64,000 nucleotides of DNA from the NCBI RefSeq assembly GCF_003852425.1, contig NZ_QAJN01000002.1, positions 124,001 to 188,000 of the forward strand, in the 5' to 3' direction. Of this stretch, positions 1 to 64,000 are shown one piece after another. Under the pieces are notes generated by a model that saw only the letters and a program-made list of their open reading frames with translations, made no database searches and had not been told where the DNA came from. Source of the stretch: Paucibacter sp. KBW04. Lineage in GTDB: Bacteria > Pseudomonadota > Gammaproteobacteria > Burkholderiales > Burkholderiaceae_C. Each line of letters starts with the position of its first letter. Position 1 is the first letter of the stretch. A program made the position numbers and the translations under genes.

Positions 1-1
1 A

Positions 2-415
2 TGGCGCATCGAGCATTTCCGCCAGCAGCCGGGCCGCCAGGATTGGGACCATTTCGAGGGTGAAGCCACTTGCTGGAGCCTGCTGGGCGGCCGCGGCAGC
101 GTGGAAGAGCTGCGCATCCCTGCCCGCCAATTCAGCGGCATGGGCTTGCGCCTGCTCGACGCCGAAAAGGCACAGTGGTCAGACTTTTGGGTCAATGCCA
201 AAAGCGGCGTGCTCACCACGCCGGGTCAGACCGGCAGCTTCGAGCATGGCGTGGGCATCTTCAGCTCCGAATACGAAGAGCAAGGCAAAAAGATGCTTTC
301 CGCCGGCCTGTGGGATCAGATCACCCCGCAGTCCTGCCGCTGGCGCCAGGTGGTGTCAGCCGACGGCGGCAAGAGTTGGGAGCACAACTGGGTGATGCAT
401 TGGCGGCGGGTTTGA
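2..415 (+). CDS. Hypothetical protein, 3' part only (DUF1579-like at best)
   Basis: The frame is open from the window edge to the TGA at 413-415, so the N-terminus lies outside the window. The visible 137 residues are rich in Trp and Gly and end in NWVMHWRRV. The repeated aromatic strands suggest a small beta-barrel fold of the lipocalin/DUF1579 kind, but no catalytic motif is visible and the assignment is weak. The next gene is convergent and on the other strand. Function unknown. Confidence 0.6.
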   Translation, partial: WRIEHFRQQPGRQDWDHFEGEATCWSLLGGRGSVEELRIPARQFSGMGLRLLDAEKAQWSDFWVNAKSGVLTTPGQTGSFEHGVGIFSSEYEEQGKKMLSAGLWDQITPQSCRWRQVVSADGGKSWEHNWVMHWRRV

Positions 416-486
416 GGGCGCCCGAAGCGCGCAAATTCAGGCGGGCGATCTCAGTTGAGCGGCGAGCCTGTTGTGGCGGCGGCAGG

Positions 487-912
487 CTACTGGTAGTGCT
501 TCAGCAAGAAATACCGATCCGGGCTCTGCGCCACGCCCTCCACCTTGCCCACGATTTCAAAGCCCAGCTTTTGATAGAAGTCGGGCGCTTGAAAGGCCAG
601 AGTGTCGACCTGGGCGGCCAGGCAGCCGCGTTGCCGGGCCTGGTTTTCTGCCAGGGCCATCAGCTGGCGGGCCAGGCCGCGGCCTCGGTGGCTATCTGCG
701 ACCCAGAGTACGTCGATCAGGAACTGACGGTAGATTGTGCGGCCGGCCACACCGCCTAGCAGCTGGCCAGACACATCGCGGGCCAAGGCGGCCAGGGGCT
801 GGGACCTCTCCTCGCCCATCTGCGCAAAATTGTGCTGGCGCACACCTTCGACCAAGGCCTCGAAATCGGCCGCTTTGACCTCGTTCAGCAGCTCAAGTTT
901 CAGCTCCGCCAT
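487..912 (-). CDS. GNAT family N-acetyltransferase
   Basis: 141 residues, the usual length for a stand-alone GNAT domain. The acetyl-CoA pyrophosphate-binding loop is seen in ADSHRGRGLARQLM (an R/Q-x-x-G-x-G/A motif). The C-terminal half carries the typical strand and helix with FYQKLGFEIVG. The protein should be cytosolic and transfer acetyl from acetyl-CoA to an amine; the substrate cannot be read from the sequence. The gene lies 18 bp downstream of the M32 carboxypeptidase on the same strand and may be co-transcribed with it. Confidence 0.85.
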   Translation of the reverse strand: MAELKLELLNEVKAADFEALVEGVRQHNFAQMGEERSQPLAALARDVSGQLLGGVAGRTIYRQFLIDVLWVADSHRGRGLARQLMALAENQARQRGCLAAQVDTLAFQAPDFYQKLGFEIVGKVEGVAQSPDRYFLLKHYQ

Positions 913-930
913 CTCGGGGTCAAACCTTGT

Positions 931-2430
931 TCAGCCCAGATAGCGGGACTGCAGATGTGCCTTGAAATGCGCGGGGTTGAGCGACTCAGCGCTGGCGCGA
1001 CGCACCAACTCAGGGGTCTCGTAGCGGCTGCCCTGCAGCCAGATGTTTTGCTTGAGCCAGTCGAACACCGGCGCCAGATTGCCCGCGCCGATTTGCGCGT
1101 CCAGATCCGGCATGGCGCGGCGCATGGCGGCAAACCATTGCGCGGCGTACATGGCGCCCAGGGTGTAGCAGGGGAAGTAACCGACCAGGCCCGCACCCCA
1201 GTGCACGTCCTGCATGCAGCCGTCCTTGAAGTTGCCACGGGTGTCCAGACCCAGCAGCTCCATCATCTTGGCGTCCCACAGGGCCGGGATGTCCTCGCAC
1301 TCGATCTGGCCTTCGATCAGGGCGCGCTCGATCTCGTAGCGCAAGATGATGTGGGCGGGGTAGGTCACCTCGTCGGCGTCGACGCGGATCAGGCCCGGGC
1401 TGACCCGGGTCAGCAGGCCATGCAGATTGCCGGCCTCAAACGCGGGCTGAGCCCCGAAATGTTGATTCAACAGCGGGCTCAAGAGCTTGGCGAACGCCGG
1501 GTGGCTGCCTAACTGCATCTCGAAGCTGAGCGACTGGCTCTCGTGCAAGCCCATGGAGCGGGCTTCTGACAGGGGTTGGCCCAGCCATTCGCGCGGGCGG
1601 TTCTGCTCGTAGCGGCCATGGCCGGTTTCGTGGATGGTGCCCATCAGGCTGGGCAGGAAATTGTCTTCGCGGTAGCGCGTGGTCATGCGCACGTCTTCGG
1701 GCACCCCGCCGCAAAAGGGGTGGGCGCTTTCATCCAGGCGTCCGGCTTCAAAGTCGAAGCCCATCAAGCGCATGGCGTCCAGGCCCAGGGCGCGCTGGGC
1801 GGCCTTGGGGAAGCTGCCCACCGGCTGCAGCACTTTTTCCTGCGCTTGCTTGGCGCGCACGCTTTGGATCAGGCCCGGCAACCAGCTGCGCAGATCGCCG
1901 AACACGCGGTCCACCTCGGCGCTGCGCATGCCGGGCTCATACTGGTCCATCAGCGCGTCGTAACGCGACAAACCGCTGGAGTCCGCCAGCAAGCTCGCCT
2001 CTTCCCTTGCCAGCTTGATCACCTCGCGCAGATTGGGCAGATAGCCTGCCCAGTCATTGGCTTGGCGTTGCTCGCGCCAGGCATGTTCGCAGCGCGAAGC
2101 GGCCAGGGACTTGGCCTCCACCAGGGCCTGGGGCAAGGCATTGGAGGCGCGCCAGACCCGGCGCATCTCACGCAGATTGGCCCGCTGGTCCGCGTCCAGC
2201 GGCTCTTGCTCGGCGGCGTCCAGCAGGCCCTTCAAGGCCGGCTCGGTGGCCAATTGGTGCAGCAAGCCGCCCATCTCGGCCACGGCCAGGGAGCGCGCCT
2301 CATTGCCCTTGGGCGGCATATTGGCCGACTGGTCCCACTCGGCAATCGACTTCAGATGCGCCAGATGATGCAGGCGCTGGTGGCGCTTGTGCAGTTCGGC
2401 GTAGGCGGCTGGCAGGGCTTGGGTATTCAT
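931..2430 (-). CDS. Carboxypeptidase Taq (peptidase family M32)
   Basis: 499 residues, the normal length for this zinc carboxypeptidase family. The active-site HExxH is HETGH at about residues 267-271, followed by the conserved SEARSMGLHESQS segment that supplies the third ligand region. The enzyme is cytosolic and removes C-terminal residues from peptides, with broad specificity in characterised members. The ATG at 2430 gives the family-typical start MNTQALPAAYAELHKR. Upstream on the same strand is the YqaA-like gene, 76 bp away. Confidence 0.93.
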   Translation of the reverse strand: MNTQALPAAYAELHKRHQRLHHLAHLKSIAEWDQSANMPPKGNEARSLAVAEMGGLLHQLATEPALKGLLDAAEQEPLDADQRANLREMRRVWRASNALPQALVEAKSLAASRCEHAWREQRQANDWAGYLPNLREVIKLAREEASLLADSSGLSRYDALMDQYEPGMRSAEVDRVFGDLRSWLPGLIQSVRAKQAQEKVLQPVGSFPKAAQRALGLDAMRLMGFDFEAGRLDESAHPFCGGVPEDVRMTTRYREDNFLPSLMGTIHETGHGRYEQNRPREWLGQPLSEARSMGLHESQSLSFEMQLGSHPAFAKLLSPLLNQHFGAQPAFEAGNLHGLLTRVSPGLIRVDADEVTYPAHIILRYEIERALIEGQIECEDIPALWDAKMMELLGLDTRGNFKDGCMQDVHWGAGLVGYFPCYTLGAMYAAQWFAAMRRAMPDLDAQIGAGNLAPVFDWLKQNIWLQGSRYETPELVRRASAESLNPAHFKAHLQSRYLG

Positions 2431-2506
2431 AGGGAGCGTCTGGCGGTTGGCGATGAAGGCAGTCTCGCATTGTCATCGCAGCGACCCTGCTGCGCCGTCT
2501 CCCCCA

Positions 2507-3001
2507 TCAGGGGGGAAATACCCAGACCAGGGCCGCCGTCATCACGACATAACGCATGAACTTGCCGACAGCCATATAGGCCACACAAGGCCAGAAAGGC
2601 AGCTTGAGCCAGCCGGCCACGGCGCACAGCGGGTCGCCAACGAGGGGCAGCCAACTCAGCAAGCAGGCCTTGGCGCCGAACTTGCTCAGCCAACTCAGGG
2701 CGCGCGGATTGGGCGGCTTTTTGTGGCGGGCATGCTCGTAAGCGGCTTCGGCGCCATAGCCCATCCACCAGCTGATGGCGCCGCCCAGGGTATTGCCCAG
2801 GGTGGCCACCGCAATCGCCGGCCAGAACATGCTGGGGTCGGACTTGACCAGCAAAAACACCGCCGGCTCCGAGCCCAGGGGTAGCAGGGTGGCCGAAACC
2901 AGGGCCACCAGAAAGACGGCGGCCAGGCCCACCTGGGGCAGGGCCAGTGCGGCCAAAAGGGCCAGAATGCCCGACTCCAGAAATTTCTCCATGAGAGGCA
3001 T
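2507..3001 (-). CDS. YqaA-family inner-membrane protein (DedA/VTT-like)
   Basis: 164 residues with about four hydrophobic segments. GSEPAVFLL near residue 45 and the C-terminal FMRYVVMTAALVW match the YqaA branch of the VTT/DedA membrane proteins. Some members of the wider superfamily act as lipid scramblases or transporters; the role of YqaA itself is not settled. A CCCCC-atca-GGGGG hairpin overlaps the stop codon (about 2501-2514). Transcribed toward the M32 carboxypeptidase gene. Confidence 0.8.
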   Translation of the reverse strand: MPLMEKFLESGILALLAALALPQVGLAAVFLVALVSATLLPLGSEPAVFLLVKSDPSMFWPAIAVATLGNTLGGAISWWMGYGAEAAYEHARHKKPPNPRALSWLSKFGAKACLLSWLPLVGDPLCAVAGWLKLPFWPCVAYMAVGKFMRYVVMTAALVWVFPP

Positions 3002-3124
3002 TATCGGCAGCGTCGGCGGGCGGCCAGCGGGGCAAGACCTCGGGGCTGTCGGCTGTCTGTCGGCTTTTTATGACCCGACCCGCAACATCTGCGCCGCAAA
3101 GTCGGCATAAATCCCGCCGCCACG

Positions 3125-3153
3125 CTGCACGGCGGGCCCCGAGGCCTTATACT
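3125..3153 (+). promoter_or_regulatory. Possible sigma-70 promoter for dusB-fis
   Basis: A good -10 hexamer TATACT lies at 3148-3153. The candidate -35 (CTGCAC, 3125-3130, 17-bp spacing) is poor. The predicted transcript would have a leader of about 160 nt before dusB, rich in G/C stems. The rest of the 3002-3322 gap shows no gene. Confidence rests on the -10 only. Confidence 0.35.
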
Positions 3154-3322
3154 CTTGCCTCATTTTTGAGCAAACGCGCGAGCCCCTGCGGCCCGCCGCC
3201 TGCGGCGATAGGCCCACTTCGGGCTCCAAAGCCTGCAGCGCCCGCTCCGATTTGTCCGCCCGCTTTTTCGCTGCTCCTCGCCTTTTTTCGCCCCCTTGGC
3301 GATTCGCCCGGTCCCGTTCCAC

Positions 3323-4423
3323 ATGACTTCCGCCGCGCCGACTCTGCAAATCGGCCCCCACAGGCTTGCCAATCATTTGTTCGTAGCGCCCATGGCCGGC
3401 GTTACGGATCGGCCTTTCCGCCAGCTCTGCCGCCGCATGGGCGCGGGCTATGCGGTGAGCGAGATGGTGACCTCGCGCAAAGACCTGTGGAACAGCCTGA
3501 AGACCTCGCGCCGCGCCAACCACGAGGGTGAGCAAGGCCCCATCGCCGTGCAGATCGCCGGCACCGACGCCCCCATGATGGCCGAGGCCGCGGCCTACAA
3601 CATCGCCCGCGGCGCCCAGATCATCGACATCAATATGGGCTGCCCGGCCAAAAAGGTGTGCAGCAAATGGGCCGGCTCGGCCCTGATGCAGGACGAGCCC
3701 CTGGCGCTGGAGATTGTTGAGGCCGTGGTCGCCGCCGCCGCCCCGCAGGGCGTGCCCGTGACGCTGAAGATGCGCACCGGCTGGTGCGAGACCGAGAAGA
3801 ACGCCGTGCGCATCGCCCAGGCCGCCGAGAACGCCGGCGTGGCCATGGTCACCGTGCATGGCCGCACCCGCGAGCAGGGCTACAAAGGTGCGGCCGAGTA
3901 CACAACCATCGCCGCCGTGAAGGCAGCCCTGCGCATCCCGGTGGTGGCCAATGGCGATATCGATTCGCCGCAAAAGGCCAAGGAGGTGCTGGCCCTGACC
4001 GGCGCCGACGCCATCATGATTGGCCGCGCCGCCCAAGGCCGGCCCTGGATCTTCCGCGAGATCGCCCATTTTCTGGCGACGGGCCAAGAGTTGCCCGCGC
4101 CCACCGTGGCTGAGGCCAGCGACTGGCTGGTGGAACACCTGCTGGAGCACTACAGCCTCTACGGCAGCCTGACCGGCATGCGCACCGCGCGCAAGCACAT
4201 CGGCTGGGCCGTGCGAGACCTGCCTGGCGGCGAGGACTTCCGCCAAGCCATGAACCGGCTGGAAAGCTGTGAGGCCCAAATCCAGGCCTTGCAGCAATGG
4301 TTCGCGACCCTGGGCGCGGACTATGAGCGCTTGCCCTATCTTGCCAAGCGCGAGTCCCCGCCAACAATGGCGGCCACAGACAATGATGATGACGACGATG
4401 ATCCCAAGCAACAACAAGAGTGA
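3323..4423 (+). CDS. dusB: tRNA-dihydrouridine synthase B
   Basis: 366 residues from the ATG at 3323 (MTSAAPTLQIGPHRL); a TTG 27 bp upstream is in frame but less likely. FMN-dependent reduction of uridine to dihydrouridine in the tRNA D-loop. Family marks are APMAGVTDRPFR near the N-terminus, INMGCPAKKVCSKWAGSAL containing the catalytic Cys, LKMRTGW, VHGRTREQGYKG and IMIGRAAQGRPW. The C-terminus ends in an unusual run of acidic residues (NDDDDDDPKQ). The gene is followed directly by fis, the same arrangement as in enterobacteria, and the two are probably co-transcribed. Confidence 0.95.
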   Translation: MTSAAPTLQIGPHRLANHLFVAPMAGVTDRPFRQLCRRMGAGYAVSEMVTSRKDLWNSLKTSRRANHEGEQGPIAVQIAGTDAPMMAEAAAYNIARGAQIIDINMGCPAKKVCSKWAGSALMQDEPLALEIVEAVVAAAAPQGVPVTLKMRTGWCETEKNAVRIAQAAENAGVAMVTVHGRTREQGYKGAAEYTTIAAVKAALRIPVVANGDIDSPQKAKEVLALTGADAIMIGRAAQGRPWIFREIAHFLATGQELPAPTVAEASDWLVEHLLEHYSLYGSLTGMRTARKHIGWAVRDLPGGEDFRQAMNRLESCEAQIQALQQWFATLGADYERLPYLAKRESPPTMAATDNDDDDDDPKQQQE

Positions 4424-4433
4424 GGCCGCAGGC

Positions 4434-4667
4434 ATGACACCGAAACCCATTGATGCCTGCGTGCGTGAAAACCTGGAAGTCTATTTCCGTGACCTGGAAG
4501 GCGAGGTGCCGCATTCCATGCACGAGATGCTGATCAATCTGGTGGAAAAGCCGCTGCTGGAGGTGGTGATGCAGCACGCCGCCGGCAACCAGAGCAAGGC
4601 GGCCGAATGGTTGGGCATCAACCGCAACACCCTGCGCCGCAAGCTGAGCGAGCACAAACTGCTCTGA
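4434..4667 (+). CDS. fis: Fis-family nucleoid/transcription factor
   Basis: 77 residues from the ATG at 4434, the usual length for betaproteobacterial Fis. An in-frame ATG at 4398, inside dusB, would add 12 residues. The C-terminal helix-turn-helix is intact: NQSKAAEWLGINRNTLRRKL. The beta-hairpin arm (about residues 1-25) and the dimer helices are also present. Fis bends DNA and activates or represses growth-phase promoters. Coupling to dusB, 10 bp upstream, is conserved across proteobacteria. Confidence 0.93.
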   Translation: MTPKPIDACVRENLEVYFRDLEGEVPHSMHEMLINLVEKPLLEVVMQHAAGNQSKAAEWLGINRNTLRRKLSEHKLL

Positions 4668-4764
4668 TCGCTTCCCGCAGACAATTCACGCCATCCCGAC
4701 GATTTGGCGGCTCAGCCCCGGCAGGCCGGCCGCCCTCCCCACTTTCTTTCTTGAGTAGCAAACC

Positions 4765-6354
4765 ATGTCTCCCAAGCCTCTTCTGACCGCCTTGATCTCC
4801 GTGTCCGACAAGACCGGCATCCTCGAATTCGCCAAGGAACTGCACGCCCTGAACGTGCGCCTGCTGTCCACCGGCGGCACGGCCAAGCTGCTGGCCGATG
4901 CCGGCCTGCCGGTCACCGAGGTGGCAGACCACACCGGCTTCCCCGAGATGCTGGACGGCCGAGTCAAGACCCTGCACCCCAAGGTGCACGGCGGCCTGCT
5001 GGCGCGCCGCGACTTCCCCGAGCACATGGCCGCCGCCGCTCAGCACGGCATCACCATGATCGACATCCTGGCCGTCAACCTCTACCCCTTTGAAGCCACC
5101 GTGGCCAAGCCCGGCTGCACGCTGGAAGACGCGATCGAGAACATCGACATCGGCGGCCCGGCCATGGTGCGCAGCGCCGCCAAGAACTGGAAGGACGTCA
5201 CCGTGCTGACCGACGCCGGCCAGTACGCCCAAGTCTTGGCCGAGCTGAAGGCAGAAGGCAAGACCAGCGACAAGACCCGCTTTGCCGCTTCTGTGGCCGC
5301 CTTCAACCGCATCGCCCAATATGACGCTGCGATTAGCAATTACCTGAGCGCACGTACCGAAGAAGGCACGCTGTCCGAGTACCCCGGCCAGATGAACAGC
5401 AGCTTCGTCAAGGTGCAAGACCTGCGCTACGGCGAGAACAGCCACCAGACCGCCGCGCTCTACCGCGACCTCTACCCTGCCCCCGGCTCCCTGGTCACGG
5501 CCAAGCAGCTGCAAGGCAAGGAACTCAGCTACAACAATATCGCCGACTCCGACGCCGCCTGGGAATGCGTCAAGAGCTTCGATGTGCCCGCCTGCGTCAT
5601 CGTCAAGCACGCCAACCCCTGCGGCGTGGCCGTGGCGGCCAACGCGGCCGAGGCCTATGCCAAGGCCTTGAAGACCGACCCCACCAGCGCCTTCGGCGGC
5701 ATCATCGCCTTCAACCGCGAGGTGGACGGCGCCGCTGCGGCCCATGTCTCCAAGCAATTCGTCGAAGTGCTGATGGCGCCCAGCTTCAGCGCCGAAGCGC
5801 TGGAAATCTTCAAGGCCAAGGTCAATGTGCGCCTCTTGCAAATCGACCTGCCGCCCGGCGGCGCGACACCCTGGCAGCAAGGCCGAAATCTGACCGACAG
5901 CAAGCGCATCGGCTCCGGCATCCTGCTGCAGAGCGCCGACAACCACTTCCTGAAAAAGAGCGATCTGAAAATCGTCACCACCCTGCAGCCCACGGCTCAG
6001 CAGCTGGATGACCTGATGTTCGCCTGGACCGTGGCCCAGTATGTGAAGAGCAATGCCATCGTCTTCTGCGGCGGCGGCATGACCCTGGGCGTGGGCGCCG
6101 GCCAGATGAGCCGTGTGGACTCGACCAAGATCGCCGCCATCAAGGCCGCCAACGCCGGTCTGGCGCTGAAGGGCTCGGTGGTCGCCAGCGACGCCTTCTT
6201 CCCCTTCCGCGACGGTGTGGACGTGCTGGCCGATGCAGGCGCCAGCGCCGTCATCCAGCCGGGTGGCTCCATGCGCGACGAAGAGGTGATTGCCGCCGCC
6301 AATGAGCGCGGCATCGCCATGGTCTTCACGGGTGTGCGTCACTTCCGTCACTAA
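4765..6354 (+). CDS. purH: Bifunctional AICAR formyltransferase / IMP cyclohydrolase
   Basis: 529 residues, full length. It catalyses the last two steps of de novo IMP synthesis: formylation of AICAR using 10-formyl-THF, then ring closure. The N-terminal MGS-like cyclohydrolase domain (about 1-200) shows [14 protein letters not shown] and [14 protein letters not shown]. The C-terminal transformylase domain shows the catalytic Lys-His pair in VKHANPCG and FGGIIAFN, and ends in a conserved GVRHFRH. The gene has its own leader after fis and a strong terminator immediately downstream. Confidence 0.97.
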
Positions 6355-6391
6355 GCATTGACAAGGCCCTGCGCCGAATCAAGCAAGAATC

Positions 6392-6427
6392 AAAGCCGCC
6401 GGAGCTCCCCAGCCCGGCGGCTTTTTT
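6392..6427 (+). terminator. Rho-independent terminator of purH
   Basis: AAAGCCGCCGG pairs with CCGGCGGCTTT as an 11-bp stem around an 11-nt loop. The stem runs directly into six T residues (6422-6427). Position just after the purH stop fits. Confidence 0.9.
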
Positions 6428-6464
6428 CATGTTCTACACCACCGCGCCAGGGGCCCCCAACACC

Positions 6465-6755
6465 ATGTGCCGCAATATCAAAACCCTGTTCAATTTCGCG
6501 CCTCCGGCCACCGAGCTGGAGATCCGCGACGCCTCCTTGCAATATGTGCGCAAGCTCAGCGGCTTTGCCGTGCCTAGCCAGGCCAATGCGGCCGCGTTTG
6601 AGCAAGCCGTGGCCGAGGTGGCGGCCAGCACCCGCAAGCTGATGCAAGCCCTGCGCACCCAGGCGCCGCCGCGCGACCGGGAGACCGAAGCGGCCAAGGC
6701 CCGGGCGCGTTCTCAGCTACGCTTCGGCAAGCCCACCGAGCAGGACACACCATGA
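6465..6755 (+). CDS. DUF2277 domain protein
   Basis: 96 residues. The family-defining start MCRNIKTLFNF fixes the ATG at 6465 rather than the in-frame codon at 6429. The core PPATELEIRDASLQYVRKLSG matches DUF2277, a small conserved protein of unknown function found in many bacteria. The C-terminus is charged. The stop codon overlaps the start of the LysE-type exporter (ATGA at 6752-6755), so the two genes are translationally coupled. The biochemical role is not known. Confidence 0.85.
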   Translation: MCRNIKTLFNFAPPATELEIRDASLQYVRKLSGFAVPSQANAAAFEQAVAEVAASTRKLMQALRTQAPPRDRETEAAKARARSQLRFGKPTEQDTP

Positions 6756-7390
6756 TCGATCCCCAACACTGGCTGCTCTTTGCCGGCGCCGCCTTTTTGA
6801 TGGCCCTGACCCCGGGGCCGAATATGGTTTATCTGATCTCGCGTTCGCTCTGCCAGGGCTGGCGCGCCGGCCTGACCTCCTGGTGCGGGGTGGTGCTGGG
6901 CTTCACCCTGCATATGACGGCGGCGGCCGTGGGCCTGACGGCCTTGTTCATGGCCGTGCCCCTGGGCTATGAAGTACTCAAGTTCGCCGGTGCGCTGTAC
7001 CTGGCCTGGCTGGCCTGGGGCGCGCTCAAACCCGGCGCACGCTCGCCCTTCGAGGCGCGCGCCCTGCCCGCTGAATCCCCGCGCAAGCTCTTCGTCATGG
7101 GCTTGCTGACCAGCGCCCTGAACCCCAAGGTCGCGGTGTTTTATCTCTCGGTCCTGCCCCAGTTCATCGCCCCCGAGCGGGGTTCGGTGCTGCTGCAGGG
7201 CTTCACGCTGGGGGCCACGCAGATGTTCATTGGCTCGGCCGTGAACCTGCTGGTGACCTTGTCGGCCGCGCGCATCGCCCTGTGGTTTGCCAACAATCCC
7301 TTGTGGATGAGTGTGCAGCGCTACTTCATGGGCCTGGTGCTGGCCGGTCTGGCGCTCCGCTTGTTGCTGGAGCCGCGTCGCGGCATCTGA
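6752..7390 (+). CDS. LysE/RhtB-family amino-acid exporter
   Basis: 212 residues with about six hydrophobic segments. The N-terminal signature TPGPNMVYLISRSLCQGWRAG is the hallmark of the LysE superfamily (residues about 19-39), and LNPKVAVFYLSVLPQF is the second conserved block. Members export amino acids or derivatives such as homoserine lactones, threonine or leucine by proton antiport; substrate cannot be read here. Overlaps the DUF2277 gene by four bases and is followed by a hairpin. Confidence 0.9.
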   Translation: MIDPQHWLLFAGAAFLMALTPGPNMVYLISRSLCQGWRAGLTSWCGVVLGFTLHMTAAAVGLTALFMAVPLGYEVLKFAGALYLAWLAWGALKPGARSPFEARALPAESPRKLFVMGLLTSALNPKVAVFYLSVLPQFIAPERGSVLLQGFTLGATQMFIGSAVNLLVTLSAARIALWFANNPLWMSVQRYFMGLVLAGLALRLLLEPRRGI

Positions 7391-7397
7391 CACCTTG

Positions 7398-7429
7398 GAG
7401 ACAGGCGCGCGCCTCTAGACGCCTGTCTC
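7398..7429 (+). terminator. Hairpin after the LysE-type gene
   Basis: GAGACAGGCG and CGCCTGTCTC form a perfect 10-bp stem with a 12-nt loop, eight bases after the stop codon. There is no T-run, so it may terminate weakly or only stabilise the 3' end. Confidence 0.5.
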
Positions 7430-7509
7430 TAGCCCAGGGCCAACACCCTTGGCCTGAAGGCCTTCCAGGGTTAGCCTTGGCCGCAGGCAAAGAACAAGGA
7501 GACGACACG

Positions 7510-8019
7510 ATGAATCGACGCCGCTGGCTGCAACTCGGCCTGGGGGCCGCCGTGCTGCTGGGTGTGGCGGGGGCCGGTGTGGCCCTGCTCAAACCCGGCT
7601 TGGTGGATGGCAAGCTGAGCCCCTCGGCCCGCTCCCTGATGCGCGCCGTGGCCCTGGCCGTGCTGGATGGGCAATGGCCTGAATCGGCGATCGAGCGCGG
7701 CGCCCGGCTGGATCAGCAAGTGGCCCAGATTGAGGCCAGTGTGGCCAAGTTCCCTGCCAGCGTGCGCGCCGAACTCTCCCAAGTCCTGAGCCTTTTGAGC
7801 ACGGCGCCGGGCCGCCTGGGCCTGACCGGCCTGAAGAGCGATTGGAGCGAGGCGACGGCGGCCGAGATCCAGAGCGCCTTTGCCGCCATGAGCATCTCCA
7901 GCATCGCCACCCGCCAGCAGGTCTATCGCGCCCTGCGTGACCTCAACTGCCTGGTCTTCTTCAGCGATGCGACGAACTGGCCCCGCGTGGGCTACCCCGG
8001 CCCCCGCCAGATTCCCTGA
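7510..8019 (+). CDS. Tat-signal small protein paired with a GMC oxidoreductase
   Basis: 169 residues; the ATG at 7510 follows a good ribosome-binding site (AAGGAG). The N-terminus MNRRRWLQLGLGAAVLLGVAG has a twin-arginine motif followed by a hydrophobic segment, so the protein is probably exported folded or anchored in the membrane. The rest is an all-helical region ending in a WPRVGYPGPRQIP tail. It sits 11 bp before a GMC flavoprotein that has no signal of its own. The likely role is the small or escort subunit that carries the flavoprotein through the Tat pathway, as in gluconate- and sorbitol-dehydrogenase complexes. No cytochrome c motif is visible. Confidence 0.75.
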   Translation: MNRRRWLQLGLGAAVLLGVAGAGVALLKPGLVDGKLSPSARSLMRAVALAVLDGQWPESAIERGARLDQQVAQIEASVAKFPASVRAELSQVLSLLSTAPGRLGLTGLKSDWSEATAAEIQSAFAAMSISSIATRQQVYRALRDLNCLVFFSDATNWPRVGYPGPRQIP

Positions 8020-8030
8020 GTACCCCTGAT

Positions 8031-9656
8031 ATGAGCACAAGCATCATCGACCCCATTGCCCAAGGGCTGGCGCACGGCTGGAAGGTCTTGGGCGGCAATG
8101 TGGCGGGTCAGGCCCGCCCGGCGCCCAGCAGCTTGGACTGCGACGTCGTCATCGTCGGCAGCGGTGCCGGCGCGGGCATCACAGCCGAGCTGCTGGCCAA
8201 GGCGGGGCTGAAAATCATCATCGTGGAAGAAGGCCCGCTGCGCTCCAGCAGCGACTTCCGCCAGCTGGAGTCCGAGGCCTATAGCCAGCTCTACCAAGAA
8301 GCCGGTGGGCGCAAGAACGTCGAGCAAACCATGCCCATCTTGCAGGGCCGCTGCGTGGGCGGCTCCACCACGGTCAACTGGGCCGGGGCCTTCCGCACCC
8401 CCGCCAGCACCCTGGAGTTTTGGGGCCAGAAGTACGGCCTGAATGAGCTGAATGCCAAGGCCATGTCGCCCTGGTTCGAGCAAGTCGAGCGCCGCCTCAA
8501 CGTGGGCGAGTGGATGGGCGAGCCCAACGAGAACAATGCCGTGATCCAGCGTGGCGGCCTCAAGATTGGCGTCGAGGTGAACAAAATGCACCGCAACGTC
8601 AAGGGCTGTTGGAATCTGGGCTCCTGCGGCCTGGGATGCCCCACCAATGCCAAGCAGTCCATGCTGGTGACCACCATTCCCGCCGCCCTGGATCTGGGCG
8701 CCACCCTGCTGGTGCAGACCCGGGCCGAGCGTCTGGAATTGCAAGGCGATCAAGCCCAAGCCCTGGTCTGCCAGCCCATTGCCTTGAACGGCGATGCCGC
8801 AGGCCCCGCCCTGCGCATCAGCGCCAAGCACTTTGTGGTTGCCGGTGGCGCCATCAACTCGCCCGCGCTCTTGATGCGCTCCGGCGCACCCGACCCCCAC
8901 AAGCTCTTGGGCAAGCGCACTTTTCTGCACCCCACCGGGGTCAGCAGCGCCTTGATGCCCGAGGCCGTCGAAGGCTGGGCCGGCGCGCCCATGAGCGTGT
9001 TCTCCGACCAATTCCTGCGTCAGCACCCCATCGACGGGCCGGTGGGCTACAAGCTGGAAACCGCCCCCGTCCACCCCGGTTTTGCCCTGACCAATCTGGG
9101 CGGTATGGGCAGCGCCCTGGGCGGGCGCATGAAGGCCTTCCCGCACTTGCACATCGGCATCGCCTTGTTGCGCGACGGCTTCCACGAGCAGGCCCCCGGC
9201 GGCACAGTGACGCTCAAATCGGATGGCAGCGCCAGCCTGTCCTATGTCTTGAACGACTATCTGCTCGACGGAGTACGCCGCGCCCACCTGACCATGGCCG
9301 AGATTCAATTTGCTGCCGGCGCCAAGAGCGTGCGCCCCGGCCACGAACAGGCCGAGGATTACACGTCCTGGGAACAGGCCAAGCGCGCCATCCAGGGCCT
9401 GAACTACCAGCCCTTTTTGACCGTGGTGGGCAGCGCCCATGTGATGGGCGGCTGCGGCCTGGCCAGCGAGGCCGGCCACGGCGTCGTGCGGCCAGACGGC
9501 CAGCATTGGCAGCTGGCCAATGTCTCGGTGCACGACGGCTCGCTCTTCCCCACCAGCATTGGCGCCAACCCGCAGGTCACCGTCTACACCCTGGCCAACC
9601 GCTTCGCCACCGGTCTGGCCAAGCGCTTGGCGGGCAAGGATGTGCAGCTGGCTTGA
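8031..9656 (+). CDS. GMC-family FAD-dependent oxidoreductase
   Basis: 541 residues. The FAD-binding Rossmann motif is VVIVGSGAGAGITAELL (about residues 38-54), then VEEGP, then the GMC block RCVGGSTTVNWAG. The C-terminal catalytic region includes SAHVMGGC and the FAD contact NPQVTVYTLANRFA. A Cys-rich patch, GCWNLGSCGLGCPTNAK, is typical of the membrane or periplasmic dehydrogenase branch. It probably oxidises an alcohol or sugar and passes electrons to the respiratory chain. It lacks a signal peptide and should be exported with the upstream Tat-signal partner. Substrate unknown. Confidence 0.88.
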   Translation: MSTSIIDPIAQGLAHGWKVLGGNVAGQARPAPSSLDCDVVIVGSGAGAGITAELLAKAGLKIIIVEEGPLRSSSDFRQLESEAYSQLYQEAGGRKNVEQTMPILQGRCVGGSTTVNWAGAFRTPASTLEFWGQKYGLNELNAKAMSPWFEQVERRLNVGEWMGEPNENNAVIQRGGLKIGVEVNKMHRNVKGCWNLGSCGLGCPTNAKQSMLVTTIPAALDLGATLLVQTRAERLELQGDQAQALVCQPIALNGDAAGPALRISAKHFVVAGGAINSPALLMRSGAPDPHKLLGKRTFLHPTGVSSALMPEAVEGWAGAPMSVFSDQFLRQHPIDGPVGYKLETAPVHPGFALTNLGGMGSALGGRMKAFPHLHIGIALLRDGFHEQAPGGTVTLKSDGSASLSYVLNDYLLDGVRRAHLTMAEIQFAAGAKSVRPGHEQAEDYTSWEQAKRAIQGLNYQPFLTVVGSAHVMGGCGLASEAGHGVVRPDGQHWQLANVSVHDGSLFPTSIGANPQVTVYTLANRFATGLAKRLAGKDVQLA

Positions 9657-9662
9657 GGGCCG

Positions 9663-10625
9663 TCAATCACCGAAGGCAAAGTCCAGCACCGCCGCCGCGC
9701 CCTGCATCAACATGGCGCCGTGGTCGTGGCCGGCCAGCTCGGCATGGCTGAGGCGCAGCCCCGGCCAGTCGCTGGCGCGCAGGGCGGCAACGAAATCGCG
9801 GGCGTTGTCCACCATGCGATTGGCCGCCAGGCGCGCGTTGCGCTCGGCCGTGCGGCTGGGGTCGGCCGCCTGCTCCAGCAGGCCCACGGCGATATGCACA
9901 CGCCGCTCGCCCGGCGGATTTGGCCGAGCGGCCAGACGTTCAGCCAGGCCTTGCAGCAAAAAGCGATTGCCAAACCATAGCGAGGGGCTGGAAGCCCAGT
10001 AACGCGCAAACAAAGCGGGTCTGTGCAGCAAGGTGTAGAGCGTGAACTGACCGCCGTAGGAATGGCCAAACAGGCTGAGCTGGCGGCGATCCACGGGCAA
10101 ATGCGGCAGCAGCCTGGCCAGCGTGGGCAGCAGCTCCAGCTCGATGAAGTCCAGGAAATGTGCCGCCCCACCGTGCCGGGGTGAGAGCTTGTCGCAGGGC
10201 GCGCAGGCATCGGTGGGCGTGTAGTCCAGCGCCCGCGCATCCACATCGATGGGGTCGCCACTCGCATAGCCTATGCCCACAACCAGGCCGGGCCGACGCC
10301 CGCCCATCTTGCTGCGCCGGAACTCGCTGCGCAGCTGCGGCCGGGCGCGCTGCGGCTCCATCAAGGCAAACACGGCCTGGCCGTCCAGAGCCAGCAAGGC
10401 GGGGTAGCCGCTTTGGCCCGGGGCCAAGGGGCCGTCCGGCAGGCCTAGCCAGATGCGATAGCGCTGGCCCGTGTGCCGGGAGTTCAACTCAAAGGTTTGC
10501 GCATGCTCCAGCTGGGCGGCTTGCAAGATCGGCAACTCGGATGGCGCCGTCTGCGCCAAAGCCTTGCCGCTCGCCAGCCAGGCCAGGGCCAGGCCCAAAC
10601 AATCACGCCGTGCCAGGGCGCTCAT
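9663..10625 (-). CDS. Secreted IroE/Fes-type alpha/beta hydrolase (putative siderophore esterase)
   Basis: 320 residues. An N-terminal signal with ARRDCLGLALAWLASGKALAQ suggests export, possibly by Tat. The nucleophile elbow GHSYGG and a late GHDHG histidine fit a Ser-Asp-His esterase of the PF00756 family (esterase D/IroE/Fes). Family members hydrolyse trilactone siderophores or their ferric forms to release iron. It is the last gene of the siderophore-uptake operon, overlapping the ATPase gene by ATGA (10622-10625). That placement strongly supports a role in iron release or siderophore trimming in the periplasm. Confidence 0.82.
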   Translation of the reverse strand: MSALARRDCLGLALAWLASGKALAQTAPSELPILQAAQLEHAQTFELNSRHTGQRYRIWLGLPDGPLAPGQSGYPALLALDGQAVFALMEPQRARPQLRSEFRRSKMGGRRPGLVVGIGYASGDPIDVDARALDYTPTDACAPCDKLSPRHGGAAHFLDFIELELLPTLARLLPHLPVDRRQLSLFGHSYGGQFTLYTLLHRPALFARYWASSPSLWFGNRFLLQGLAERLAARPNPPGERRVHIAVGLLEQAADPSRTAERNARLAANRMVDNARDFVAALRASDWPGLRLSHAELAGHDHGAMLMQGAAAVLDFAFGD

Positions 10626-11455
10626 GCTTGCAACTCCGCCGCCATCAGGGGCACGACCAGGGGCGCGCCATCGCCCGGAGTGCTCAGCACCCGCGCTTCC
10701 AGGCCGTAGAGCTGGCGTACCAGGCCGGGCGTCACCACCTCGCGCGGCGTGCCCAGCGCCAGCACCCTGCCCTGCTGCAGGGCCAGCAAGGAATCCGCAT
10801 GACGCGCCGCCGCGCCCAGATCGTGCAAGACCATCAAGATGCCACGCCCGGCCTCGGCCAGGCGGCGCACCAGGCCCAGCAGCTCATGGCCATGGCCCAG
10901 ATCGAGGGCGCTGGTGGGCTCGTCCAGCAAGAGCCAGGGGGTTTGCTGGGCCAGCACCATGGCCAGCCAGGCGCGTTGGCGCTGGCCGCCGGAGAGCTGG
11001 TCCAGGCGCCGCCCGGCCAGGTCCAGCAGATCGCAATCGCGCAGGCATTGCTCCAACACCTGCTCGTCCTCGGCCGACCAGCGCTGCCACAGGCCCAGGC
11101 TGGCGCGCTGATGCGGGCGCCGGCCAAAAGCCACCAGCTGGGCCACGCTCAGCCCTTCGGGCGCCAGCGCCTGCTGGGGCAACAAAGCCAGACGACGGGC
11201 TCGCTGCGCCAGCGGCATGCGCTCCAGCACCTGGCCTTCTAGCAAGACCTGACCCCGCGAGGGCGCCAACAGCCCGGCCATGCAGCGCAGCAAGGTCGAT
11301 TTGCCGCAGCCGTTTGCCCCCACCACCGCCATCACCTGGCCGCGCCGCAGCTGCAGATCGACGCCGCGCAGGGCCGCCGTGCCGCCATAGCCGGCATGCA
11401 AATCCAGCACCCGCAGCTGCTGATTCGCCTCGTTCACGCTTGCCATCTCACTCAC
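10622..11455 (-). CDS. FecE/FhuC-type iron-siderophore ABC transporter ATPase
   Basis: 277 residues. Walker A GANGCGKSTL, Q-loop LLPQQAL, signature LSGGQRQRAWLA, Walker B WLLLDEPTSALD and the H-loop in VLHDLG are all intact. It powers uptake of ferric siderophore through the two FecCD permeases encoded immediately upstream. It overlaps the permease gene (ATGA, 11452-11455) and the downstream esterase gene, so the operon is translationally coupled. Confidence 0.94.
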   Translation of the reverse strand: MSEMASVNEANQQLRVLDLHAGYGGTAALRGVDLQLRRGQVMAVVGANGCGKSTLLRCMAGLLAPSRGQVLLEGQVLERMPLAQRARRLALLPQQALAPEGLSVAQLVAFGRRPHQRASLGLWQRWSAEDEQVLEQCLRDCDLLDLAGRRLDQLSGGQRQRAWLAMVLAQQTPWLLLDEPTSALDLGHGHELLGLVRRLAEAGRGILMVLHDLGAAARHADSLLALQQGRVLALGTPREVVTPGLVRQLYGLEARVLSTPGDGAPLVVPLMAAELQA

Positions 11456-12519
11456 TCCTCATCCCCCTGCGAAGCATCTCTCAACAAGAGCCATAGCAAC
11501 ACCGGCCCACCCAAGATGCCGCTGAGCACCCCGGCCGGCAGTTCCACCGGCGCCAGCAAGAGCCGGCCCAGCAGATCGGCAATCAAGGTCAGAGCCGCGC
11601 CCAGCAGGCTGGCCCCCAAAAAAGGCAGGGGCCCCAGCCAGGCCCGCGCCAACAAAGGCGCGACCAGGGCGATAAAGCCGATAGGCCCGGCCACGCTGAC
11701 GCCCAAGCCCGCCAAGGCCGCGGCCAGCAGCAAGAGCGCCCAACGATGCAAGCCCACCCGCAGGCCCAGCAGCTGGGCCTGGCTCTCGCCCAGCTGCAGC
11801 AGGGCCAGGCCCGGCAGCCAGGGCAGCAAGAGCAGGAGCACGAGGCCCAGGCCCCAGCTCACCGGGCGCAACTGCTGGTAGGAGCCGGCCAGCAAACTGC
11901 CCATGCTGAAGCTGTAGAGCGCGCTGCTATGCGCCAGCTCCACCGTGGCCAAGACCAGCTCAAAACCCGCCCGCGCCACGGCCGCCACCGCCAGGCCGAC
12001 GACCAGAACACGCTGGCCCTGCCGCCCCACACCACCGGCGCACAGCAAGACCAGCAGCAGGCTCAGCAAGGCCCCGCCCAGGGCCAGCCACCAGGGGCCT
12101 AGCAAGCCATCCGCGCTGACCCACAGCCCCGCGCCCAAGGCCAACACGGCACCGTCATGCAGGCCCAGCACATCGGGGCTGGCCAGGCGGTTGCGGGCCA
12201 GGGTCTGCAAGATCAGGCCGGCCAGGCCCAGGCTGGCGCCCACCAGCAAGGCGGCCAGGGCGCGCGGCAGGCGCACCTCTTGCAGCAGGAACAAGGCCAT
12301 CGCGTCCTCACCCCGCCAAGCGGCCCAGGCCTGCTGCGGGCTCAGGCTCAGCTCACCGGCCAAGAGACTGAGCAGCAGCAAGGCCACGACCGCCAAGGCC
12401 AGCAAGCTGTTCAGGCCCCAGCGCCCTGGGCGCAGGACGGGCGAGCCGCCCGGCTTGAAGCGCAAGCCCGGTAGCAGCGTGCTGGCGCGCCAGGCACGCG
12501 AAGAAAAAATGCGGCTCAT
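11452..12519 (-). CDS. FecCD-type siderophore permease (second subunit)
   Basis: 355 residues with about nine to ten transmembrane helices. Conserved FecCD segments are RLPRALAALLVGASLGLAG, ARNRLASPDVLG and VAGPIGFIALVAPLLAR; the last contains the coupling-helix G that contacts the ATPase. It forms a heterodimer with the preceding gene's product in the inner membrane. Overlaps both neighbours by four bases. Confidence 0.92.
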   Translation of the reverse strand: MSRIFSSRAWRASTLLPGLRFKPGGSPVLRPGRWGLNSLLALAVVALLLLSLLAGELSLSPQQAWAAWRGEDAMALFLLQEVRLPRALAALLVGASLGLAGLILQTLARNRLASPDVLGLHDGAVLALGAGLWVSADGLLGPWWLALGGALLSLLLVLLCAGGVGRQGQRVLVVGLAVAAVARAGFELVLATVELAHSSALYSFSMGSLLAGSYQQLRPVSWGLGLVLLLLLPWLPGLALLQLGESQAQLLGLRVGLHRWALLLLAAALAGLGVSVAGPIGFIALVAPLLARAWLGPLPFLGASLLGAALTLIADLLGRLLLAPVELPAGVLSGILGGPVLLWLLLRDASQGDEE

Positions 12520-13523
12520 TTTCGCAGCCCCAGACTGGCATCACGGTGCAAGGCCAGCACCAACAAGGGCGCGCCGAGCAAGGCGCACAGGGCCGAGAGC
12601 GGCGGCTCAAAGGGCGCGCACAACCAGCGCCCCAGCAAATCGGCCGCCAGCAAGCAGATGGCGCCCAGGCCCGCGCTGGCCCATAGCTGGGCCAAGGGGG
12701 CTTGCCAGCCCAGGCTGCGCGCCAGATAAGGCGCGGCAAAGCCCAGGAAGGCCAGCGGGCCTATCCAGGCCACGGCACCGCCGGCCAGCAAGGCCACGGC
12801 GATCACCGCCGCCGCGCGCAGCAAGGTCGGCCGCGCCCCCAGGCCGGCGGCCAGATCATCGTCCAGCAAGAGCAGGCTCAGGCGCGGCCCGCAGGCCAGG
12901 ACCAGGCCCAACCCCAGGAGCAGGGGCGACAGGCTGAGCCAAAAAGCGTCGGGCCCAACCCGCGCCAGCGAGGCTAGCACCCAGAAGCGAAACTGATCCA
13001 GGCCCTGCTGATCCATCAGCAGCAGAAAAGCCATCAGGCCGCGGGCCGTGGCCGCCAGCGCCAGCCCGGCCAGCAAAAGGCGCAGGGGCGACAAATGAGC
13101 CCGCCTCCCCTGGCCGCGCCGGGCCAGCCACAAGACGGCCAGGGTGGCGAGCAAGGCGCCACACAGCGCCCAAAGCAACAGGCCCAAGGGCCCAAGCGTG
13201 CCCTGCAGGCTCAGGCCCAGGGCGATGGCCAGGGTGGCACCGCTGTTGACGCCCAGCAGGCCCGGCTCGGCCAGGGGGTTGCGGCTCAGGCGCTGCATCA
13301 GGCAGCCCGCCAGGCCCAGGGCCGCGCCCACGGCCAAGGCCGCCAGCAGACGCGGCAGACGCAGCTGCAGCAAGACCATGCGGCCATGCTCATCCAGGCC
13401 CTCGGGCCGCCACAGCCCCAGCCAGGACTGGGCCATGCCGACCCGGCCGGGGCCGTACAGCATGGCCATCAGCATCAAGCCCATCAAAACTAAGCCCAGG
13501 CCCAGGCCGCGCGCCTGACTCAT
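12516..13523 (-). CDS. FecCD-type siderophore permease (first subunit)
   Basis: 335 residues from the ATG at 13523. This start overlaps the stop of the binding-protein gene (ATGA) and removes a non-membrane extension that a more upstream start would add. FecCD marks include RLPRLLAALAVGAALGLAG, SRNPLAEPGLLGVN and WIGPLAFLGFAAPYLAR. Two different permease genes indicate a heterodimeric BtuCD-like importer. Very Leu/Ala rich, as expected for this family. Confidence 0.92.
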   Translation of the reverse strand: MSQARGLGLGLVLMGLMLMAMLYGPGRVGMAQSWLGLWRPEGLDEHGRMVLLQLRLPRLLAALAVGAALGLAGCLMQRLSRNPLAEPGLLGVNSGATLAIALGLSLQGTLGPLGLLLWALCGALLATLAVLWLARRGQGRRAHLSPLRLLLAGLALAATARGLMAFLLLMDQQGLDQFRFWVLASLARVGPDAFWLSLSPLLLGLGLVLACGPRLSLLLLDDDLAAGLGARPTLLRAAAVIAVALLAGGAVAWIGPLAFLGFAAPYLARSLGWQAPLAQLWASAGLGAICLLAADLLGRWLCAPFEPPLSALCALLGAPLLVLALHRDASLGLRK

Positions 13524-14452
13524 GCCGCAGCCAGCATCAGGCGTTCCACATCGTCCAGCACCGCCATGGCCGCCAAGGGGCCGCCGGTGACGGTCCACAG
13601 GGCCGCGTCGACCTGGCGCACCCGGCCGGCGCGTGCGGCGCGCAGCTGGCGGAAGCCCGGCTGTTGCAGCAGGGCTTGCAAGGCCTGCGGCTCATGGCCG
13701 GCACCGCTGCCAAACATGCCGATCAAGAGCCAGTCGGCATCGATCTCGCCCAAGGCCTCGCTGGACAGCGGCGCCGAATGCCCGGCCCCCGGCTCCTGCT
13801 GGCGCGGCGGGCGCGTCAGGCCCAGCTCACCCAGCAAGAGGCCGGCAAAGGCCTGACCCTTCATATAGGCCGGGCCTTGCGGGGTCCAGCGCACCAGGCT
13901 GACGCTGCGGCCCTGTTGGGCGGCCAGGCGCTGGCGCAGGGCCGCCACCCGGCTCTGATAACGCTGCAAGGCCTCGGCACCGGCCTGCTCCCGGCCCAAC
14001 CAATCGGCCAGGCGGGGCAGGCTCAGCGTCCAGGGCTCGGTGCCCCGGTAGGTCGAGACGGTGGGCGCCACCCGCTCCAGCTGGGCAAACAATTTCGCAT
14101 CGGCCAGGCCACCGGCCAGGATCAGGTCTGGCCTCGCAGCCAGAACCCGGTCCATGCTGGGATTGGCGAATTGCCCCAGGCTGAGCACGCCTTGGGCGGC
14201 CCCCGCCAGATAGGGCGGAAAACCCAGCTGCGCCCGTCCCAGGGTGCTGGCCACGGGCTTGAGGCCCAGGGCCAGGGCGGCGTCCAGATCGCGTTCCGAC
14301 AAGGCCAGCACCCGCTGGGCCTGGGCCGGCAAGACCTGGCTGCGGCCCAGGGCGTCTTGCACCTGGCGGCCGGTGGTTTGCGCCCGGCTCAAGCCCGGCA
14401 AGGCCAGGGCCGCGCCCAGGCCCAAACTCCATTGGCGACGATTGATCTTCAC
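13520..14452 (-). CDS. Periplasmic siderophore-binding protein (FepB/FhuD-like)
   Basis: 310 residues with a GTG start at 14452. This start overlaps the DUF2218 stop (GTGA) and begins a signal VKINRRQWSLGLGAALALPG with a twin-arginine-like pair. The mature part has two lobes typical of class III binding proteins, with the conserved RVLALSERDLDAALALGL and ARPDLILAG segments. It delivers the ferric siderophore from the TonB receptor to the FecCD permeases. The alternative start at 14608 is inside the preceding gene and lacks a signal. Confidence 0.88.
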   Translation of the reverse strand: MKINRRQWSLGLGAALALPGLSRAQTTGRQVQDALGRSQVLPAQAQRVLALSERDLDAALALGLKPVASTLGRAQLGFPPYLAGAAQGVLSLGQFANPSMDRVLAARPDLILAGGLADAKLFAQLERVAPTVSTYRGTEPWTLSLPRLADWLGREQAGAEALQRYQSRVAALRQRLAAQQGRSVSLVRWTPQGPAYMKGQAFAGLLLGELGLTRPPRQQEPGAGHSAPLSSEALGEIDADWLLIGMFGSGAGHEPQALQALLQQPGFRQLRAARAGRVRQVDAALWTVTGGPLAAMAVLDDVERLMLAAA

Positions 14453-14751
14453 GGCAAGTTCTCCCAATTCAATTCGAGCGGCGCTTGGCGGCTCATCAAG
14501 GCCAGATGTGAGGCCAGCACCTCGTGCATGGTGATTTGCGCTCGGGCATGGGGGCAGGCGCATTGGATGAGCAAGACCTGACCCCCGTCCTGCGAGAGCA
14601 GCTCGCATTGGCCGAAGGCGAACTCGATCTGCGCCTGCTCACTGCCCAGGGCCACCGGCACCTTCTTGGCGAAGTGCTTGGCCAGCTTGAACAAAAAGGC
14701 GTCGGCGCGCGGGGTTTGGACCCTGGCCCGGCTTTGCAGCGGCGCGCTCAA
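14449..14751 (-). CDS. DUF2218 domain protein in siderophore operon
   Basis: About 100 residues. The best start is a TTG at 14751 that overlaps the TGA of the TonB receptor gene, giving MSAPLQSRARVQTP; an in-frame ATG at 14802 would lie inside the receptor gene. ARVQTPRADAFLFKLAKHFAKK matches DUF2218, a small cytosolic family often found beside siderophore receptors in proteobacteria. A Cys pair occurs in LIQCACP. Function is unknown; context suggests handling of iron or siderophore after import, for example reduction or release. Confidence 0.8.
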   Translation of the reverse strand: MSAPLQSRARVQTPRADAFLFKLAKHFAKKVPVALGSEQAQIEFAFGQCELLSQDGGQVLLIQCACPHARAQITMHEVLASHLALMSRQAPLELNWENLP

Positions 14752-16850
14752 AACTGCGCTCCCAGACGCAGCCAGAAACGCCGGCCTTCGTCGATCTGCC
14801 AATTGCCGTCCAGACCGGTGTTGCGATTGCGATCGTCCACCGCCACTTGGCGATTGCCCAGATTGATCAGGGCCGCGCTCAAGCTCAGCTGCTCATTGAT
14901 GGCATAGCTGCCACCCAGGTCCAGGGTGGCCAGGGCGGGCCGCTCGCGCACCCCACGGGCGCCGTTGCGCAGGCCGGCCCAGTACTGCTCGCCCTCGTAG
15001 TTAGCCCGCACAAAGCCTTGCAGGCCCATGGGGCCGCGCCAATCCAGGCGCAGCGAGGCCATATGCTTGGGCGTCTTGTCCAGCGGGCGGCCGTCCAGGG
15101 AGCTGCCCTCAAAACTGGTCTCACGCCCACCATCGCGCTGGGAGTCGGTGTAGCTGTAGTTGCCGTTCAGGCTCCAACTCGGGCTGAAGGCCCAAGCGCC
15201 AGCCAGCTCCAGGCCTTGCAGCTTGACGCGGTCCACATTGTCGTAAACATAGATGTCCAAGGCCTTGTTCAGCGGGTCCACCTTGCCTGTGTTGTAGGAC
15301 ACGACCTTGTTGCGGAAGTCGTTGTGGAAGAGCGTGGCCACCAAGGAGTTGCCGCGCTGGCCATCCCAGCGCAAGCCCAGCTCGGCGCTGCGGCTGGTCT
15401 CGGGCTTGAGATCGGGGTTGCCGCACAGGGAGCCGCGCCTGGGCGTGTTGCCACCCGTGCTCATGCAATAACTGGCCTCGGCCTGGCGCAGCTTGGGTGC
15501 TTTGAAGCCACTGCCCACACCACCGCGCAGGCTCCAGCCCTGGGCCAGCTTGTAGACGCTGTAAACGCGCGGACTCCAATGCGTGCCATAACGCGACTCA
15601 CGATCGGCACGCAGACCCAGGGTCAGGGCCAGGGCCGGGCTGAGTTCGATCTCGTCCTCGGCAAACAGGGCGGCGGCATCGGTCTTGATCTGGGCCGGGC
15701 TGCTGGCATGGCCCTTGACTGAGGCCTCCTGGGCCACGCCCGAGAGCTCGTTGCGCTGCCACTGCAGGCCCAGGCTGAGGCTGTGGGCATCGAGCGGCAG
15801 GGTCAGCACGCTGTCCAGCACGGTGTTGCTGACGCGGGGTTCCAGCTCGGAGGGCTTGCCCGCCGTCCAATTGTTTTGCTGGCCGCTCTCGCGGTACAGG
15901 GCCGAGCGCCAGCGCCCGCCCTGCAGGACCTGAGCGCTATGGCTCAGGGCCCAGTAGTCGCGGGTCTGCTCATTGTCGTAGTCGGCCTCCTTGGGGCCTA
16001 TGCTTTGGCCGGCATGGTTTTCGCGGCGCAGCTGGCCCTGGCCCAGCTCCAGCGCCAGCTGCTGGCCCTCGCCCAGCTGCAGGCCCAGCTTGGCCCCCAG
16101 GTTTTGCTGGGTCTGGGCGGCCGCGCCCGCGGTCGTGCTGATGGGGTAGTACAGCTGATCTTCCTCGCGCTGATTGCGTCCGCCCCAGAGCTGCAAGCTC
16201 AGGCCTTGAGCCAGCGGCCCGCCCACCCAGAAATCACCCTGGCGGCTGTCGCCCAGGCGGCGATCGCCGCTTTGCTGGGTCAGGCCCAGGCCCAGGCTGC
16301 CGCTCCAGCGGGCGATCTGCTTGCGGGTGATGATATTGATCACCCCGCCCATGGCATCGGCCCCGTACAGGGCCGACATGGGGCCGCGCACGATCTCGAT
16401 GCGCTCGATGGCGGCCACGGGCGGCATCCAAAAGGCCTGCACCCCACCGGTGCCACGGTTCATGGTCTCGCGGGTGTTCTGGCGCCGTCCATCGACCAGG
16501 ATCAAGGTGTACTCGCCCGGCATGCCGCGCAGATTGATGTCTTGGTCATTGGGCCCGCTGCCCACCACCGAGACACCCTCGACCCGGCGCAGCGCGTCCT
16601 CCAAGCTGGCCACCGGCTCGCGCTCCAGCTGCTCGCGCGTGATCACGGTGATGCTGGCCGGGGCATCGGCCAGGGCACGGGCACTGGCCGATGCGCTGAC
16701 GGTGACGCGCTCCAGCTGCTCGGCTGCTGCCGCGAGCACAGCGCCATTGGCTGATAACAGGGCGCAAGCCAGGGCCAGTGGGCGGATCGGCCCAGCCGCC
16801 AAGCCGGGTCCAGAAGAGACAAGAGGGGAACTCGATCGAGGGATGCGCAT
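14748..16850 (-). CDS. TonB-dependent outer-membrane siderophore receptor (FepA/PfeA-like)
   Basis: 700 residues from the ATG at 16850, the first ATG that gives a signal region. A TonB-box-like ERVTVSAS follows the signal. The plug domain includes VITREQLEREP, INLRGMPGEYTLILVDGRRQ and IVRGPMSALYGADAMGGVINI. The C-terminal beta-barrel has alternating strands and ends in the aromatic RRFWLRLGAQF, as needed for outer-membrane insertion. Two Cys (YCMSTGG, SLCGN) may form an extracellular loop disulphide, as in FepA. It is the first gene of the seven-gene operon and lies next to the Fur box. Confidence 0.93.
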   Translation of the reverse strand: MRIPRSSSPLVSSGPGLAAGPIRPLALACALLSANGAVLAAAAEQLERVTVSASASARALADAPASITVITREQLEREPVASLEDALRRVEGVSVVGSGPNDQDINLRGMPGEYTLILVDGRRQNTRETMNRGTGGVQAFWMPPVAAIERIEIVRGPMSALYGADAMGGVINIITRKQIARWSGSLGLGLTQQSGDRRLGDSRQGDFWVGGPLAQGLSLQLWGGRNQREEDQLYYPISTTAGAAAQTQQNLGAKLGLQLGEGQQLALELGQGQLRRENHAGQSIGPKEADYDNEQTRDYWALSHSAQVLQGGRWRSALYRESGQQNNWTAGKPSELEPRVSNTVLDSVLTLPLDAHSLSLGLQWQRNELSGVAQEASVKGHASSPAQIKTDAAALFAEDEIELSPALALTLGLRADRESRYGTHWSPRVYSVYKLAQGWSLRGGVGSGFKAPKLRQAEASYCMSTGGNTPRRGSLCGNPDLKPETSRSAELGLRWDGQRGNSLVATLFHNDFRNKVVSYNTGKVDPLNKALDIYVYDNVDRVKLQGLELAGAWAFSPSWSLNGNYSYTDSQRDGGRETSFEGSSLDGRPLDKTPKHMASLRLDWRGPMGLQGFVRANYEGEQYWAGLRNGARGVRERPALATLDLGGSYAINEQLSLSAALINLGNRQVAVDDRNRNTGLDGNWQIDEGRRFWLRLGAQF

Positions 16851-16969
16851 ACAGCAAGGGCCAGAAAAAAGTAGAGGGGATGCGGTGCCGGCTTCGCCGG
16901 GCCGTGGTTCAGGCCCAGCGATCCCGGCCCGCTCAAAACCTGGGCCATTGCGGTTTTGCATTCATTCTA

Positions 16970-16988
16970 AATGCGAATAGTTTGCATT
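16970..16988. promoter_or_regulatory. Fur box between receptor and AraC regulator
   Basis: AATGCGAATAGTTTGCATT is a near-perfect 19-bp inverted repeat (AATGC-GAA/TTT-GCATT) of the form used by Fur in Burkholderiales. A further half-site-like TTCATTCT lies just left. It sits in the 162-bp divergent gap, so ferric Fur could repress both directions. Confidence 0.8.
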
Positions 16989-17012
16989 AACGCTTTGGCG
17001 GCGCTAGTATCC

Positions 17013-17927
17013 ATGGCTTGCCCGGCGCCTGCCTTTGCGCCCACCACCCGTCTTTGCTACACGCCCACCTTGTTCTCGCACCCCGCCTTGCCTGCCCCCC
17101 AACACCGGGCTCAGACCCCAAACGCCCGCCGGGCTGCGCTGCAGCTGCGCAGCGGCCTGGCCCTCAGCTACAGCACCCTCAGCCACGCCCATGCACCCGG
17201 CCAGGAGGTGCAGGCCGCGGCCGGCCTGCATCTGGTGATGGTTTTGCAGGGGCGCTTGCACCTGACTTTTGGTGGCCAGGCCCAGCGCCTGGGCGAGAGC
17301 GGGCAGGCCGAGCTGGCCCTGATCTCGCTACACCGCCCGGCCCGCTTCGAGCGCAAAGACGCGGCCGGGCTCGCTGAACACCGCCTGAGTCTGCAGATCA
17401 GCCAGCAATGGCTGGACCAAGCCGGCCTGCGCCTGCCCAGCCGCCACCTGGGCGCCGAGCGGCCCCGCATGGGCCGTGCGCTGCAAGACCTCGGGCGGGG
17501 CCTGCTGGGCCAGGCCCAAGCCGGTGCGGCCACGGGCCTGGCCCGCCTGCGCCTGGAATGCCAATGCCTGGAGTTGCTGAGCGAGGCCCTGAGCCAGGCC
17601 GAGCAAGGCGCTGCGCCCAGCCCCCCCGAACGCATGCAGCTGGCGCGTGAGTTGCTGGACAGCGGCGCGGCCGACCACTGGAGCCTGGCCGATATCGCGC
17701 TGGAGCTGGACCTGCACGAGAACACCTTGCAGCGCCACTTCCGCGCCGCCCATGGCTGCTCGGTGTTTGAGTATTTGCGCCGACGCCGCCTGGCTCGGGC
17801 CCATGCCCTGCTGCGCCAAGGCGCCTCGGTGGCGCAAGCCGCCCTGGAGGCCGCTTTCGAGAGCCCGGCCAATTTCGCCACCGCCTTCAAAAAGCAGTAC
17901 GGCATCAGCCCCAGCCAGGTCAAATGA
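17013..17927 (+). CDS. AraC-family regulator (PchR-like) of siderophore uptake
   Basis: 304 residues from the ATG at 17013; the earlier in-frame ATG at 16971 lies inside the Fur box and is rejected. The C-terminal 100 residues carry two helix-turn-helix motifs, with LADIALELDLHENTLQRHFRAAHG and the family signature through FESPANFATAFKKQYGISPSQVK. The N-terminal part is a cupin-like sensor region. PchR-type regulators sense the cytosolic ferric siderophore and activate the receptor gene, which fits the divergent layout with a TonB receptor. Confidence 0.87.
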   Translation: MACPAPAFAPTTRLCYTPTLFSHPALPAPQHRAQTPNARRAALQLRSGLALSYSTLSHAHAPGQEVQAAAGLHLVMVLQGRLHLTFGGQAQRLGESGQAELALISLHRPARFERKDAAGLAEHRLSLQISQQWLDQAGLRLPSRHLGAERPRMGRALQDLGRGLLGQAQAGAATGLARLRLECQCLELLSEALSQAEQGAAPSPPERMQLARELLDSGAADHWSLADIALELDLHENTLQRHFRAAHGCSVFEYLRRRRLARAHALLRQGASVAQAALEAAFESPANFATAFKKQYGISPSQVK

Positions 17928-18139
17928 GAACGAAGCCCGCGTAAAAAGGACTTGCGTAACGAGCAGAGGGGACTGGACTTTCGGGCCGAGCGCCGGGCCG
18001 CCCCAAGCCGGCCCACCGGAAGGCGGCGGCGGCTCAATGCCGCAGTCGGCTTCGTCCCCTAGGGGGACCGACTGGGCTCGCCCGCGTCCAGCGAGGTGAG
18101 ACTGGGCGAGGGGCTCGCTTCAGAGGATAGGATGGCGGC
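17928..18139. other. Intergenic gap with GC-rich repeat-like sequence
   Basis: This 212-bp gap has no open gene. It includes CGGGCCGCCCCAAGCCGGCC and CGTCCCCTAGGGGGACCG (an inverted repeat near 18054-18071). These resemble the short GC-rich intergenic repeats common in Burkholderiales. No promoter could be assigned with confidence. Confidence 0.4.
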
Positions 18140-18769
18140 ATGTCTCTTGCCCATTACACCGGCCTGCTCTTGGCCGGGCTTGCCCGCCTGATCACAGGTG
18201 CACAAGGCCATTGGAAGGGCTGCCCGCCCATGGCCGAGCAGCGCATCTATTTCGCCAACCACCAAAGCCATTTCGACTGGGTCCTGATCTGGGCCGCCCT
18301 GCCGCATGAGCTGCGCGCCCAGACCCGCCCCATCGCCGCCCGCGACTACTGGACCAGCAGCCCGCTCAAGGCCTGGCTGACCTCGGCCGTGTTCAATGCC
18401 GTCTACGTCAGCCGCACCCGCGCCACGCCGGACGAAGACCCGCTGGAGCCCCTGCTCGAGGCCCTGGCCGCCGGGGACTCGGTGGTGATCTTCCCCGAGG
18501 GCACCCGCTCCAACAAAGGCGACCCGCAGGCCTTCAAGGCCGGGCTCTTTCATCTGGCCGAGCAGTTCCCGCAGGTCAAGCTGATCCCCACCTGGATAGA
18601 CAACGTACAACGCGTCATGCCCAAGGGCGAGGTCGTGCCGGTGCCGATTCTGTGCACCGTCACCTTTGGCGCCGCCCTGAGCCTGGAGCCCGGCGAGGAC
18701 AAGCGTGCCTTTCTGGAACGCGCCCGTGCGGCCGTGATGGCGCAGCGGCCGGGTAGGAGCCGCCCATGA
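18140..18769 (+). CDS. 1-acyl-sn-glycerol-3-phosphate acyltransferase (PlsC family)
   Basis: 209 residues. The HX4D catalytic motif is NHQSHFD (about residues 36-42) and the glycerophosphate-binding motif is FPEGTRS (about residues 118-124). It transfers an acyl chain to lysophosphatidic acid at the inner membrane. Its stop overlaps the start of a CdsA-like gene (ATGA, 18766-18769), so the product phosphatidic acid would pass to the next enzyme. The pairing suggests a dedicated or secondary phospholipid branch rather than the main plsC and cdsA genes. Confidence 0.9.
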   Translation: MSLAHYTGLLLAGLARLITGAQGHWKGCPPMAEQRIYFANHQSHFDWVLIWAALPHELRAQTRPIAARDYWTSSPLKAWLTSAVFNAVYVSRTRATPDEDPLEPLLEALAAGDSVVIFPEGTRSNKGDPQAFKAGLFHLAEQFPQVKLIPTWIDNVQRVMPKGEVVPVPILCTVTFGAALSLEPGEDKRAFLERARAAVMAQRPGRSRP

Positions 18770-19749
18770 ACTGGCTCAAAGGGCTGGACAGCCACGAGCA
18801 GATCGCCCTGCTCTTCGTCACCTTGTTCGGCGCCCTGGCCCTGGCCAGCGCCGCCAGCTTTCTAATGAGCTTGCGGGCGCGCGAAGAAAACGGCGAACGC
18901 GCCCTGGCCCGGCGGCGCAAGATCCAGCACGAGCTGAGCATGTTGTGGCTGGGCGCCTCCATCTTCTGGGCGGCCTGGATCTCGGGGCCGCTGGGCGCCA
19001 CGCTCTTGTTCGGCGTGCTGTCCTTCTTGGCCCTGCGCGAGTTCATCACCCTGCTGCACACCCGGCGCGGCGACCACCGCAGCCTGATCCTGGCCTTCTT
19101 CGTGCTGCTGCCCTTGCAATACCTGGTGGTGGGCCTGCGCGAGTTCAATCTCTTCACCGTGCTGGTACCGGTCTACGCCTTTCTGGCCATTCCCGTGGTC
19201 AGCGCTCTGGCCGGTGACCCGGAAGACTTCTTGGAACGTAATGCCAAGATTCAATGGGGCATCATGGTCTGCGTTTACGGGCTTTCGCATGCCCCGGCCC
19301 TGATCCTGCTGGACATCCCGGGCTACAAGGGCCGCGGGGCTTTTCTGCTCTTCTTCCTGGTGATGGTGGTGAGTTGCGGCCAGCTGGTCGAGCAGGCCGC
19401 CAGCCAGCGCCTGCGCCGCCGGCCGGTGGCGCGCCATGTCAGCCGGACTTTTTCCATGCGGGCCTGGTGGGCGGGCTTGCTGGCGGCGGGGCTGCTGGGT
19501 GCGGCGCTGTTCTGGATCACGCCCTTCACCGTCTGGAAAGCCATGCTGATGGCCGCCGTGGCGGCCGGTGCCGGCAGCTTTGGCAGCCTGGTGATGGAGG
19601 CCTTGAAGCGTGACGCCGGCGTGCGCTCCTGGGGCAACCAAAGCTCGATTACCGGCGCCGTGGGCCTGCTGGATCGCATCGCCGTGCTGTGCTTCTCCGC
19701 CCCCGTTTTCTTTCACTCGGTTCGCTGGTATTTCAAATGGGCGCAATGA
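18766..19749 (+). CDS. Phosphatidate cytidylyltransferase-like membrane protein (degenerate signature)
   Basis: 327 residues with about eight transmembrane helices, organised like CdsA. The C-terminal region that should carry the CdsA signature reads ALKRDAGVRSWGNQ, then GAVGLLDRIA. The KR and DR elements remain, but the expected KD, HGG and final Asp of DRxD appear changed to RS, TGA and A. It may still be a CDP-diacylglycerol synthase of the YnbB type, or a relative with altered chemistry. Overlaps plsC upstream and the ruvC remnant downstream. Confidence 0.75.
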   Translation: MNWLKGLDSHEQIALLFVTLFGALALASAASFLMSLRAREENGERALARRRKIQHELSMLWLGASIFWAAWISGPLGATLLFGVLSFLALREFITLLHTRRGDHRSLILAFFVLLPLQYLVVGLREFNLFTVLVPVYAFLAIPVVSALAGDPEDFLERNAKIQWGIMVCVYGLSHAPALILLDIPGYKGRGAFLLFFLVMVVSCGQLVEQAASQRLRRRPVARHVSRTFSMRAWWAGLLAAGLLGAALFWITPFTVWKAMLMAAVAAGAGSFGSLVMEALKRDAGVRSWGNQSSITGAVGLLDRIAVLCFSAPVFFHSVRWYFKWAQ

Positions 19750-19838
19750 GAATTTTGGGTATTGACCCTGGGCTACAAACGACCGGTTTTAGCTTCGGCC
19801 GGCGCTGGTGCGCCTTCACGTCCGCTGCGCGGACATGA
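19746..19838 (+). pseudogene. Remnant of a second ruvC 5' end (15 codons) upstream of ruvC
   Basis: An ATG overlapping the cdsA-like stop (ATGA) opens a 30-codon frame whose first 15 residues, [15 protein letters not shown], are identical to the start of the intact RuvC at 19889. The 45-bp DNA differs at nine positions and every change is synonymous. After codon 15 the similarity stops (SFGRRW...) and the frame ends at 19838. The spacer holds two hairpins, GGCGC-tggt-GCGCC and GTCCGC-tgc-GCGGAC. See findings. Confidence 0.85.
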
Positions 19839-19888
19839 GCCTGCGCTGAAATCCTGCCCAACTTCAACTTTTTCGCGCCTCAACAACC

Positions 19889-20437
19889 ATGCGTATTCTT
19901 GGCATTGACCCCGGTCTACAAACAACGGGTTTTGGCGTCATCGAAGCCGACGGCCCGCGTCTCGCCTACGTCGCCAGCGGCACCATCAAGACCAGCGCCG
20001 TCGCCACCGGCGATTTGCCGGCCCGCCTGAAGATCATCTTCGACGGCGTGTGCGAGGTCAGCCGTCGCTACGGCGCGCAATGCGCGGCGGTGGAAATCGT
20101 GTTTGTGAACGTCAACCCTCAATCCACCCTGCTGCTGGGGCAGGCGCGCGGTGCGGCCATCACCGCCCTGGTGTCCTGCGATCTGCCGGTGGCCGAATAC
20201 ACCGCCTTGCAGATGAAGAAAGCCGTGGTCGGCCATGGCCACGCCAAAAAAGAGCAGGTGCAACATATGGTGCAACGCCTGCTGCAGCTGCCCGGTGAGC
20301 CGGGCAAGGACGCCGCCGACGCCTTGGGCCTGGCCATCATGCACGCGCATGCCAATGTCTCGTTCGAGGCCATGAGCCGCAGCACCACCTTGCAGCGCCG
20401 CCAGCATGCGCAGTTCAAGGGCAGCCGCACCTACTGA
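19889..20437 (+). CDS. ruvC: Crossover junction endodeoxyribonuclease RuvC
   Basis: 182 residues, the normal length. The RNase H-like fold carries the four acidic catalytic residues at D7, E69, D141 and D144 ([22 protein letters not shown]). It cleaves Holliday junctions during recombination repair as a dimer with RuvAB. No ruvA or ruvB follows here. A 45-bp, synonymously diverged copy of its 5' end lies 143 bp upstream. Confidence 0.96.
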
Positions 20438-20769
20438 GGCGGGGCCAAGGGGCGATCAGCGCGCGCTTTGCTGCCTAGCGCCGCAGAGCGAACAGGCGCG
20501 AAGCTAACGCATCAAGTCCACGCCACAAGGGCCGAAACCCTGAGCACAGGGAAGGCCGCAGCGCGGCTGCAAGACGGCTGAAGAGCGGCGCCAAACAAGA
20601 GCCCGCCCCAGCCCCATTGCGGAATCAAGACCCAGGTGCCTTGCGCACCCAAGCCCAAAGCTTGCCCAGGCTTTGCTCATGCCCCCATGAGTGCCTGGGC
20701 CGGGCCGCGCCATGTCGACTTCCCTGGTGATCAGAGTTCACTTGCTTTCAAAACCCGGAGAAGTCCCCC
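20438..20769. other. Intergenic region with a long stem-loop
   Basis: No gene is visible in these 332 bp. The clearest structure is a stem-loop at 20664-20700: GCCCAGGC pairs with GCCTGGGC, with an inner CTCAT/ATGAG stem. It has no T-run and may be a leader structure of the rhodanese gene. A small GCCGC-agc-GCGGC hairpin lies near 20555. Confidence 0.4.
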
Positions 20770-21234
20770 ATGAAGACCCCCAGCCCCCGCCTGCAATTGG
20801 CCCTCAAGACCTTGTTGGGCCTGAGCCTGGCCCTGCCCCTGCTGACGGCCCAGGCCAATGAAACGCCCAAGACTCTGGCCGGCGTGAAACTGGTCAGCGC
20901 CGAAGAAACCAAGAAGCTGTTGGACGGCGGCGTGCCGGTCTACGACACCCGCGTGGCGGCCGAGTACGCCGAGAAAACCATCAAGGGCGCCAAGAGCCTG
21001 CCCTACAAGGAAAAGAGCGCCAAGGCGGTGGACTTCGACGCCAGCAAGGACGCATTCGATCTGGGCAAGCTGCCCGGCGACAAGGCCGCGCCCCTGGTCT
21101 TCTTCTGCAACTCGGGTGAATGCTGGAAGAGCTACAAGGCCGCGGTGCTGGCGCAAAAAGCCGGCCACAGCAAGATCCATTGGTTCCGCGGCGGCATGCC
21201 CGAGTGGTCGGCCAAGGGCTTGCCCACGCAGTAA
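20770..21234 (+). CDS. Periplasmic rhodanese-like domain protein
   Basis: 154 residues with a Sec signal peptide ending near AQANE (about residue 30). A single rhodanese domain follows: VYDTRVAAEY and the active-site loop FFCNSGECWKSYKAA, with Cys at the expected nucleophile position and a second Cys four residues later. The usual Arg of the loop is replaced. It may act in sulfur transfer or thiol redox chemistry outside the cytosol. Good AAAACCCGGAG ribosome-binding region upstream. Confidence 0.85.
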   Translation: MKTPSPRLQLALKTLLGLSLALPLLTAQANETPKTLAGVKLVSAEETKKLLDGGVPVYDTRVAAEYAEKTIKGAKSLPYKEKSAKAVDFDASKDAFDLGKLPGDKAAPLVFFCNSGECWKSYKAAVLAQKAGHSKIHWFRGGMPEWSAKGLPTQ

Positions 21235-21297
21235 TCCCGGCCGGCCTGGCGCCGCCCCCGCGTTCACGGCCTTCCACACTTGTTCACCGAGCCCCGC

Positions 21298-22854
21298 ATG
21301 AACTTTAATCTGAGCATCAAGAGCCGCTTGCTGGCCTTGGCCGCCCTGGCCCTGCTGGGCATAGGCCTGGTCGCGGCCCTGGCGGTCCTGTCCAACCGGG
21401 TCAATATCGCCGCCCTGCAGCAGCTGTACGAAGAAGACAGTGGCAGCGTCGTGCAGCTGATGAGCGTCGAGAACAGCCTGCTGGAGGTGCGCTTTCGCAC
21501 CGCCGGCGTCTTGCTGGATCAACTGCCCGTGCCGGGTTCGCTGAACCATCTGCGCGAGGTGCGCGCCAGCCTGGGCGAGCGCTGGGCGACCCTGACACCG
21601 CTGCTGGACAAGGTGTTCGAAGACAGCGAGGCGGCGCACGAGAGCGTGGCCCTGCTGAGCCAGTTACGCCAGCACTGGACCTTGGTGGACAGCACCCTGG
21701 CCAAGCTGGAACAGGCTTACGAGGCCAAGAACCGTGAGGAGCTGGCGCGCTTGCTGGAGGAAGAATGGCCGCTGATGCACAAAGAGGCCATCAAGCCCTT
21801 GCAAGGCCTGATCCCCCTGGCTCAACAGCAAGCCGAGCAGGACTTTGTGCAGGCCCGGGCAAAGAGCCGAAGCATGTTGGGCACCGGCATTGCGGGCGGC
21901 CTGCTGTGCATGCTGGCCCTGGGCGCCTTGGCGCTTTACACCTTGCGTGCGGTGCTCGGGCCGCTGCGCGAGGTGGAATATTGCATGGAGAAAATCGCCC
22001 AGGGCCAGCTGAACACGACGCTGCCCGCAGCGCGTGAGGACGAGCTGGGCCGCATGATCGCCGGCCTGGGCGCCATGCAGGCCCAGTTGCAAAGCGTGGT
22101 CGGCGAGGTGCGCCGTTCCAGCGACAGCATTGCCACCGCCTCGGCCCAGATCAGCATGGGCACGCAGGATCTGAGCCAGCGCACCGAGCAGACGGCCAGC
22201 AATCTGCAGCAAACCGCGGCCTCGATGGAGCTGCTGACCCAGGCGGTGCGGCAGTCCGCCGACTCCGCCGCCCAGGCCGACCAGATGGCACGCGCCGCCG
22301 CCACGGTGGCGGCACGCGGTGGCACGGTGGTGGCCCAGGTGGTGAACACCATGGACGAAATCAGCAGCAGCTCCAGCCGCATTGCCGACATCATCGGCGT
22401 GATCGACGGCATCGCCTTTCAGACCAATATCTTGGCGCTGAACGCGGCCGTGGAAGCGGCGCGTGCGGGTGAACAAGGGCGGGGTTTTGCGGTGGTGGCC
22501 AGCGAGGTGCGCAGCCTGGCCGGACGCTCGGCAGAGGCGGCCAAGGAGATCAAGTCCTTGATCCACGCCTCGGCGGAGCGGGTGGAGTCGGGCAGCCAGT
22601 TGGTGGCGGACGCGGGCGCCACCATGCGCGAGCTGGTGAGCTCGGTCAAACGGGTCAGCGACATCATCGGTGAGATCAGCGCGGCCTCGGCCGAGCAGTC
22701 CGGCGGCATCGGCCGGGTCAATGGCTCGGTGACTCAGCTGGACCAGATGACGCAGCAGAATGCGGCCTTGGTCGAAGAAAGCGCCGCAGCCGCCGAGAGC
22801 CTGCAAGACCAGGCCCAAAAACTGGGCCTGGTGATGGGCGGCTTCAAGCTCTGA
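21298..22854 (+). CDS. Methyl-accepting chemotaxis protein
   Basis: 518 residues from the ATG at 21298 ([17 protein letters not shown]). A four-helix-bundle periplasmic sensor lies between TM1 (about 8-30) and TM2 (about 195-215). A HAMP region follows, then a long signalling coiled coil with the conserved hairpin tip [20 protein letters not shown]. It ends in GGFKL without the CheR/CheB-binding pentapeptide, so adaptation may depend on other receptors. No che genes are adjacent. The ligand is unknown. Confidence 0.93.
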
Positions 22855-22862
22855 AGCCGCCC
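22836..22862. terminator. Bidirectional hairpin at the MCP / PEP-CTERM junction
   Basis: GGGCGGCTTCA and TGAAGCCGCCC form an 11-bp stem with a 5-nt loop. The hairpin includes the MCP stop codon. It lies between two convergent genes; no T-run is present on either side. Confidence 0.55.
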
Positions 22863-22876
22863 GAGGGGACGGGCGA

Positions 22877-23371
22877 TCAGGCCTGCGCTTGACGGCGGCG
22901 GGCGATCGCGCCCACGGCCAGCAGACCGGCCAGGCTCAGGGCCCAGGTCGAGGGCTCGGGCACGGCGCTGATGGTGTAGCTGCCCGAGCTTTCCAAGCCA
23001 CCGACAGGCGTGAAGTGCAGATAGGCATCGCTCAGATCAAAGCTGCCCGAGGTGAAAACCAAGGTCTGCGTAGGGGAGCTGAACTGATAGCTCAGCCCCA
23101 AGAAGACGCCGTCTTGATGATCGGCCGTGGGCGTGCCAGTGGCGCTGCCCAAGCTGTAGTTCTGGCCCAAAAAGCTCAGGCTGAAACTCAGCAGGGCGGG
23201 CGTCTCAAAGCCGCTGCCGCTCACGGCGGCGTCTGAGAAGCTGAACTGGCCGCTGAAGGTCTGGCCGGCCTGGGGGCCGGCGTCGATCAAGCCGTTGAAG
23301 TTATAGGTGGCAGCTTGCGCCGACAGCATGGCGCCGAGCAAGCCCAGGGCGATGGCGGTTTTCTTGAACAT
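22877..23371 (-). CDS. PEP-CTERM sorting domain protein
   Basis: 164 residues. Sec signal MFKKTAIALGLLGAMLSAQA, a beta-rich low-Cys body, and a textbook C-terminal sorting signal: VPEPSTWALSLAGLLAVGA followed by the basic cluster RRRQ. PEP-CTERM proteins are processed by an exosortase and released or attached to the exopolysaccharide layer. No exosortase is in this window. The body has no recognised domain. Confidence 0.9.
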   Translation of the reverse strand: MFKKTAIALGLLGAMLSAQAATYNFNGLIDAGPQAGQTFSGQFSFSDAAVSGSGFETPALLSFSLSFLGQNYSLGSATGTPTADHQDGVFLGLSYQFSSPTQTLVFTSGSFDLSDAYLHFTPVGGLESSGSYTISAVPEPSTWALSLAGLLAVGAIARRRQAQA

Positions 23372-23457
23372 TTAATCTCTCCGAAAACAATTCTGAAATT
23401 CAGCCGCGAGGGGCGACCGGCGCTACAGCGAGCGTCGGCCGCCCCGGCCTTGATTTA

Positions 23458-23616
23458 GAACTTATCCGCAAATAGCTGGGGTCGGCTGGCGGACGCTTTG
23501 AACGCAGGGCTGCGTTGCAAATCCTCGCGATACCTTTGGGTATCGCTGTGGTTTGCGCCTTGCTCTGCATCCAAATCGCCTCGCCATCCTCAACCCCGCT
23601 ATTTACGGACAAGTTC
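23458..23616. repeat. 159-bp palindromic MITE-like element with TTA target duplication
   Basis: The ends are near-identical inverted repeats: GAACTTATCCGCAAATAGC on the left matches, in reverse complement, GCTATTTACGGACAAGTTC on the right (17 of 19). The similarity continues inward, so the element folds into one long imperfect hairpin around CTTTGGG. It is flanked by TTA on both sides (23455-23457 and 23617-23619), consistent with a 3-bp target duplication as made by some IS5-group transposases. The right TTA is the stop codon of the nuclease gene. It encodes no protein. Confidence 0.75.
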
Positions 23617-26600
23617 TTAGAAACGGAAGCTATTGGCTTGCAGAGCCGAGCAGCTGACGTTTTTGAGCACGACGACCGGACGGGACCTGACGGCGCCGCT
23701 AGCACCATCCGGGTCATAACCGACCACCGCACCAGCACTGGAGTTGGCGCAGGTCACCAGACCGGCGGCCAGGGGATCGCTGCTCTCGATCCCTGCATTG
23801 GCCAGGAGTTCGGTGAAGACCAGCAAGTCCTGACCCGGTTTGAAGTCGGTGATGGTGTCCAGGCCATCGGCGCCCGTCTTGTAGACGAACTGGTTGTTGC
23901 CCGCGCCGCCCGTCAAGGTGTCGCGGCCCAGTCCGCCCTCGATGATGTCGTCCCCGGCTGTGCCCACCAGCACATCGTTGCCCGCCGTGCCCTTGATCTG
24001 CTTGTACAGATTCAGGCCCAGCACCATGGGGTCATGGTCGGAGGAGCGGAAGGGCGTGGGCGTGTAGTAGGCGGCCGGGTTGAACTCGGTGTTGTAGTCG
24101 ATCACCAAAGGCTCATCGGCGTTGATATGCCAGGAGGTTGCGCCCGCCACCTTTGAGACAAGGGACGCCGTGCCGAAGCCATGATCCAGACGACCGGCAA
24201 AGCCGTCGAAGACATAGGAGTAGTCGGCCGGCTCGAACAAGCCCACCAGGTCCACGATCTGGCCGTTCTGGGTCAAGGTGTAGACGGGGTCTTCCTGAGC
24301 GTAGGAATTGAAGTCGCCCAGCAGCACCAGATCATTGGTGCCGGCCACCGTCTTCACCTGGTTGACGAAGTTCTGCAACTGCAGCGCCTGCTCAACGCGG
24401 GTGGCGTTGTAGCAGCCTTGCAGATCGCCTTGGTCGGCGTCTGGGCCCGCAGCGCTCGAGCAGCTCTTGGACTTGAAGTGGTTGACCACCACGGCGAAGC
24501 GCTCGCCATTGGGGGCCTGGAAGCCCTGGGCAAAGGTCGGGCGGTTGTTGATGGGCGAGGGATCCGAGATGGAAGCACCCACCAGGCTCAGCTTGGCCGG
24601 CTTGTAAATCATGGCCACGCGGATAGCGTCGTCGCCCGTGCCTTGGGCGGGCGGCGGAGTCACGGCATAGGTGCCCGCGCCCATCTTGGCGTTCAGCGCA
24701 TTGACAAGCGTCGTGACCGCCACCTCGCCATTGTTCTGAATTTCCATCAGGCCGACGACGTCGGCATTGAGCGTGCTCAGCTCGGCCACGGTCTTGGCGA
24801 TCTGGCGCTGGTACTCGTTCAGATTGTCGGCGCCGCGGCAGTTGGCCGCCGACACCGAGCCGCCCAGCGAGCAGCCCTGACCCGTGCCACCGGCGGCCGT
24901 TTGGCCGTTGGTGAAGGTGGTGAAGAAGTTCAAGACATTGGCGCTGGCGATGCGCACATTGCCGCCCACGGCCGGGGCCGTCAGGGGGCGCGGATTGGCG
25001 CGGGTGAAGGCCGGCGCCACGGTGGGCTGCAGGCGGTACATGGAAGCACCGCTGGCGTTGGCCGTGGCCGGGCCGTAGTCGATCACACCGGTCAGGCTGT
25101 CGGCCGTGTCGCCCGCGCGGTTGGTGTTGTCCACGCCCATATAGGGCACGACGGCGGGGTTCTGAGCCGAGCTGTTGTCGTCCAGGATGAGGGCGCGGGC
25201 CAGATTGGCCGCGGCCAGGGCTTGCGCATCGGGGCCCGGACGCAGCACATTGGTCGGGTTCAGCATGCGGCCACCGGCCGCCACCGTCAGCTGGCCGTAG
25301 CGGCCGAGGAAGTAGTTCTGCTGCACGGTGATGGGGCCGGTCAGCGTGACCAACATGCCTTCAAACGCCTCCAGGCCGCCGGGGGCCAGGGTGGTCAGGT
25401 CCACCGCCGTGGGCTGGATGGCATTGCCGGTGCTCAGCGTGGTCAGGCCGCTGATGTTCTTCAGCTGGGTGATGGTGCTTTGACCGGACGTGAACTCGGT
25501 GACCAAGCCGCTCAGGCTGACCTCGGCGCCGACGGCCACGGTGGGCGCGGTGACGGTGTAGACAAAAATGCCGTCCGAGGTGCTGGGATCGCCGTCACCG
25601 AGGCGGTCTTGCAGATAGAAGCCGGTCGGCGCCAGATGGGTCACGATGCCCTTGGTGCTGACCGTCTGATTCACCAACGGGCTGCTGGCACCCGAACCTT
25701 GGATGTTGTAGATGGGGGTCAGCCCGGCCACCGTCACGCTGAAGCTGCAGGTCGCGGATTGGCCATCGTTATTGCCCCATTGCAGGCCCAGGTTGTAAGT
25801 GCCGCCGGCCACCGAGGCGGCGACATTGATGTTTTGCGTCGCCGAGCCGCCAGGGGCTGTGGCTGCGCTGAAGCTCCCCAGGCTGATGCCTGCGGGCCAA
25901 GCGGCCGTGGCCAGAGCGCTGTTGACCAGGCTGTCGGCATCGCTGGCGCCGACGCTGAAGACGCTGTTGGCGCCCGAGGTGGCGGTCGCGTTCGGGCAGT
26001 TGGGCACGATGGGCTGGAAGGGCTGAGTGCCGCCGCAAACGTTTGCCGGTGTCGCGGAATTGCGCAGCAGCGGGGTGCCCACCGTGAAGTCCGCGCTGTT
26101 GTTGTCGCTGTCGGTGCATCCTGCGAGCTTGCGCAAGGCGGCTGTGGTGCTGCTCAGTGCCGGAGTGGCTGCGCCTTCAAAGCCATTGGCCGTGCCATAG
26201 CCCACCAGATCGACCAGACTGGCGCTGACCGGGTTAGCACCGCTCAGGGCCAGCGTGCTGCTCACCAAGGCGACCTTGCCGTTGGAAGCACTCATGCTCA
26301 GATTGCCCGTGCCGTCCTGGATGGTGATGTCCGCACCCAGTGCGCCGGTGCCCGTGCTTTGGCGAATCAGCAGATAGCGGCCGGGCTGCAGAACCGGATT
26401 GGCCAGATTGTTCAGTGCTGCAACAGCCCAGTTACCGGTGCCGGTGGCGCTGCCGTACTGCAGGGAGTAGCCGCTCAGATCGACGGGATTGCTGCCGCCG
26501 TTGAAAATCTCGATGTAGTCGTATTTGTAGGAGGGCGAGCCGGTGGTGGCCGCACCACCGCCGTAAACCTGGCTGATGACCACGCCTTGCGCGGAAGCCA

Positions 26601-26658
26601 GCACTGCCGGGGCCGCAAACGCGGCGGCCAGCAAGGCAACAATGGGTTTGAGTTTCAT
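23617..26658 (-). CDS. Large secreted ExeM/NucH-type endonuclease with lamin-tail and RTX domains
   Basis: 1013 residues from the ATG at 26658, which starts a clear Sec signal (MKLKPIVALLAAAFAAPAVLA). A lamin-tail domain (about 25-170) begins VVISQVYGGG. The endonuclease/exonuclease/phosphatase domain runs from about 566 (VRIASANVLNFF) to 883 (SSDHDPMVLGL), with EIQNNG, LGDFN and SDHDP catalytic motifs. Residues 889-925 hold RTX calcium-binding nonapeptides (GTAGNDVLVGTAGDDIIEGG). Family members degrade extracellular DNA. The combination of a Sec signal and an RTX C-terminus is unusual. The stop codon is the TTA flank of a MITE-like element. Confidence 0.92.
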   Translation of the reverse strand: MKLKPIVALLAAAFAAPAVLASAQGVVISQVYGGGAATTGSPSYKYDYIEIFNGGSNPVDLSGYSLQYGSATGTGNWAVAALNNLANPVLQPGRYLLIRQSTGTGALGADITIQDGTGNLSMSASNGKVALVSSTLALSGANPVSASLVDLVGYGTANGFEGAATPALSSTTAALRKLAGCTDSDNNSADFTVGTPLLRNSATPANVCGGTQPFQPIVPNCPNATATSGANSVFSVGASDADSLVNSALATAAWPAGISLGSFSAATAPGGSATQNINVAASVAGGTYNLGLQWGNNDGQSATCSFSVTVAGLTPIYNIQGSGASSPLVNQTVSTKGIVTHLAPTGFYLQDRLGDGDPSTSDGIFVYTVTAPTVAVGAEVSLSGLVTEFTSGQSTITQLKNISGLTTLSTGNAIQPTAVDLTTLAPGGLEAFEGMLVTLTGPITVQQNYFLGRYGQLTVAAGGRMLNPTNVLRPGPDAQALAAANLARALILDDNSSAQNPAVVPYMGVDNTNRAGDTADSLTGVIDYGPATANASGASMYRLQPTVAPAFTRANPRPLTAPAVGGNVRIASANVLNFFTTFTNGQTAAGGTGQGCSLGGSVSAANCRGADNLNEYQRQIAKTVAELSTLNADVVGLMEIQNNGEVAVTTLVNALNAKMGAGTYAVTPPPAQGTGDDAIRVAMIYKPAKLSLVGASISDPSPINNRPTFAQGFQAPNGERFAVVVNHFKSKSCSSAAGPDADQGDLQGCYNATRVEQALQLQNFVNQVKTVAGTNDLVLLGDFNSYAQEDPVYTLTQNGQIVDLVGLFEPADYSYVFDGFAGRLDHGFGTASLVSKVAGATSWHINADEPLVIDYNTEFNPAAYYTPTPFRSSDHDPMVLGLNLYKQIKGTAGNDVLVGTAGDDIIEGGLGRDTLTGGAGNNQFVYKTGADGLDTITDFKPGQDLLVFTELLANAGIESSDPLAAGLVTCANSSAGAVVGYDPDGASGAVRSRPVVVLKNVSCSALQANSFRF

Positions 26659-26852
26659 GGTGATGGAGTAGAAGAGAGAGACCGCACTCCGGGCTTGAAA
26701 CCATGCATTTCTCAAAGGCACTGGGCCGATCAAATGCTGCAAACCCGGCTCTCGCGCCAAGAACTGCCCAGGCGCTGCGGCGGATGCTAGCGCCCAAATA
26801 TGACGGTTGATGACATGCAAAACCCTCGTCTGAGGGGCCGGGTGTACCCGAA

Positions 26853-28298
26853 TCAGGGACTTGCACGGCGCTGTATTTGCGCCGCCATCTGAGCCAGTTT
26901 GGCAATCGCCGGCTCCACCCGTGCATCGTCCGGGTGGCCCACATTCAGGCGCAGGGCCTGGCGGAAACGCCGATCGGCCGAGAAGAGCTGACCCGGTGCC
27001 GTGCTGATGCCGGCCTCTAGCGCCTCGCGATGCAGGGCCAGGGTGTCCACCTCAGCCGGCAGCTGCAGCCAAAGAAAGTAACCGCCGTCCGGCTGCGAGA
27101 CCCGCGTGCCCGCGGGAAAGTGGCGCAGCACCAGGGCGCGTGCCCGCGCCATGCTGGCGGCCAGGGCCTGCCGCAGGCTACGCAGATGGCGCTCGTAGCC
27201 GCCCTGCTCCAGATACTCGGCCAGGGCCAGCTGCGAGGGCACGGCCGTGGCCAGCGAACTCATCATCTTGAGCCGCTGCAGCTGCGGTGCAAAACGCCCG
27301 GCCGCCGCCCAGCCGACCCGGTAGCCCGGCGCCAGGCATTTGGAGAAGGAGCTGCAATGCAGCACCCCGCCCTCCTGATCGAAGGCCTTGGCCGGGCGCG
27401 GGCGCTGGATGCCGTGATACAGCTCGGCATAGACATCGTCCTCGATCAAGGGCACGCCGTGCCGGGCCAGCAAGGCGACCAAGGCCTTCTTGCGTGCCAC
27501 GGGCATCAAGGCCCCCAGCGGATTCTGAAAATTAGGCATGAACCAGCAGGCGGCAATCGGCTGCCGGGCCAGCAGTTCGGCCAGGGCATCGGGGTCCACA
27601 CCCAGGCGCGGATCGGTTGGGACCTCGACGGCGCGCAGATGCAGGCGCTCCAGGGCTTGCAAGGCGGCGTAAAAGGTCGGGCCTTCCACCGCCACCACAT
27701 CGCCCGGCCGGGTCACGGCCTGCAGGCACAGGCCTAGCGCCTCCATCGCGCCATTGCAGATCACCAACTCCTGCGGCGCCAGCGCGATATCGTGCTGGCC
27801 ATAGCGCCGCCGCAGGGCTTGCAAGAGGCGGGCATTGCCGCTGGTCAGCTCGGCGGTGAGTTGGCGGGGCGGCAGCTGGCGCATGGCACGGGCGCCGCAG
27901 CGCGCCAGCTGGGCCAGCGGGAACAGCTCGGCCGCGGCAAAGGCCGAGCCCAGGGGCACGACCTCGGCGTCGCGGGTGGAGCCCAGCACATCGAAGATCA
28001 ACTCGCTGATCACCACCTCGGTGGCGGCTGCCGGCGCAGGCGCTTGCAAGGCCGCCGCCAGCGGCGCGGCCCGTGCCCGCCTGAGCTTGCGCACGTAATA
28101 GCCCGAGCGGGGCCGCGCCTCGATCAGGCCGCGCGCCTCCAGCAAGTAGTAAGCCTGGAACACGGTGGAGGGGCTGATGCCCCGCGCCAAGCAGGCCTGG
28201 CGCACTGAGGGCAGGCGGTCGCCGGCCGACAGCGCGCCGCTGTGGATGCGTTCCTCCAGCTCCTCGGCCAGGCTTTCAAACAGAGTCGTGGCGCTCAT
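26853..28298 (-). CDS. MocR-type regulator (GntR helix-turn-helix + aminotransferase domain)
   Basis: 481 residues. The N-terminal 70 residues form a GntR winged helix (RLPSVRQACLARGISPSTVFQAY). The rest is a fold-type I aminotransferase domain with the PLP-binding Lys in SSFSKCLAPGYRVGW, an Asn/Asp pair in FMPNFQNPLG and DDVYAEL. MocR regulators control genes of PLP, GABA, taurine or polyamine metabolism. The target here is unclear; the divergent neighbour is ccoG, which is not an obvious MocR target. Confidence 0.92.
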   Translation of the reverse strand: MSATTLFESLAEELEERIHSGALSAGDRLPSVRQACLARGISPSTVFQAYYLLEARGLIEARPRSGYYVRKLRRARAAPLAAALQAPAPAAATEVVISELIFDVLGSTRDAEVVPLGSAFAAAELFPLAQLARCGARAMRQLPPRQLTAELTSGNARLLQALRRRYGQHDIALAPQELVICNGAMEALGLCLQAVTRPGDVVAVEGPTFYAALQALERLHLRAVEVPTDPRLGVDPDALAELLARQPIAACWFMPNFQNPLGALMPVARKKALVALLARHGVPLIEDDVYAELYHGIQRPRPAKAFDQEGGVLHCSSFSKCLAPGYRVGWAAAGRFAPQLQRLKMMSSLATAVPSQLALAEYLEQGGYERHLRSLRQALAASMARARALVLRHFPAGTRVSQPDGGYFLWLQLPAEVDTLALHREALEAGISTAPGQLFSADRRFRQALRLNVGHPDDARVEPAIAKLAQMAAQIQRRASP

Positions 28299-28390
28299 GG
28301 GGCTTGATCTGATCCGGTAGTTTTGTCAGAAAAGTGATTACACCATCTCAGATGAGCTTAGGCCAAGATCGCTGCCAGCCCTCCTGCACC

Positions 28391-29845
28391 ATGAGCTTGC
28401 CGTCCATGTCCAGTCCCATCCCCAGCACTCGCCATCCCATCATTCCCATCCGCAGCCTGCTGCCCGAGCTGGAGGGCCTTGAGGCCGCCCACAAAGTCCA
28501 GGTGCGCAGCGTGCGCGGCCGCTTCAGTCGCCTGCGCCTTGGCTTGCTGCTGCTGACCCAGCTGGTGTTTCTGGGTCTGCCCTGGTTGCAAATCAACGAT
28601 CGCCAGGCGGTTCGCTTCGATCTGGAGGCCCAGCGCTTTCACCTCTTCAAACTGGTGCTGCTGCCGCAGGACCTGATCTATCTGACCGGCTTGCTGGTCA
28701 TCAGCGCCCTGCTGCTCTTCTTCGTCACCACCTTGTTCGGCCGGGTCTGGTGCGGCTTCGCCTGCCCGCAAACCGTCTACACCCAGCTCTTCATCGGCCT
28801 GGAAAAACGCTTCGAGGGCGAGCGCCACCAGCGCCTGCGCCTGGATCAGGCCGCCTGGGGGCCGCAGAAGATGGCCCGCCGCGGCGGCAAGCATCTGGCC
28901 TGGCTGGCGCTGAGCTTTTGGGTAGGCCTGAGCTTTGTGGGCTGGTTCTCGCCCATGCGGGAGTTGGGAGCGCAGCTGCTGAGCCTGAACTTGGGGCCCT
29001 GGGAAGCCTTTTGGGCCCTGTTCTACGGCGGCTTCACCTATCTGAACGCCGGCCTGCTGCGCGAGAAGATCTGCCAACATATGTGTCCTTACGGCCGCTT
29101 CCAGGGCGCCATGCTGGATGCCGACACCTTGCTCGTCAGCTACGACGCCCAGCGCGGTGAGCCGCGCGGCAAACAAACCAGCAAATCCAGCGGCGCCTGT
29201 GTGGACTGCAGCCTGTGTGTGCAGGTCTGCCCGGTGGGCATAGACATCCGTCAAGGTGTGCAATCGGCCTGCATAGGCTGCGCCGTCTGCATCGATGCCT
29301 GCGATCAAGTCATGGACAAGCTGCAGGCGCCGCGCGGCCTGATCCGCTACGCCAGTGAGAACGGCGCCCAGGCCGCCCGCCTTGGCTGGCAATTAGCCCG
29401 GCCCCGGGTGCGCATCTATGCAGGCCTCTTGCTAGGCCTGTGCCTGGCCATGGCCTGGGGCTTGTCGCAGCGCGACGAGCTGCGCCTGGACGTGATCCGT
29501 GACCGTGGCGTGATGGCGCGTCAGGTGGACGAGGGCGCGGTGGAAAACATCTACCGCCTGCAGGTGGTGAATCTGTCGGAAGAGGCGCGCCAGATTCGCC
29601 TCACGCTGCAAGGCTTGCCGGGGGCGGAACTGGTGGGCAGTAGTAGCGGCAGCAACGGCAGCACCGAGTTCCGCGGTGGCGAGGCCCGCAGCCTGGTCGT
29701 GGCGGTGCGCCTGTCGGCGCCAGCGGCAGCGGCTCTGCGGCTTGGCAAGTCTGGCCAAGGCGCTAGCTCGCCCATCGCCTTTCAGATCAGCAATGGCCTG
29801 GGCGAGCAGGTCGAGGAGCCCTCGACCTTTGTCTTGCCGCGCTGA
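28391..29845 (+). CDS. ccoG: Cytochrome c oxidase accessory protein CcoG (FixG/RdxA)
   Basis: 484 residues from the ATG at 28391 (an in-frame ATG at 28406 is also possible). Five or so transmembrane segments surround CGFACPQTVYTQ and CQHMCPYGRFQG. Two ferredoxin-type 4Fe-4S motifs follow: CVDCSLCVQVCP and CIGCAVCIDACD. A C-terminal periplasmic Ig-like domain (about 370-484) completes the family architecture. CcoG reduces copper for assembly of the CuB site of cbb3 oxidase. The ccoNOP genes are not in this window, so it is separated from the usual operon or placed after it elsewhere. Confidence 0.93.
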   Translation: MSLPSMSSPIPSTRHPIIPIRSLLPELEGLEAAHKVQVRSVRGRFSRLRLGLLLLTQLVFLGLPWLQINDRQAVRFDLEAQRFHLFKLVLLPQDLIYLTGLLVISALLLFFVTTLFGRVWCGFACPQTVYTQLFIGLEKRFEGERHQRLRLDQAAWGPQKMARRGGKHLAWLALSFWVGLSFVGWFSPMRELGAQLLSLNLGPWEAFWALFYGGFTYLNAGLLREKICQHMCPYGRFQGAMLDADTLLVSYDAQRGEPRGKQTSKSSGACVDCSLCVQVCPVGIDIRQGVQSACIGCAVCIDACDQVMDKLQAPRGLIRYASENGAQAARLGWQLARPRVRIYAGLLLGLCLAMAWGLSQRDELRLDVIRDRGVMARQVDEGAVENIYRLQVVNLSEEARQIRLTLQGLPGAELVGSSSGSNGSTEFRGGEARSLVVAVRLSAPAAAALRLGKSGQGASSPIAFQISNGLGEQVEEPSTFVLPR

Positions 29846-29852
29846 AGGCGGC

Positions 29853-31004
29853 TCAGGCGTTCTCGCCCATGGCGCGCAGCACCCTGGCCTGCTCTTCCTC
29901 GTGCTGGGCCTCGGTGTCGGAAAAGCGCTGGGCGATCTGGTTGAAGTTGTCGGCCTCGGCGATGAAGGCGGCGACGATGTCGGGATCGAAATGGATGCCG
30001 CTGCCGGCCACGATCAGGCCATAAGCCTGGTCATGCGACATGGCGGGTTTGTAGACACGCCGGCTGATCAAGGCGTCGTACACATCAGCCAGGGCCATCA
30101 GGCGGGCCGAGATGGGAATGTCCTCACCGGCCAGGCCATTGGGGTAGCCGCTGCCGTCCCATTTCTCCTGGTGGCTGAGCGCAATCTCCTTGGCAAAGCG
30201 CAGAAACGGCGCCTGCTTTTGCATGCGGGACTCCCCCTCCACCAAGGCGCGATAGCCCAGGGTGGTGTGGGTCTTCATCACCTCGAACTCCTCCGGCGTC
30301 AGCCGGCCGGGCTTGAGCAGGATGCGATCCGGTACGCCGACCTTGCCGATGTCGTGCAGGGGGGCGCTCTTGACGATCAGCTCGATATTGCTGGGCGTCA
30401 GCTCGGCCGAGAAGCGCGCATGGCCTTGCAGATGATCGGCCAGGGCCTGCACATAGAGCTGGGTACGAACGAGATGGTGGCCAGTCTCGTTATCACGCGT
30501 TTCCGCCAGCGAAGCCAGGGCCATGATGGTGACGTCCTGCACCACCTGGATCTCATGCACCCGGCGGCGGACTTCCTCCTCCAGCGTGGCATTGCGATCC
30601 TTCAGCACCTGGCGCGCGTTCTTCAGCACCAGATGAGTTTCGATACGGGCTAACAAAATCGGTGGACTGACCGGCTTGGACAGAAAGTCCACCGCGCCCA
30701 GCTCAAAGCCTTGGGCCTCGGCCGAGGTGTCGCTGCGGGCGGTCAAAAAGACCACCGGGATCTCGGCGGTGCGGGGCTCGGCCTTCAGGCGGCGGCAGAC
30801 CTCGTAGCCATCCATGCCCGGCATCAGCACATCCAGCAGGATCAGGTCCGGCTGAGGGTCGCTGTTGGCAATCACCAACGCCTTTTCCCCGTTTGTGGCC
30901 ACCTTGATCTGGTAATGCTGCTTGAGCAGCCGCGAGATCAGGGCAAGGTTCTCGGGGGTATCGTCAACCACGAGGACCGACTGCCGAAGCGTCTGTTCCA
31001 CCAT
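29853..31004 (-). CDS. Response regulator with HD-GYP c-di-GMP phosphodiesterase output (RpfG-like)
   Basis: 383 residues. The receiver domain (1-120) has phosphoacceptor D58 in LILLDVLMPGMDG, with acidic pocket VVDD and Lys in FLSKPVS. The HD-GYP domain shows HDIGK (H217-D218) and DGSGYP (G286-Y287-P288), and the further metal ligands in LSHQEKWDG. It should hydrolyse c-di-GMP when phosphorylated. It is divergent from the globin stressosome operon across a 370-bp gap. No other kinase is adjacent, so the hybrid kinase at 33673 is the obvious partner. An alternative partner elsewhere cannot be excluded. Confidence 0.93.
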   Translation of the reverse strand: MVEQTLRQSVLVVDDTPENLALISRLLKQHYQIKVATNGEKALVIANSDPQPDLILLDVLMPGMDGYEVCRRLKAEPRTAEIPVVFLTARSDTSAEAQGFELGAVDFLSKPVSPPILLARIETHLVLKNARQVLKDRNATLEEEVRRRVHEIQVVQDVTIMALASLAETRDNETGHHLVRTQLYVQALADHLQGHARFSAELTPSNIELIVKSAPLHDIGKVGVPDRILLKPGRLTPEEFEVMKTHTTLGYRALVEGESRMQKQAPFLRFAKEIALSHQEKWDGSGYPNGLAGEDIPISARLMALADVYDALISRRVYKPAMSHDQAYGLIVAGSGIHFDPDIVAAFIAEADNFNQIAQRFSDTEAQHEEEQARVLRAMGENA

Positions 31005-31374
31005 AGATCTCCTATGTACCGTTCGACGTTCAGGGGCCTAACGCGTTAGCCAGCAGACACGTCAATACTCGGAATTCACCAGCACCAAGCCGCATTCAGC
31101 GCCTGACGCCACGCAAGGCCTCGATAGTATGCGGATCAAGAAATTCGATTGCAAGAAATGAGGGGCAGAGCGAGCCCAACTTGTGCAAAGCACAACGCCA
31201 CATAGTCCGCCGCTTGATTGAGTTATCTCAATCCCCGCTGGGCCAACATTCGCGCCACATTTACCCATGAAATAGTTTCATTTTTTGGGCGCTTTCGTCG
31301 AAGATGCAGTAACCGTCTACTCAGACGGCGAAGTCTGTCCCTGCCATTCTTCAGGTGAACCACGGAGCGCAACT
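31005..31374. other. Divergent control region between HD-GYP regulator and stressosome operon
   Basis: 370 bp with no supported gene, clearly less GC-rich than the flanks. It contains an FNR-type dyad at 31216-31233 and a second short palindrome ATGAAA-TAG-TTTCAT at 31267-31281 followed by five T. The latter may be an operator or a weak terminator/attenuator before rsbR. Confidence 0.6.
31216..31233. promoter_or_regulatory. FNR/CRP-type dyad upstream of the globin stressosome
   Basis: GATTGAG-TTAT-CTCAATC is a perfect 7-bp dyad with a 4-nt centre. The core TTGAG-N4-CTCAA differs from the FNR/ANR/DNR consensus TTGAT-N4-ATCAA at one base per half-site. It lies about 140 bp before the rsbR start codon. 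Binding by an oxygen or nitric-oxide sensing regulator of this superfamily is an inference. Confidence 0.5.
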
Positions 31375-32289
31375 ATGTCCTCGGTCGATCTTCACAATGA
31401 ATCGCTCGCCAATGTTCAGCAGCTGCGCGCCATGCTAGACATTGACGATGAGTTGCTGGACGACGTGCAGCGCTACGGCAAGATCGTCATTCCGCAGCTG
31501 CCGCAGTTTCTGGACGCCTTCTACGCCTGGATGGCAGGCCAACCCGACTACCGCACCTTCTTCTCCGACCCCGACCGGCTGCAACGCGTCAAGGGCGGCC
31601 AGCTGCGCTACTGGCAGGGCTTCTTCCAGGCCCAGGTGGACGACAACTATCTGCGTCGTCTGCGCGATGTCGGCGAGGTTCATGCCCGCATCGGCCTGCC
31701 TTTGCCGACGTACTTCGCGGCGATGGATGTGTCGCTCGCCATGCTCTTGGAGAACTTTTACGACAACTCCTTGGAGCCGGATGACTACATCCGCTGCGCC
31801 CGGGCCGTCACCCGCATGCTGCACTTCGACACCACGGCCGTGGTGGAGACCTACTCCCACCTGATCGGCCGTCGCATGGCCGAGCAGACCCGCACCCTGA
31901 TCGCCATGTCCACCCCGGTGACCTCGCTGTGGGAAGGGATTCTCTTGCTGCCCATCATCGGCCTGGTGGATTCGCGGCGCGCCCAGGACATCATGCATTC
32001 CTCGCTCTCGCGCATCGCCGAGTCACGCGCCAAGGTCTTCATCATCGACATCAGCGGCGTGTCGGTGGTGGACACGGCGGTGGCCAATCACCTGATCAAG
32101 GTGGTACAGGCCTCGCAGCTGATGGGCTGCTCCTGCATCTTGTCCGGCCTCTCTCCCGCCATCGCCCAAACCATTGTGGAGTTGGGCATCCCCGTCAACG
32201 ATTTGCGCACCACCTCGACCCTGCGCAATGCGCTGGAAATCGCCTTTAAGTTTGCCGGCGTCAGCGTCAAACAGATTACCGATAACTGA
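31375..32289 (+). CDS. rsbR: Globin-coupled RsbR stressosome sensor (protoglobin + STAS)
   Basis: 304 residues from the ATG at 31375. Residues about 10-165 form a sensor globin; the proximal heme ligand is H103 in GEVHARIGLPLPTYFAAM, the block seen in HemAT and other globin sensors. A linker joins a C-terminal STAS domain (about 180-295) with LLPIIGLVDS and FIIDISGV; S227 in the latter sits where RsbR proteins carry a phosphorylated Thr. Heme-globin RsbR of Vibrio is known to bind O2. It should form the shell of a stressosome with RsbS and report O2 or NO to RsbT. Confidence 0.93.
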   Translation: MSSVDLHNESLANVQQLRAMLDIDDELLDDVQRYGKIVIPQLPQFLDAFYAWMAGQPDYRTFFSDPDRLQRVKGGQLRYWQGFFQAQVDDNYLRRLRDVGEVHARIGLPLPTYFAAMDVSLAMLLENFYDNSLEPDDYIRCARAVTRMLHFDTTAVVETYSHLIGRRMAEQTRTLIAMSTPVTSLWEGILLLPIIGLVDSRRAQDIMHSSLSRIAESRAKVFIIDISGVSVVDTAVANHLIKVVQASQLMGCSCILSGLSPAIAQTIVELGIPVNDLRTTSTLRNALEIAFKFAGVSVKQITDN

Positions 32290-32302
32290 CCCCCTCCACG
32301 CC

Positions 32303-32665
32303 TTGGACGCCTCTAGCAATGTCGTTTACAGCCTGGTCTCGGGCTGTCTTGTCGCCACCATTCACGGCGAGATGACGGCCGAGTCCCTGCAGGCCATGAA
32401 TCAGCCCTTGCTGCTGCAGCTCAGCCGTAGCGAACAGCGTACGGTGTTGATCGATATGTCCAGCGTGGATCTGTTGGACCTGGTGGACTTCCAGGCCCTG
32501 CGCCAGATGCTGGGCGCCATCCATCTGATGGGCGCGCGCGCCGTCTTGATCGGCTTGCAAGCCGGTCTGGCGGCCTTGCTGGTCAATCTGGGGGCAGACA
32601 CCCGCGGCCTGCGCGTGGCAGGCACGCTGGAGCAAGCCCTCTCTGTTTACGGACGCAAAGCATGA
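32303..32665 (+). CDS. rsbS: RsbS-like STAS scaffold protein
   Basis: 120 residues if started at the TTG at 32303, which matches the usual RsbS length and leaves 13 bp after rsbR. An ATG at 32228 would overlap rsbR by 62 bp. The single STAS domain has the phosphorylation segment TVLIDMSSVDLLD, with S53 at the conserved kinase target position. RsbS forms the stressosome core and binds RsbT until phosphorylated. The stop overlaps the rsbT start (ATGA, 32662-32665). Confidence 0.88.
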   Translation: MDASSNVVYSLVSGCLVATIHGEMTAESLQAMNQPLLLQLSRSEQRTVLIDMSSVDLLDLVDFQALRQMLGAIHLMGARAVLIGLQAGLAALLVNLGADTRGLRVAGTLEQALSVYGRKA

Positions 32666-33072
32666 AGGTCGGCAAAGATGTGGAGGTCAGCATCAGCGGC
32701 GAGGCCGATCTCTGGATCGCCCTGGCCGAGGTGGACCTGCTGGCGCGCTCGGCGGGTTTTTCCGCAGCCGACACCGCCCGGCTCAAGACCGCGGCCTCCG
32801 AGCTGGCCCAGAACATCCTCAAATACGCCGGTCGCGGCCGCCTGTGCCTGCGCCTGCTGGACCCCTATCTGCAAGCAGGTGCTTGTGAGTTGGTAGCCCA
32901 GGACCAAGGCCCGGGCATCGCAGACATCAGCGCCGCCATGCGCGACAACTTCAGCACCGGCGGCACGCTGGGCCTGGGTCTGCCGGGGGTGCGCCGGCTC
33001 AGCGAATCCTTCAAGATCGACTCCAAACCGGGCGCGGGCACCGTGGTCACCGCCCGTTTCAGCCGACGCTAA
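32662..33072 (+). CDS. rsbT: RsbT serine/threonine switch kinase
   Basis: 136 residues, close to the usual 133. A GHKL ATPase fold with N-box ASELAQNILKYAG, G1 motif DQGPGIAD and lid GLGLPGVRRLSESF. In characterised stressosomes RsbT phosphorylates RsbR and RsbS, is released, and binds a downstream effector. No RsbU phosphatase or sigma-B is encoded here, so the effector is probably the hybrid kinase two genes downstream. Confidence 0.93.
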   Translation: MKVGKDVEVSISGEADLWIALAEVDLLARSAGFSAADTARLKTAASELAQNILKYAGRGRLCLRLLDPYLQAGACELVAQDQGPGIADISAAMRDNFSTGGTLGLGLPGVRRLSESFKIDSKPGAGTVVTARFSRR

Positions 33073-33083
33073 GGCGGGCCGAG

Positions 33084-33680
33084 ATGAAGCTCGAACACGG
33101 CAGCTACAACCTCCCCTGCTTCGGGCAGACCGAGTCGGGGGATCTGGTCTTCACCCAAGTCACCGAGCAGGGGTTGCTGTTTGGCCTGATCGATGTGTCG
33201 GGCCATGGCGAGCAAGCGGCCAAGGTGGCCCAGGAAATTAAGGCCTGGATAGGCGACAAGGCGCCGGAGCGGCCGATGGTGTTTCTGCAGCAGCTGGACA
33301 AGCTTTTGCGCGGCCATGGCAGCGGGGTGGGCGTGGTCTGCAATCTGGACACCCAGAAAGCGCTGCTGAGCTATTGCGGCGTCGGCAACCCCTTGCTCTG
33401 GTTGGTGGACAAGCATCAGGTACACAGCTTCCCCGCCAAACCCGGCCTGATCGGCCAGTACCTGCCGCGCCTGGAAGAGCGGCAGGTCAAGGTCGACCTG
33501 GACGATGTGATCGTGCTGGCCTCCGATGGCGTGTCCTCCAGCGCCATCTGCGTCGACGGCTTCCCGGCCAATAAGCTGCGCACCATGTCAGCCGCCGACT
33601 GCGCGCTCAATCTGGTGCGGCAGCAAGGCCGCTTCCACGACGACGCCAGCTGCCTGGTGGTACGGTGCTGCCATGATTGA
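33084..33680 (+). CDS. rsbX: RsbX-type PP2C-like serine phosphatase
   Basis: 198 residues, as in typical RsbX (about 199). A SpoIIE/PP2C fold with metal-binding [11 protein letters not shown], the GVGNPLLWL strand and the late VLASDGVSS and HDDASCLVV motifs. RsbX resets the stressosome by dephosphorylating RsbS and RsbR. The last codons overlap the start of the hybrid kinase by eight bases (33673-33680), so the kinase is translationally coupled to the stressosome genes. Confidence 0.92.
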
Positions 33681-36507
33681 GCTGGGCAGGCTCAAGCCTT
33701 GCAGCCGCGGCGCCAAAGGCCTGCAGCCCAATGCCAATGGGCGGCGTCGCCTGCTGGAGATGGGCCGGGCGCTGGGCTGGCCCTCGCCCCTGGTTTTGCG
33801 CCAGGCGGTGTTGTTCTCGCATCTGGCTCGCTTGGCGCTGACGCTGAAGGAGGTCTCGGAGGTCGAGGTGCAGTTTCTGCGCAGCAGCAGCGAGTTGGCC
33901 TTCACCCTGCAGTACCAAGGCGGGCCCATCGAGGCCCATGAGTTGCCTGCCTGTGATCGCAGCGAGCAGATCCGCCTGGACGATGGTCGCCAGCAACTGC
34001 GCTTGCTGGTGGGTGAGCCCGATGATTTGCTGAGCATCCTGGATGCCGAGCGCCTGGAGCAAGCCCGTCAATGCCTGGCGATCCGCAGTGCCGACGAGTT
34101 ATTCGCCGACGTTCAGGTCAAGAACCAGGCCCTGGAAGAAGCCCACCAAACCCTGGAGCAGCGCATCAACGAGCGCACCATGGAGCTGCAGCAGGCCATG
34201 GCCATCGCCGAGGCGGCGGTGGAGACCAAGAGCGCATTTCTGGCCAATATGAGCCATGAGATCCGCACGCCGATGAACGCCATCATCGGCCTGGCCCACC
34301 TCTGCCTGAAGACCGATCTGAACGCGCGCCAACACGACTACGTCACCAAGATTCATCACTCCGGCCAGTCCCTGCTGGGCATCTTGAACGACATCCTGGA
34401 CTTCTCCCGCATCGAGGCCGGCAAGCTGGCGATGGAGGCGATCGAGTTTGAGCTCAGCACCGTGCTGGAGAGCTTGGTCACCGTGATCGCCCAGCGCGCC
34501 TATAGCAAGGGCCTGGAGCTGCTGATCGAGGTGCGTGAAGACGTGCCGCCGCATTTGATCGGCGACCCCCTGCGCCTGGGCCAGATCCTCACCAATCTGG
34601 TGGGCAATGCGATCAAGTTCACCGAGCAAGGCCAGGTCGGCCTGGAGATCAGCCTGGTGCAAGCCCAGGGTCAAGAGCTGCAGCTGCGCTTTGTGGTGGA
34701 GGACACCGGCATCGGCATGTCGCCCGAGCAATGCCGCAAGATGTTCAAGGCCTTCTCGCAAGCCGACGAGTCCACCACCCGCAAATACGGCGGCACCGGC
34801 TTGGGCCTGGCCATCAGCAAACGCCTGGTGGAGATGATGGGCGGCGAGATCGACGTCAGCTCCGAGCAGGACAAGGGCAGCCGCTTCTTCTTCACCGCCA
34901 ACTTCGGTCGCGGCGAGGGCCGCCCGACCCGGCCGGTGCTGCCGCCCCAGCTGCACCGCGCCCGCGCCCTGATCGTGGACGACAACCCCGTGGCCGAGCG
35001 CATCCTGCGCAAGCTCTTGGAGCGGCTTGAGCTGCGAGTGGACAGCTGCCAATCCGCCCTCGCCTCCTACGACTTGCTGGCCGCCGCCGACGGCCTGGAC
35101 CCCTACCGACTGGTGTTTCTGGACTGGAAGATGCCGGTGGTGGACGGCATGCAAGCCGCTCAGCACATCCGCCACGAGCTGCCCCTGAGCCACCCGCCGC
35201 GCCTGATCATGGTGACGGCCTTCGGCATGGAAGAAACCCGCGCCAAGGCCGAGGCCATAGGCGTGGACGGCTTTTTGCACAAGCCGGTCAACCCCTCCTC
35301 CTTGCTTGACGCCTTGATGGACCTCTACGGCGACTACAAGCTCAAACTGCCCGCCCCCGACGCGAGCGAGCCCTCGCTGCGCTTCGAGGACGTGCATGTG
35401 CTGCTGGTCGAAGACAACGAGATCAACCGCCAGATCGCGCTGGAGCTGTTTGCCCTGGTGGGCGTCAGCGCCGAGGTGGCGGTCAATGGCCAGGAGGCGG
35501 TGGAACACCTGCTGCGCAGCGGCCCCGAGCCCTTCGACATCGTCTTCATGGACATGCAGATGCCGGTGATGGACGGCCATGAGGCGGCCAAACGACTGCG
35601 CGCCGACCCACAGTTCGACTCCCTCCCCATCATCGCGATGACGGCCCACGCCATGGCCGAGGAGCGCGAGCGCTGCCTGAGCGAGGGCATGCAAGCCCAT
35701 ATCTCCAAGCCCCTGGACCCCGGCAATCTCTATCGCCATATCGCCCAGTACAGCGGCAAGGAGCTCAAGGCCCAACATGCCGAGGGTGGGCCGGTCGAAG
35801 CGGCCGCCCTGTCCGAGACCGCCGCCGCCCAGGACATGCAGGAGCGCCTGTCCAAATTCATCACCCAGCCCAGCCCCGAGGGCGAAGCCTTGATCGCCGC
35901 CCTGCCGGGCCTGGACATTGCCGCCGCCTTGCAGCGTTTCGTCAACGACGCAGGCTCTCTGCGCAATACCTTGCAACGCTTTTGCGTCAACCAGCGCCAG
36001 GCCCTGGAGGAGCTCAGCAGCGCCTTGAAACGGCAGAACTGGGCCGAGGGTGAGCGGGTCGCCCATACCTTGAAAGGCTTGTCCGCCACCTTCGGCATGG
36101 ACGCACTGGCCCAGGCCGCGGGAGCGCTTGAGCAGGCCTTGCGCCAGCCCGAGCCCGAGGCTCAAGTGCTGCACAGCGGCATGGCCGAGCTGAGCCAGGC
36201 CTTGCAAAGCGTGCTGGGCCAGTTGGACGCCTACTTCGGCAAGGCCAGCGACGCCACGGTGGAGATTTACGAGCCGGCACCTAGCGCCCATGCGGCGCCA
36301 GGCGACCCCGCCGCCGTCCAGGCCTTGCAAGAACGGCTGCGCCAGCTGCTGCAGGCCTCCGATCTGGACGCCCTGGCCCTGGCCGAGGAGAGCAGCGACT
36401 TGCTGCGCAGCTGGCTGGGCTCCTCCCAGGCCGATGCCTTGATGGACCATCTGCAACTGTTTGACTTCGACGCCGCCCTGGCTTTGCTGGACGCCGCCAA
36501 GGGCTAA
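33673..36507 (+). CDS. Hybrid sensor histidine kinase (HisKA-HATPase-REC-REC-Hpt) coupled to stressosome
   Basis: 944 residues from the ATG at 33673, overlapping rsbX. No transmembrane segment is evident. Residues 1-about 140 are an unrecognised N-terminal domain, then a coiled coil (about 145-180, [20 protein letters not shown]). HisKA has H195 in [12 protein letters not shown]. HATPase has [26 protein letters not shown] and [12 protein letters not shown]. Two receivers follow, with D484 (FLDWKMP) and D627 (FMDMQMP), then an Hpt domain with H798 ([13 protein letters not shown]). The kinase is cytosolic, so its input probably comes from RsbT or another stressosome protein. Its likely output is the divergent HD-GYP regulator. 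Confidence 0.94.
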
Positions 36508-36594
36508 ATTGAGACAAGCCAGCGCTGAGCCTAGCCCCACCTAGAATCGGCCGCTGCCCTCCAATCACCCGCCCTTGGCTGCGGGCCCCGCGAG

Positions 36595-38358
36595 ATGACC
36601 CTGACCCAAATGTTGCTCGGCTTTGTACGCCGGCATTGGCGCGCCTATGCCGCCGCCGCCCTGATGCTGGCCAGCATCGCCGTGCTGACCACCTGGATCC
36701 CGCGCCAGGTGGGCCATGTGGTGGACGGCATGGTGGCCGGCTCCCTGCAGGGTCAGGTCTTGCTCCAGCAGCTGGGCCTGCTGGTGGCGGCCGGTGCGGC
36801 CATTTATCTGCTGCGGGTGGGCTGGCGCCTGGCCTTGTTCGCCGCCGCCTACCGCCTGGGCCAGCAGCTGCGCACCCAGCTCTATGCCCGCTTGAGTCTG
36901 CAAGGTCCGGTGTTCTTCCAGGCCAAGCGCAGCGGTGATTTGATGGCCTTGGCCACCAACGACGTGGACGCCGTCGAGATGGCCGCGGGCGAGGCCTTGC
37001 TGGCAGCCTTTGATGGCACGCTGACTCTGGTCTTGGTACTCCTGATGATGACCGTGGGCGTGGATTGGCGCCTGGGCCTCGCCGCGCTGCTGCCCTTCCC
37101 CCTGATGGCGCTGGCGTTCTGGCGCATCTCCGACCATATCCACCACGCCTGGCAAAGCTCGCTGGGGCGCTTTTCAAAACTCAATCAGCATGTGCAAGAA
37201 GGCCTGGCCAGCGTGCGCACCCTGCGCGCCCTAGGCCTGGCCGAGCACAACGCCGGCCAGTTCCGCACCTTGGCGGCCAGCGCCGGTGAGGCCAGCTTTC
37301 AGGCCCAGCGTTGGGAAGCAGCTTACGAGCCCGCCGTGGGCATGACGCTGAGCGCGGCCACCGTCATCGCCCTGGGCCTGGGCGGCGTGCTGGTCGCCAA
37401 ACAAGAGCTCAGCATCGGCCAGCTGACCTCTTTCACCATGTATCTGGGCCAGCTGATCTGGCCCATGTTTGCCGCCGGCTGGGTGCTGTCCCTGCTGGAG
37501 CGTGGGCGCGCCGCCTGGGACCGCCTGCTGCCCGTGCTGGAAGCGCCCCTGAGCTTGGAAGACAAGGGCCAGCAGCCCATGCCGGCCCAGGCCCAGCTGA
37601 GCTTTGAGGATTTGACTTTTAGCTACGCCGAGGCCAGCAAGCCGGCCCTGCAAGACATCCAGCTGCAGCTGCGCCCCGGCCAAACCCTGGGCCTGGTGGG
37701 GCCCACGGGCGCGGGCAAGTCCACGCTGCTGAATCTGATCCTGCGCCAGTTCGAACCCAGTGAGGGTCGCATCGCGGTGAGTGCCGATGGCCAAACCCTG
37801 GGCCTGCCCGAGATCAGCCTGACCAGCCTGCGCGCCGCCATCGCCTGGGTGCCACAAGAGCCATTTTTGTTCTCGGCCTCCATCGCGGAAAACATCGCCC
37901 TGGCACGCCCCACGGCCACCCGCGCCGAGGTCGAACAAGCCGCCCGCATGGCGGCCGTGCACGACGACATCACGCGCCTGCCCCAGGGCTATGAGACCGA
38001 GGTGGGCGAGCGCGGCGTGACGCTTTCCGGCGGCCAGCGCCAGCGGGTGGCGATCGCGCGTGCCCTGCTGTCCGAGGCGCCGATTCTGCTGCTGGACGAT
38101 GCCTTGTCGGCCGTGGACACCGGCACCGAAACGCAGATCCTCGACCATTTGCGCGAGCTGCGCCAGGCACGCCCCGAGCGCAGCGTCATCATCGTCAGCC
38201 ATCGCCTCAGCGCGGTGATGGAGGCCGACCAGATCGCCGTGCTGCGCGCGGGCCGCATCAGCGAACAGGGCCGGCATGCCGAGCTGCTGGAGGCCGGCGC
38301 CTGGTACGCCAGCCAATGGCGTTATCAACAACTGGAGGCCAGCCTTGATGCGCTCTGA
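36595..38358 (+). CDS. ABC exporter half-transporter, MdlA-like
   Basis: 587 residues. Six-helix exporter membrane domain (about 1-310), then a nucleotide-binding domain with Walker A GPTGAGKSTL, signature TLSGGQRQRVAIARAL, Walker B ILLLDDALSAVD and H-loop VSHR. The Asp in place of the catalytic Glu (LDDALS) suggests a degenerate site, as is common in one half of heterodimeric exporters. It overlaps the next gene by 11 bases; together they form an MdlAB/SmdAB-like heterodimer. Substrate unknown. Confidence 0.92.
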   Translation: MTLTQMLLGFVRRHWRAYAAAALMLASIAVLTTWIPRQVGHVVDGMVAGSLQGQVLLQQLGLLVAAGAAIYLLRVGWRLALFAAAYRLGQQLRTQLYARLSLQGPVFFQAKRSGDLMALATNDVDAVEMAAGEALLAAFDGTLTLVLVLLMMTVGVDWRLGLAALLPFPLMALAFWRISDHIHHAWQSSLGRFSKLNQHVQEGLASVRTLRALGLAEHNAGQFRTLAASAGEASFQAQRWEAAYEPAVGMTLSAATVIALGLGGVLVAKQELSIGQLTSFTMYLGQLIWPMFAAGWVLSLLERGRAAWDRLLPVLEAPLSLEDKGQQPMPAQAQLSFEDLTFSYAEASKPALQDIQLQLRPGQTLGLVGPTGAGKSTLLNLILRQFEPSEGRIAVSADGQTLGLPEISLTSLRAAIAWVPQEPFLFSASIAENIALARPTATRAEVEQAARMAAVHDDITRLPQGYETEVGERGVTLSGGQRQRVAIARALLSEAPILLLDDALSAVDTGTETQILDHLRELRQARPERSVIIVSHRLSAVMEADQIAVLRAGRISEQGRHAELLEAGAWYASQWRYQQLEASLDAL

Positions 38359-40108
38359 AGAAGTCAAAAAAGACGAGCGGCCCTGGGCCTCGGTCGGCCT
38401 GCTGCTGGATGCCGCCAAGCCGGAGAAGCGCACGATGCGATGGGGCGTTTTGTGGCTGCTCGTCGCCGCCGGCCTGGAAGCCTTGGGGCCCATCATCGGC
38501 AAGCAATTCATCGACGCGCACCTGCTGCCGCGCCAATTCGACCTCCCCGCCATGGCCATGCTGCTCACGGGCTTGCTGGCCTGCGGCTGGGTGGCCAGCT
38601 GGATCCGTTACGCCCAGCTCAGCCGCATGGCCGGTGTGGCCCAGCGCTCGGTGCTGCGCTTGCGCGAGCAGGTCTATGCCCATGTGCTGGCCCTGCCCAT
38701 GGCTTTTTTTGATCGCGCCATCACCGGCCAGCTGGTCAGCCGCGTCACCAATGACAGCGAGGCGGTCAACACGCTTTATCGCCAGGTGCTGTATGTGATG
38801 CTGGACTCCAGCATCGTGGTGCTGGGCTCGCTGATCGCCATGGCCTGGCTGGACTGGCGGCTGATGCTGATCGTCGCCACCCTGATCCCGGCCATGGTCG
38901 TCATCATCTTGCTTTACCAGCGCCTGAGCGCGCCGGCCGTGGCCCGCGCCCGCCAGCTGCGCAGCGAGATCAATGCGCAGATGGCCGAGAGCATGGCCGG
39001 CATGGCCATGTTGCAGGCGGCCGGCGCGGCCCAGCGCTTTGGCGAACGCTTCGGCAGCACCAACAGCGCTCACTTCGACGCGCGCCAGAAAGAGCTGCGC
39101 GCCAATGCCTGGCTTTTGCGCCCGGCCCTGGACTTGCTCAATGTGATGCTCTTGGTCACCGTCATCTACGGCTTTGGCCGGCGCGAGATGTCGGGCCTGG
39201 AGGTGGGCCTGCTCTATGCCTTCCTGAGCTATATCGCCCGGGTGGTGGAGCCGCTGATCCAGATCACCATGCAGTTCGGCCAGCTGCAGCAGTCCATGGT
39301 GGCGGCCTCGCGGGTGCGCAGCCTGTTGCAAGAGACCGCACCTGTCGTGGCCAGCGCCAGCGGCCGGCCGATTAGCCAAGGCCAAATCGAGATCGATCAA
39401 CTCAGCTTCGGCTACGCGCCCGAGCGGCCCGTGCTGCATGAGTTGAATGTGCAGATTCCGGCCGGCTCTTTTGTGGGCATCGTCGGCCATACCGGCAGCG
39501 GCAAGTCCACCCTGCTCTCGCTCTTGCTGCGCTTTTACGCGCCCCAGCTGGGGCGCATCAGCATCGATGGCCAGGCCTTGTCCGAGATCCCCGACGCCGC
39601 CTTCCGCGCCGCCGTGGGCCTGGTGCCGCAAGAACCCTATCTGATGGCAGCCTCGGCGCGCGAGAACATCGCCATGGGCCGCAAGATCCCCGAGGCCCAG
39701 CTGCGCGCCGCGGCACGCGCCGCCCGCATCGATGAGTTTTTGGACGGCCTGCCGCAGGGCTGGGACACGCTCATGGGTGAAGGCGGCGCCCGCGTCTCCA
39801 CCGGCCAAAAGCAGCTGATCGCCATGGCTCGCGCCCTGGCCGGTGCGCCCAAGATTCTGTTCCTGGACGAGGCCACCTCGAACATCGACAGCGCCACCGA
39901 GCGCATCGTCAGCGAGGCCCTGACGGCCTTGCGCGGCCAGGTGACGATTCTGGCGATTGCCCACCGGCTCTCCACCATCCGCGAGGCCGATCAAATCATC
40001 GTGCTCAACCACGGCCATCTGGCCGAGCGCGGCCGCCATGTGGAGCTGATGGGCTTGGAGGGCGGGATCTATCAGCGCCTGGTTCAGTTGCAGGATTTGA
40101 GCGACTAG
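38348..40108 (+). CDS. ABC exporter half-transporter, MdlB-like
   Basis: 586 residues from the ATG at 38348, inside the end of the preceding gene. Six-helix membrane domain and a nucleotide-binding domain with Walker A GHTGSGKSTL, Walker B ILFLDEATSNID with the catalytic Glu, and H-loop AHRLST. The signature motif is VSTGQKQLIAMARAL instead of LSGGQ, as in the MdlB branch. The pair therefore has one consensus and one degenerate ATP site. Confidence 0.92.
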   Translation: MRSEEVKKDERPWASVGLLLDAAKPEKRTMRWGVLWLLVAAGLEALGPIIGKQFIDAHLLPRQFDLPAMAMLLTGLLACGWVASWIRYAQLSRMAGVAQRSVLRLREQVYAHVLALPMAFFDRAITGQLVSRVTNDSEAVNTLYRQVLYVMLDSSIVVLGSLIAMAWLDWRLMLIVATLIPAMVVIILLYQRLSAPAVARARQLRSEINAQMAESMAGMAMLQAAGAAQRFGERFGSTNSAHFDARQKELRANAWLLRPALDLLNVMLLVTVIYGFGRREMSGLEVGLLYAFLSYIARVVEPLIQITMQFGQLQQSMVAASRVRSLLQETAPVVASASGRPISQGQIEIDQLSFGYAPERPVLHELNVQIPAGSFVGIVGHTGSGKSTLLSLLLRFYAPQLGRISIDGQALSEIPDAAFRAAVGLVPQEPYLMAASARENIAMGRKIPEAQLRAAARAARIDEFLDGLPQGWDTLMGEGGARVSTGQKQLIAMARALAGAPKILFLDEATSNIDSATERIVSEALTALRGQVTILAIAHRLSTIREADQIIVLNHGHLAERGRHVELMGLEGGIYQRLVQLQDLSD

Positions 40109-40115
40109 AACGGAA

Positions 40116-40140
40116 AAGGCCGGGCAACAAGCCCGGCCTT
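40116..40140. terminator. Bidirectional terminator between ABC exporter and M4 protease
   Basis: AAGGCCGGGC-aacaa-GCCCGGCCTT is a perfect 10-bp stem. Read on the minus strand, the stem is followed by TT after its own TT, giving a T-run for the protease gene. It sits eight bases after the exporter stop and 16 bases from the protease stop. Confidence 0.85.
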
Positions 40141-40156
40141 GCCGTCATGCAGAGTC

Positions 40157-42447
<2,291 letters not shown>

Positions 42448-44064
42448 ATGATGGCGAATCGAGGACAAAACAAACACCCATCCCGCTGGGGACTCGCCCT
42501 GGGCCTGAGTGCACTGATGCTCAGCGCCGCACCGGCTGTCGCGGCTTCGCAGGGCCGAGTTTGGATCAGCCTGGGCGATGCCGCCTACCAGCAGCTGCAA
42601 GCCCTGCCCGCGCTCAAGGCTCGCAGCGAAGCCTCGGTCGCGGCCTTGGCCTCGCGCCCAAGCCAGAGTGCCGACACGCTGGCTCGCGCCGCGCCGCTGG
42701 AACAAGTGCATCTGGTCGAGGTGGATGAGGCCGGCCTGGGTCAGCTGTCTGAAGCCATCCATGAAACACTGCGCCGCTGCGGCGGCTATATGTACCACGC
42801 CAGCAAGGCGGAAGGCCTGCGCAGCCTGCAGCGCTTGGCACAACCGCAGCAGCCCACGCTGACGCCCACCCGACCCAGCTATCTGGTCGATCAGCAAGCC
42901 AAGATCACCCCCATGCTCAGCCAAATGCAGGCCAGCAATATCGGCCAGACCATTCTGGATCTGTCCGCCCATACCAACCGCTTCTACACCACCAGCGGCG
43001 GTGTGGCAGCCTCCAACTGGCTGAAGACGCGCTGGAGCAATCTGACGGCTGGCCGCAGCGACGTCACGATCGAGCAGTTCCCCCATCCGAATTGGCCGCA
43101 GCAATCGGTGATTGCCACCTTCAGGGGTTCAGACAATCCGGGCGAGGTGGTGGTGCTAGGCGCCCACCTTGACTCCACCGGCGGTTCGGGCACGAGCGAG
43201 GCGACGCGCGCCCCCGGGGCCGATGACGATGCCTCCGGCGTCGCCAGCCTGACGGAGATCATCCGCACCCTGGTCGCCAACAACTTCAAGCCCCGCCGCA
43301 CCCTCAAATTCATGGCCTATGCGGCGGAGGAGGTCGGCTTGCGGGGTTCGCAAGAAATCGCCGCCAAGCTGGCGTCCTTGAACACCAATGTGGTGGGCGT
43401 GCTGCAGTTGGACATGACCAATTACAAGGGCTCGCCCAACGATATCTACATCTTCACCGACTACACCGACGGCTCGCAAAATCAGTTCCTGACCCAGCTG
43501 ATTCAGACCTATCAGCCAACGCTCACGATAGGCAGCGACCGCTGTGGTTATGCCTGCTCCGACCATGCATCCTGGAGCGCCCAGGGCTATGCCGCCAGCA
43601 TGCCATTCGAGGCCTCGTTCTCGGGTGACAACCCTTACATCCACACCGCCAACGATACCTATGCCAATAGCGGCAACCAGGCCGAGCATTCGCTGAAGTT
43701 TGCGCGCCTGGGCTTGTCCTATGCGGTGGAGCTGGGCGCCGACGGGCCTGGCGCTCGGCAGCCGGCGGACAAAGTAGAGGTCTTCAACGGTGATTTGACG
43801 ACCGGCCAGTCACGCAGTTTTGGGCCCTTCAGACTCAAGGCCGGCGGCACCCTGAAGGCCAATACCAGTGGCACGGGCGACATCGACCTGTACGTCAAAA
43901 AGGGCAGCGCCGCCAGCGCCAGCAGCTACGACTGCAAGAGTGAGGGCAGCACTTCCACCGAGAGTTGCAACGTCAGCACCAACAGCGATGTCGATGTGTA
44001 TGTGACGCTCTTGGGCTATAGCGCCGGCAGCTACAAGCTCACCGTCACCTACAAGGCCAAGTAA
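42448..44064 (+). CDS. Secreted M28 leucyl-type aminopeptidase with PPC domain
   Basis: 538 residues; the ATG at 42448 follows GGAGAGAAAA and starts a signal peptide ending near APAVAA. The catalytic domain resembles Aeromonas/Vibrio aminopeptidase. Two-zinc ligands can be placed at GAHLDS (His), GADDDASG (Asp), YAAEEVGLRG (Glu pair), QLDMTNY (Asp) and YIHTANDT (His). CGYACSDHASW carries a likely disulphide. The C-terminal 100 residues are a PPC domain (DIDLYVKKGSAASAS). It removes N-terminal residues from peptides, complementing the divergent M4 endopeptidase. Confidence 0.93.
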   Translation: MMANRGQNKHPSRWGLALGLSALMLSAAPAVAASQGRVWISLGDAAYQQLQALPALKARSEASVAALASRPSQSADTLARAAPLEQVHLVEVDEAGLGQLSEAIHETLRRCGGYMYHASKAEGLRSLQRLAQPQQPTLTPTRPSYLVDQQAKITPMLSQMQASNIGQTILDLSAHTNRFYTTSGGVAASNWLKTRWSNLTAGRSDVTIEQFPHPNWPQQSVIATFRGSDNPGEVVVLGAHLDSTGGSGTSEATRAPGADDDASGVASLTEIIRTLVANNFKPRRTLKFMAYAAEEVGLRGSQEIAAKLASLNTNVVGVLQLDMTNYKGSPNDIYIFTDYTDGSQNQFLTQLIQTYQPTLTIGSDRCGYACSDHASWSAQGYAASMPFEASFSGDNPYIHTANDTYANSGNQAEHSLKFARLGLSYAVELGADGPGARQPADKVEVFNGDLTTGQSRSFGPFRLKAGGTLKANTSGTGDIDLYVKKGSAASASSYDCKSEGSTSTESCNVSTNSDVDVYVTLLGYSAGSYKLTVTYKAK

Positions 44065-44106
44065 TGTTTGACGCGAAGGTGGGGCCGATCACAGACCGCC
44101 CTGCCC

Positions 44107-44292
44107 TCACAAAAACATGGCCAACCGCTCCAGAATCAAGACGGCAAAGAAACCCAGGCCGGCCAAGACCGTCCATTTGACGATGACCAGGCCGCGCTGG
44201 CGCCAGACGACCTGGCCGGTGGCGATATAGAGCGCAAACGAGAGCACGCCCGCAAACAGCAGCAGGCCAACGACGAGGCGGAAGATCATCAT
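44107..44292 (-). CDS. Small two-helix inner-membrane protein downstream of lpxC
   Basis: 61 residues with two transmembrane helices separated by a short basic loop (VWRQRG). It follows lpxC by nine bases on the same strand and is likely co-transcribed. No recognised family motif. It looks real: it is tightly linked, hydrophobic and free of shadow-like composition. Function unknown. Confidence 0.65.
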   Translation of the reverse strand: MMIFRLVVGLLLFAGVLSFALYIATGQVVWRQRGLVIVKWTVLAGLGFFAVLILERLAMFL

Positions 44293-44301
44293 GGTGTTTG
44301 C

Positions 44302-45237
44302 TTACCAGGCCGGTGCCAGTTTGGCAAAGCCCTGCGGGGCCTTGGCCTCGTCTTCAAAAGTGACGTAGTCATACGCCGTCTCGTCCGCCAGCAAGGCGCG
44401 CAGCAGCTTGTTGTTGAGCGCGTGGCCGCCCTTGAAGGAGGTATAGGCCGCCAAGAGCGGATGGCCCACCACCTGCATATCGCCGATGGCATCGAGGATT
44501 TTGTGCTTCACGAACTCATCGTCGTAGCGCAGGCCATCGGCATTGAGCACGCGGTAGTCGTCCACCACGATGGCGTTGTCCATGGAGCCGCCCAGGGTCA
44601 GGCCGCGCGAGCGCATCAGCTCGATATCGCTGGTCATGCCAAAGGTGCGGGCGCGTGCGATCTCGCGCTTGTACTGGCCGCTGCCCATATCGAACACATA
44701 TTGCTGGCCGGTGGCCGAGACAGCGGGGTTGTCGAACTCGATCTCAAAGCTCAGTGTGTAACCGTGATGGGGTGCAAGCCGAGCCCACATCAGGCGTTTG
44801 CCCTCGCCCTGGCGCACTTCCACCGTCTTCTTGACGCGCAAAAACTTCTTGGGCTCCTTCTGCAGCTCGATGCCGGCGCTCTGCAGCAGGTAGACAAAGC
44901 TGGCGGCCGAACCGTCGAGTATGGGCACCTCGTCGGCATTGATGTCGACGTAGAGATTGTCCAGCCCCAGGCCCGCGCAGGCCGAGAGCAGATGTTCAAT
45001 GGTCTGCACCTTGGGGCCGCCGGGGTCGCCATTCGGGCTGATGGTGGTGGCCATGCGGGTGTCGCAGACCGTGTCGGTGCGCACGGGGATGTCGACCGGC
45101 GTGTTCAGGTCGACACGGCGAAAAACAATGCCCGTGTCGGGCGCGGCGGGGCGCAGGGTCAGCTCGACTCTTTGCCCGCTGTGTATGCCCACGCCCACGG
45201 CACGGGTCAGAGACTTCAGCGTTCTTTGTTGCAGCAT
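44302..45237 (-). CDS. lpxC: UDP-3-O-acyl-N-acetylglucosamine deacetylase
   Basis: 311 residues, full length. Zinc-dependent, committed step of lipid A synthesis. Conserved blocks are [15 protein letters not shown] at the N-terminus, [13 protein letters not shown] with the first zinc His, and [17 protein letters not shown] with the His and Asp ligands, followed by FKGGHALNN. In many betaproteobacteria lpxC lies near ftsZ; here a histidine kinase gene lies between them, and lpxC starts 18 bp after that gene's stop. Confidence 0.96.
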
Positions 45238-45255
45238 GGGCGAGATTGTCGGCGA

Positions 45256-47403
45256 TCAGGCAGGGCTTTGCTTGCCTGGGGCCTCTGGGCGGATGACGGG
45301 CAGACGCAGGCTCAGGCGGGTGCCATGGCCGGGGCTGGAATCGATGCGCAAAGAGCCGCCCAGGCGCTGGGTGCGGCGCTGCTGGCTCTTCAGGCCGCGG
45401 CCCCGTTGGGCGGTGTTGATGTCAAAACCTTCGCCATCGTCTTCCACCCGGATCTCCACATAGCTGCCGTGATGGCGGGTCACCATGCGCACCCGGCTGG
45501 CGCGCGCATGTTTGAGCACATTGCTCAAGGCCTCCTGCATCAGGCGCAACACATGCAGCGCGTCGGGGGGCTCCAGCCATTCCAGCGGCGGCAGGTCTTG
45601 CACATCCCACTCCAGCATCAGGCCGCCGGCTTGCAAGCGCTTGCCCAAACGGTAACGCATGGTGGCGAGCAGGGAGACCAGATCATGGCCGATAGGTTCC
45701 AGCGAATCGATCACCAGGCGCAGATCGTCCACACACTCGCGCAGCACCTCGACCACCCGGTCCTGATCCATGCTGCCCTGCTCCACCGCCACCATGGCCG
45801 AGAGCAGGGAGGAGCCCAGGCCATCGTGCATGTCCTGCATCAGGCGCTGGCGCTCCAGCAGCAGGGCTTGCTGGCGCTCGGCCTCGCGCAGGCGGTCGTG
45901 CTGGGCCTGCATCTCGCGGCTTTGCGCGTCCAGGCGCTGGGCCAGGTTCTCGTTCAGCAACTCCACCTCGTAGACCGCGCCCACATAACGGTTCTGCACC
46001 GCGTACAGAAAACTGGCCACGATGATGAGGGTGGCAAAAGGCATCAGATAAATATGCTCGGGCCAGGCCCAGCCCGCCAGCAGGAAGAGATCGTGAATGC
46101 CCAGCAAAAGGCTGAGCACCAGGGCCAGAGCAATCAGGCGCAGGCCGTAACGCCGCTCCCGCAAGGCCACGCTCACCACAAAGCTGGTGCAGGCAAAACC
46201 GACGACCGCGTTGATCGCATGCTGAAAGAACAGGCCATCGAACCAGAAATGCCAGAACGGCAGGGTCAGCGTACTGCCCAGCAAGACCAGCCCGGCCACA
46301 CCCAACTCAAAGCGCGGGAAGCGCCGCCTGGAAAAGCGCAGCACAAAGAGAAAGGTAAGCAGCATCACCCAGGACATGGAGGCATGGGTCACCCACCAAA
46401 ACCACTCCAGCCCGACCCGGGTGCGCGGCAGGTCCACGTGGTAATGCAGATTGCGCAGCAGCCAAGCGACCGAGGCCAGAGAGAAGAGCAGATAGGCCGG
46501 CTCATCACGCCGGCGCACCCAGAGAGAAAAAGAGAACAGGCCCAGCACCACCAGGGTCAGGCCTGTGGCCTGAGGCACGCCGATCTGCAAGGCCCAGCGT
46601 CGCTGGTAGCGCGCCTCCAGATCCTCGCGCGGGCCCAGCCAGGCGCTGGAGACCGAATAGAAGGTGTCGTTGATGGCAGGCACCGCCACCACCACCTCCA
46701 GGGCCTGATCCTGGCTGAGCGCCGTCAGCGCGGCAGGAAAGACCACCCACAGCGGGCGCACCCATTGCTCGCGCGCGCCAGATTGGTTGTCAAACACCGG
46801 CCGCCAGCCCTCATCGGTATGCACCAGCACGGCGGCGGCCATGGTCACCAGGCGCGGCATATACAAGGCCACACTGGTGGGCCAGCGCCCTTCGGGAGGC
46901 GCGTAGCGGAAGCGATACCAACGCATCTGGTACTGCGGGTCTTCGGTGAAGCGGCGGCCCACCTCGCGGCCGCGCACATCGGGCAATTGCACCCGGCTCC
47001 ACAAGCGCGGGTCGCTGGGGGGCTGCAGATGCGAGGGCATGCTGCCGGGGCTGCCGTCCATGGAGCGCAGGGCCGCCCACCACTCATGCAAATCGTCGCG
47101 CGACCATTGGCTGATGGCCAACTCAGCACTTTGCATCTGCTGACCCAGCTGCTTATTGGCATCGGCCGGCGGGGTGATCAAACGCGGCTGTGCCCAGGCG
47201 CCAAAGCCGGGCAAGAGGCTTGCCAAGAGCAGGCTCAGCAGGGCCAGCAGCCAAAGGCGCAAGGCACGACGGGCCCAGGCAGCCAAGCCCGCCAACGCAA
47301 ACTCTGACGCTAACGCCGATGCCGACGCGAGCCCGCCATGCGGCCGCCCGGCCTGCAGGAGCGTATGCCTCGTCAAAGCGGGATCAAGAGTCGAAACAAG
47401 CAT
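45256..47403 (-). CDS. 7TM-type sensor histidine kinase (HisKA_3/NarX family)
   Basis: 715 residues. A signal or first helix (about 45-70) precedes a periplasmic domain of about 200 residues rich in Trp (7TMR-DISM-like), then about seven transmembrane helices (about 275-490). A coiled coil leads to a HisKA_3 domain with H526 in QDMHDGLGSSLLSAM and a HATPase domain with EALSNVLKHARA and DDGEGFD. NarX-type kinases pair with LuxR/NarL-type regulators; none is in this window. The gene lies between ftsZ and lpxC and probably reads through into lpxC. Confidence 0.9.
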   Translation of the reverse strand: MLVSTLDPALTRHTLLQAGRPHGGLASASALASEFALAGLAAWARRALRLWLLALLSLLLASLLPGFGAWAQPRLITPPADANKQLGQQMQSAELAISQWSRDDLHEWWAALRSMDGSPGSMPSHLQPPSDPRLWSRVQLPDVRGREVGRRFTEDPQYQMRWYRFRYAPPEGRWPTSVALYMPRLVTMAAAVLVHTDEGWRPVFDNQSGAREQWVRPLWVVFPAALTALSQDQALEVVVAVPAINDTFYSVSSAWLGPREDLEARYQRRWALQIGVPQATGLTLVVLGLFSFSLWVRRRDEPAYLLFSLASVAWLLRNLHYHVDLPRTRVGLEWFWWVTHASMSWVMLLTFLFVLRFSRRRFPRFELGVAGLVLLGSTLTLPFWHFWFDGLFFQHAINAVVGFACTSFVVSVALRERRYGLRLIALALVLSLLLGIHDLFLLAGWAWPEHIYLMPFATLIIVASFLYAVQNRYVGAVYEVELLNENLAQRLDAQSREMQAQHDRLREAERQQALLLERQRLMQDMHDGLGSSLLSAMVAVEQGSMDQDRVVEVLRECVDDLRLVIDSLEPIGHDLVSLLATMRYRLGKRLQAGGLMLEWDVQDLPPLEWLEPPDALHVLRLMQEALSNVLKHARASRVRMVTRHHGSYVEIRVEDDGEGFDINTAQRGRGLKSQQRRTQRLGGSLRIDSSPGHGTRLSLRLPVIRPEAPGKQSPA

Positions 47404-47585
47404 TCAATGCGGACGCCAAACAGCCAGATGGAAGCAGCAAGCATGCCACAGGCCCGGGCTCGGCAGCAGGCCTTTTGGGCCCAGCGGCTCCGCTGTTGCG
47501 GGGCCGCTGCGCGCGGCGCTTGGGGCCCTTCTTCTGGGGGATTGGCGGGCAAGGCCAGCGCACGGTGCGCAAGCCCAAAAGCAAA

Positions 47586-47622
47586 ACCCGGTGTCCTGAG
47601 CTGCTGGCTCATGACACCGGGT
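47586..47622 (-). terminator. Strong terminator at the end of the dcw cluster
   Basis: ACCCGGTGTC and GACACCGGGT pair perfectly, and TGAG/CTCA extend the stem across one mismatch, giving about 14 bp with a 7-nt loop. On the minus strand the stem is followed by TTTTGCTTTTGGG. It lies 76 bp after the ftsZ stop. A weaker AAGCCC/GGGCTT stem-loop lies closer, near 47655-47685. Confidence 0.75.
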
Positions 47623-47697
47623 CGGGCGGAGGTTTAGTTCTGACTTGCAGGCCAAGCCCATCCGCGTGTATTGCGGCTGGGGCTTGACCGTGCGAAA

Positions 47698-48969
47698 TCA
47701 ATCAGCTTGCTTGCGCAAAAAGGCTGGGATCTCGATTTCGTCCATGCCGTTGGAGGACAGCGCCTCCACCTTGGCGGCGGCCGTGCGGCCGTGGCGCCAG
47801 ACGCTGGGCACGCTCATGCCGGCGAAATCGCCGCCAGCACCCAGGGCGCCGACGCCGGCCACCGAGCCCATGGCGGGAGCGGCAGCGCTCACGCCCTGGC
47901 CCACGCCGGCCGAAGCCATGGTGACGGCCTGGGTCAGCACCGGCATATTGTCGGTACCGGTGCGCAGCTGCACCTGTTGTTGCACCACTTGCAGCGGTGC
48001 GGCTTGACGAGCGCGTTGCGAGCACAGGCCGGTGGCGATGACGGTCACCCGCAGGGCTTCGCCCAGGCTCTCGTCATAGGCCGTGCCGTAGATGATGTGG
48101 GCTTCGTCGGAGGCATAACGCTTGATGGCGTTCATGGCGTTGCGCGACTCGCTCAGCTTGAAGTTCGCCTTGCTTGCGGCGATCAGCACCAGCACGCCAC
48201 GCGCGCCGGACAGGTCGATACCTTCCAGCAGCGGGCAAGCCACGGCGGCTTCGGCGGCCTTGGCGGCGCGGTCCGGGCCACTGGCTTGGGCCGTGCCCAT
48301 CATGGCCTTGCCGGGCTCGCTCATCACCGTCTTGACGTCTTCAAAGTCGACGTTGACCAGGCCGGGGATGTGGATGATGTCGGAGATGCCGCCCACGGCG
48401 TTCTTCAGCACATCGTTGGCGTGGGCAAAGGCTTGGTCCTGGGTGACGTCGTCGCCCAGCACGTCCAGCAGCTTGTCGTTCAGCACCACGATCAGGGAGT
48501 CGACATTGGCTTCCAGCTCGGCCAAGCCGGCATCGGCGGCCGTGGAGCGGCGCTTGCCTTCAAACTCAAAAGGCTTGGTCACCACACCGACGGTGAGGAT
48601 GCCCATTTCCTTGGCCACACGAGCGATCACGGGTGCAGCGCCGGTGCCGGTGCCGCCGCCCATGCCGGCGGTGATGAACAACATATTGGCGCCTTGGATG
48701 GCGTCGCGGATGCGGCTTTCGGCCTCCAGCGCGGCTTCCTGGCCCTTTTCGGGCTTGGCGCCAGCGCCCAGGCCGGAGGTGCCCAGCTGCAGCAGCTGGT
48801 CAGCCTTCGAGCGATTGAGTGCTTGGGCATCGGTGTTGGCGCAGATGAATTCCACACCCTGCACGCCCTGAGCAATCATGTGCTCCACGGCATTACCGCC
48901 GCCACCGCCAACACCAATCACCTTGATTTGGGTGCCTTGGTCAAACTCTTCAATCATTTCGATCGCCAT
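47698..48969 (-). CDS. ftsZ: Cell division GTPase FtsZ
   Basis: 423 residues. Tubulin-like GTPase that forms the Z-ring. The tubulin signature GGGTGTG (in ITAGMGGGTGTGAAPV) and the N-terminal VIGVGGGGGNAV are present. A variable Ala/Gly-rich linker (about 325-400) leads to the conserved C-terminal peptide DEIEIPAFLRKQAD, which binds FtsA and ZipA. A strong AGGAGGT ribosome-binding site precedes the start. An inverted repeat (AGTGAAAAA/TTTTTCACT, 49005-49040) lies in the gap to ftsA. Confidence 0.98.
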   Translation of the reverse strand: MAIEMIEEFDQGTQIKVIGVGGGGGNAVEHMIAQGVQGVEFICANTDAQALNRSKADQLLQLGTSGLGAGAKPEKGQEAALEAESRIRDAIQGANMLFITAGMGGGTGTGAAPVIARVAKEMGILTVGVVTKPFEFEGKRRSTAADAGLAELEANVDSLIVVLNDKLLDVLGDDVTQDQAFAHANDVLKNAVGGISDIIHIPGLVNVDFEDVKTVMSEPGKAMMGTAQASGPDRAAKAAEAAVACPLLEGIDLSGARGVLVLIAASKANFKLSESRNAMNAIKRYASDEAHIIYGTAYDESLGEALRVTVIATGLCSQRARQAAPLQVVQQQVQLRTGTDNMPVLTQAVTMASAGVGQGVSAAAPAMGSVAGVGALGAGGDFAGMSVPSVWRHGRTAAAKVEALSSNGMDEIEIPAFLRKQAD

Positions 48970-49004
48970 AACAAACCTCCTGTGCCGATTGTGCCGTTAA
49001 CAAC

Positions 49005-49040
49005 AGTGAAAAACTACGGGGTTCACCCTCTTTTTTCACT
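49005..49040 (-). promoter_or_regulatory. Inverted repeat in the ftsA-ftsZ gap
   Basis: AGTGAAAAA and TTTTTCACT are perfect 9-bp arms with an 18-nt loop, extended by outer AACAAC/GTTGTT arms. It may be an attenuator or part of the ftsZ leader. It lies about 35 bp upstream of the ftsZ start codon. Confidence 0.45.
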
Positions 49041-49108
49041 TACTGCCGTTGTTTCCCGACAGTTAAGTCCTCAAAAACTCTGCCGCTGCAAATCTGCCCC
49101 CGCGGGGC

Positions 49109-50338
49109 TTAGAAATTGCCCAAAAACCAATCCTTGGCGCGCCCGAAAGCGGTCTTCATCGAACCCGCTTGTTGCGCCGCCTTCAAACCCCGGGTGCGCG
49201 ACATGCGCGCCTCTTCCAGCAAACCCATGACGGTGGCGGAACGCGGGTTGGAAACCATGTCAAACAAGGCACCGCTATAGGTGGGATTCCCACGGCGCAC
49301 CGGTTTCAGGAATATGTCTTCGGCCAGCTCAATCATGCCAGGCATCACCGAAGACCCCCCCGTTAGGACGATTCCGGAAGACAACAATTCCTCGTATCCG
49401 CTTTCCCGAATGACTTGCTGGACCAGGGAGAATATTTCCTCGACGCGTGGCTCAATCACGCCCGCCAAAGCCTGTTTGGAAAGCATGCGCGGCGCCCTGT
49501 CACCCAAACCGGGGACTTCCACCTGATCGGCCGGGTCGGCCAGCAATTGCTTGGCCACGCCATGTTCGACCTTGATTTCCTCGGCATCCTTGGTGGGCGT
49601 GCGCAAGGCCATCGCAATATCGCTGGTAATCAAATCGCCGGCGATTGGTATTACGGCGGTATGGCGAATCGAACCGCCGGTGAATATGGCGACATCGGTG
49701 GTGCCCGCCCCAATATCCACAATGGCCACACCCAGGTCGCGCTCATCGGGCGTCAGCGCGGCATGGCTGGAGGCGCTGGGATTCAAAACCAGTTGATCGA
49801 CCTCCAAACCGCAGCGGCGCACGCATTTGACGATGTTTTCCGCCGCACTTTGGGCGCCGGTCACAATATGTACCTTGACCTCCAGGCGACCGCCGCTCAT
49901 ACCAATCGGCTCTTTCACCTCATGGCCGTCGATGACAAATTCCTGCGGCTCCACCAACAACAGGCGCTGATCGTTGGGAATATTGATGGCTTTGGCGGTT
50001 TCCACCACCCGCGCCACGTCCACCGGCGTGACCTCTTTGTCACGCACAATCACCATGCCGGTGGAGTTTTGGCCGCGAATATGGCTGCCGGTGATGCCGG
50101 TGTAAACCCGGCTGATTTTGCAGTCGGCCATCATTTCGGCCTCTTTCAAGGCCTGCTGGATGGATTGCACGGTGGCATCAATATTGACGACCACGCCGCG
50201 CTTCAAGCCATGCGAAGTGGCCACGCCCAGACCGGCAATGCGCAATTCACCATTGCCCAACACCTCGGCCACCACCGCCATGATCTTGGCGGTGCCGATA
50301 TCCAGTCCGACGACCAAATCCTTGTATTCCTTGGCCAT
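49109..50338 (-). CDS. ftsA: Cell division protein FtsA
   Basis: 409 residues. Actin-like ATPase that anchors FtsZ to the membrane. Phosphate loops GLDIGTAKIMAVVAEV and DIGAGTTDVAIFTGG, adenosine motif GIVLTGGSSVMPGM, and the C-terminal amphipathic membrane anchor (TAFGRAKDWFLGNF) are all intact. It lies between ftsQ and ftsZ as in most proteobacteria. Confidence 0.97.
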   Translation of the reverse strand: MAKEYKDLVVGLDIGTAKIMAVVAEVLGNGELRIAGLGVATSHGLKRGVVVNIDATVQSIQQALKEAEMMADCKISRVYTGITGSHIRGQNSTGMVIVRDKEVTPVDVARVVETAKAINIPNDQRLLLVEPQEFVIDGHEVKEPIGMSGGRLEVKVHIVTGAQSAAENIVKCVRRCGLEVDQLVLNPSASSHAALTPDERDLGVAIVDIGAGTTDVAIFTGGSIRHTAVIPIAGDLITSDIAMALRTPTKDAEEIKVEHGVAKQLLADPADQVEVPGLGDRAPRMLSKQALAGVIEPRVEEIFSLVQQVIRESGYEELLSSGIVLTGGSSVMPGMIELAEDIFLKPVRRGNPTYSGALFDMVSNPRSATVMGLLEEARMSRTRGLKAAQQAGSMKTAFGRAKDWFLGNF

Positions 50339-50403
50339 ATCTCTTTTTCCTTAGAGTTTTTTCGTCTTCGCTGCCGCCCGCGGCCAAACCCTTTGAGCCC
50401 GGC

Positions 50404-51222
50404 TCAACGGGTCTTGCCGGGCTTTTCCGTGGTCGTTACCCCGCGCAAACGCACGGCAAATCCATCCGCATGTCGCAAATCGGCGGACAAAACCGGCGCT
50501 TGGTAGCGCGAGCTAATCTGTGTAATCGTGCGCATATATTGTCCATAACGGGCCAGCACTTCTTCCTCGCTGCCGCGGCCCAATTCCAGCACCGCACCCT
50601 TTTCCAGCGTCACCCGCCAGGAGCCGCGGCCCGACAAATCCAGCCTTTCGACCCCGTCTTGCTGCTTGTTGCTGAGGGCTTGCAGTTGCTGCCACATCTT
50701 CAACATGGCGGCCGAACTGCCCTTGGGGCCGGCCAGCACCGGCAGGTCCTCGTCTTCCACATCGCCCAGATTGGCCTGGAAGACTTCGCCATAGCTGTTC
50801 ACCAGCAGGCGGTCCACGGCGGCATCGCTCTGCGCGTCGGCCCCCTCGGCCTTGGTTTCCCAGTAGGCGGCGGGGTGGTGTTCTTCCAGTTTGACGCGCA
50901 GGCGATTCGGCCAGACCCTCTGCACCTGGGCATTGCGCACCCAAGGCACGGCCTCAAAAGCATTGCGTCCGTTCTGCAAGCTCATGCTCAAGAAGGAGCC
51001 CGAGAGATGGGGCAAGGCATTGGCCCGCAGTGAGGCCGCGCTATTGCGGGTCACATCGCCCTCCACCTGAATCGCGCGGATGGCGAACACCGGCAGGCGG
51101 CTGAACCAGCGCAGGGCCAAGGCCGCCGACGCCAGCACAAAAGCGGCGAGCAGCAAAGCCGTCACCGCCTGCATCAGACGAACGTCTGGCGGGATGATGA
51201 GGGTTTTGCTGTTGGCGCGCAT
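50404..51222 (-). CDS. ftsQ: Cell division protein FtsQ
   Basis: 272 residues. A short cytosolic N-terminus, one transmembrane helix (about 18-40), then a POTRA domain (FAIRAIQVEGDVTRNSAASL) and a beta domain with VRNAQVQRVWPNRLRVKLEEH. Periplasmic part of the FtsQLB complex of the divisome. Located 27 bp after ddl. Confidence 0.95.
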   Translation of the reverse strand: MRANSKTLIIPPDVRLMQAVTALLLAAFVLASAALALRWFSRLPVFAIRAIQVEGDVTRNSAASLRANALPHLSGSFLSMSLQNGRNAFEAVPWVRNAQVQRVWPNRLRVKLEEHHPAAYWETKAEGADAQSDAAVDRLLVNSYGEVFQANLGDVEDEDLPVLAGPKGSSAAMLKMWQQLQALSNKQQDGVERLDLSGRGSWRVTLEKGAVLELGRGSEEEVLARYGQYMRTITQISSRYQAPVLSADLRHADGFAVRLRGVTTTEKPGKTR

Positions 51223-51249
51223 GGCTGGGTGAATGGGTGGGCTTCAGTC

Positions 51250-52251
51250 TCAGACCGCTGGGGCGACAGGCTTGCTGTTGTCCAGCCGCGCTTGCGAGAG
51301 CAGCCACAGGCAGAGCTTGGAGTAAGGAATGCCCGCCGCCTTGGCCGACACCGGCACCAGGGAATGAGAGGTCATGCCGGGCGAGGTGTTCATCTCCAGC
51401 AAAAAGGGCTTGCCGTCCTTGGCGCGCAGCATCAGGTCGGCACGACCCCAGCCGCGGCAGCCCAGGGAGCGGTAGGCCGCCAGCACCAGGGCCTGGACCT
51501 CACGCTCCTGTGCTTCGCTCAGGGTGCCGGTGAGGTACTGGGTGGTGTTGGTGAAGTACTTGTTTTGGTAGTCGTACTTGCCTTCGACCGCATTGATGCG
51601 CACCACCGGCAGAGCGAAGGCGGCATCACCCTCGCCCAGCACGGGGCAGGTCAGCTCGGGGCCTTCGATGAATTCCTCGCAGAGGATTTCATCGTCGAAT
51701 TGCGCGGCCAGCTGCACCGCCTCCTGCATCTGCGAATAGCCCTCCACCTTGCTGGCGCCCATGGACGAACCCTCGTGCGGCGGCTTCACAAACACCGGCA
51801 GGCCCAGCTCATCGGGGATGGCATTGCAGCGTTCGCGGCTGATGTCGGCGCGGCGAATCTTCACATAGCGCGGTGTGGGCAGGCCGTCGGCCAGCCACAG
51901 GCGCTTGGTGGTGATCTTGTCCATGGCCATGCTGGAGGCCATCACGCCCGAGCCGGTGTAGGGGATGCCCAGCAACTCCAAGGCGCCCTGCACCGTGCCG
52001 TCCTCACCGCCCCGACCATGCAGGGCGATGAAGCAGCGCGCGAAGCCTTGACGCTTGAGTTCACCCAGATCGTTCACCGAGGGATCGAAGGGGTGAGCGT
52101 CCACACCTTCCTCACGCAAGGCTTGCAAGACGCCGGGGCCCGACATGGTCAGCGAAACCTCGCGCTCGGCCGAGCTGCCACCCAGCAAAACGGCGACCTT
52201 GCCGAATGCCTTGGGATCGATATTCAAATTCAAAACAGTGGGTGTATTCAT
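51250..52251 (-). CDS. ddl: D-alanine--D-alanine ligase
   Basis: 333 residues, ATP-grasp fold. [17 protein letters not shown] at the N-terminus, [14 protein letters not shown], the ATP/Mg site [25 protein letters not shown]. Makes D-Ala-D-Ala for the peptidoglycan stem. Its start overlaps the murC stop (52248-52251). Confidence 0.96.
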
Positions 52252-53717
52252 GCCGAAGCATCCTTGCCGCTAGCGGGCGGCACAGTCAAAAGTTCATGTG
52301 TCTGGGCGGGCACGGCGCCAATCGAGCCGGCGCCCATCACGATCACCACATCGCCGGCCTTCGCCTGCTGAGCGATGGCCTGCGGCAGCGCGGCGATATT
52401 GTCGACAAAGTTGACCGGGGTCTGGCCCTTCTCCGCGCCCTTCTCCGCACCCTTGGCCGCCTTCGTCAGCGCATCCATCAAGGCACGTCCATCGGCGCCG
52501 GCAATCACCGGTTCGCCAGCCGAGTAAACCTCGGTCAAAAGCACGGCATCGGCCTGGCCCATCACCTGCACAAAGTCGGCAAAGCAGTCCCGCGTGCGGG
52601 TGTAGCGATGCGGCTGGAAGGCCAACACCAGGCGGCGGCCGGGGAAGGCCCCGCGCGCCGCGCTCAGCACCGCGGCCATTTCCACCGGGTGGTGGCCGTA
52701 GTCATCGATCAGCGCGAATGTGCCGCCGTCCTGCGTGGGCAGATCACCATAGCGCTGGAAGCGCCGACCCACGCCGCCGAACTTCTGCAGGGCGGCCACG
52801 ATGGGCGCGTCCGGCAACTCCAGCTCGGTGGCCACGGCGATCACGGCCAGGGCGTTCAACACATTGTGCTGACCGGCCAGATTGAGCGTCACCTCCAACT
52901 CGGGCAAGACCTGACCCTGCTCCAGTTCACGGCGAACCTTGAAGCGCATCTGGCCACCGGCCAGGGCTTGCACATCCAAGGCCTGCACCTGATTGCCAGC
53001 ATTCATGCCATAGCTGATCACCGGACGGGACAGCAAGGGCATGATGGAGCGCACACCCGCATCATCCCCGCACAAGACCGCCGCGCCGTAGAAAGGCATG
53101 CGGTGCAGGAACTCGACAAAGGCCAGCTTCAGGCGCGCAAAGTCATGGCCATAGGTTTCCATATGGTCGGCGTCGATATTGGTGACGACGGCCAGGGTGG
53201 GCAGCAGGTTCAGGAAGGAGGCGTCCGACTCATCGGCCTCCACCACGATGAACTCGCCCTGGCCCAGGCGCGAGTTGGCGCCCGCGGCCAGGAGCTTGCC
53301 GCCGATGACGAAGGTCGGATCCAGGCCCGCCTCCACCAGCACCGAGCTGAGCAAGGAGGTCGTCGTCGTCTTGCCATGGGTGCCGGCCACCGCAATGCCT
53401 TTTTGCCGACGCATCAACTCGGCCAGCATGACAGCGCGCTGCACCACCGGGATGCCTTGGGCGCGCGCTGCAATCACCTCGGGGTTGTCGGCCTTGACGG
53501 CGGTCGAGGTGACCACCACCTGCGCGCCCGCGATGTGCTCGGCCGCATGGCCGATGTGGATGCTCAGGCCCAGGCTGGCTAGGCGCTGCGCGGTGGCGCT
53601 GTCCGATTGATCGGAGCCCGAAACGACATAGCCCAGATCGTGCAGGATCTCGGCGATGGCGCTCATGCCGGCGCCGCCAACGCCGACGAAATGGATGTGC
53701 TTGAGTGCGTGTTTCAT
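52248..53717 (-). CDS. murC: UDP-N-acetylmuramate--L-alanine ligase
   Basis: 489 residues. Mur-ligase with N-terminal Rossmann start [18 protein letters not shown] loop [12 protein letters not shown], and the C-terminal [14 protein letters not shown] motif. First amino-acid addition in peptidoglycan precursor synthesis. Overlaps murG and ddl by four bases each. A short Lys/Glu-rich repeat ([10 protein letters not shown]) occurs near the C-terminus. Confidence 0.97.
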
Positions 53718-54811
53718 GATTGATGACTCACCAAGGCTTCCAACTCGTCCGCCACTCGCGCCGCCGCGCGCGGCTTGGCCAGGGCGCGGGCGCGCTGGGC
53801 CATTTGCACGAGGCTGTCGCGGTCCTGGCTCTTGAGCAATTCATAAAGGCTTTGCGCGTTCAGCTCCGGCTGCGGCAGATGGATGGCCGCGGCGTGCTGG
53901 GCCATGTACTGCGCGTTGTCGCGCTGATGCGAGGTGGTGCTGACGACCAGAGGCACCAGCACGCTGGGCAGGCCGGCGGCGCAGAGCTCGCTCACGGTGA
54001 CGGCGCCGGCGCGGCAGATGATCAGATCGGCCTCGGCCAGCTGCGTCGCCATATCCTCGATAAAGGGGCGCAGCTCCAGGCCCTCGCCCAGCTCCAGACC
54101 GGCCTCGCGATAGCCTTGTTGCACGGCCGCCAGATTGGCTTGACCGGTTTGATGCAATACCTGCGGGCGGCTCTCGGTGGGCCACAGAGCCAAGGCCTTG
54201 GGCAGGACTTCGTTGATGGCTTTGGCACCCAGGGAGCCACCCACCACCAGAATCCGCAAGGGCCCCGAGCGGCCAGCAAAACGCTGCTCGGGCGGCGCGA
54301 TGGCCTCGATCTCGGCCCGCACCGGATTGCCCGTCACCACGGCCTTGGGCGTGGCTGCGGCCGCTGCGCCGTCAAAGCCAAAGGCGATGCGACGGGCGAA
54401 ATGCTTGAGGGAGTTATTGCTCAAGAGCATGGCCGCATCGGCATTCACCAACATCAGCGGCTTGCCGCTCAGCCAGGCCATCAGACCGCCGGGAAAGCAG
54501 ACATAGCCGCCCATGCCCAGCACCACATCGGCGCTGCGAGTCACAAAGACCTGACGGCTCTGCACAAAGGCCTGCACCAGCTTGAACAAACCTTTGACGG
54601 TATGCATCAAGCCCTTGCCGCGCAGGCCGGCGAAGGCCATGCGGTCCAGCGGAATGCCGGTCGGCGGCACCAGCTTGTTTTCCAGGCCCAACTCGGTGCC
54701 CATCCAGCTGACGCTCCAGCCGCGCCGGGTCATCTCCTCGGCCACGGCCAGGCCGGGAATGATGTGACCACCGGTGCCGGCCGCCATGATGACCAGGTGT
54801 TTAGTACTCAC
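53714..54811 (-). CDS. murG: UDP-GlcNAc:lipid I N-acetylglucosaminyltransferase
   Basis: 365 residues from a GTG at 54811 ([20 protein letters not shown]), which gives the family-typical N-terminus. The longer in-frame start at 54955 would read through the end of ftsW. GT-B fold; [14 protein letters not shown] and the C-terminal [15 protein letters not shown] are present. The usual SEL-type loop [19 protein letters not shown] is intact. The GTG overlaps the TGA of a duplicated ftsW tail (GTGA), see next entry. Confidence 0.95.
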
Positions 54812-54840
54812 GCGCGGCCTCCCCGCATGAGCTGTCTGTT
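54808..54840 (-). pseudogene. Duplicated, synonymously diverged copy of the ftsW 3' end
   Basis: This 33-bp stretch encodes [10 protein letters not shown]-stop, exactly the last ten residues and stop of FtsW, which ends properly at 54912. Six of 33 bases differ and all are synonymous. The copy is out of the murG frame and directly overlaps the murG GTG. A 71-bp spacer with a GCTGCGC/GCGCAGC inverted repeat separates it from the true ftsW stop. See findings. Confidence 0.85.
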
Positions 54841-54911
54841 TTGGCTGCGCCGAAACCGGCAAACGCCGCGCATGCTGCGCAGCGTCGGCTTTGCGCTTTG
54901 CTTCAAGCCGC

Positions 54912-56198
54912 TCATGCTCGGCCTCCTCGCATGAGTTGCCGGTTTTCAATATCAATTCTCAAAACCACAGCCAGCGCGACACAGTTCATCAGAATCGCCG
55001 ACCCTCCAAAACTCATCAGGGGCAAAGTCAGTCCTTTGGTAGGCAGGGCGCCGAGGTTCACGCCCATATTGATAAAAGCTTGGCCGCCCATCCAGATGCC
55101 TATGCCTTGGGCATAGAGACCGGCGAACACGCGGTCCAGGGCGATGGCTTGGCGGCCGATGTGGAAGAGCCGGCGCGAGAGCCAGAAGAAGCCCAGGATC
55201 ACCACGGCCACGCCCAAAAAGCCCAGCTCTTCGCCGATCACGGCCAGCAAGAAGTCGGTGTGCGCCTCGGGCAGGTAATGCAGTTTTTCCACGCTGGAAC
55301 CCAGGCCCTGGCCGAACCATTCGCCCCGGCCGAGTGCGATCAGGGAATGCGTCAGCTGATAAGCCTTGCCCTGGGCGTACTTCTCGTCCCAGGGGTTGAG
55401 GTAGGCAAAAATGCGCTCGCGGCGGAAGTCGCTCAGCGTGATCATCAGCACAAAGGCACCGATCAAAACCGCCACGATGAGGAAGAACATGCGGCCGTTC
55501 ACACCGCCCAAGAACAAGATGCCCATGGCGATGGCGGCGATCACGATGAAGGCCCCCATATCCGGCTCGGCCAGCAGCAAAACGCCCACCACGCCCAGGG
55601 CCACGACCATGGGCCAGACGGCTTTGACGAAGTTCTCCTTCACATCCATCTTGCGCATCATGTAGTTGGCCGCATACATGGCGATGGCGAACTTGGCCAG
55701 CTCCGAGGGCTGGAAGTTCATCACACCCAGAGGCAGCCAACGCCGCGCGCCATACACCACCTTGCCCACACCCGGCACCAGCACCAAGATCAGCAAGACC
55801 AGGGCCACCACAAACAACCAGGGCGCCCAGCGCTCCCAGTTGCTAACCGGCACCATCACCGTCACCAAGGCCGCCACCAGGCCGAAGCAGATGGCCACGA
55901 TGTGTCGGATCAAAAAGTGCGTGGGCAGGTATTTGGCAAAGCGCGGGTTGTCCGGCATGGCGATGGAGGCCGAATACACCATCAGCAGGCCCAGGCCCAT
56001 CAAGGCCAAGACCACCCAGATCAGCGTCAGATCCAAACCCTGAATCTGCGTGGGTTGGCCGGCCGAGGTGGAAACCCAGTCCCGCACTGGCACTTTCTCT
56101 TTGCCGCCCGCGCGATCGCCGCCCAGCAGGCCACGCAGGCGCTCGACCAGGCCGGCCAAGCCGCCCGAGCGAAAGCTGCCGCTGCCGGTCTCGCTCAT
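54912..56198 (-). CDS. ftsW: Peptidoglycan glycosyltransferase FtsW (SEDS)
   Basis: 428 residues with ten transmembrane helices after an extended cytosolic N-terminus of about 50 residues. SEDS marks include [31 protein letters not shown] and the loop with the catalytic Asp region, then [12 protein letters not shown]. Polymerises lipid II at the septum together with FtsI. Overlaps murD by four bases. A second copy of its last 33 bases lies downstream next to murG. Confidence 0.97.
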
Positions 56199-58078
56199 GC
56201 GCTGAGACCTCGGTCGGCCGCCAGGCTTTGCACCGCGGCCACAAAGACCTCAGCGCGGTGGGCGTAGTTGCGGAACATATCCAGGCTGGCACAGGCGGGG
56301 CTCAGGAGCACGCTGTCCGTGCCTTGGGCTTGTTCCAGACACCAGGCGGTGGCGGCTTCCAGGGATTCATGCGACTGCAGGGGCACGCCAGTCTCGGCCA
56401 GGGCCGCCGCGATCTGCGGGCCGTCGCGGCCGATCAAGGCCACGGCGCGTGCATGGCGGGCGACACCGGCAGCCAAAGGGCTGAAGTCCTGGCCCTTGCC
56501 GTCGCCACCCAGAATCAAGACCAGCTTGGCCGGGTCGCGGTCTGCACCTAGGCCGGTGATGGCGGCCACGGTGGCGCCCACATTCGTGCCCTTGGAATCG
56601 TCGTAGAAGTCGATGCCGTCAATCGTCGCCACATGCTCGACCCGATGCGGCTCGCCTCGGTATTCGCGCAGGCCGTGCAGCATAGGAGCCAAGGCGCAGT
56701 CCGCCGCGCTGGCCAAGGCCAGAGCCGCCAGCGCGTTCGAGGCGTTGTGGCGGCCGCGCACCCGCAGGGCATCGGCCGGCATCAGGCGCTGCAGAGAAAT
56801 TTCTTCCTCGTCATCGCCTTTCTTGCGTTTGATGGTCTCGTCCACCTCGCGGGCGCGCACCAGCCATGCCATGCCGCCCTCTTCCACCAGGCCGAAATCG
56901 CCGGGGCGGTCCGGGGCGTCGAGGCCGAAACGGGTGACCCGGCGCGACACGCTCTTGGCCGCGCGACCCCGGCCTTGCTTGACCAGCACAGCGGCCGGCA
57001 CCATGGCCTCGACCAGGGGGTCGTCGCGGTTGATGACCATCAGGCCTTGCTCGCCAAACACCCGCGCCTTGGCCCGGCTGTAGTCGGCCATATCGCCGTG
57101 CCAGTCCAGATGGTCCTGGGTGATATTGAGCACCGTGGCGGCCGTGGGCTCGAAGCCCTGCACGCCATCGAGTTGGAAGCTGGACAGCTCCAGCACCCAG
57201 ACCTCGGGCAAGACCTCAAACACCGGGCCCTTGGGCGGCGGCTTGATGGGCAGGGGCGCCTCGTCCAGCAAGGCGTCCACCATTTCCATGGTGGATTGCT
57301 CGAGGACGGTGGCGGCAACTGCAGCGGGTGCCGCAATTTCGGCAGTCTCAGCGGCTTCAGCGACAGGCTCGGCGACCTCCTCTGGCGAGGGTTCAGCTTC
57401 GACAGCCGGGACGTCCACGCTCAACTCCGCATCGGCCATGGCCTCGTTCGCCATGGCTTCCGTGGCCGACTCGCTTGGCGTCGCTTCCACTACCTCCACG
57501 GCTTCAGCTGGCATGTCCAGCGGCGCTTCCACCGCAAGTTCAAGGACAGGTTCCGGCTCCAGATCCAAGGCCTGGCCGAGCATGCCCAACATGCTGGGGC
57601 CGATATTGCCGGCCACCGCCACACGCTTGCCGGCGCGCTCGGCCAGCAAGGCGGTCATGCAAGTGGTCGTCGTCTTGCCATTGGTGCCGGTGATGGCCAG
57701 CACGGCCGGGGCATATTGCCGCTCGGTCTTCAGGTCAGCCAGGGCCTGCACAAACAAGTCCAGCTCGCCCAGCACAGGCACGCCGGTCTGGCGCGCCAGC
57801 TCGATCAAGGGCGCGATGCGCGCATCGCGGGGCGACAGGCCCGGGCTCTTGAGCAAGAGGTGCACACCCTGCAACTCGGCCGCAGGCTCACCGAACTCGC
57901 CGCTGACAAACGTTGCTTCGGGCAAGACCTCGCGCAGGGCCGCCAGCTGAGGCGGGTTGGCACGCGAGTCCCAGACCCGGATGCTGGCAACACCCAAACG
58001 CTGCATCCAGACGGCCATGGCCAGGCCGGTGTCACCCAGGCCCAGGATCAGCGCATGACGGTCGTTATAGCTTCTCAT
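56195..58078 (-). CDS. murD: UDP-N-acetylmuramoylalanine--D-glutamate ligase with large acidic insertion
   Basis: 627 residues, well above the usual 440-510. N-terminal [19 protein letters not shown] loop [13 protein letters not shown] (residues 131-138), central [13 protein letters not shown] and C-terminal [12 protein letters not shown] are intact. Between residues about 174 and 285 lies a low-complexity Ala/Glu/Val/Pro stretch placed between [10 protein letters not shown] and the VLELSSF strand. The reading frame is open and the flanks align with MurD, so this is an in-frame insertion and not a frameshift. Adds D-Glu to UDP-MurNAc-L-Ala. Confidence 0.95.
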
Positions 58079-58082
58079 GGCA

Positions 58083-59261
58083 TTAGCGGAGCTTCAGGCT
58101 GGCCAGGCCGATCAGGCATAGCAGCATGGTGATGATCCAGAAGCGCACCACGACCTGCGTCTCCCTCCAGCCCGATTTCTCAAAATGGTGGTGCAGGGGC
58201 GCCATCTTGAAGATGCGGCGGCCGGTGCCGTATTTGCGCTTGGTGTACTTGAACCAGGTCACCTGCAACATCACCGACAAGACCTCGGCCACAAAGATAC
58301 CGCCCATGATGCCCAGCAGGATTTCCTGGCGGGTGATCACAGCCACGGTGCCCAGAGCGCCGCCCAAGGACAACGCGCCCACATCGCCCATAAAGACTTG
58401 GGCCGGATGGGTGTTAAACCAGAGGAAGGCCAGACCCGCGCCGGCCATGGCCGCGCAAAAAATCAGCAACTCACCGGCGCCCGGGATATAGGGCAGCAAG
58501 AGGTATTTGGAGAACACCGTCGAGCCGGTCAGGTAGGCAAACAGACCCAGCACCGAGCCCACCATCACCACCGGCATGATGGCCAGGCCGTCTAGGCCGT
58601 CGGTGAAGTTCACCGCATTGCTGGTGCCCACGATGACGAAGTAGGACAGGCCGATAAAGCCGAACACGCCCAGCGGGTAGCTGACCGTTTTGAAGAAGGG
58701 CACGATCAAGTCCGCGCGCGGCGGCAGCTCGGTCGAGAAGCCGCTGCTGATCCAACGGAAGAAGAGCTGGATCACGCCCAAGAACGACGTCTCCGACACG
58801 CTGAAGGCCAGGTAAATGGCGGCGAACAGGCCGATCAAGGACTGCCAGAAGAACTTCTCGCGGCTCTTCATGCCCTCGGGGTTCTTGTCCACCACCTTGC
58901 GCCAATCGTCCACCCAACCGACCGCGCCAAAGCCCAGGGTGACGACCATCACCACCCAGACGAAACGATTGCTCCAGTCAAACCACAGCAAGGTGGAGAC
59001 CGCGATGCCGATCAAGATCAGCACACCACCCATGGTAGGGGTGCCACTCTTGGCCAGATGCTGTTGCACGCCGTACTCGCGGATGGGCTGGCCGATCTTC
59101 ATCTCGGTCAGGCGGCGTATCACCCAGGGGCCGAAGGCCAGGCCGATCAGCAAGGCCGTCAGGGCCGCCATCACGGCGCGGAAGGTCAGGTATTGGAAGA
59201 CCCGCAAAAACCCCAGCTCGGGGTACATGCTTTGCAACCAGATCGCCAAACTATGCAGCAT
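58083..59261 (-). CDS. mraY: Phospho-N-acetylmuramoyl-pentapeptide transferase
   Basis: 392 residues with ten transmembrane helices. [11 protein letters not shown] near residue 73, the Mg-binding [10 protein letters not shown], and the His-rich loop [14 protein letters not shown]. Forms lipid I from UDP-MurNAc-pentapeptide and undecaprenyl phosphate at the inner membrane. Overlaps murF by 11 bases and is followed by murD after four bases. Confidence 0.97.
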
Positions 59262-60684
59262 GTGAAGTGCCCTGCTCTGTGTCGCCCGCCAATGCAGCGA
59301 CGATCTGTTCCATCCGCATGAATCTCGATCCTTTGACCACGATGTTCTGCACCTGAGGTGCTAGTTCTTCGACTGTGAGGGTGGCGATCAACTCGGCCAC
59401 CGTCTTGAAATGCCGCGCGGCCGGGCCAAAGGCGGCCGCTGCGTGCTCGGTTGCGCTTCCCACTGTCCACAGGGCTTGCAAGCCCCGCTGAGCAGCGTAG
59501 GCGCCGACTTCGGCGTGGAAGGCCGGGCCTTGATCGCCCACCTCGCCCATATCGCCCAAGATCAGCCAGGATGCGCCGGGTAGATCCGCCAGCACATCGA
59601 TGGCCGCGCGCACGCTGTCGGGGTTGGCGTTGTAGCTGTCGTCGATCAGATTGAAGGCACGACCCATGCGTTCAACACGGCGCAGCTGGGAACGACCTTT
59701 GACCGGGCGGAAGGCCTCCAGCCCGCGCTGAATCACCGCCAGCGGAGCACCGGCCGCCAGGGCGCAGGCGGTAGCCGCCAAGGCATTGCGCACATTGTGC
59801 AAACCGGCCACGGCCAGGGCCACGGGGGCGTCGCCAGCGGGGGTGTGCAACTCCAGCGCCCAATGGCCGGCCTCCAGCCAACGTGCACTGCCCTGCACAT
59901 CGGCAGGTCCTTGCAAGGCGAAACTCAGATGGCCACGATGGCCGGCTTGCGCGGCCCAGATGGGGGCGCATTCATCATCGGCGGGGAACACGGCCACGCC
60001 ACTATCGCCCAGTGCCTCGATGACGGCGCCGTTCTCGCGCGCGGCGGCCTCCACGGTCTGCAGAAACTCCTGATGCTCACGCTGGGCGTTATTGACCAGG
60101 GCCACGGTGGGCCGGGCGATGGCGGCCAAGGGCGCGATCTCGCCGGGGTGGTTCATGCCCAGCTCCAGCACCGCCACCCGATGCCATTGATGCTCGTCCT
60201 GGCGCAGGCGCAGCACGGTCAGGGGCACACCGATATCGTTATTGAAATTGCCCGCCGTGGCCAAGGCTTGCTCGCCATGCCATGTGCGCAGAATGCTGGC
60301 AATCATCTGGGTGACCGTGGTCTTGCCATTGCTGCCGGTGACGGCGATCACCGGCAATTGCAGCTGGGCGCGCCAGGCCTTGGCCAACAGGCCCAAGGCC
60401 TGCTTGGCATCGGGCACCTCGATGCCAGCTAGCCCCGCTTCGGCCAGGCCGCGTTCGGCCAGGGCAGCGACGGCACCGGCGGCTGCAGCCTGCGCAAGAA
60501 AATCGTTCGCATCAAAACGCTCGCCACGCAGGGCGACGAAAAGATCGCCCGCCGCCAGCGTGCGGCTGTCGCTATGCACCCGCTGGATGGCGATGCTGGC
60601 ATCGCCCACCAGACGCGCCTGGGGCAGCAAAGGCTGCAGCAGCGCATGGGCCTGGCCCAGAGTCATCAAATGTTGGGCAGTCAC
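59251..60684 (-). CDS. murF: UDP-MurNAc-tripeptide--D-Ala-D-Ala ligase
   Basis: 477 residues. ATP loop [24 protein letters not shown] and the C-terminal ligase domain with [13 protein letters not shown] are all present. Completes the pentapeptide stem using the Ddl product. Overlaps murE by four bases (60681-60684) and mraY by 11. Confidence 0.96.
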
Positions 60685-62192
60685 AGGCCAGCCCTCCGGA
60701 TCAAGGCGGCACGCGCCTCTTCCACATCGGAGAAGTGATGGCGCACGCCGCCCACCTCCTGGTAGTCCTCATGGCCTTTGCCGGCGACCAGGATGACGTC
60801 GCGGCTGCCGGCCTCTTGCACGGCCTGCGCTATGGCGGCGCGGCGGTCGGCAATGACTTGATGGGGTGCGCCAGCGGGCACACCGGCGACGATATCGGCC
60901 AGCACCGCATCGGGCGCCTCGTTACGGGGGTTGTCGCTGGTCAGGATGACGCGCTGGGCCTTGGCCGCAGCAATCGCCCCCATGGCCGGCCGCTTCGTGC
61001 GATCGCGATTACCACCGCAGCCAAACACCACGCTCAGCTGACCACCCCGTGCTGCTGCCAGCGGAGCCAGGGCGCTCAAGGCCTTGTCCAAGGCATCGGG
61101 CGTGTGGGCATAGTCCACCACCAGCTGAGGCAACTCGGTGCCTGAGCCCACCCGCTGCATACGGCCAGGCACCGGCGTGACCTGGGCCGCCACGCGGGCG
61201 GCGTCGGCCAGGCTATGACCCAGGGCGCGCAGGCCGCCCAGCACGGCCAGCAGATTGGCGACGTTGTAGTCGCCGATCAAGCCGGTCTCCAGCAGCAACT
61301 CGCCCGCGCCCTGCTCACGCAAGGTAAAGGCCAGACCACCGGCGCGGTAATGCAGATCGTGGGCGGACAAGCGCGCGCCCTTGTCGCCCAAGGCATAGGT
61401 CCACAGATCCAACTTGCCAGCCAACTCAAGCGCCAACTCGGCGCCCTTGGCATCGTCCAGATTCAGCACGGCGGCCTGCAGGCCGGGCCAGTCGAACAGC
61501 TCGCGCTTGGCGGCCCAGTAGGCCTCCATGCTGCCGTGATAGTCCAGATGGTCTTGGGTGAAATTGGTGAACAAGGCCACCCGCAGCTGGGTGCCGGCTA
61601 GGCGATGTTCTTTCAGACCAATGCTGGAGGCCTCGATGGCGCAGGCGCTGAAACCCTGGTCGGCCATGCGGCGAAAGCCCTGCTGCAGGAGCACGGGGTC
61701 AGGTGTTGTCAGGCCTGTGTATTCGATGGCGGCCCCCGCATTGGCCTGGCCAGGGATGGGCGGCTCGCCCACACCCAAGGTGCCGACAATGCCGCAGCGC
61801 TGGCCCAGCAGGCTCAGGGCCTGAGCCATCCACCAGGCGGTCGAGGTCTTGCCATTGGTGCCGGTGGTGGCGATCACATCCAGGGCCTTGGAGGGCTCAC
61901 CGTAGTAGGCGGCGGCGATCAGGCCGGTCTTGCTCTTGAGCCCGGGCAGCGAGGCCACGCGGGCGTCGACAAAGCCATAAGTCTCCACGCCCTCGTCTTC
62001 CACCAGACAGGTGGAGGCACCTGCGGCCAGGGCGGCGGCCACAAACTCGCGGCCGTCACGCGCATAGCCGGGCCAGGCGATGAAGGCATCACCCGGCTGC
62101 ACGGCACGGCTGTCGGTGCGCAGGGCGCCGGTCGTCCATTCCTGCAACCAGCGGGCGGCGGCTTCGGGGGATTTCAACTTCGTCAACATCAA
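60681..62192 (-). CDS. murE: UDP-MurNAc-L-Ala-D-Glu--meso-diaminopimelate ligase
   Basis: 503 residues. ATP loop TTGTNGKTSTAWW, the CAIEASSIGL block, and the meso-DAP selectivity motif DNPR in LTSDNPRNEAPD, so the stem peptide is of the Gram-negative m-DAP type. Overlaps ftsI and murF by four bases each. Confidence 0.97.
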   Translation of the reverse strand: MMLTKLKSPEAAARWLQEWTTGALRTDSRAVQPGDAFIAWPGYARDGREFVAAALAAGASTCLVEDEGVETYGFVDARVASLPGLKSKTGLIAAAYYGEPSKALDVIATTGTNGKTSTAWWMAQALSLLGQRCGIVGTLGVGEPPIPGQANAGAAIEYTGLTTPDPVLLQQGFRRMADQGFSACAIEASSIGLKEHRLAGTQLRVALFTNFTQDHLDYHGSMEAYWAAKRELFDWPGLQAAVLNLDDAKGAELALELAGKLDLWTYALGDKGARLSAHDLHYRAGGLAFTLREQGAGELLLETGLIGDYNVANLLAVLGGLRALGHSLADAARVAAQVTPVPGRMQRVGSGTELPQLVVDYAHTPDALDKALSALAPLAAARGGQLSVVFGCGGNRDRTKRPAMGAIAAAKAQRVILTSDNPRNEAPDAVLADIVAGVPAGAPHQVIADRRAAIAQAVQEAGSRDVILVAGKGHEDYQEVGGVRHHFSDVEEARAALIRRAGL

Positions 62193-64000
62193 AAGCTTTC
62201 TTCAACTGCTTCGACCGGGGTCTTGGCCACGATTTGCGGCTTCACTTCCAGATCGGGTGGCACGGCCATCAGGCGCAGGCTTTGCGAGACCACCTGGCTG
62301 AACACCGGGCCGGCCACGGCGCCACCGAAATACTTGCCGGCCGTGGGCTCATCCAACATCACCGCGACGATGATGCGGGGCTTGCTGATAGGCGCGATGC
62401 CCACAAACCAGGAGCGATATTTATTGCCGGCATAGCCCTTGCCTTCTTGCTTGTGAGCCGTGCCGGACTTGCCGCCCACGCTGTAACCCGCGGCCATGGC
62501 CTGGGGCGCCGTGCCTCCGGGGGCGGCGGCCATCTCCAGCATGCCGCGCATGGTTTCGGCCGTCTTGGGCGAGAAAACCTTGATGCCATGCACCTGCTCG
62601 CCCGGCGGGCGACGCATCATGGTCAGGGGGATGACCTCGCCATCCCGCGCGAATACGGTGTAAGCATGAGCCAGCTGGAATAGCGAGGCCGAGAGGCCAT
62701 AGCCGTAAGACATGGTGGCCTGCTCGATCGGCCGCCAGGCCTTGTAAGGCCGCAGCTTGCCGGTGATGGCGCCGGGAAAGTCCAGCTGCGGGCGCTGACC
62801 CAGGCCGATGGCGGTGAACAGCTCGTGCATCTCGCGCGGCGGCATCTGCATGGCCATCTTGACCACACCGATATTGCTGGAGCGCTGGATGACTTGGGTC
62901 ACCGTCATGGATTCGCGCGGCGTGTGGTCGGTGGGCGACCAGCCGCTGATGTTGACGCTGCGAGGCGCGGTATGAATGATGGTGTCGGGCGTGACGCGGC
63001 CGCTCTCCAGGGCTTGCGCCACGATGAAGGGCTTCATGGTCGAGCCGGGCTCGAAGATGTCGGTCAGGGCGCGGTTGCGCAGCTGGGCGCCGCTCAGATT
63101 CTTGCGCTCACCGGGGTCGTAGCTGGGGAAGTTGGCCAGGGCCAACACCTCGCCGGTCTGCACATCGACCACCACCACCGAACCGGCCTTGGCCTTGTTC
63201 TCGGCCACCGCGTCGCGGATGCGCTGGTAGGCAAAGAACTGCACCTTGGAGTCAACCGACAGGTCAATGTCGCGACCATTCACCGCCGGGATGCGGTCGC
63301 CAATGTCTTCCACCACCCGGCCCAGGCGGTCGCGCACCACTGAGCGCGAACCATCGCGGCCCTGCAGCTCTTTCTGGAAGGCCAGCTCTATGCCTTCCTG
63401 GCCTTTTTCTTCGATATTGGTGAAGCCCACCACATGGGCGGCGGCCTCGCCTTCGGGGTATTTGCGCTTGTACTCGCGGTCAGCGAACACGCCCTTCAGG
63501 CCCAGGGCCTTGATCTTCTCGGCCGTCTGGTCGTCGGCCTGGCGGCGCAGCCAAACGAATTTAGTCGCCGGGTCCAGCTTGCGCTCAAGTTCCGCGTTAG
63601 ACCAACCCAGAATCTTGGCCAGGGCGCGCCGCTTGTCGGGGTCGGCATCGACTTCTTTCGGGATGGCCCAGAAGGAAGGCACGGCCACGCTGGCGGCCAG
63701 CACCTGACCGCTGCGGTCGATGATGCGGCCACGGCTGGCCGGCAGCTCCATGGTGTGGGCGTAGCGCGCCTCGCCCTGTTTTTGATAGAACTCGGTGCCT
63801 ATCACCTGCACGTACAAGGCACGCACCAGCAAGCCGGCGAAGGCCAGGCCCACCAGGGCCACGAGAAAGCGCGAACGCCAGGGCGGCGTCTTGGAGGCCA
63901 GCAGCGGGCTGGTCGAATAATTGACCCCGCGGGTGCTGAGCGAGCGCGCGGCCGAGTTGCCGCTGCCACTATTGCGTTTGGCGCCGGGCAGCTTCAAGAC
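62189..64000 (-). CDS. ftsI: Penicillin-binding protein 3 / FtsI, 5' end at window edge
   Basis: At least 603 residues are visible. An in-frame TTG at 63997 could be a start, but the frame stays open to the window edge, so the true start may lie outside. One transmembrane helix (about 42-64), a pedestal domain, then the transpeptidase with SxxK in EPGSTMKPF (Ser about 319), SxN in RSSNIG and KSGT in GGKSGTAHK. Septal cross-linking enzyme working with FtsW. The C-terminal EAVEESF tail overlaps the murE start. Confidence 0.95.
   Translation of the reverse strand, partial: VLKLPGAKRNSGSGNSAARSLSTRGVNYSTSPLLASKTPPWRSRFLVALVGLAFAGLLVRALYVQVIGTEFYQKQGEARYAHTMELPASRGRIIDRSGQVLAASVAVPSFWAIPKEVDADPDKRRALAKILGWSNAELERKLDPATKFVWLRRQADDQTAEKIKALGLKGVFADREYKRKYPEGEAAAHVVGFTNIEEKGQEGIELAFQKELQGRDGSRSVVRDRLGRVVEDIGDRIPAVNGRDIDLSVDSKVQFFAYQRIRDAVAENKAKAGSVVVVDVQTGEVLALANFPSYDPGERKNLSGAQLRNRALTDIFEPGSTMKPFIVAQALESGRVTPDTIIHTAPRSVNISGWSPTDHTPRESMTVTQVIQRSSNIGVVKMAMQMPPREMHELFTAIGLGQRPQLDFPGAITGKLRPYKAWRPIEQATMSYGYGLSASLFQLAHAYTVFARDGEVIPLTMMRRPPGEQVHGIKVFSPKTAETMRGMLEMAAAPGGTAPQAMAAGYSVGGKSGTAHKQEGKGYAGNKYRSWFVGIAPISKPRIIVAVMLDEPTAGKYFGGAVAGPVFSQVVSQSLRLMAVPPDLEVKPQIVAKTPVEAVEESF

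Follow-up and report, generated by a model that had tools for sequence, protein, structure and literature searches.

A divergent relative of RsbT appears to head the hybrid kinase of a globin-type stressosome locus in Roseateles

Background

How does a stressosome that has neither RsbU_N effectors nor sigma-B signal that its switch kinase RsbT has fired? The Vibrio work leaves this question open in those parts of PMC9237108 that we draw on, and no account of how kinases without RsbU_N sense the stressosome was found in the open-access literature searched. The question is raised again by a locus within a stretch of 64,000 nucleotides (the window), which we assign to Roseateles. The combination of an O2 stressosome, a kinase, and a c-di-GMP-degrading regulator has already been described in Vibrio, according to the portions of that literature used here. 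What is new here is an apparent dead copy of the stressosome's own switch protein at the start of the kinase, which may carry the signal across.

Results and discussion

The stressosome genes

A sequence-only reading of the window had listed rsbR, rsbS, rsbT, rsbX, a hybrid kinase, and a divergent HD-GYP regulator, and all of these genes were found at the positions given. The rsbR gene (31375-32289, forward strand, ATG start) encodes 304 residues with an N-terminal heme-globin (Protoglobin PF11563, E 3.8e-30) and a C-terminal STAS domain (E 6.1e-13, both by Pfam), and its best match among solved structures is 7o0i_B (E 5.3e-106). The proximal heme histidine, H103, and Y50 are unchanged in all 14 aligned globin-RsbR sequences. 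The product of rsbS (32303..32665, forward) is a single STAS domain (Pfam, 3.3e-07); the gene has no ATG, and the TTG at 32303, also kept in R. oligotrophus, is its likely start. The rsbT gene (32662-33072, forward) encodes a GHKL Ser/Thr kinase in which the SELxxN and DxGxG motifs are both intact (Pfam HATPase_c 7.6e-12, HATPase_c_2 9.8e-10), and rsbX (33084-33680, forward) a single-domain PP2C/SpoIIE phosphatase (Pfam SpoIIE, 1e-11). The order rsbR-rsbS-rsbT-rsbX with a signalling gene downstream is that of the globin-type (Vibrio-type) RSTX stressosome, and the globin stressosome reading is supported by this order, the RsbR domains, and H103. The upstream intergenic region (31005..31374, 370 bp) presumably houses both divergent promoters; a simple scan of it gave no sigma-70-like site.

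At the alignment column that we take to correspond to Ser59 of Bacillus subtilis RsbS, the window has Leu, and Ser or Thr occurs there in only six of 78 aligned RsbS sequences. We rejected this loss as a striking feature because it is general in the group (72 of the 78) and because the B. subtilis phosphosites are already published as non-conserved for V. brasiliensis, in the text available to us.

The six genes scanned with Pfam include no rsbU, rsbV, rsbW, or sigB and hence do not constitute a SigB-type operon as in B. subtilis. RsbU_N (PF08673) gave no match in the window kinase, nor in its own genome at E<=0.001. The claim that sigma-B, RsbU, and RsbW are missing holds within these six genes only. 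Elsewhere in the genome, a HATPase gene on contig C27 (locus L001) lies in a PP2C/STAS cluster resembling partner-switching, as named by eye.

Heme and O2 binding and an O2-dependent RsbT activity have been reported for the Vibrio proteins (PMC4976288, PMC9237108), and V. brasiliensis RsbT is most active when RsbR is in the unliganded Fe(II) form, shows intermediate activity when NO or CO is bound, and falls to the basal level with O2 (PMC4976288), both according to the sections of these papers used here. By analogy, O2 is the better-supported predicted ligand of the window RsbR, and loss of O2 should turn the system on.

The hybrid kinase and the HD-GYP regulator

The kinase gene (33673-36507, forward) overlaps rsbX by eight bases and encodes 944 residues, as had been claimed. 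Pfam domains and a residue check give the order N-terminal domain, coiled coil, HisKA (H195), HATPase, REC (D484), REC (D627), and Hpt (H798), which supports the reading as a phosphorelay hybrid kinase; Pfam identifies no PAS domain. The protein has no clear transmembrane segment (the highest 19-residue hydropathy, 1.61, falls within the second receiver).

The HD-GYP response regulator (29853-31004, reverse strand, 383 residues) combines a receiver with phospho-acceptor D58 (Response_reg, 3.7e-27) and an HD-GYP domain (HD_5, 8.4e-31, both Pfam) carrying HDIGK and HQEKWDGSGYP. Its best solved match, over residues 148-364, is 4r8z (E 3.7e-66), which is named a cyclic di-GMP phosphodiesterase and is presumably the PA4781-type HD-GYP phosphodiesterase. 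Compared with 4r8z, the HD and GYP motifs are present but the second His of HHE is replaced by Gln (SHQEKWDG versus SHHERWDG), a change that is also found in 11 of 12 Vibrio relatives.

The window thus has the globin RsbR and the R-S-T-X order in common with the stressosome of V. vulnificus and V. brasiliensis (RsbRSTX with VvD1-VvD2), where the hybrid kinase likewise overlaps rsbX and the output is published, in the excerpts consulted, as c-di-GMP degradation. The two differ in that the HD-GYP gene is divergent and upstream in the window but downstream of the kinase in Vibrio, and in that the part ahead of HisKA is ~105-115 residues shorter in the window kinase than in those of Vibrio. Where the window kinase is shorter, a Neisseriaceae relative (L087) has a Pfam PAS domain. 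The sequence-only reading had assumed a GGDEF regulator in Vibrio and, accordingly, a new kind of output in the window. Neither assumption is supported, and we rejected a new kind of output: the 12 Vibrio loci examined encode an HD-GYP regulator with 53-58% identity to that of the window, and two V. vulnificus papers predict, in the passages available to us, a c-di-GMP degradation output (PMC10014275, PMC10436020). In one Vibrio locus, L106, the regulator is split over two frames.

The search for the RSTX-kinase-HD-GYP order that had been suggested found it in Vibrio, Aeromonas, Deefgea, and Neisseriaceae loci. Across the 51 kinase-bearing named loci, an HD-GYP regulator accompanies the kinase in 19 by the filter used, being directly downstream in 16 (12 Vibrio, Aeromonas, two Deefgea, and a Neisseriaceae), divergent as in the window in two, and upstream and co-directional in one. 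Divergent regulators in L110 (a receiver match without HD-GYP motif) and L126 (a partial match in a 163-residue frame) were not counted as HD-GYP, nor were L114, L120, L121, and L163, whose matches are partial or cover the receiver only. Because its adjacency to such kinases recurs, the HD-GYP regulator is supported as the kinase partner. It could be argued that the two are not a pair and that the HD-GYP protein serves another kinase, given that its own genome has 11 HD_5 matches, that the gene is divergent and outside the operon, and that the filter used found no HD-GYP regulator in 32 of the 51 kinase loci. However, regulators with 53-61% identity directly follow the kinase in 16 loci from several families, many with overlapping frames, and we regard separate partners as very improbable. 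Given the 32 loci in which this filter found no such regulator, c-di-GMP would be only one of several possible outputs.

The N-terminal domain of the kinase

The sequence-only reading was silent on the N-terminal domain of the kinase. This domain comprises residues 1-~118 (33673..34026, forward) and is followed, before HisKA, by a helical linker (34060..34212, forward) with the conserved pattern K/RSxxEL...N..L....LE..I..RT (consensus of alignment A2). In profile comparisons the domain of ~115 residues shared by such kinases looks like a divergent relative of RsbT, and we refer to it as pseudo-RsbT. The domain family reaches an hhalign value of 96.1% against RsbT (controls <=1.84%), and the window copy is linked to RsbT only through the family. 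A profile of 53 kinase N-termini compared with 82 RsbT sequences gave 95.7% over 102 columns (controls <=3%), and a separate profile of 17 N-termini of PP2C proteins gave 93.7% against RsbT and 99.4% against the kinase N-termini; reversed and shuffled controls stayed at <=1.5%. The matches to RsbT span 76-102 columns at a sequence identity of about 13%. When ORFs of the same loci were grouped into 20 clusters, RsbT scored 96.3%, the kinases' own cluster 49%, and the other 18, some of which are shadow frames included in the ORF calls, <=0.54%. When a kinase-only HMM was run against 3747 ORFs of the named loci, the best 40 matches without kinase label were all either RsbT genes or genes immediately behind rsbX or behind a fused RsbT-X frame. 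Finally, a search of 274 whole genomes with alignment A4, in which up to 16 first-pass candidates per genome were scored (all 91 in the window's own genome), matched two effector kinases, six RsbT-type proteins, and one longer protein that starts with an RsbT-like ATPase, nine in total.

On these profile scores the Roseateles copy is an outlier. It reaches 81.2% against the rest of the family (reversed, 0.3%), but together with the R. oligotrophus ortholog only 2.15%, which is no match, directly against RsbT. This ortholog was also missed by an HMM built without Burkholderiales members, and the Vibrio copies, taken by themselves, score no more than 10% against RsbT. One might thus suppose that the likeness to RsbT reflects a shared alpha/beta shape and not descent, and that an unrelated domain provides the coupling to the stressosome. 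The low identity and the weak scores of the Roseateles and Vibrio copies would fit this, as would the lack of a GHKL match in Pfam and PDB sequence searches (the direct PDB search with the N-terminal alignment gave seven weak matches, the best at E 0.016 to pyruvate kinase, and several to coiled coils). However, two separately built profiles would not be expected to agree with RsbT at 94-96% while their reversed and shuffled controls and the clusters other than the kinases' own remain so low, and the whole-genome domain search also returned RsbT genes. We therefore consider a likeness in shape alone decidedly unlikely.

In contrast to RsbT and SpoIIAB-type GHKL Ser/Thr kinases, to which the family profiles, pseudo-RsbT is fused to histidine kinase or PP2C effectors and has lost the ATP-binding residues. 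In alignments that keep near-identical species, the N-box Asn is present in all 82 RsbT sequences but in none of 70 N-terminal domains, and DxGxG in 79 of the 82 but in three of the 70 (lost in 67). L148, with its truncated ORF, was not included in the N-terminal alignment.

The slot after rsbX

Of 80 named relatives, 52 have rsbT and rsbX next in order as separate genes and 14 have the two fused into a single frame; rsbX was not found in ten and rsbT in four, several of these at contig ends. Visual inspection served to identify the RsbX-like genes of L180 and L181 and the fusion of L177. Because it recurs over these relatives, the arrangement is not due to chance. The domain comes immediately behind rsbX, whether the effector is a histidine kinase or a PP2C phosphatase. 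Subtracting the four loci in which RsbT was not found and four that end at a contig edge leaves 72 that are readable after rsbX or rsbT, and 69 of these score with the domain by an HMM trained on most of the same sequences; the remaining three are L137, which has no effector nearby, L148, and L160. Held-out figures are weaker: at E<1e-3 an HMM built from PP2C proteins only detects 18 of 51 kinases, and leaving out groups gave 3/13 for Vibrio/Aeromonas, 5/6 for Neisseriales, 4/6 for Burkholderiales, 6/9 for Myxococcota-like, and 13/15 for the others.

In two further genomes (G084 and G140) the slot after rsbX is filled by RsbU_N. Effectors with RsbU_N, such as B. subtilis RsbU, Moorella MtG, and some proteobacterial kinases, likewise serve an RST module and likewise place a small N-terminal domain and a helical linker in front of the output domain. 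The two domains do not match each other, however (hhalign 1.06%, from two RsbU_N sequences only), and PF08673 is absent from the best 25 of 28 Pfam families matched by 42 N-termini; we therefore rejected RsbU_N as the identity of the N-terminal domain. In V. vulnificus, an attempt to detect an interaction of RsbT with the kinase VvD1 gave no positive result, because of which direct phosphorylation was proposed for effectors without RsbU_N, as stated in the parts of PMC9237108 used here. Active RsbT would then phosphorylate the kinase in a brief contact, and the N-terminal domain would be only a dimerisation cap. This would leave unexplained why one RsbT-related domain heads both kinases and PP2C phosphatases after rsbX and why RsbU_N occupies the same slot in the two genomes, and we consider it unlikely.

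A model for signal transfer

We propose that RsbR and RsbS would form the core, RsbT the switch kinase, and RsbX the resetting phosphatase, and that pseudo-RsbT would be the coupling piece, holding the place that RsbU_N has in other stressosomes and connecting the kinase with either RsbT or the STAS core. A ligand change at the putative RsbR heme, loss of O2, would alter the helical linker and the kinase activity, and phosphate would pass from H195 via D484/D627 and H798 to D58 of the HD-GYP regulator, whose presumed phosphodiesterase activity would lower c-di-GMP. As a whole, this model of a Vibrio-type O2 stressosome, pseudo-RsbT coupling, and a phosphorelay to HD-GYP seems to us reasonably probable, although the lack of a positive result for RsbT and VvD1 in V. 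vulnificus speaks against it. As to what pseudo-RsbT binds, a heterodimer with RsbT is our tentative suggestion; binding to the STAS core is rather doubtful, and so, to the same degree, is any other partner.

Conclusions

We lean slightly towards a general view in which stressosomes without RsbU_N effectors, in several phyla, signal via an RsbT copy that is catalytically dead and heads the effector as a fused domain. It would be a portable adaptor for histidine kinases or PP2C phosphatases, either pairing with RsbT or replacing it on the STAS shell. If the effector does carry a dead copy of the switch, the coupling question comes down to a single binding assay and the deletion of a single domain. 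If true, one rule would apply to histidine kinases and phosphatases of proteobacteria, cyanobacteria, and Bacteroidota, and the link from O2 to c-di-GMP in the Roseateles locus would be one instance of it.

Composition and relatives of the locus

On the forward strand rsbR (globin and STAS domains), rsbS, rsbT, rsbX and the gene of a 944-residue hybrid kinase (31375-36507) follow each other, and a REC-HD-GYP protein of 383 residues is encoded on the reverse strand (29853-31004). The window is located on contig C12 of a 5.6 Mb genome. This gene set is present as the sequence-only reading had stated it, which had also correctly named RsbR H103, Hpt H798 and receiver D58; H195, D484 and D627 of the kinase are in place as well. 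That reading had found no RsbU or RsbW, which does not hold genome-wide because a separate partner-switching-like cluster on contig C27 (L001; PP2C, HATPase and STAS-like genes, by eye) contains RsbW/RsbU-like parts.

Among named relatives Roseateles oligotrophus is the closest (its RsbR is 95% identical), and we therefore assign the window genome to Roseateles. RsbR was found in 1 of the 17 further genus genomes searched, and the distribution of the module within the genus is thus patchy. The module may lie at the border of acquired DNA. Its two flanks, 28334-29845 (5') and 36595-40108 (3'), are unequally conserved. The 3' flanking gene (36595-38358), which we take to be ABC-exporter-like, is present in all 18 genus genomes with at least 75% identity. 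For the presumably CcoG-like gene of the 5' flank, R. oligotrophus alone provides a close match (82%), with paralogs of 50-58% elsewhere; four copies are listed in the window genome.

The named genomes were scanned with a profile of 14 globin-RsbR sequences, and the best 80 of 299 candidates were taken as loci. Within these best 80, the co-directional order rsbR-S-T-X-kinase-HD-GYP recurs in 16 loci (12 Vibrio, 1 Aeromonas, 2 Deefgea, 1 Neisseriaceae; rsbX was not detected in one of them, L104), whose HD-GYP regulators are 53-61% identical to that of the window. The regulator of locus L106 is split across two frames. While the HD-GYP gene is downstream and co-directional in Vibrio, it is divergent in the window, as it is in R. 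oligotrophus (L091) and an uncultured proteobacterium (L123). With the filter used, 19 of the 51 kinase-bearing loci contain an HD-GYP regulator: 16 downstream (one flagged as overlapping, L098), two divergent, and one upstream and co-directional (L133). The divergent regulators of L110, which matches in the receiver but lacks an HD-GYP motif, and of L126, whose 163-residue frame matches in part, are not counted among them. The supposed contrast to a GGDEF regulator in Vibrio was therefore mistaken, because HD-GYP regulators adjoin such kinases in the 12 Vibrio loci. Neither can the HD-GYP output be regarded as novel, given these loci and the c-di-GMP degradation already predicted for Vibrio vulnificus in two papers (PMC10014275, PMC10436020). 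Another lists c-di-GMP-linked globin stressosomes, those of Vibrio, Chromobacterium and Herbaspirillum among them (PMC9237108). The window locus is a further member of the known Vibrio-type stressosome. Its HD-GYP protein is likely but not certain to be active, because Gln replaces the second His of the HHE motif, as in 11 of the 12 Vibrio relatives.

Ser or Thr is found in only 6 of 78 aligned RsbS proteins (window RsbS 32303-32665) at the residue matching what we take to be Ser59 of Bacillus subtilis RsbS. Judged from this alignment, that phosphosite cannot be what RsbT release relies on in the majority of these stressosomes. At the level of reading frames, rsbT and rsbX are apparently fused in 14 of the 80 named loci (L125, L128, L129, L130, L131, L135, L138, L139, L143, L145, L149, L159, L163, L167). 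A second protein of about 600-641 residues, with a long N-terminal part and an RsbR-like STAS end, in some cases cut by the contig end, is encoded upstream of globin rsbR in L086 (12315-14222), L121, L122, L128, L134, L137, L141, L142, L143, L145 and L169.

A proposed degenerate RsbT as input domain of the effectors

PMC9237108 reports that RsbU_N, which mediates the action of RsbT in Bacillus, is missing from most effectors encoded downstream of such modules, and that tests of RsbT against the kinase in V. vulnificus gave no positive interaction. We regard this negative result as weak because in the two-hybrid assay of that paper RsbT did not bind RsbS alone or RsbR alone either.

We aligned the first about 115 residues of 53 kinases. 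In profile-profile comparison (hhalign) they match a profile of 82 RsbT sequences with 95.7% over 102 columns, while the kinases' own ATPase, DHp, receiver and coiled-coil regions, RsbS, RsbX, HD-GYP, comparisons with one or the other profile reversed, and five shuffles of the columns all score at most 3%. Against 20 clusters of ORFs from the same loci RsbT is the top match (96.3%), followed by the kinases' own cluster (49%), the other 18 scoring at most 0.54%. The best 40 matches of the kinase-only profile without a kinase label, among 3747 ORFs of the named loci, were either RsbT genes or genes placed immediately behind rsbX or behind an RsbT-X fusion. The ten of these non-kinase effectors that were scanned have phosphatase domains of the SpoIIE type, to which a C-terminal HATPase is added in seven; these ten derive from cyanobacteria, Halieaceae, Ignavibacteria, Bacteroidota, Gemmatimonadales and one unassigned bacterium. 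A separate profile of 17 phosphatase N-termini, including no kinase, scores 93.7% against RsbT and 99.4% against the kinase N-termini.

The window kinase and its R. oligotrophus ortholog alone score 81% against the rest of the family, where reversal gives 0.3% and five shuffles give at most 0.31%. Against RsbT these two score only 2.15%, and the relation of the window protein to RsbT is therefore transitive, via the family. The Vibrio set alone scores 96.6% against the rest of the family and 10% against RsbT. Held-out HMMs recovered most members in Neisseriales, Burkholderiales, Myxococcota-like and other groups, but 3 of 13 in Vibrio/Aeromonas; the R. oligotrophus copy was missed. Pfam and PDB sequence searches gave no GHKL match to the domain.

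The N-box Asn is present in 82 of 82 RsbT sequences and in none of 70 copies of the N-terminal domain (the N-box Glu is retained in 26), and DxGxG in 79 of 82 versus 3 of 70. Because the N-box Asn and nearly all DxGxG motifs are lost, the domain is not expected to bind ATP in the way of RsbT, and we named it pseudo-RsbT (kinase residues 1 to about 118). This putative input domain appears to be undescribed as far as the open-access literature searched shows.

An alignment of 50 N-termini without RsbT (A4) was run over 274 genomes of the class, scoring up to 16 candidates per genome, and gave nine matches at E<=0.001. Two are effector kinases, that of the window and that of genome G244 (HisKA motif); six are RsbT-type with SELxxN and DxGxG intact (L173, L174, L175, L176, L178, L179); and the ninth (L177; 341 residues, RsbT-like ATPase domain at its start) reads by eye as an RsbT-phosphatase fusion. 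The GHKL family PF13581 has 26 matching places in the window genome; with all 91 candidates scored against A4, the kinase N terminus was the sole match at E<=0.1, the window's RsbT being absent at this threshold.

The domain profile scores directly after rsbX or rsbT in 69 of 72 named loci with readable sequence, which overstates the frequency, since most of these sequences had served to train the profile; 50 of the 69 encode histidine kinases and 17 PP2C phosphatases, and two are cut by the contig end. In two genomes (G084, G140) the same slot, directly behind a PP2C gene that by eye takes the place of rsbX, is instead occupied by a histidine kinase starting with a different domain, RsbU_N, which does not match the pseudo-RsbT profile (1.06%, from two RsbU_N sequences only). 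The RsbR match in these genomes spans the STAS part and linker, not the whole globin. A PAS domain lies between the N-terminal domain and HisKA in four of seven related kinases scanned (L079, L080, L081, L087); the domain scan found none in either Roseateles kinase.

Proposed mechanism

In Vibrio brasiliensis, as PMC4976288 reports, RsbT is most active with unliganded Fe(II) RsbR heme and quiet with O2 bound, and by analogy the window RsbT should behave likewise. For RsbU, a coiled coil is reported to become ordered when RsbT binds the N-terminal domain and linker, so that the output domain dimerises, an idea extended to RsbU_N kinases (PMC12143880). The alignment shows that the linker after pseudo-RsbT is conserved, which would fit this scheme with another receiving domain. 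As to the partner of pseudo-RsbT, docking to the STAS core seems rather unlikely, and direct phosphorylation or something else takes up what remains beside docking and a heterodimer. We tentatively favour the heterodimer, in which pseudo-RsbT may pair with the released RsbT.
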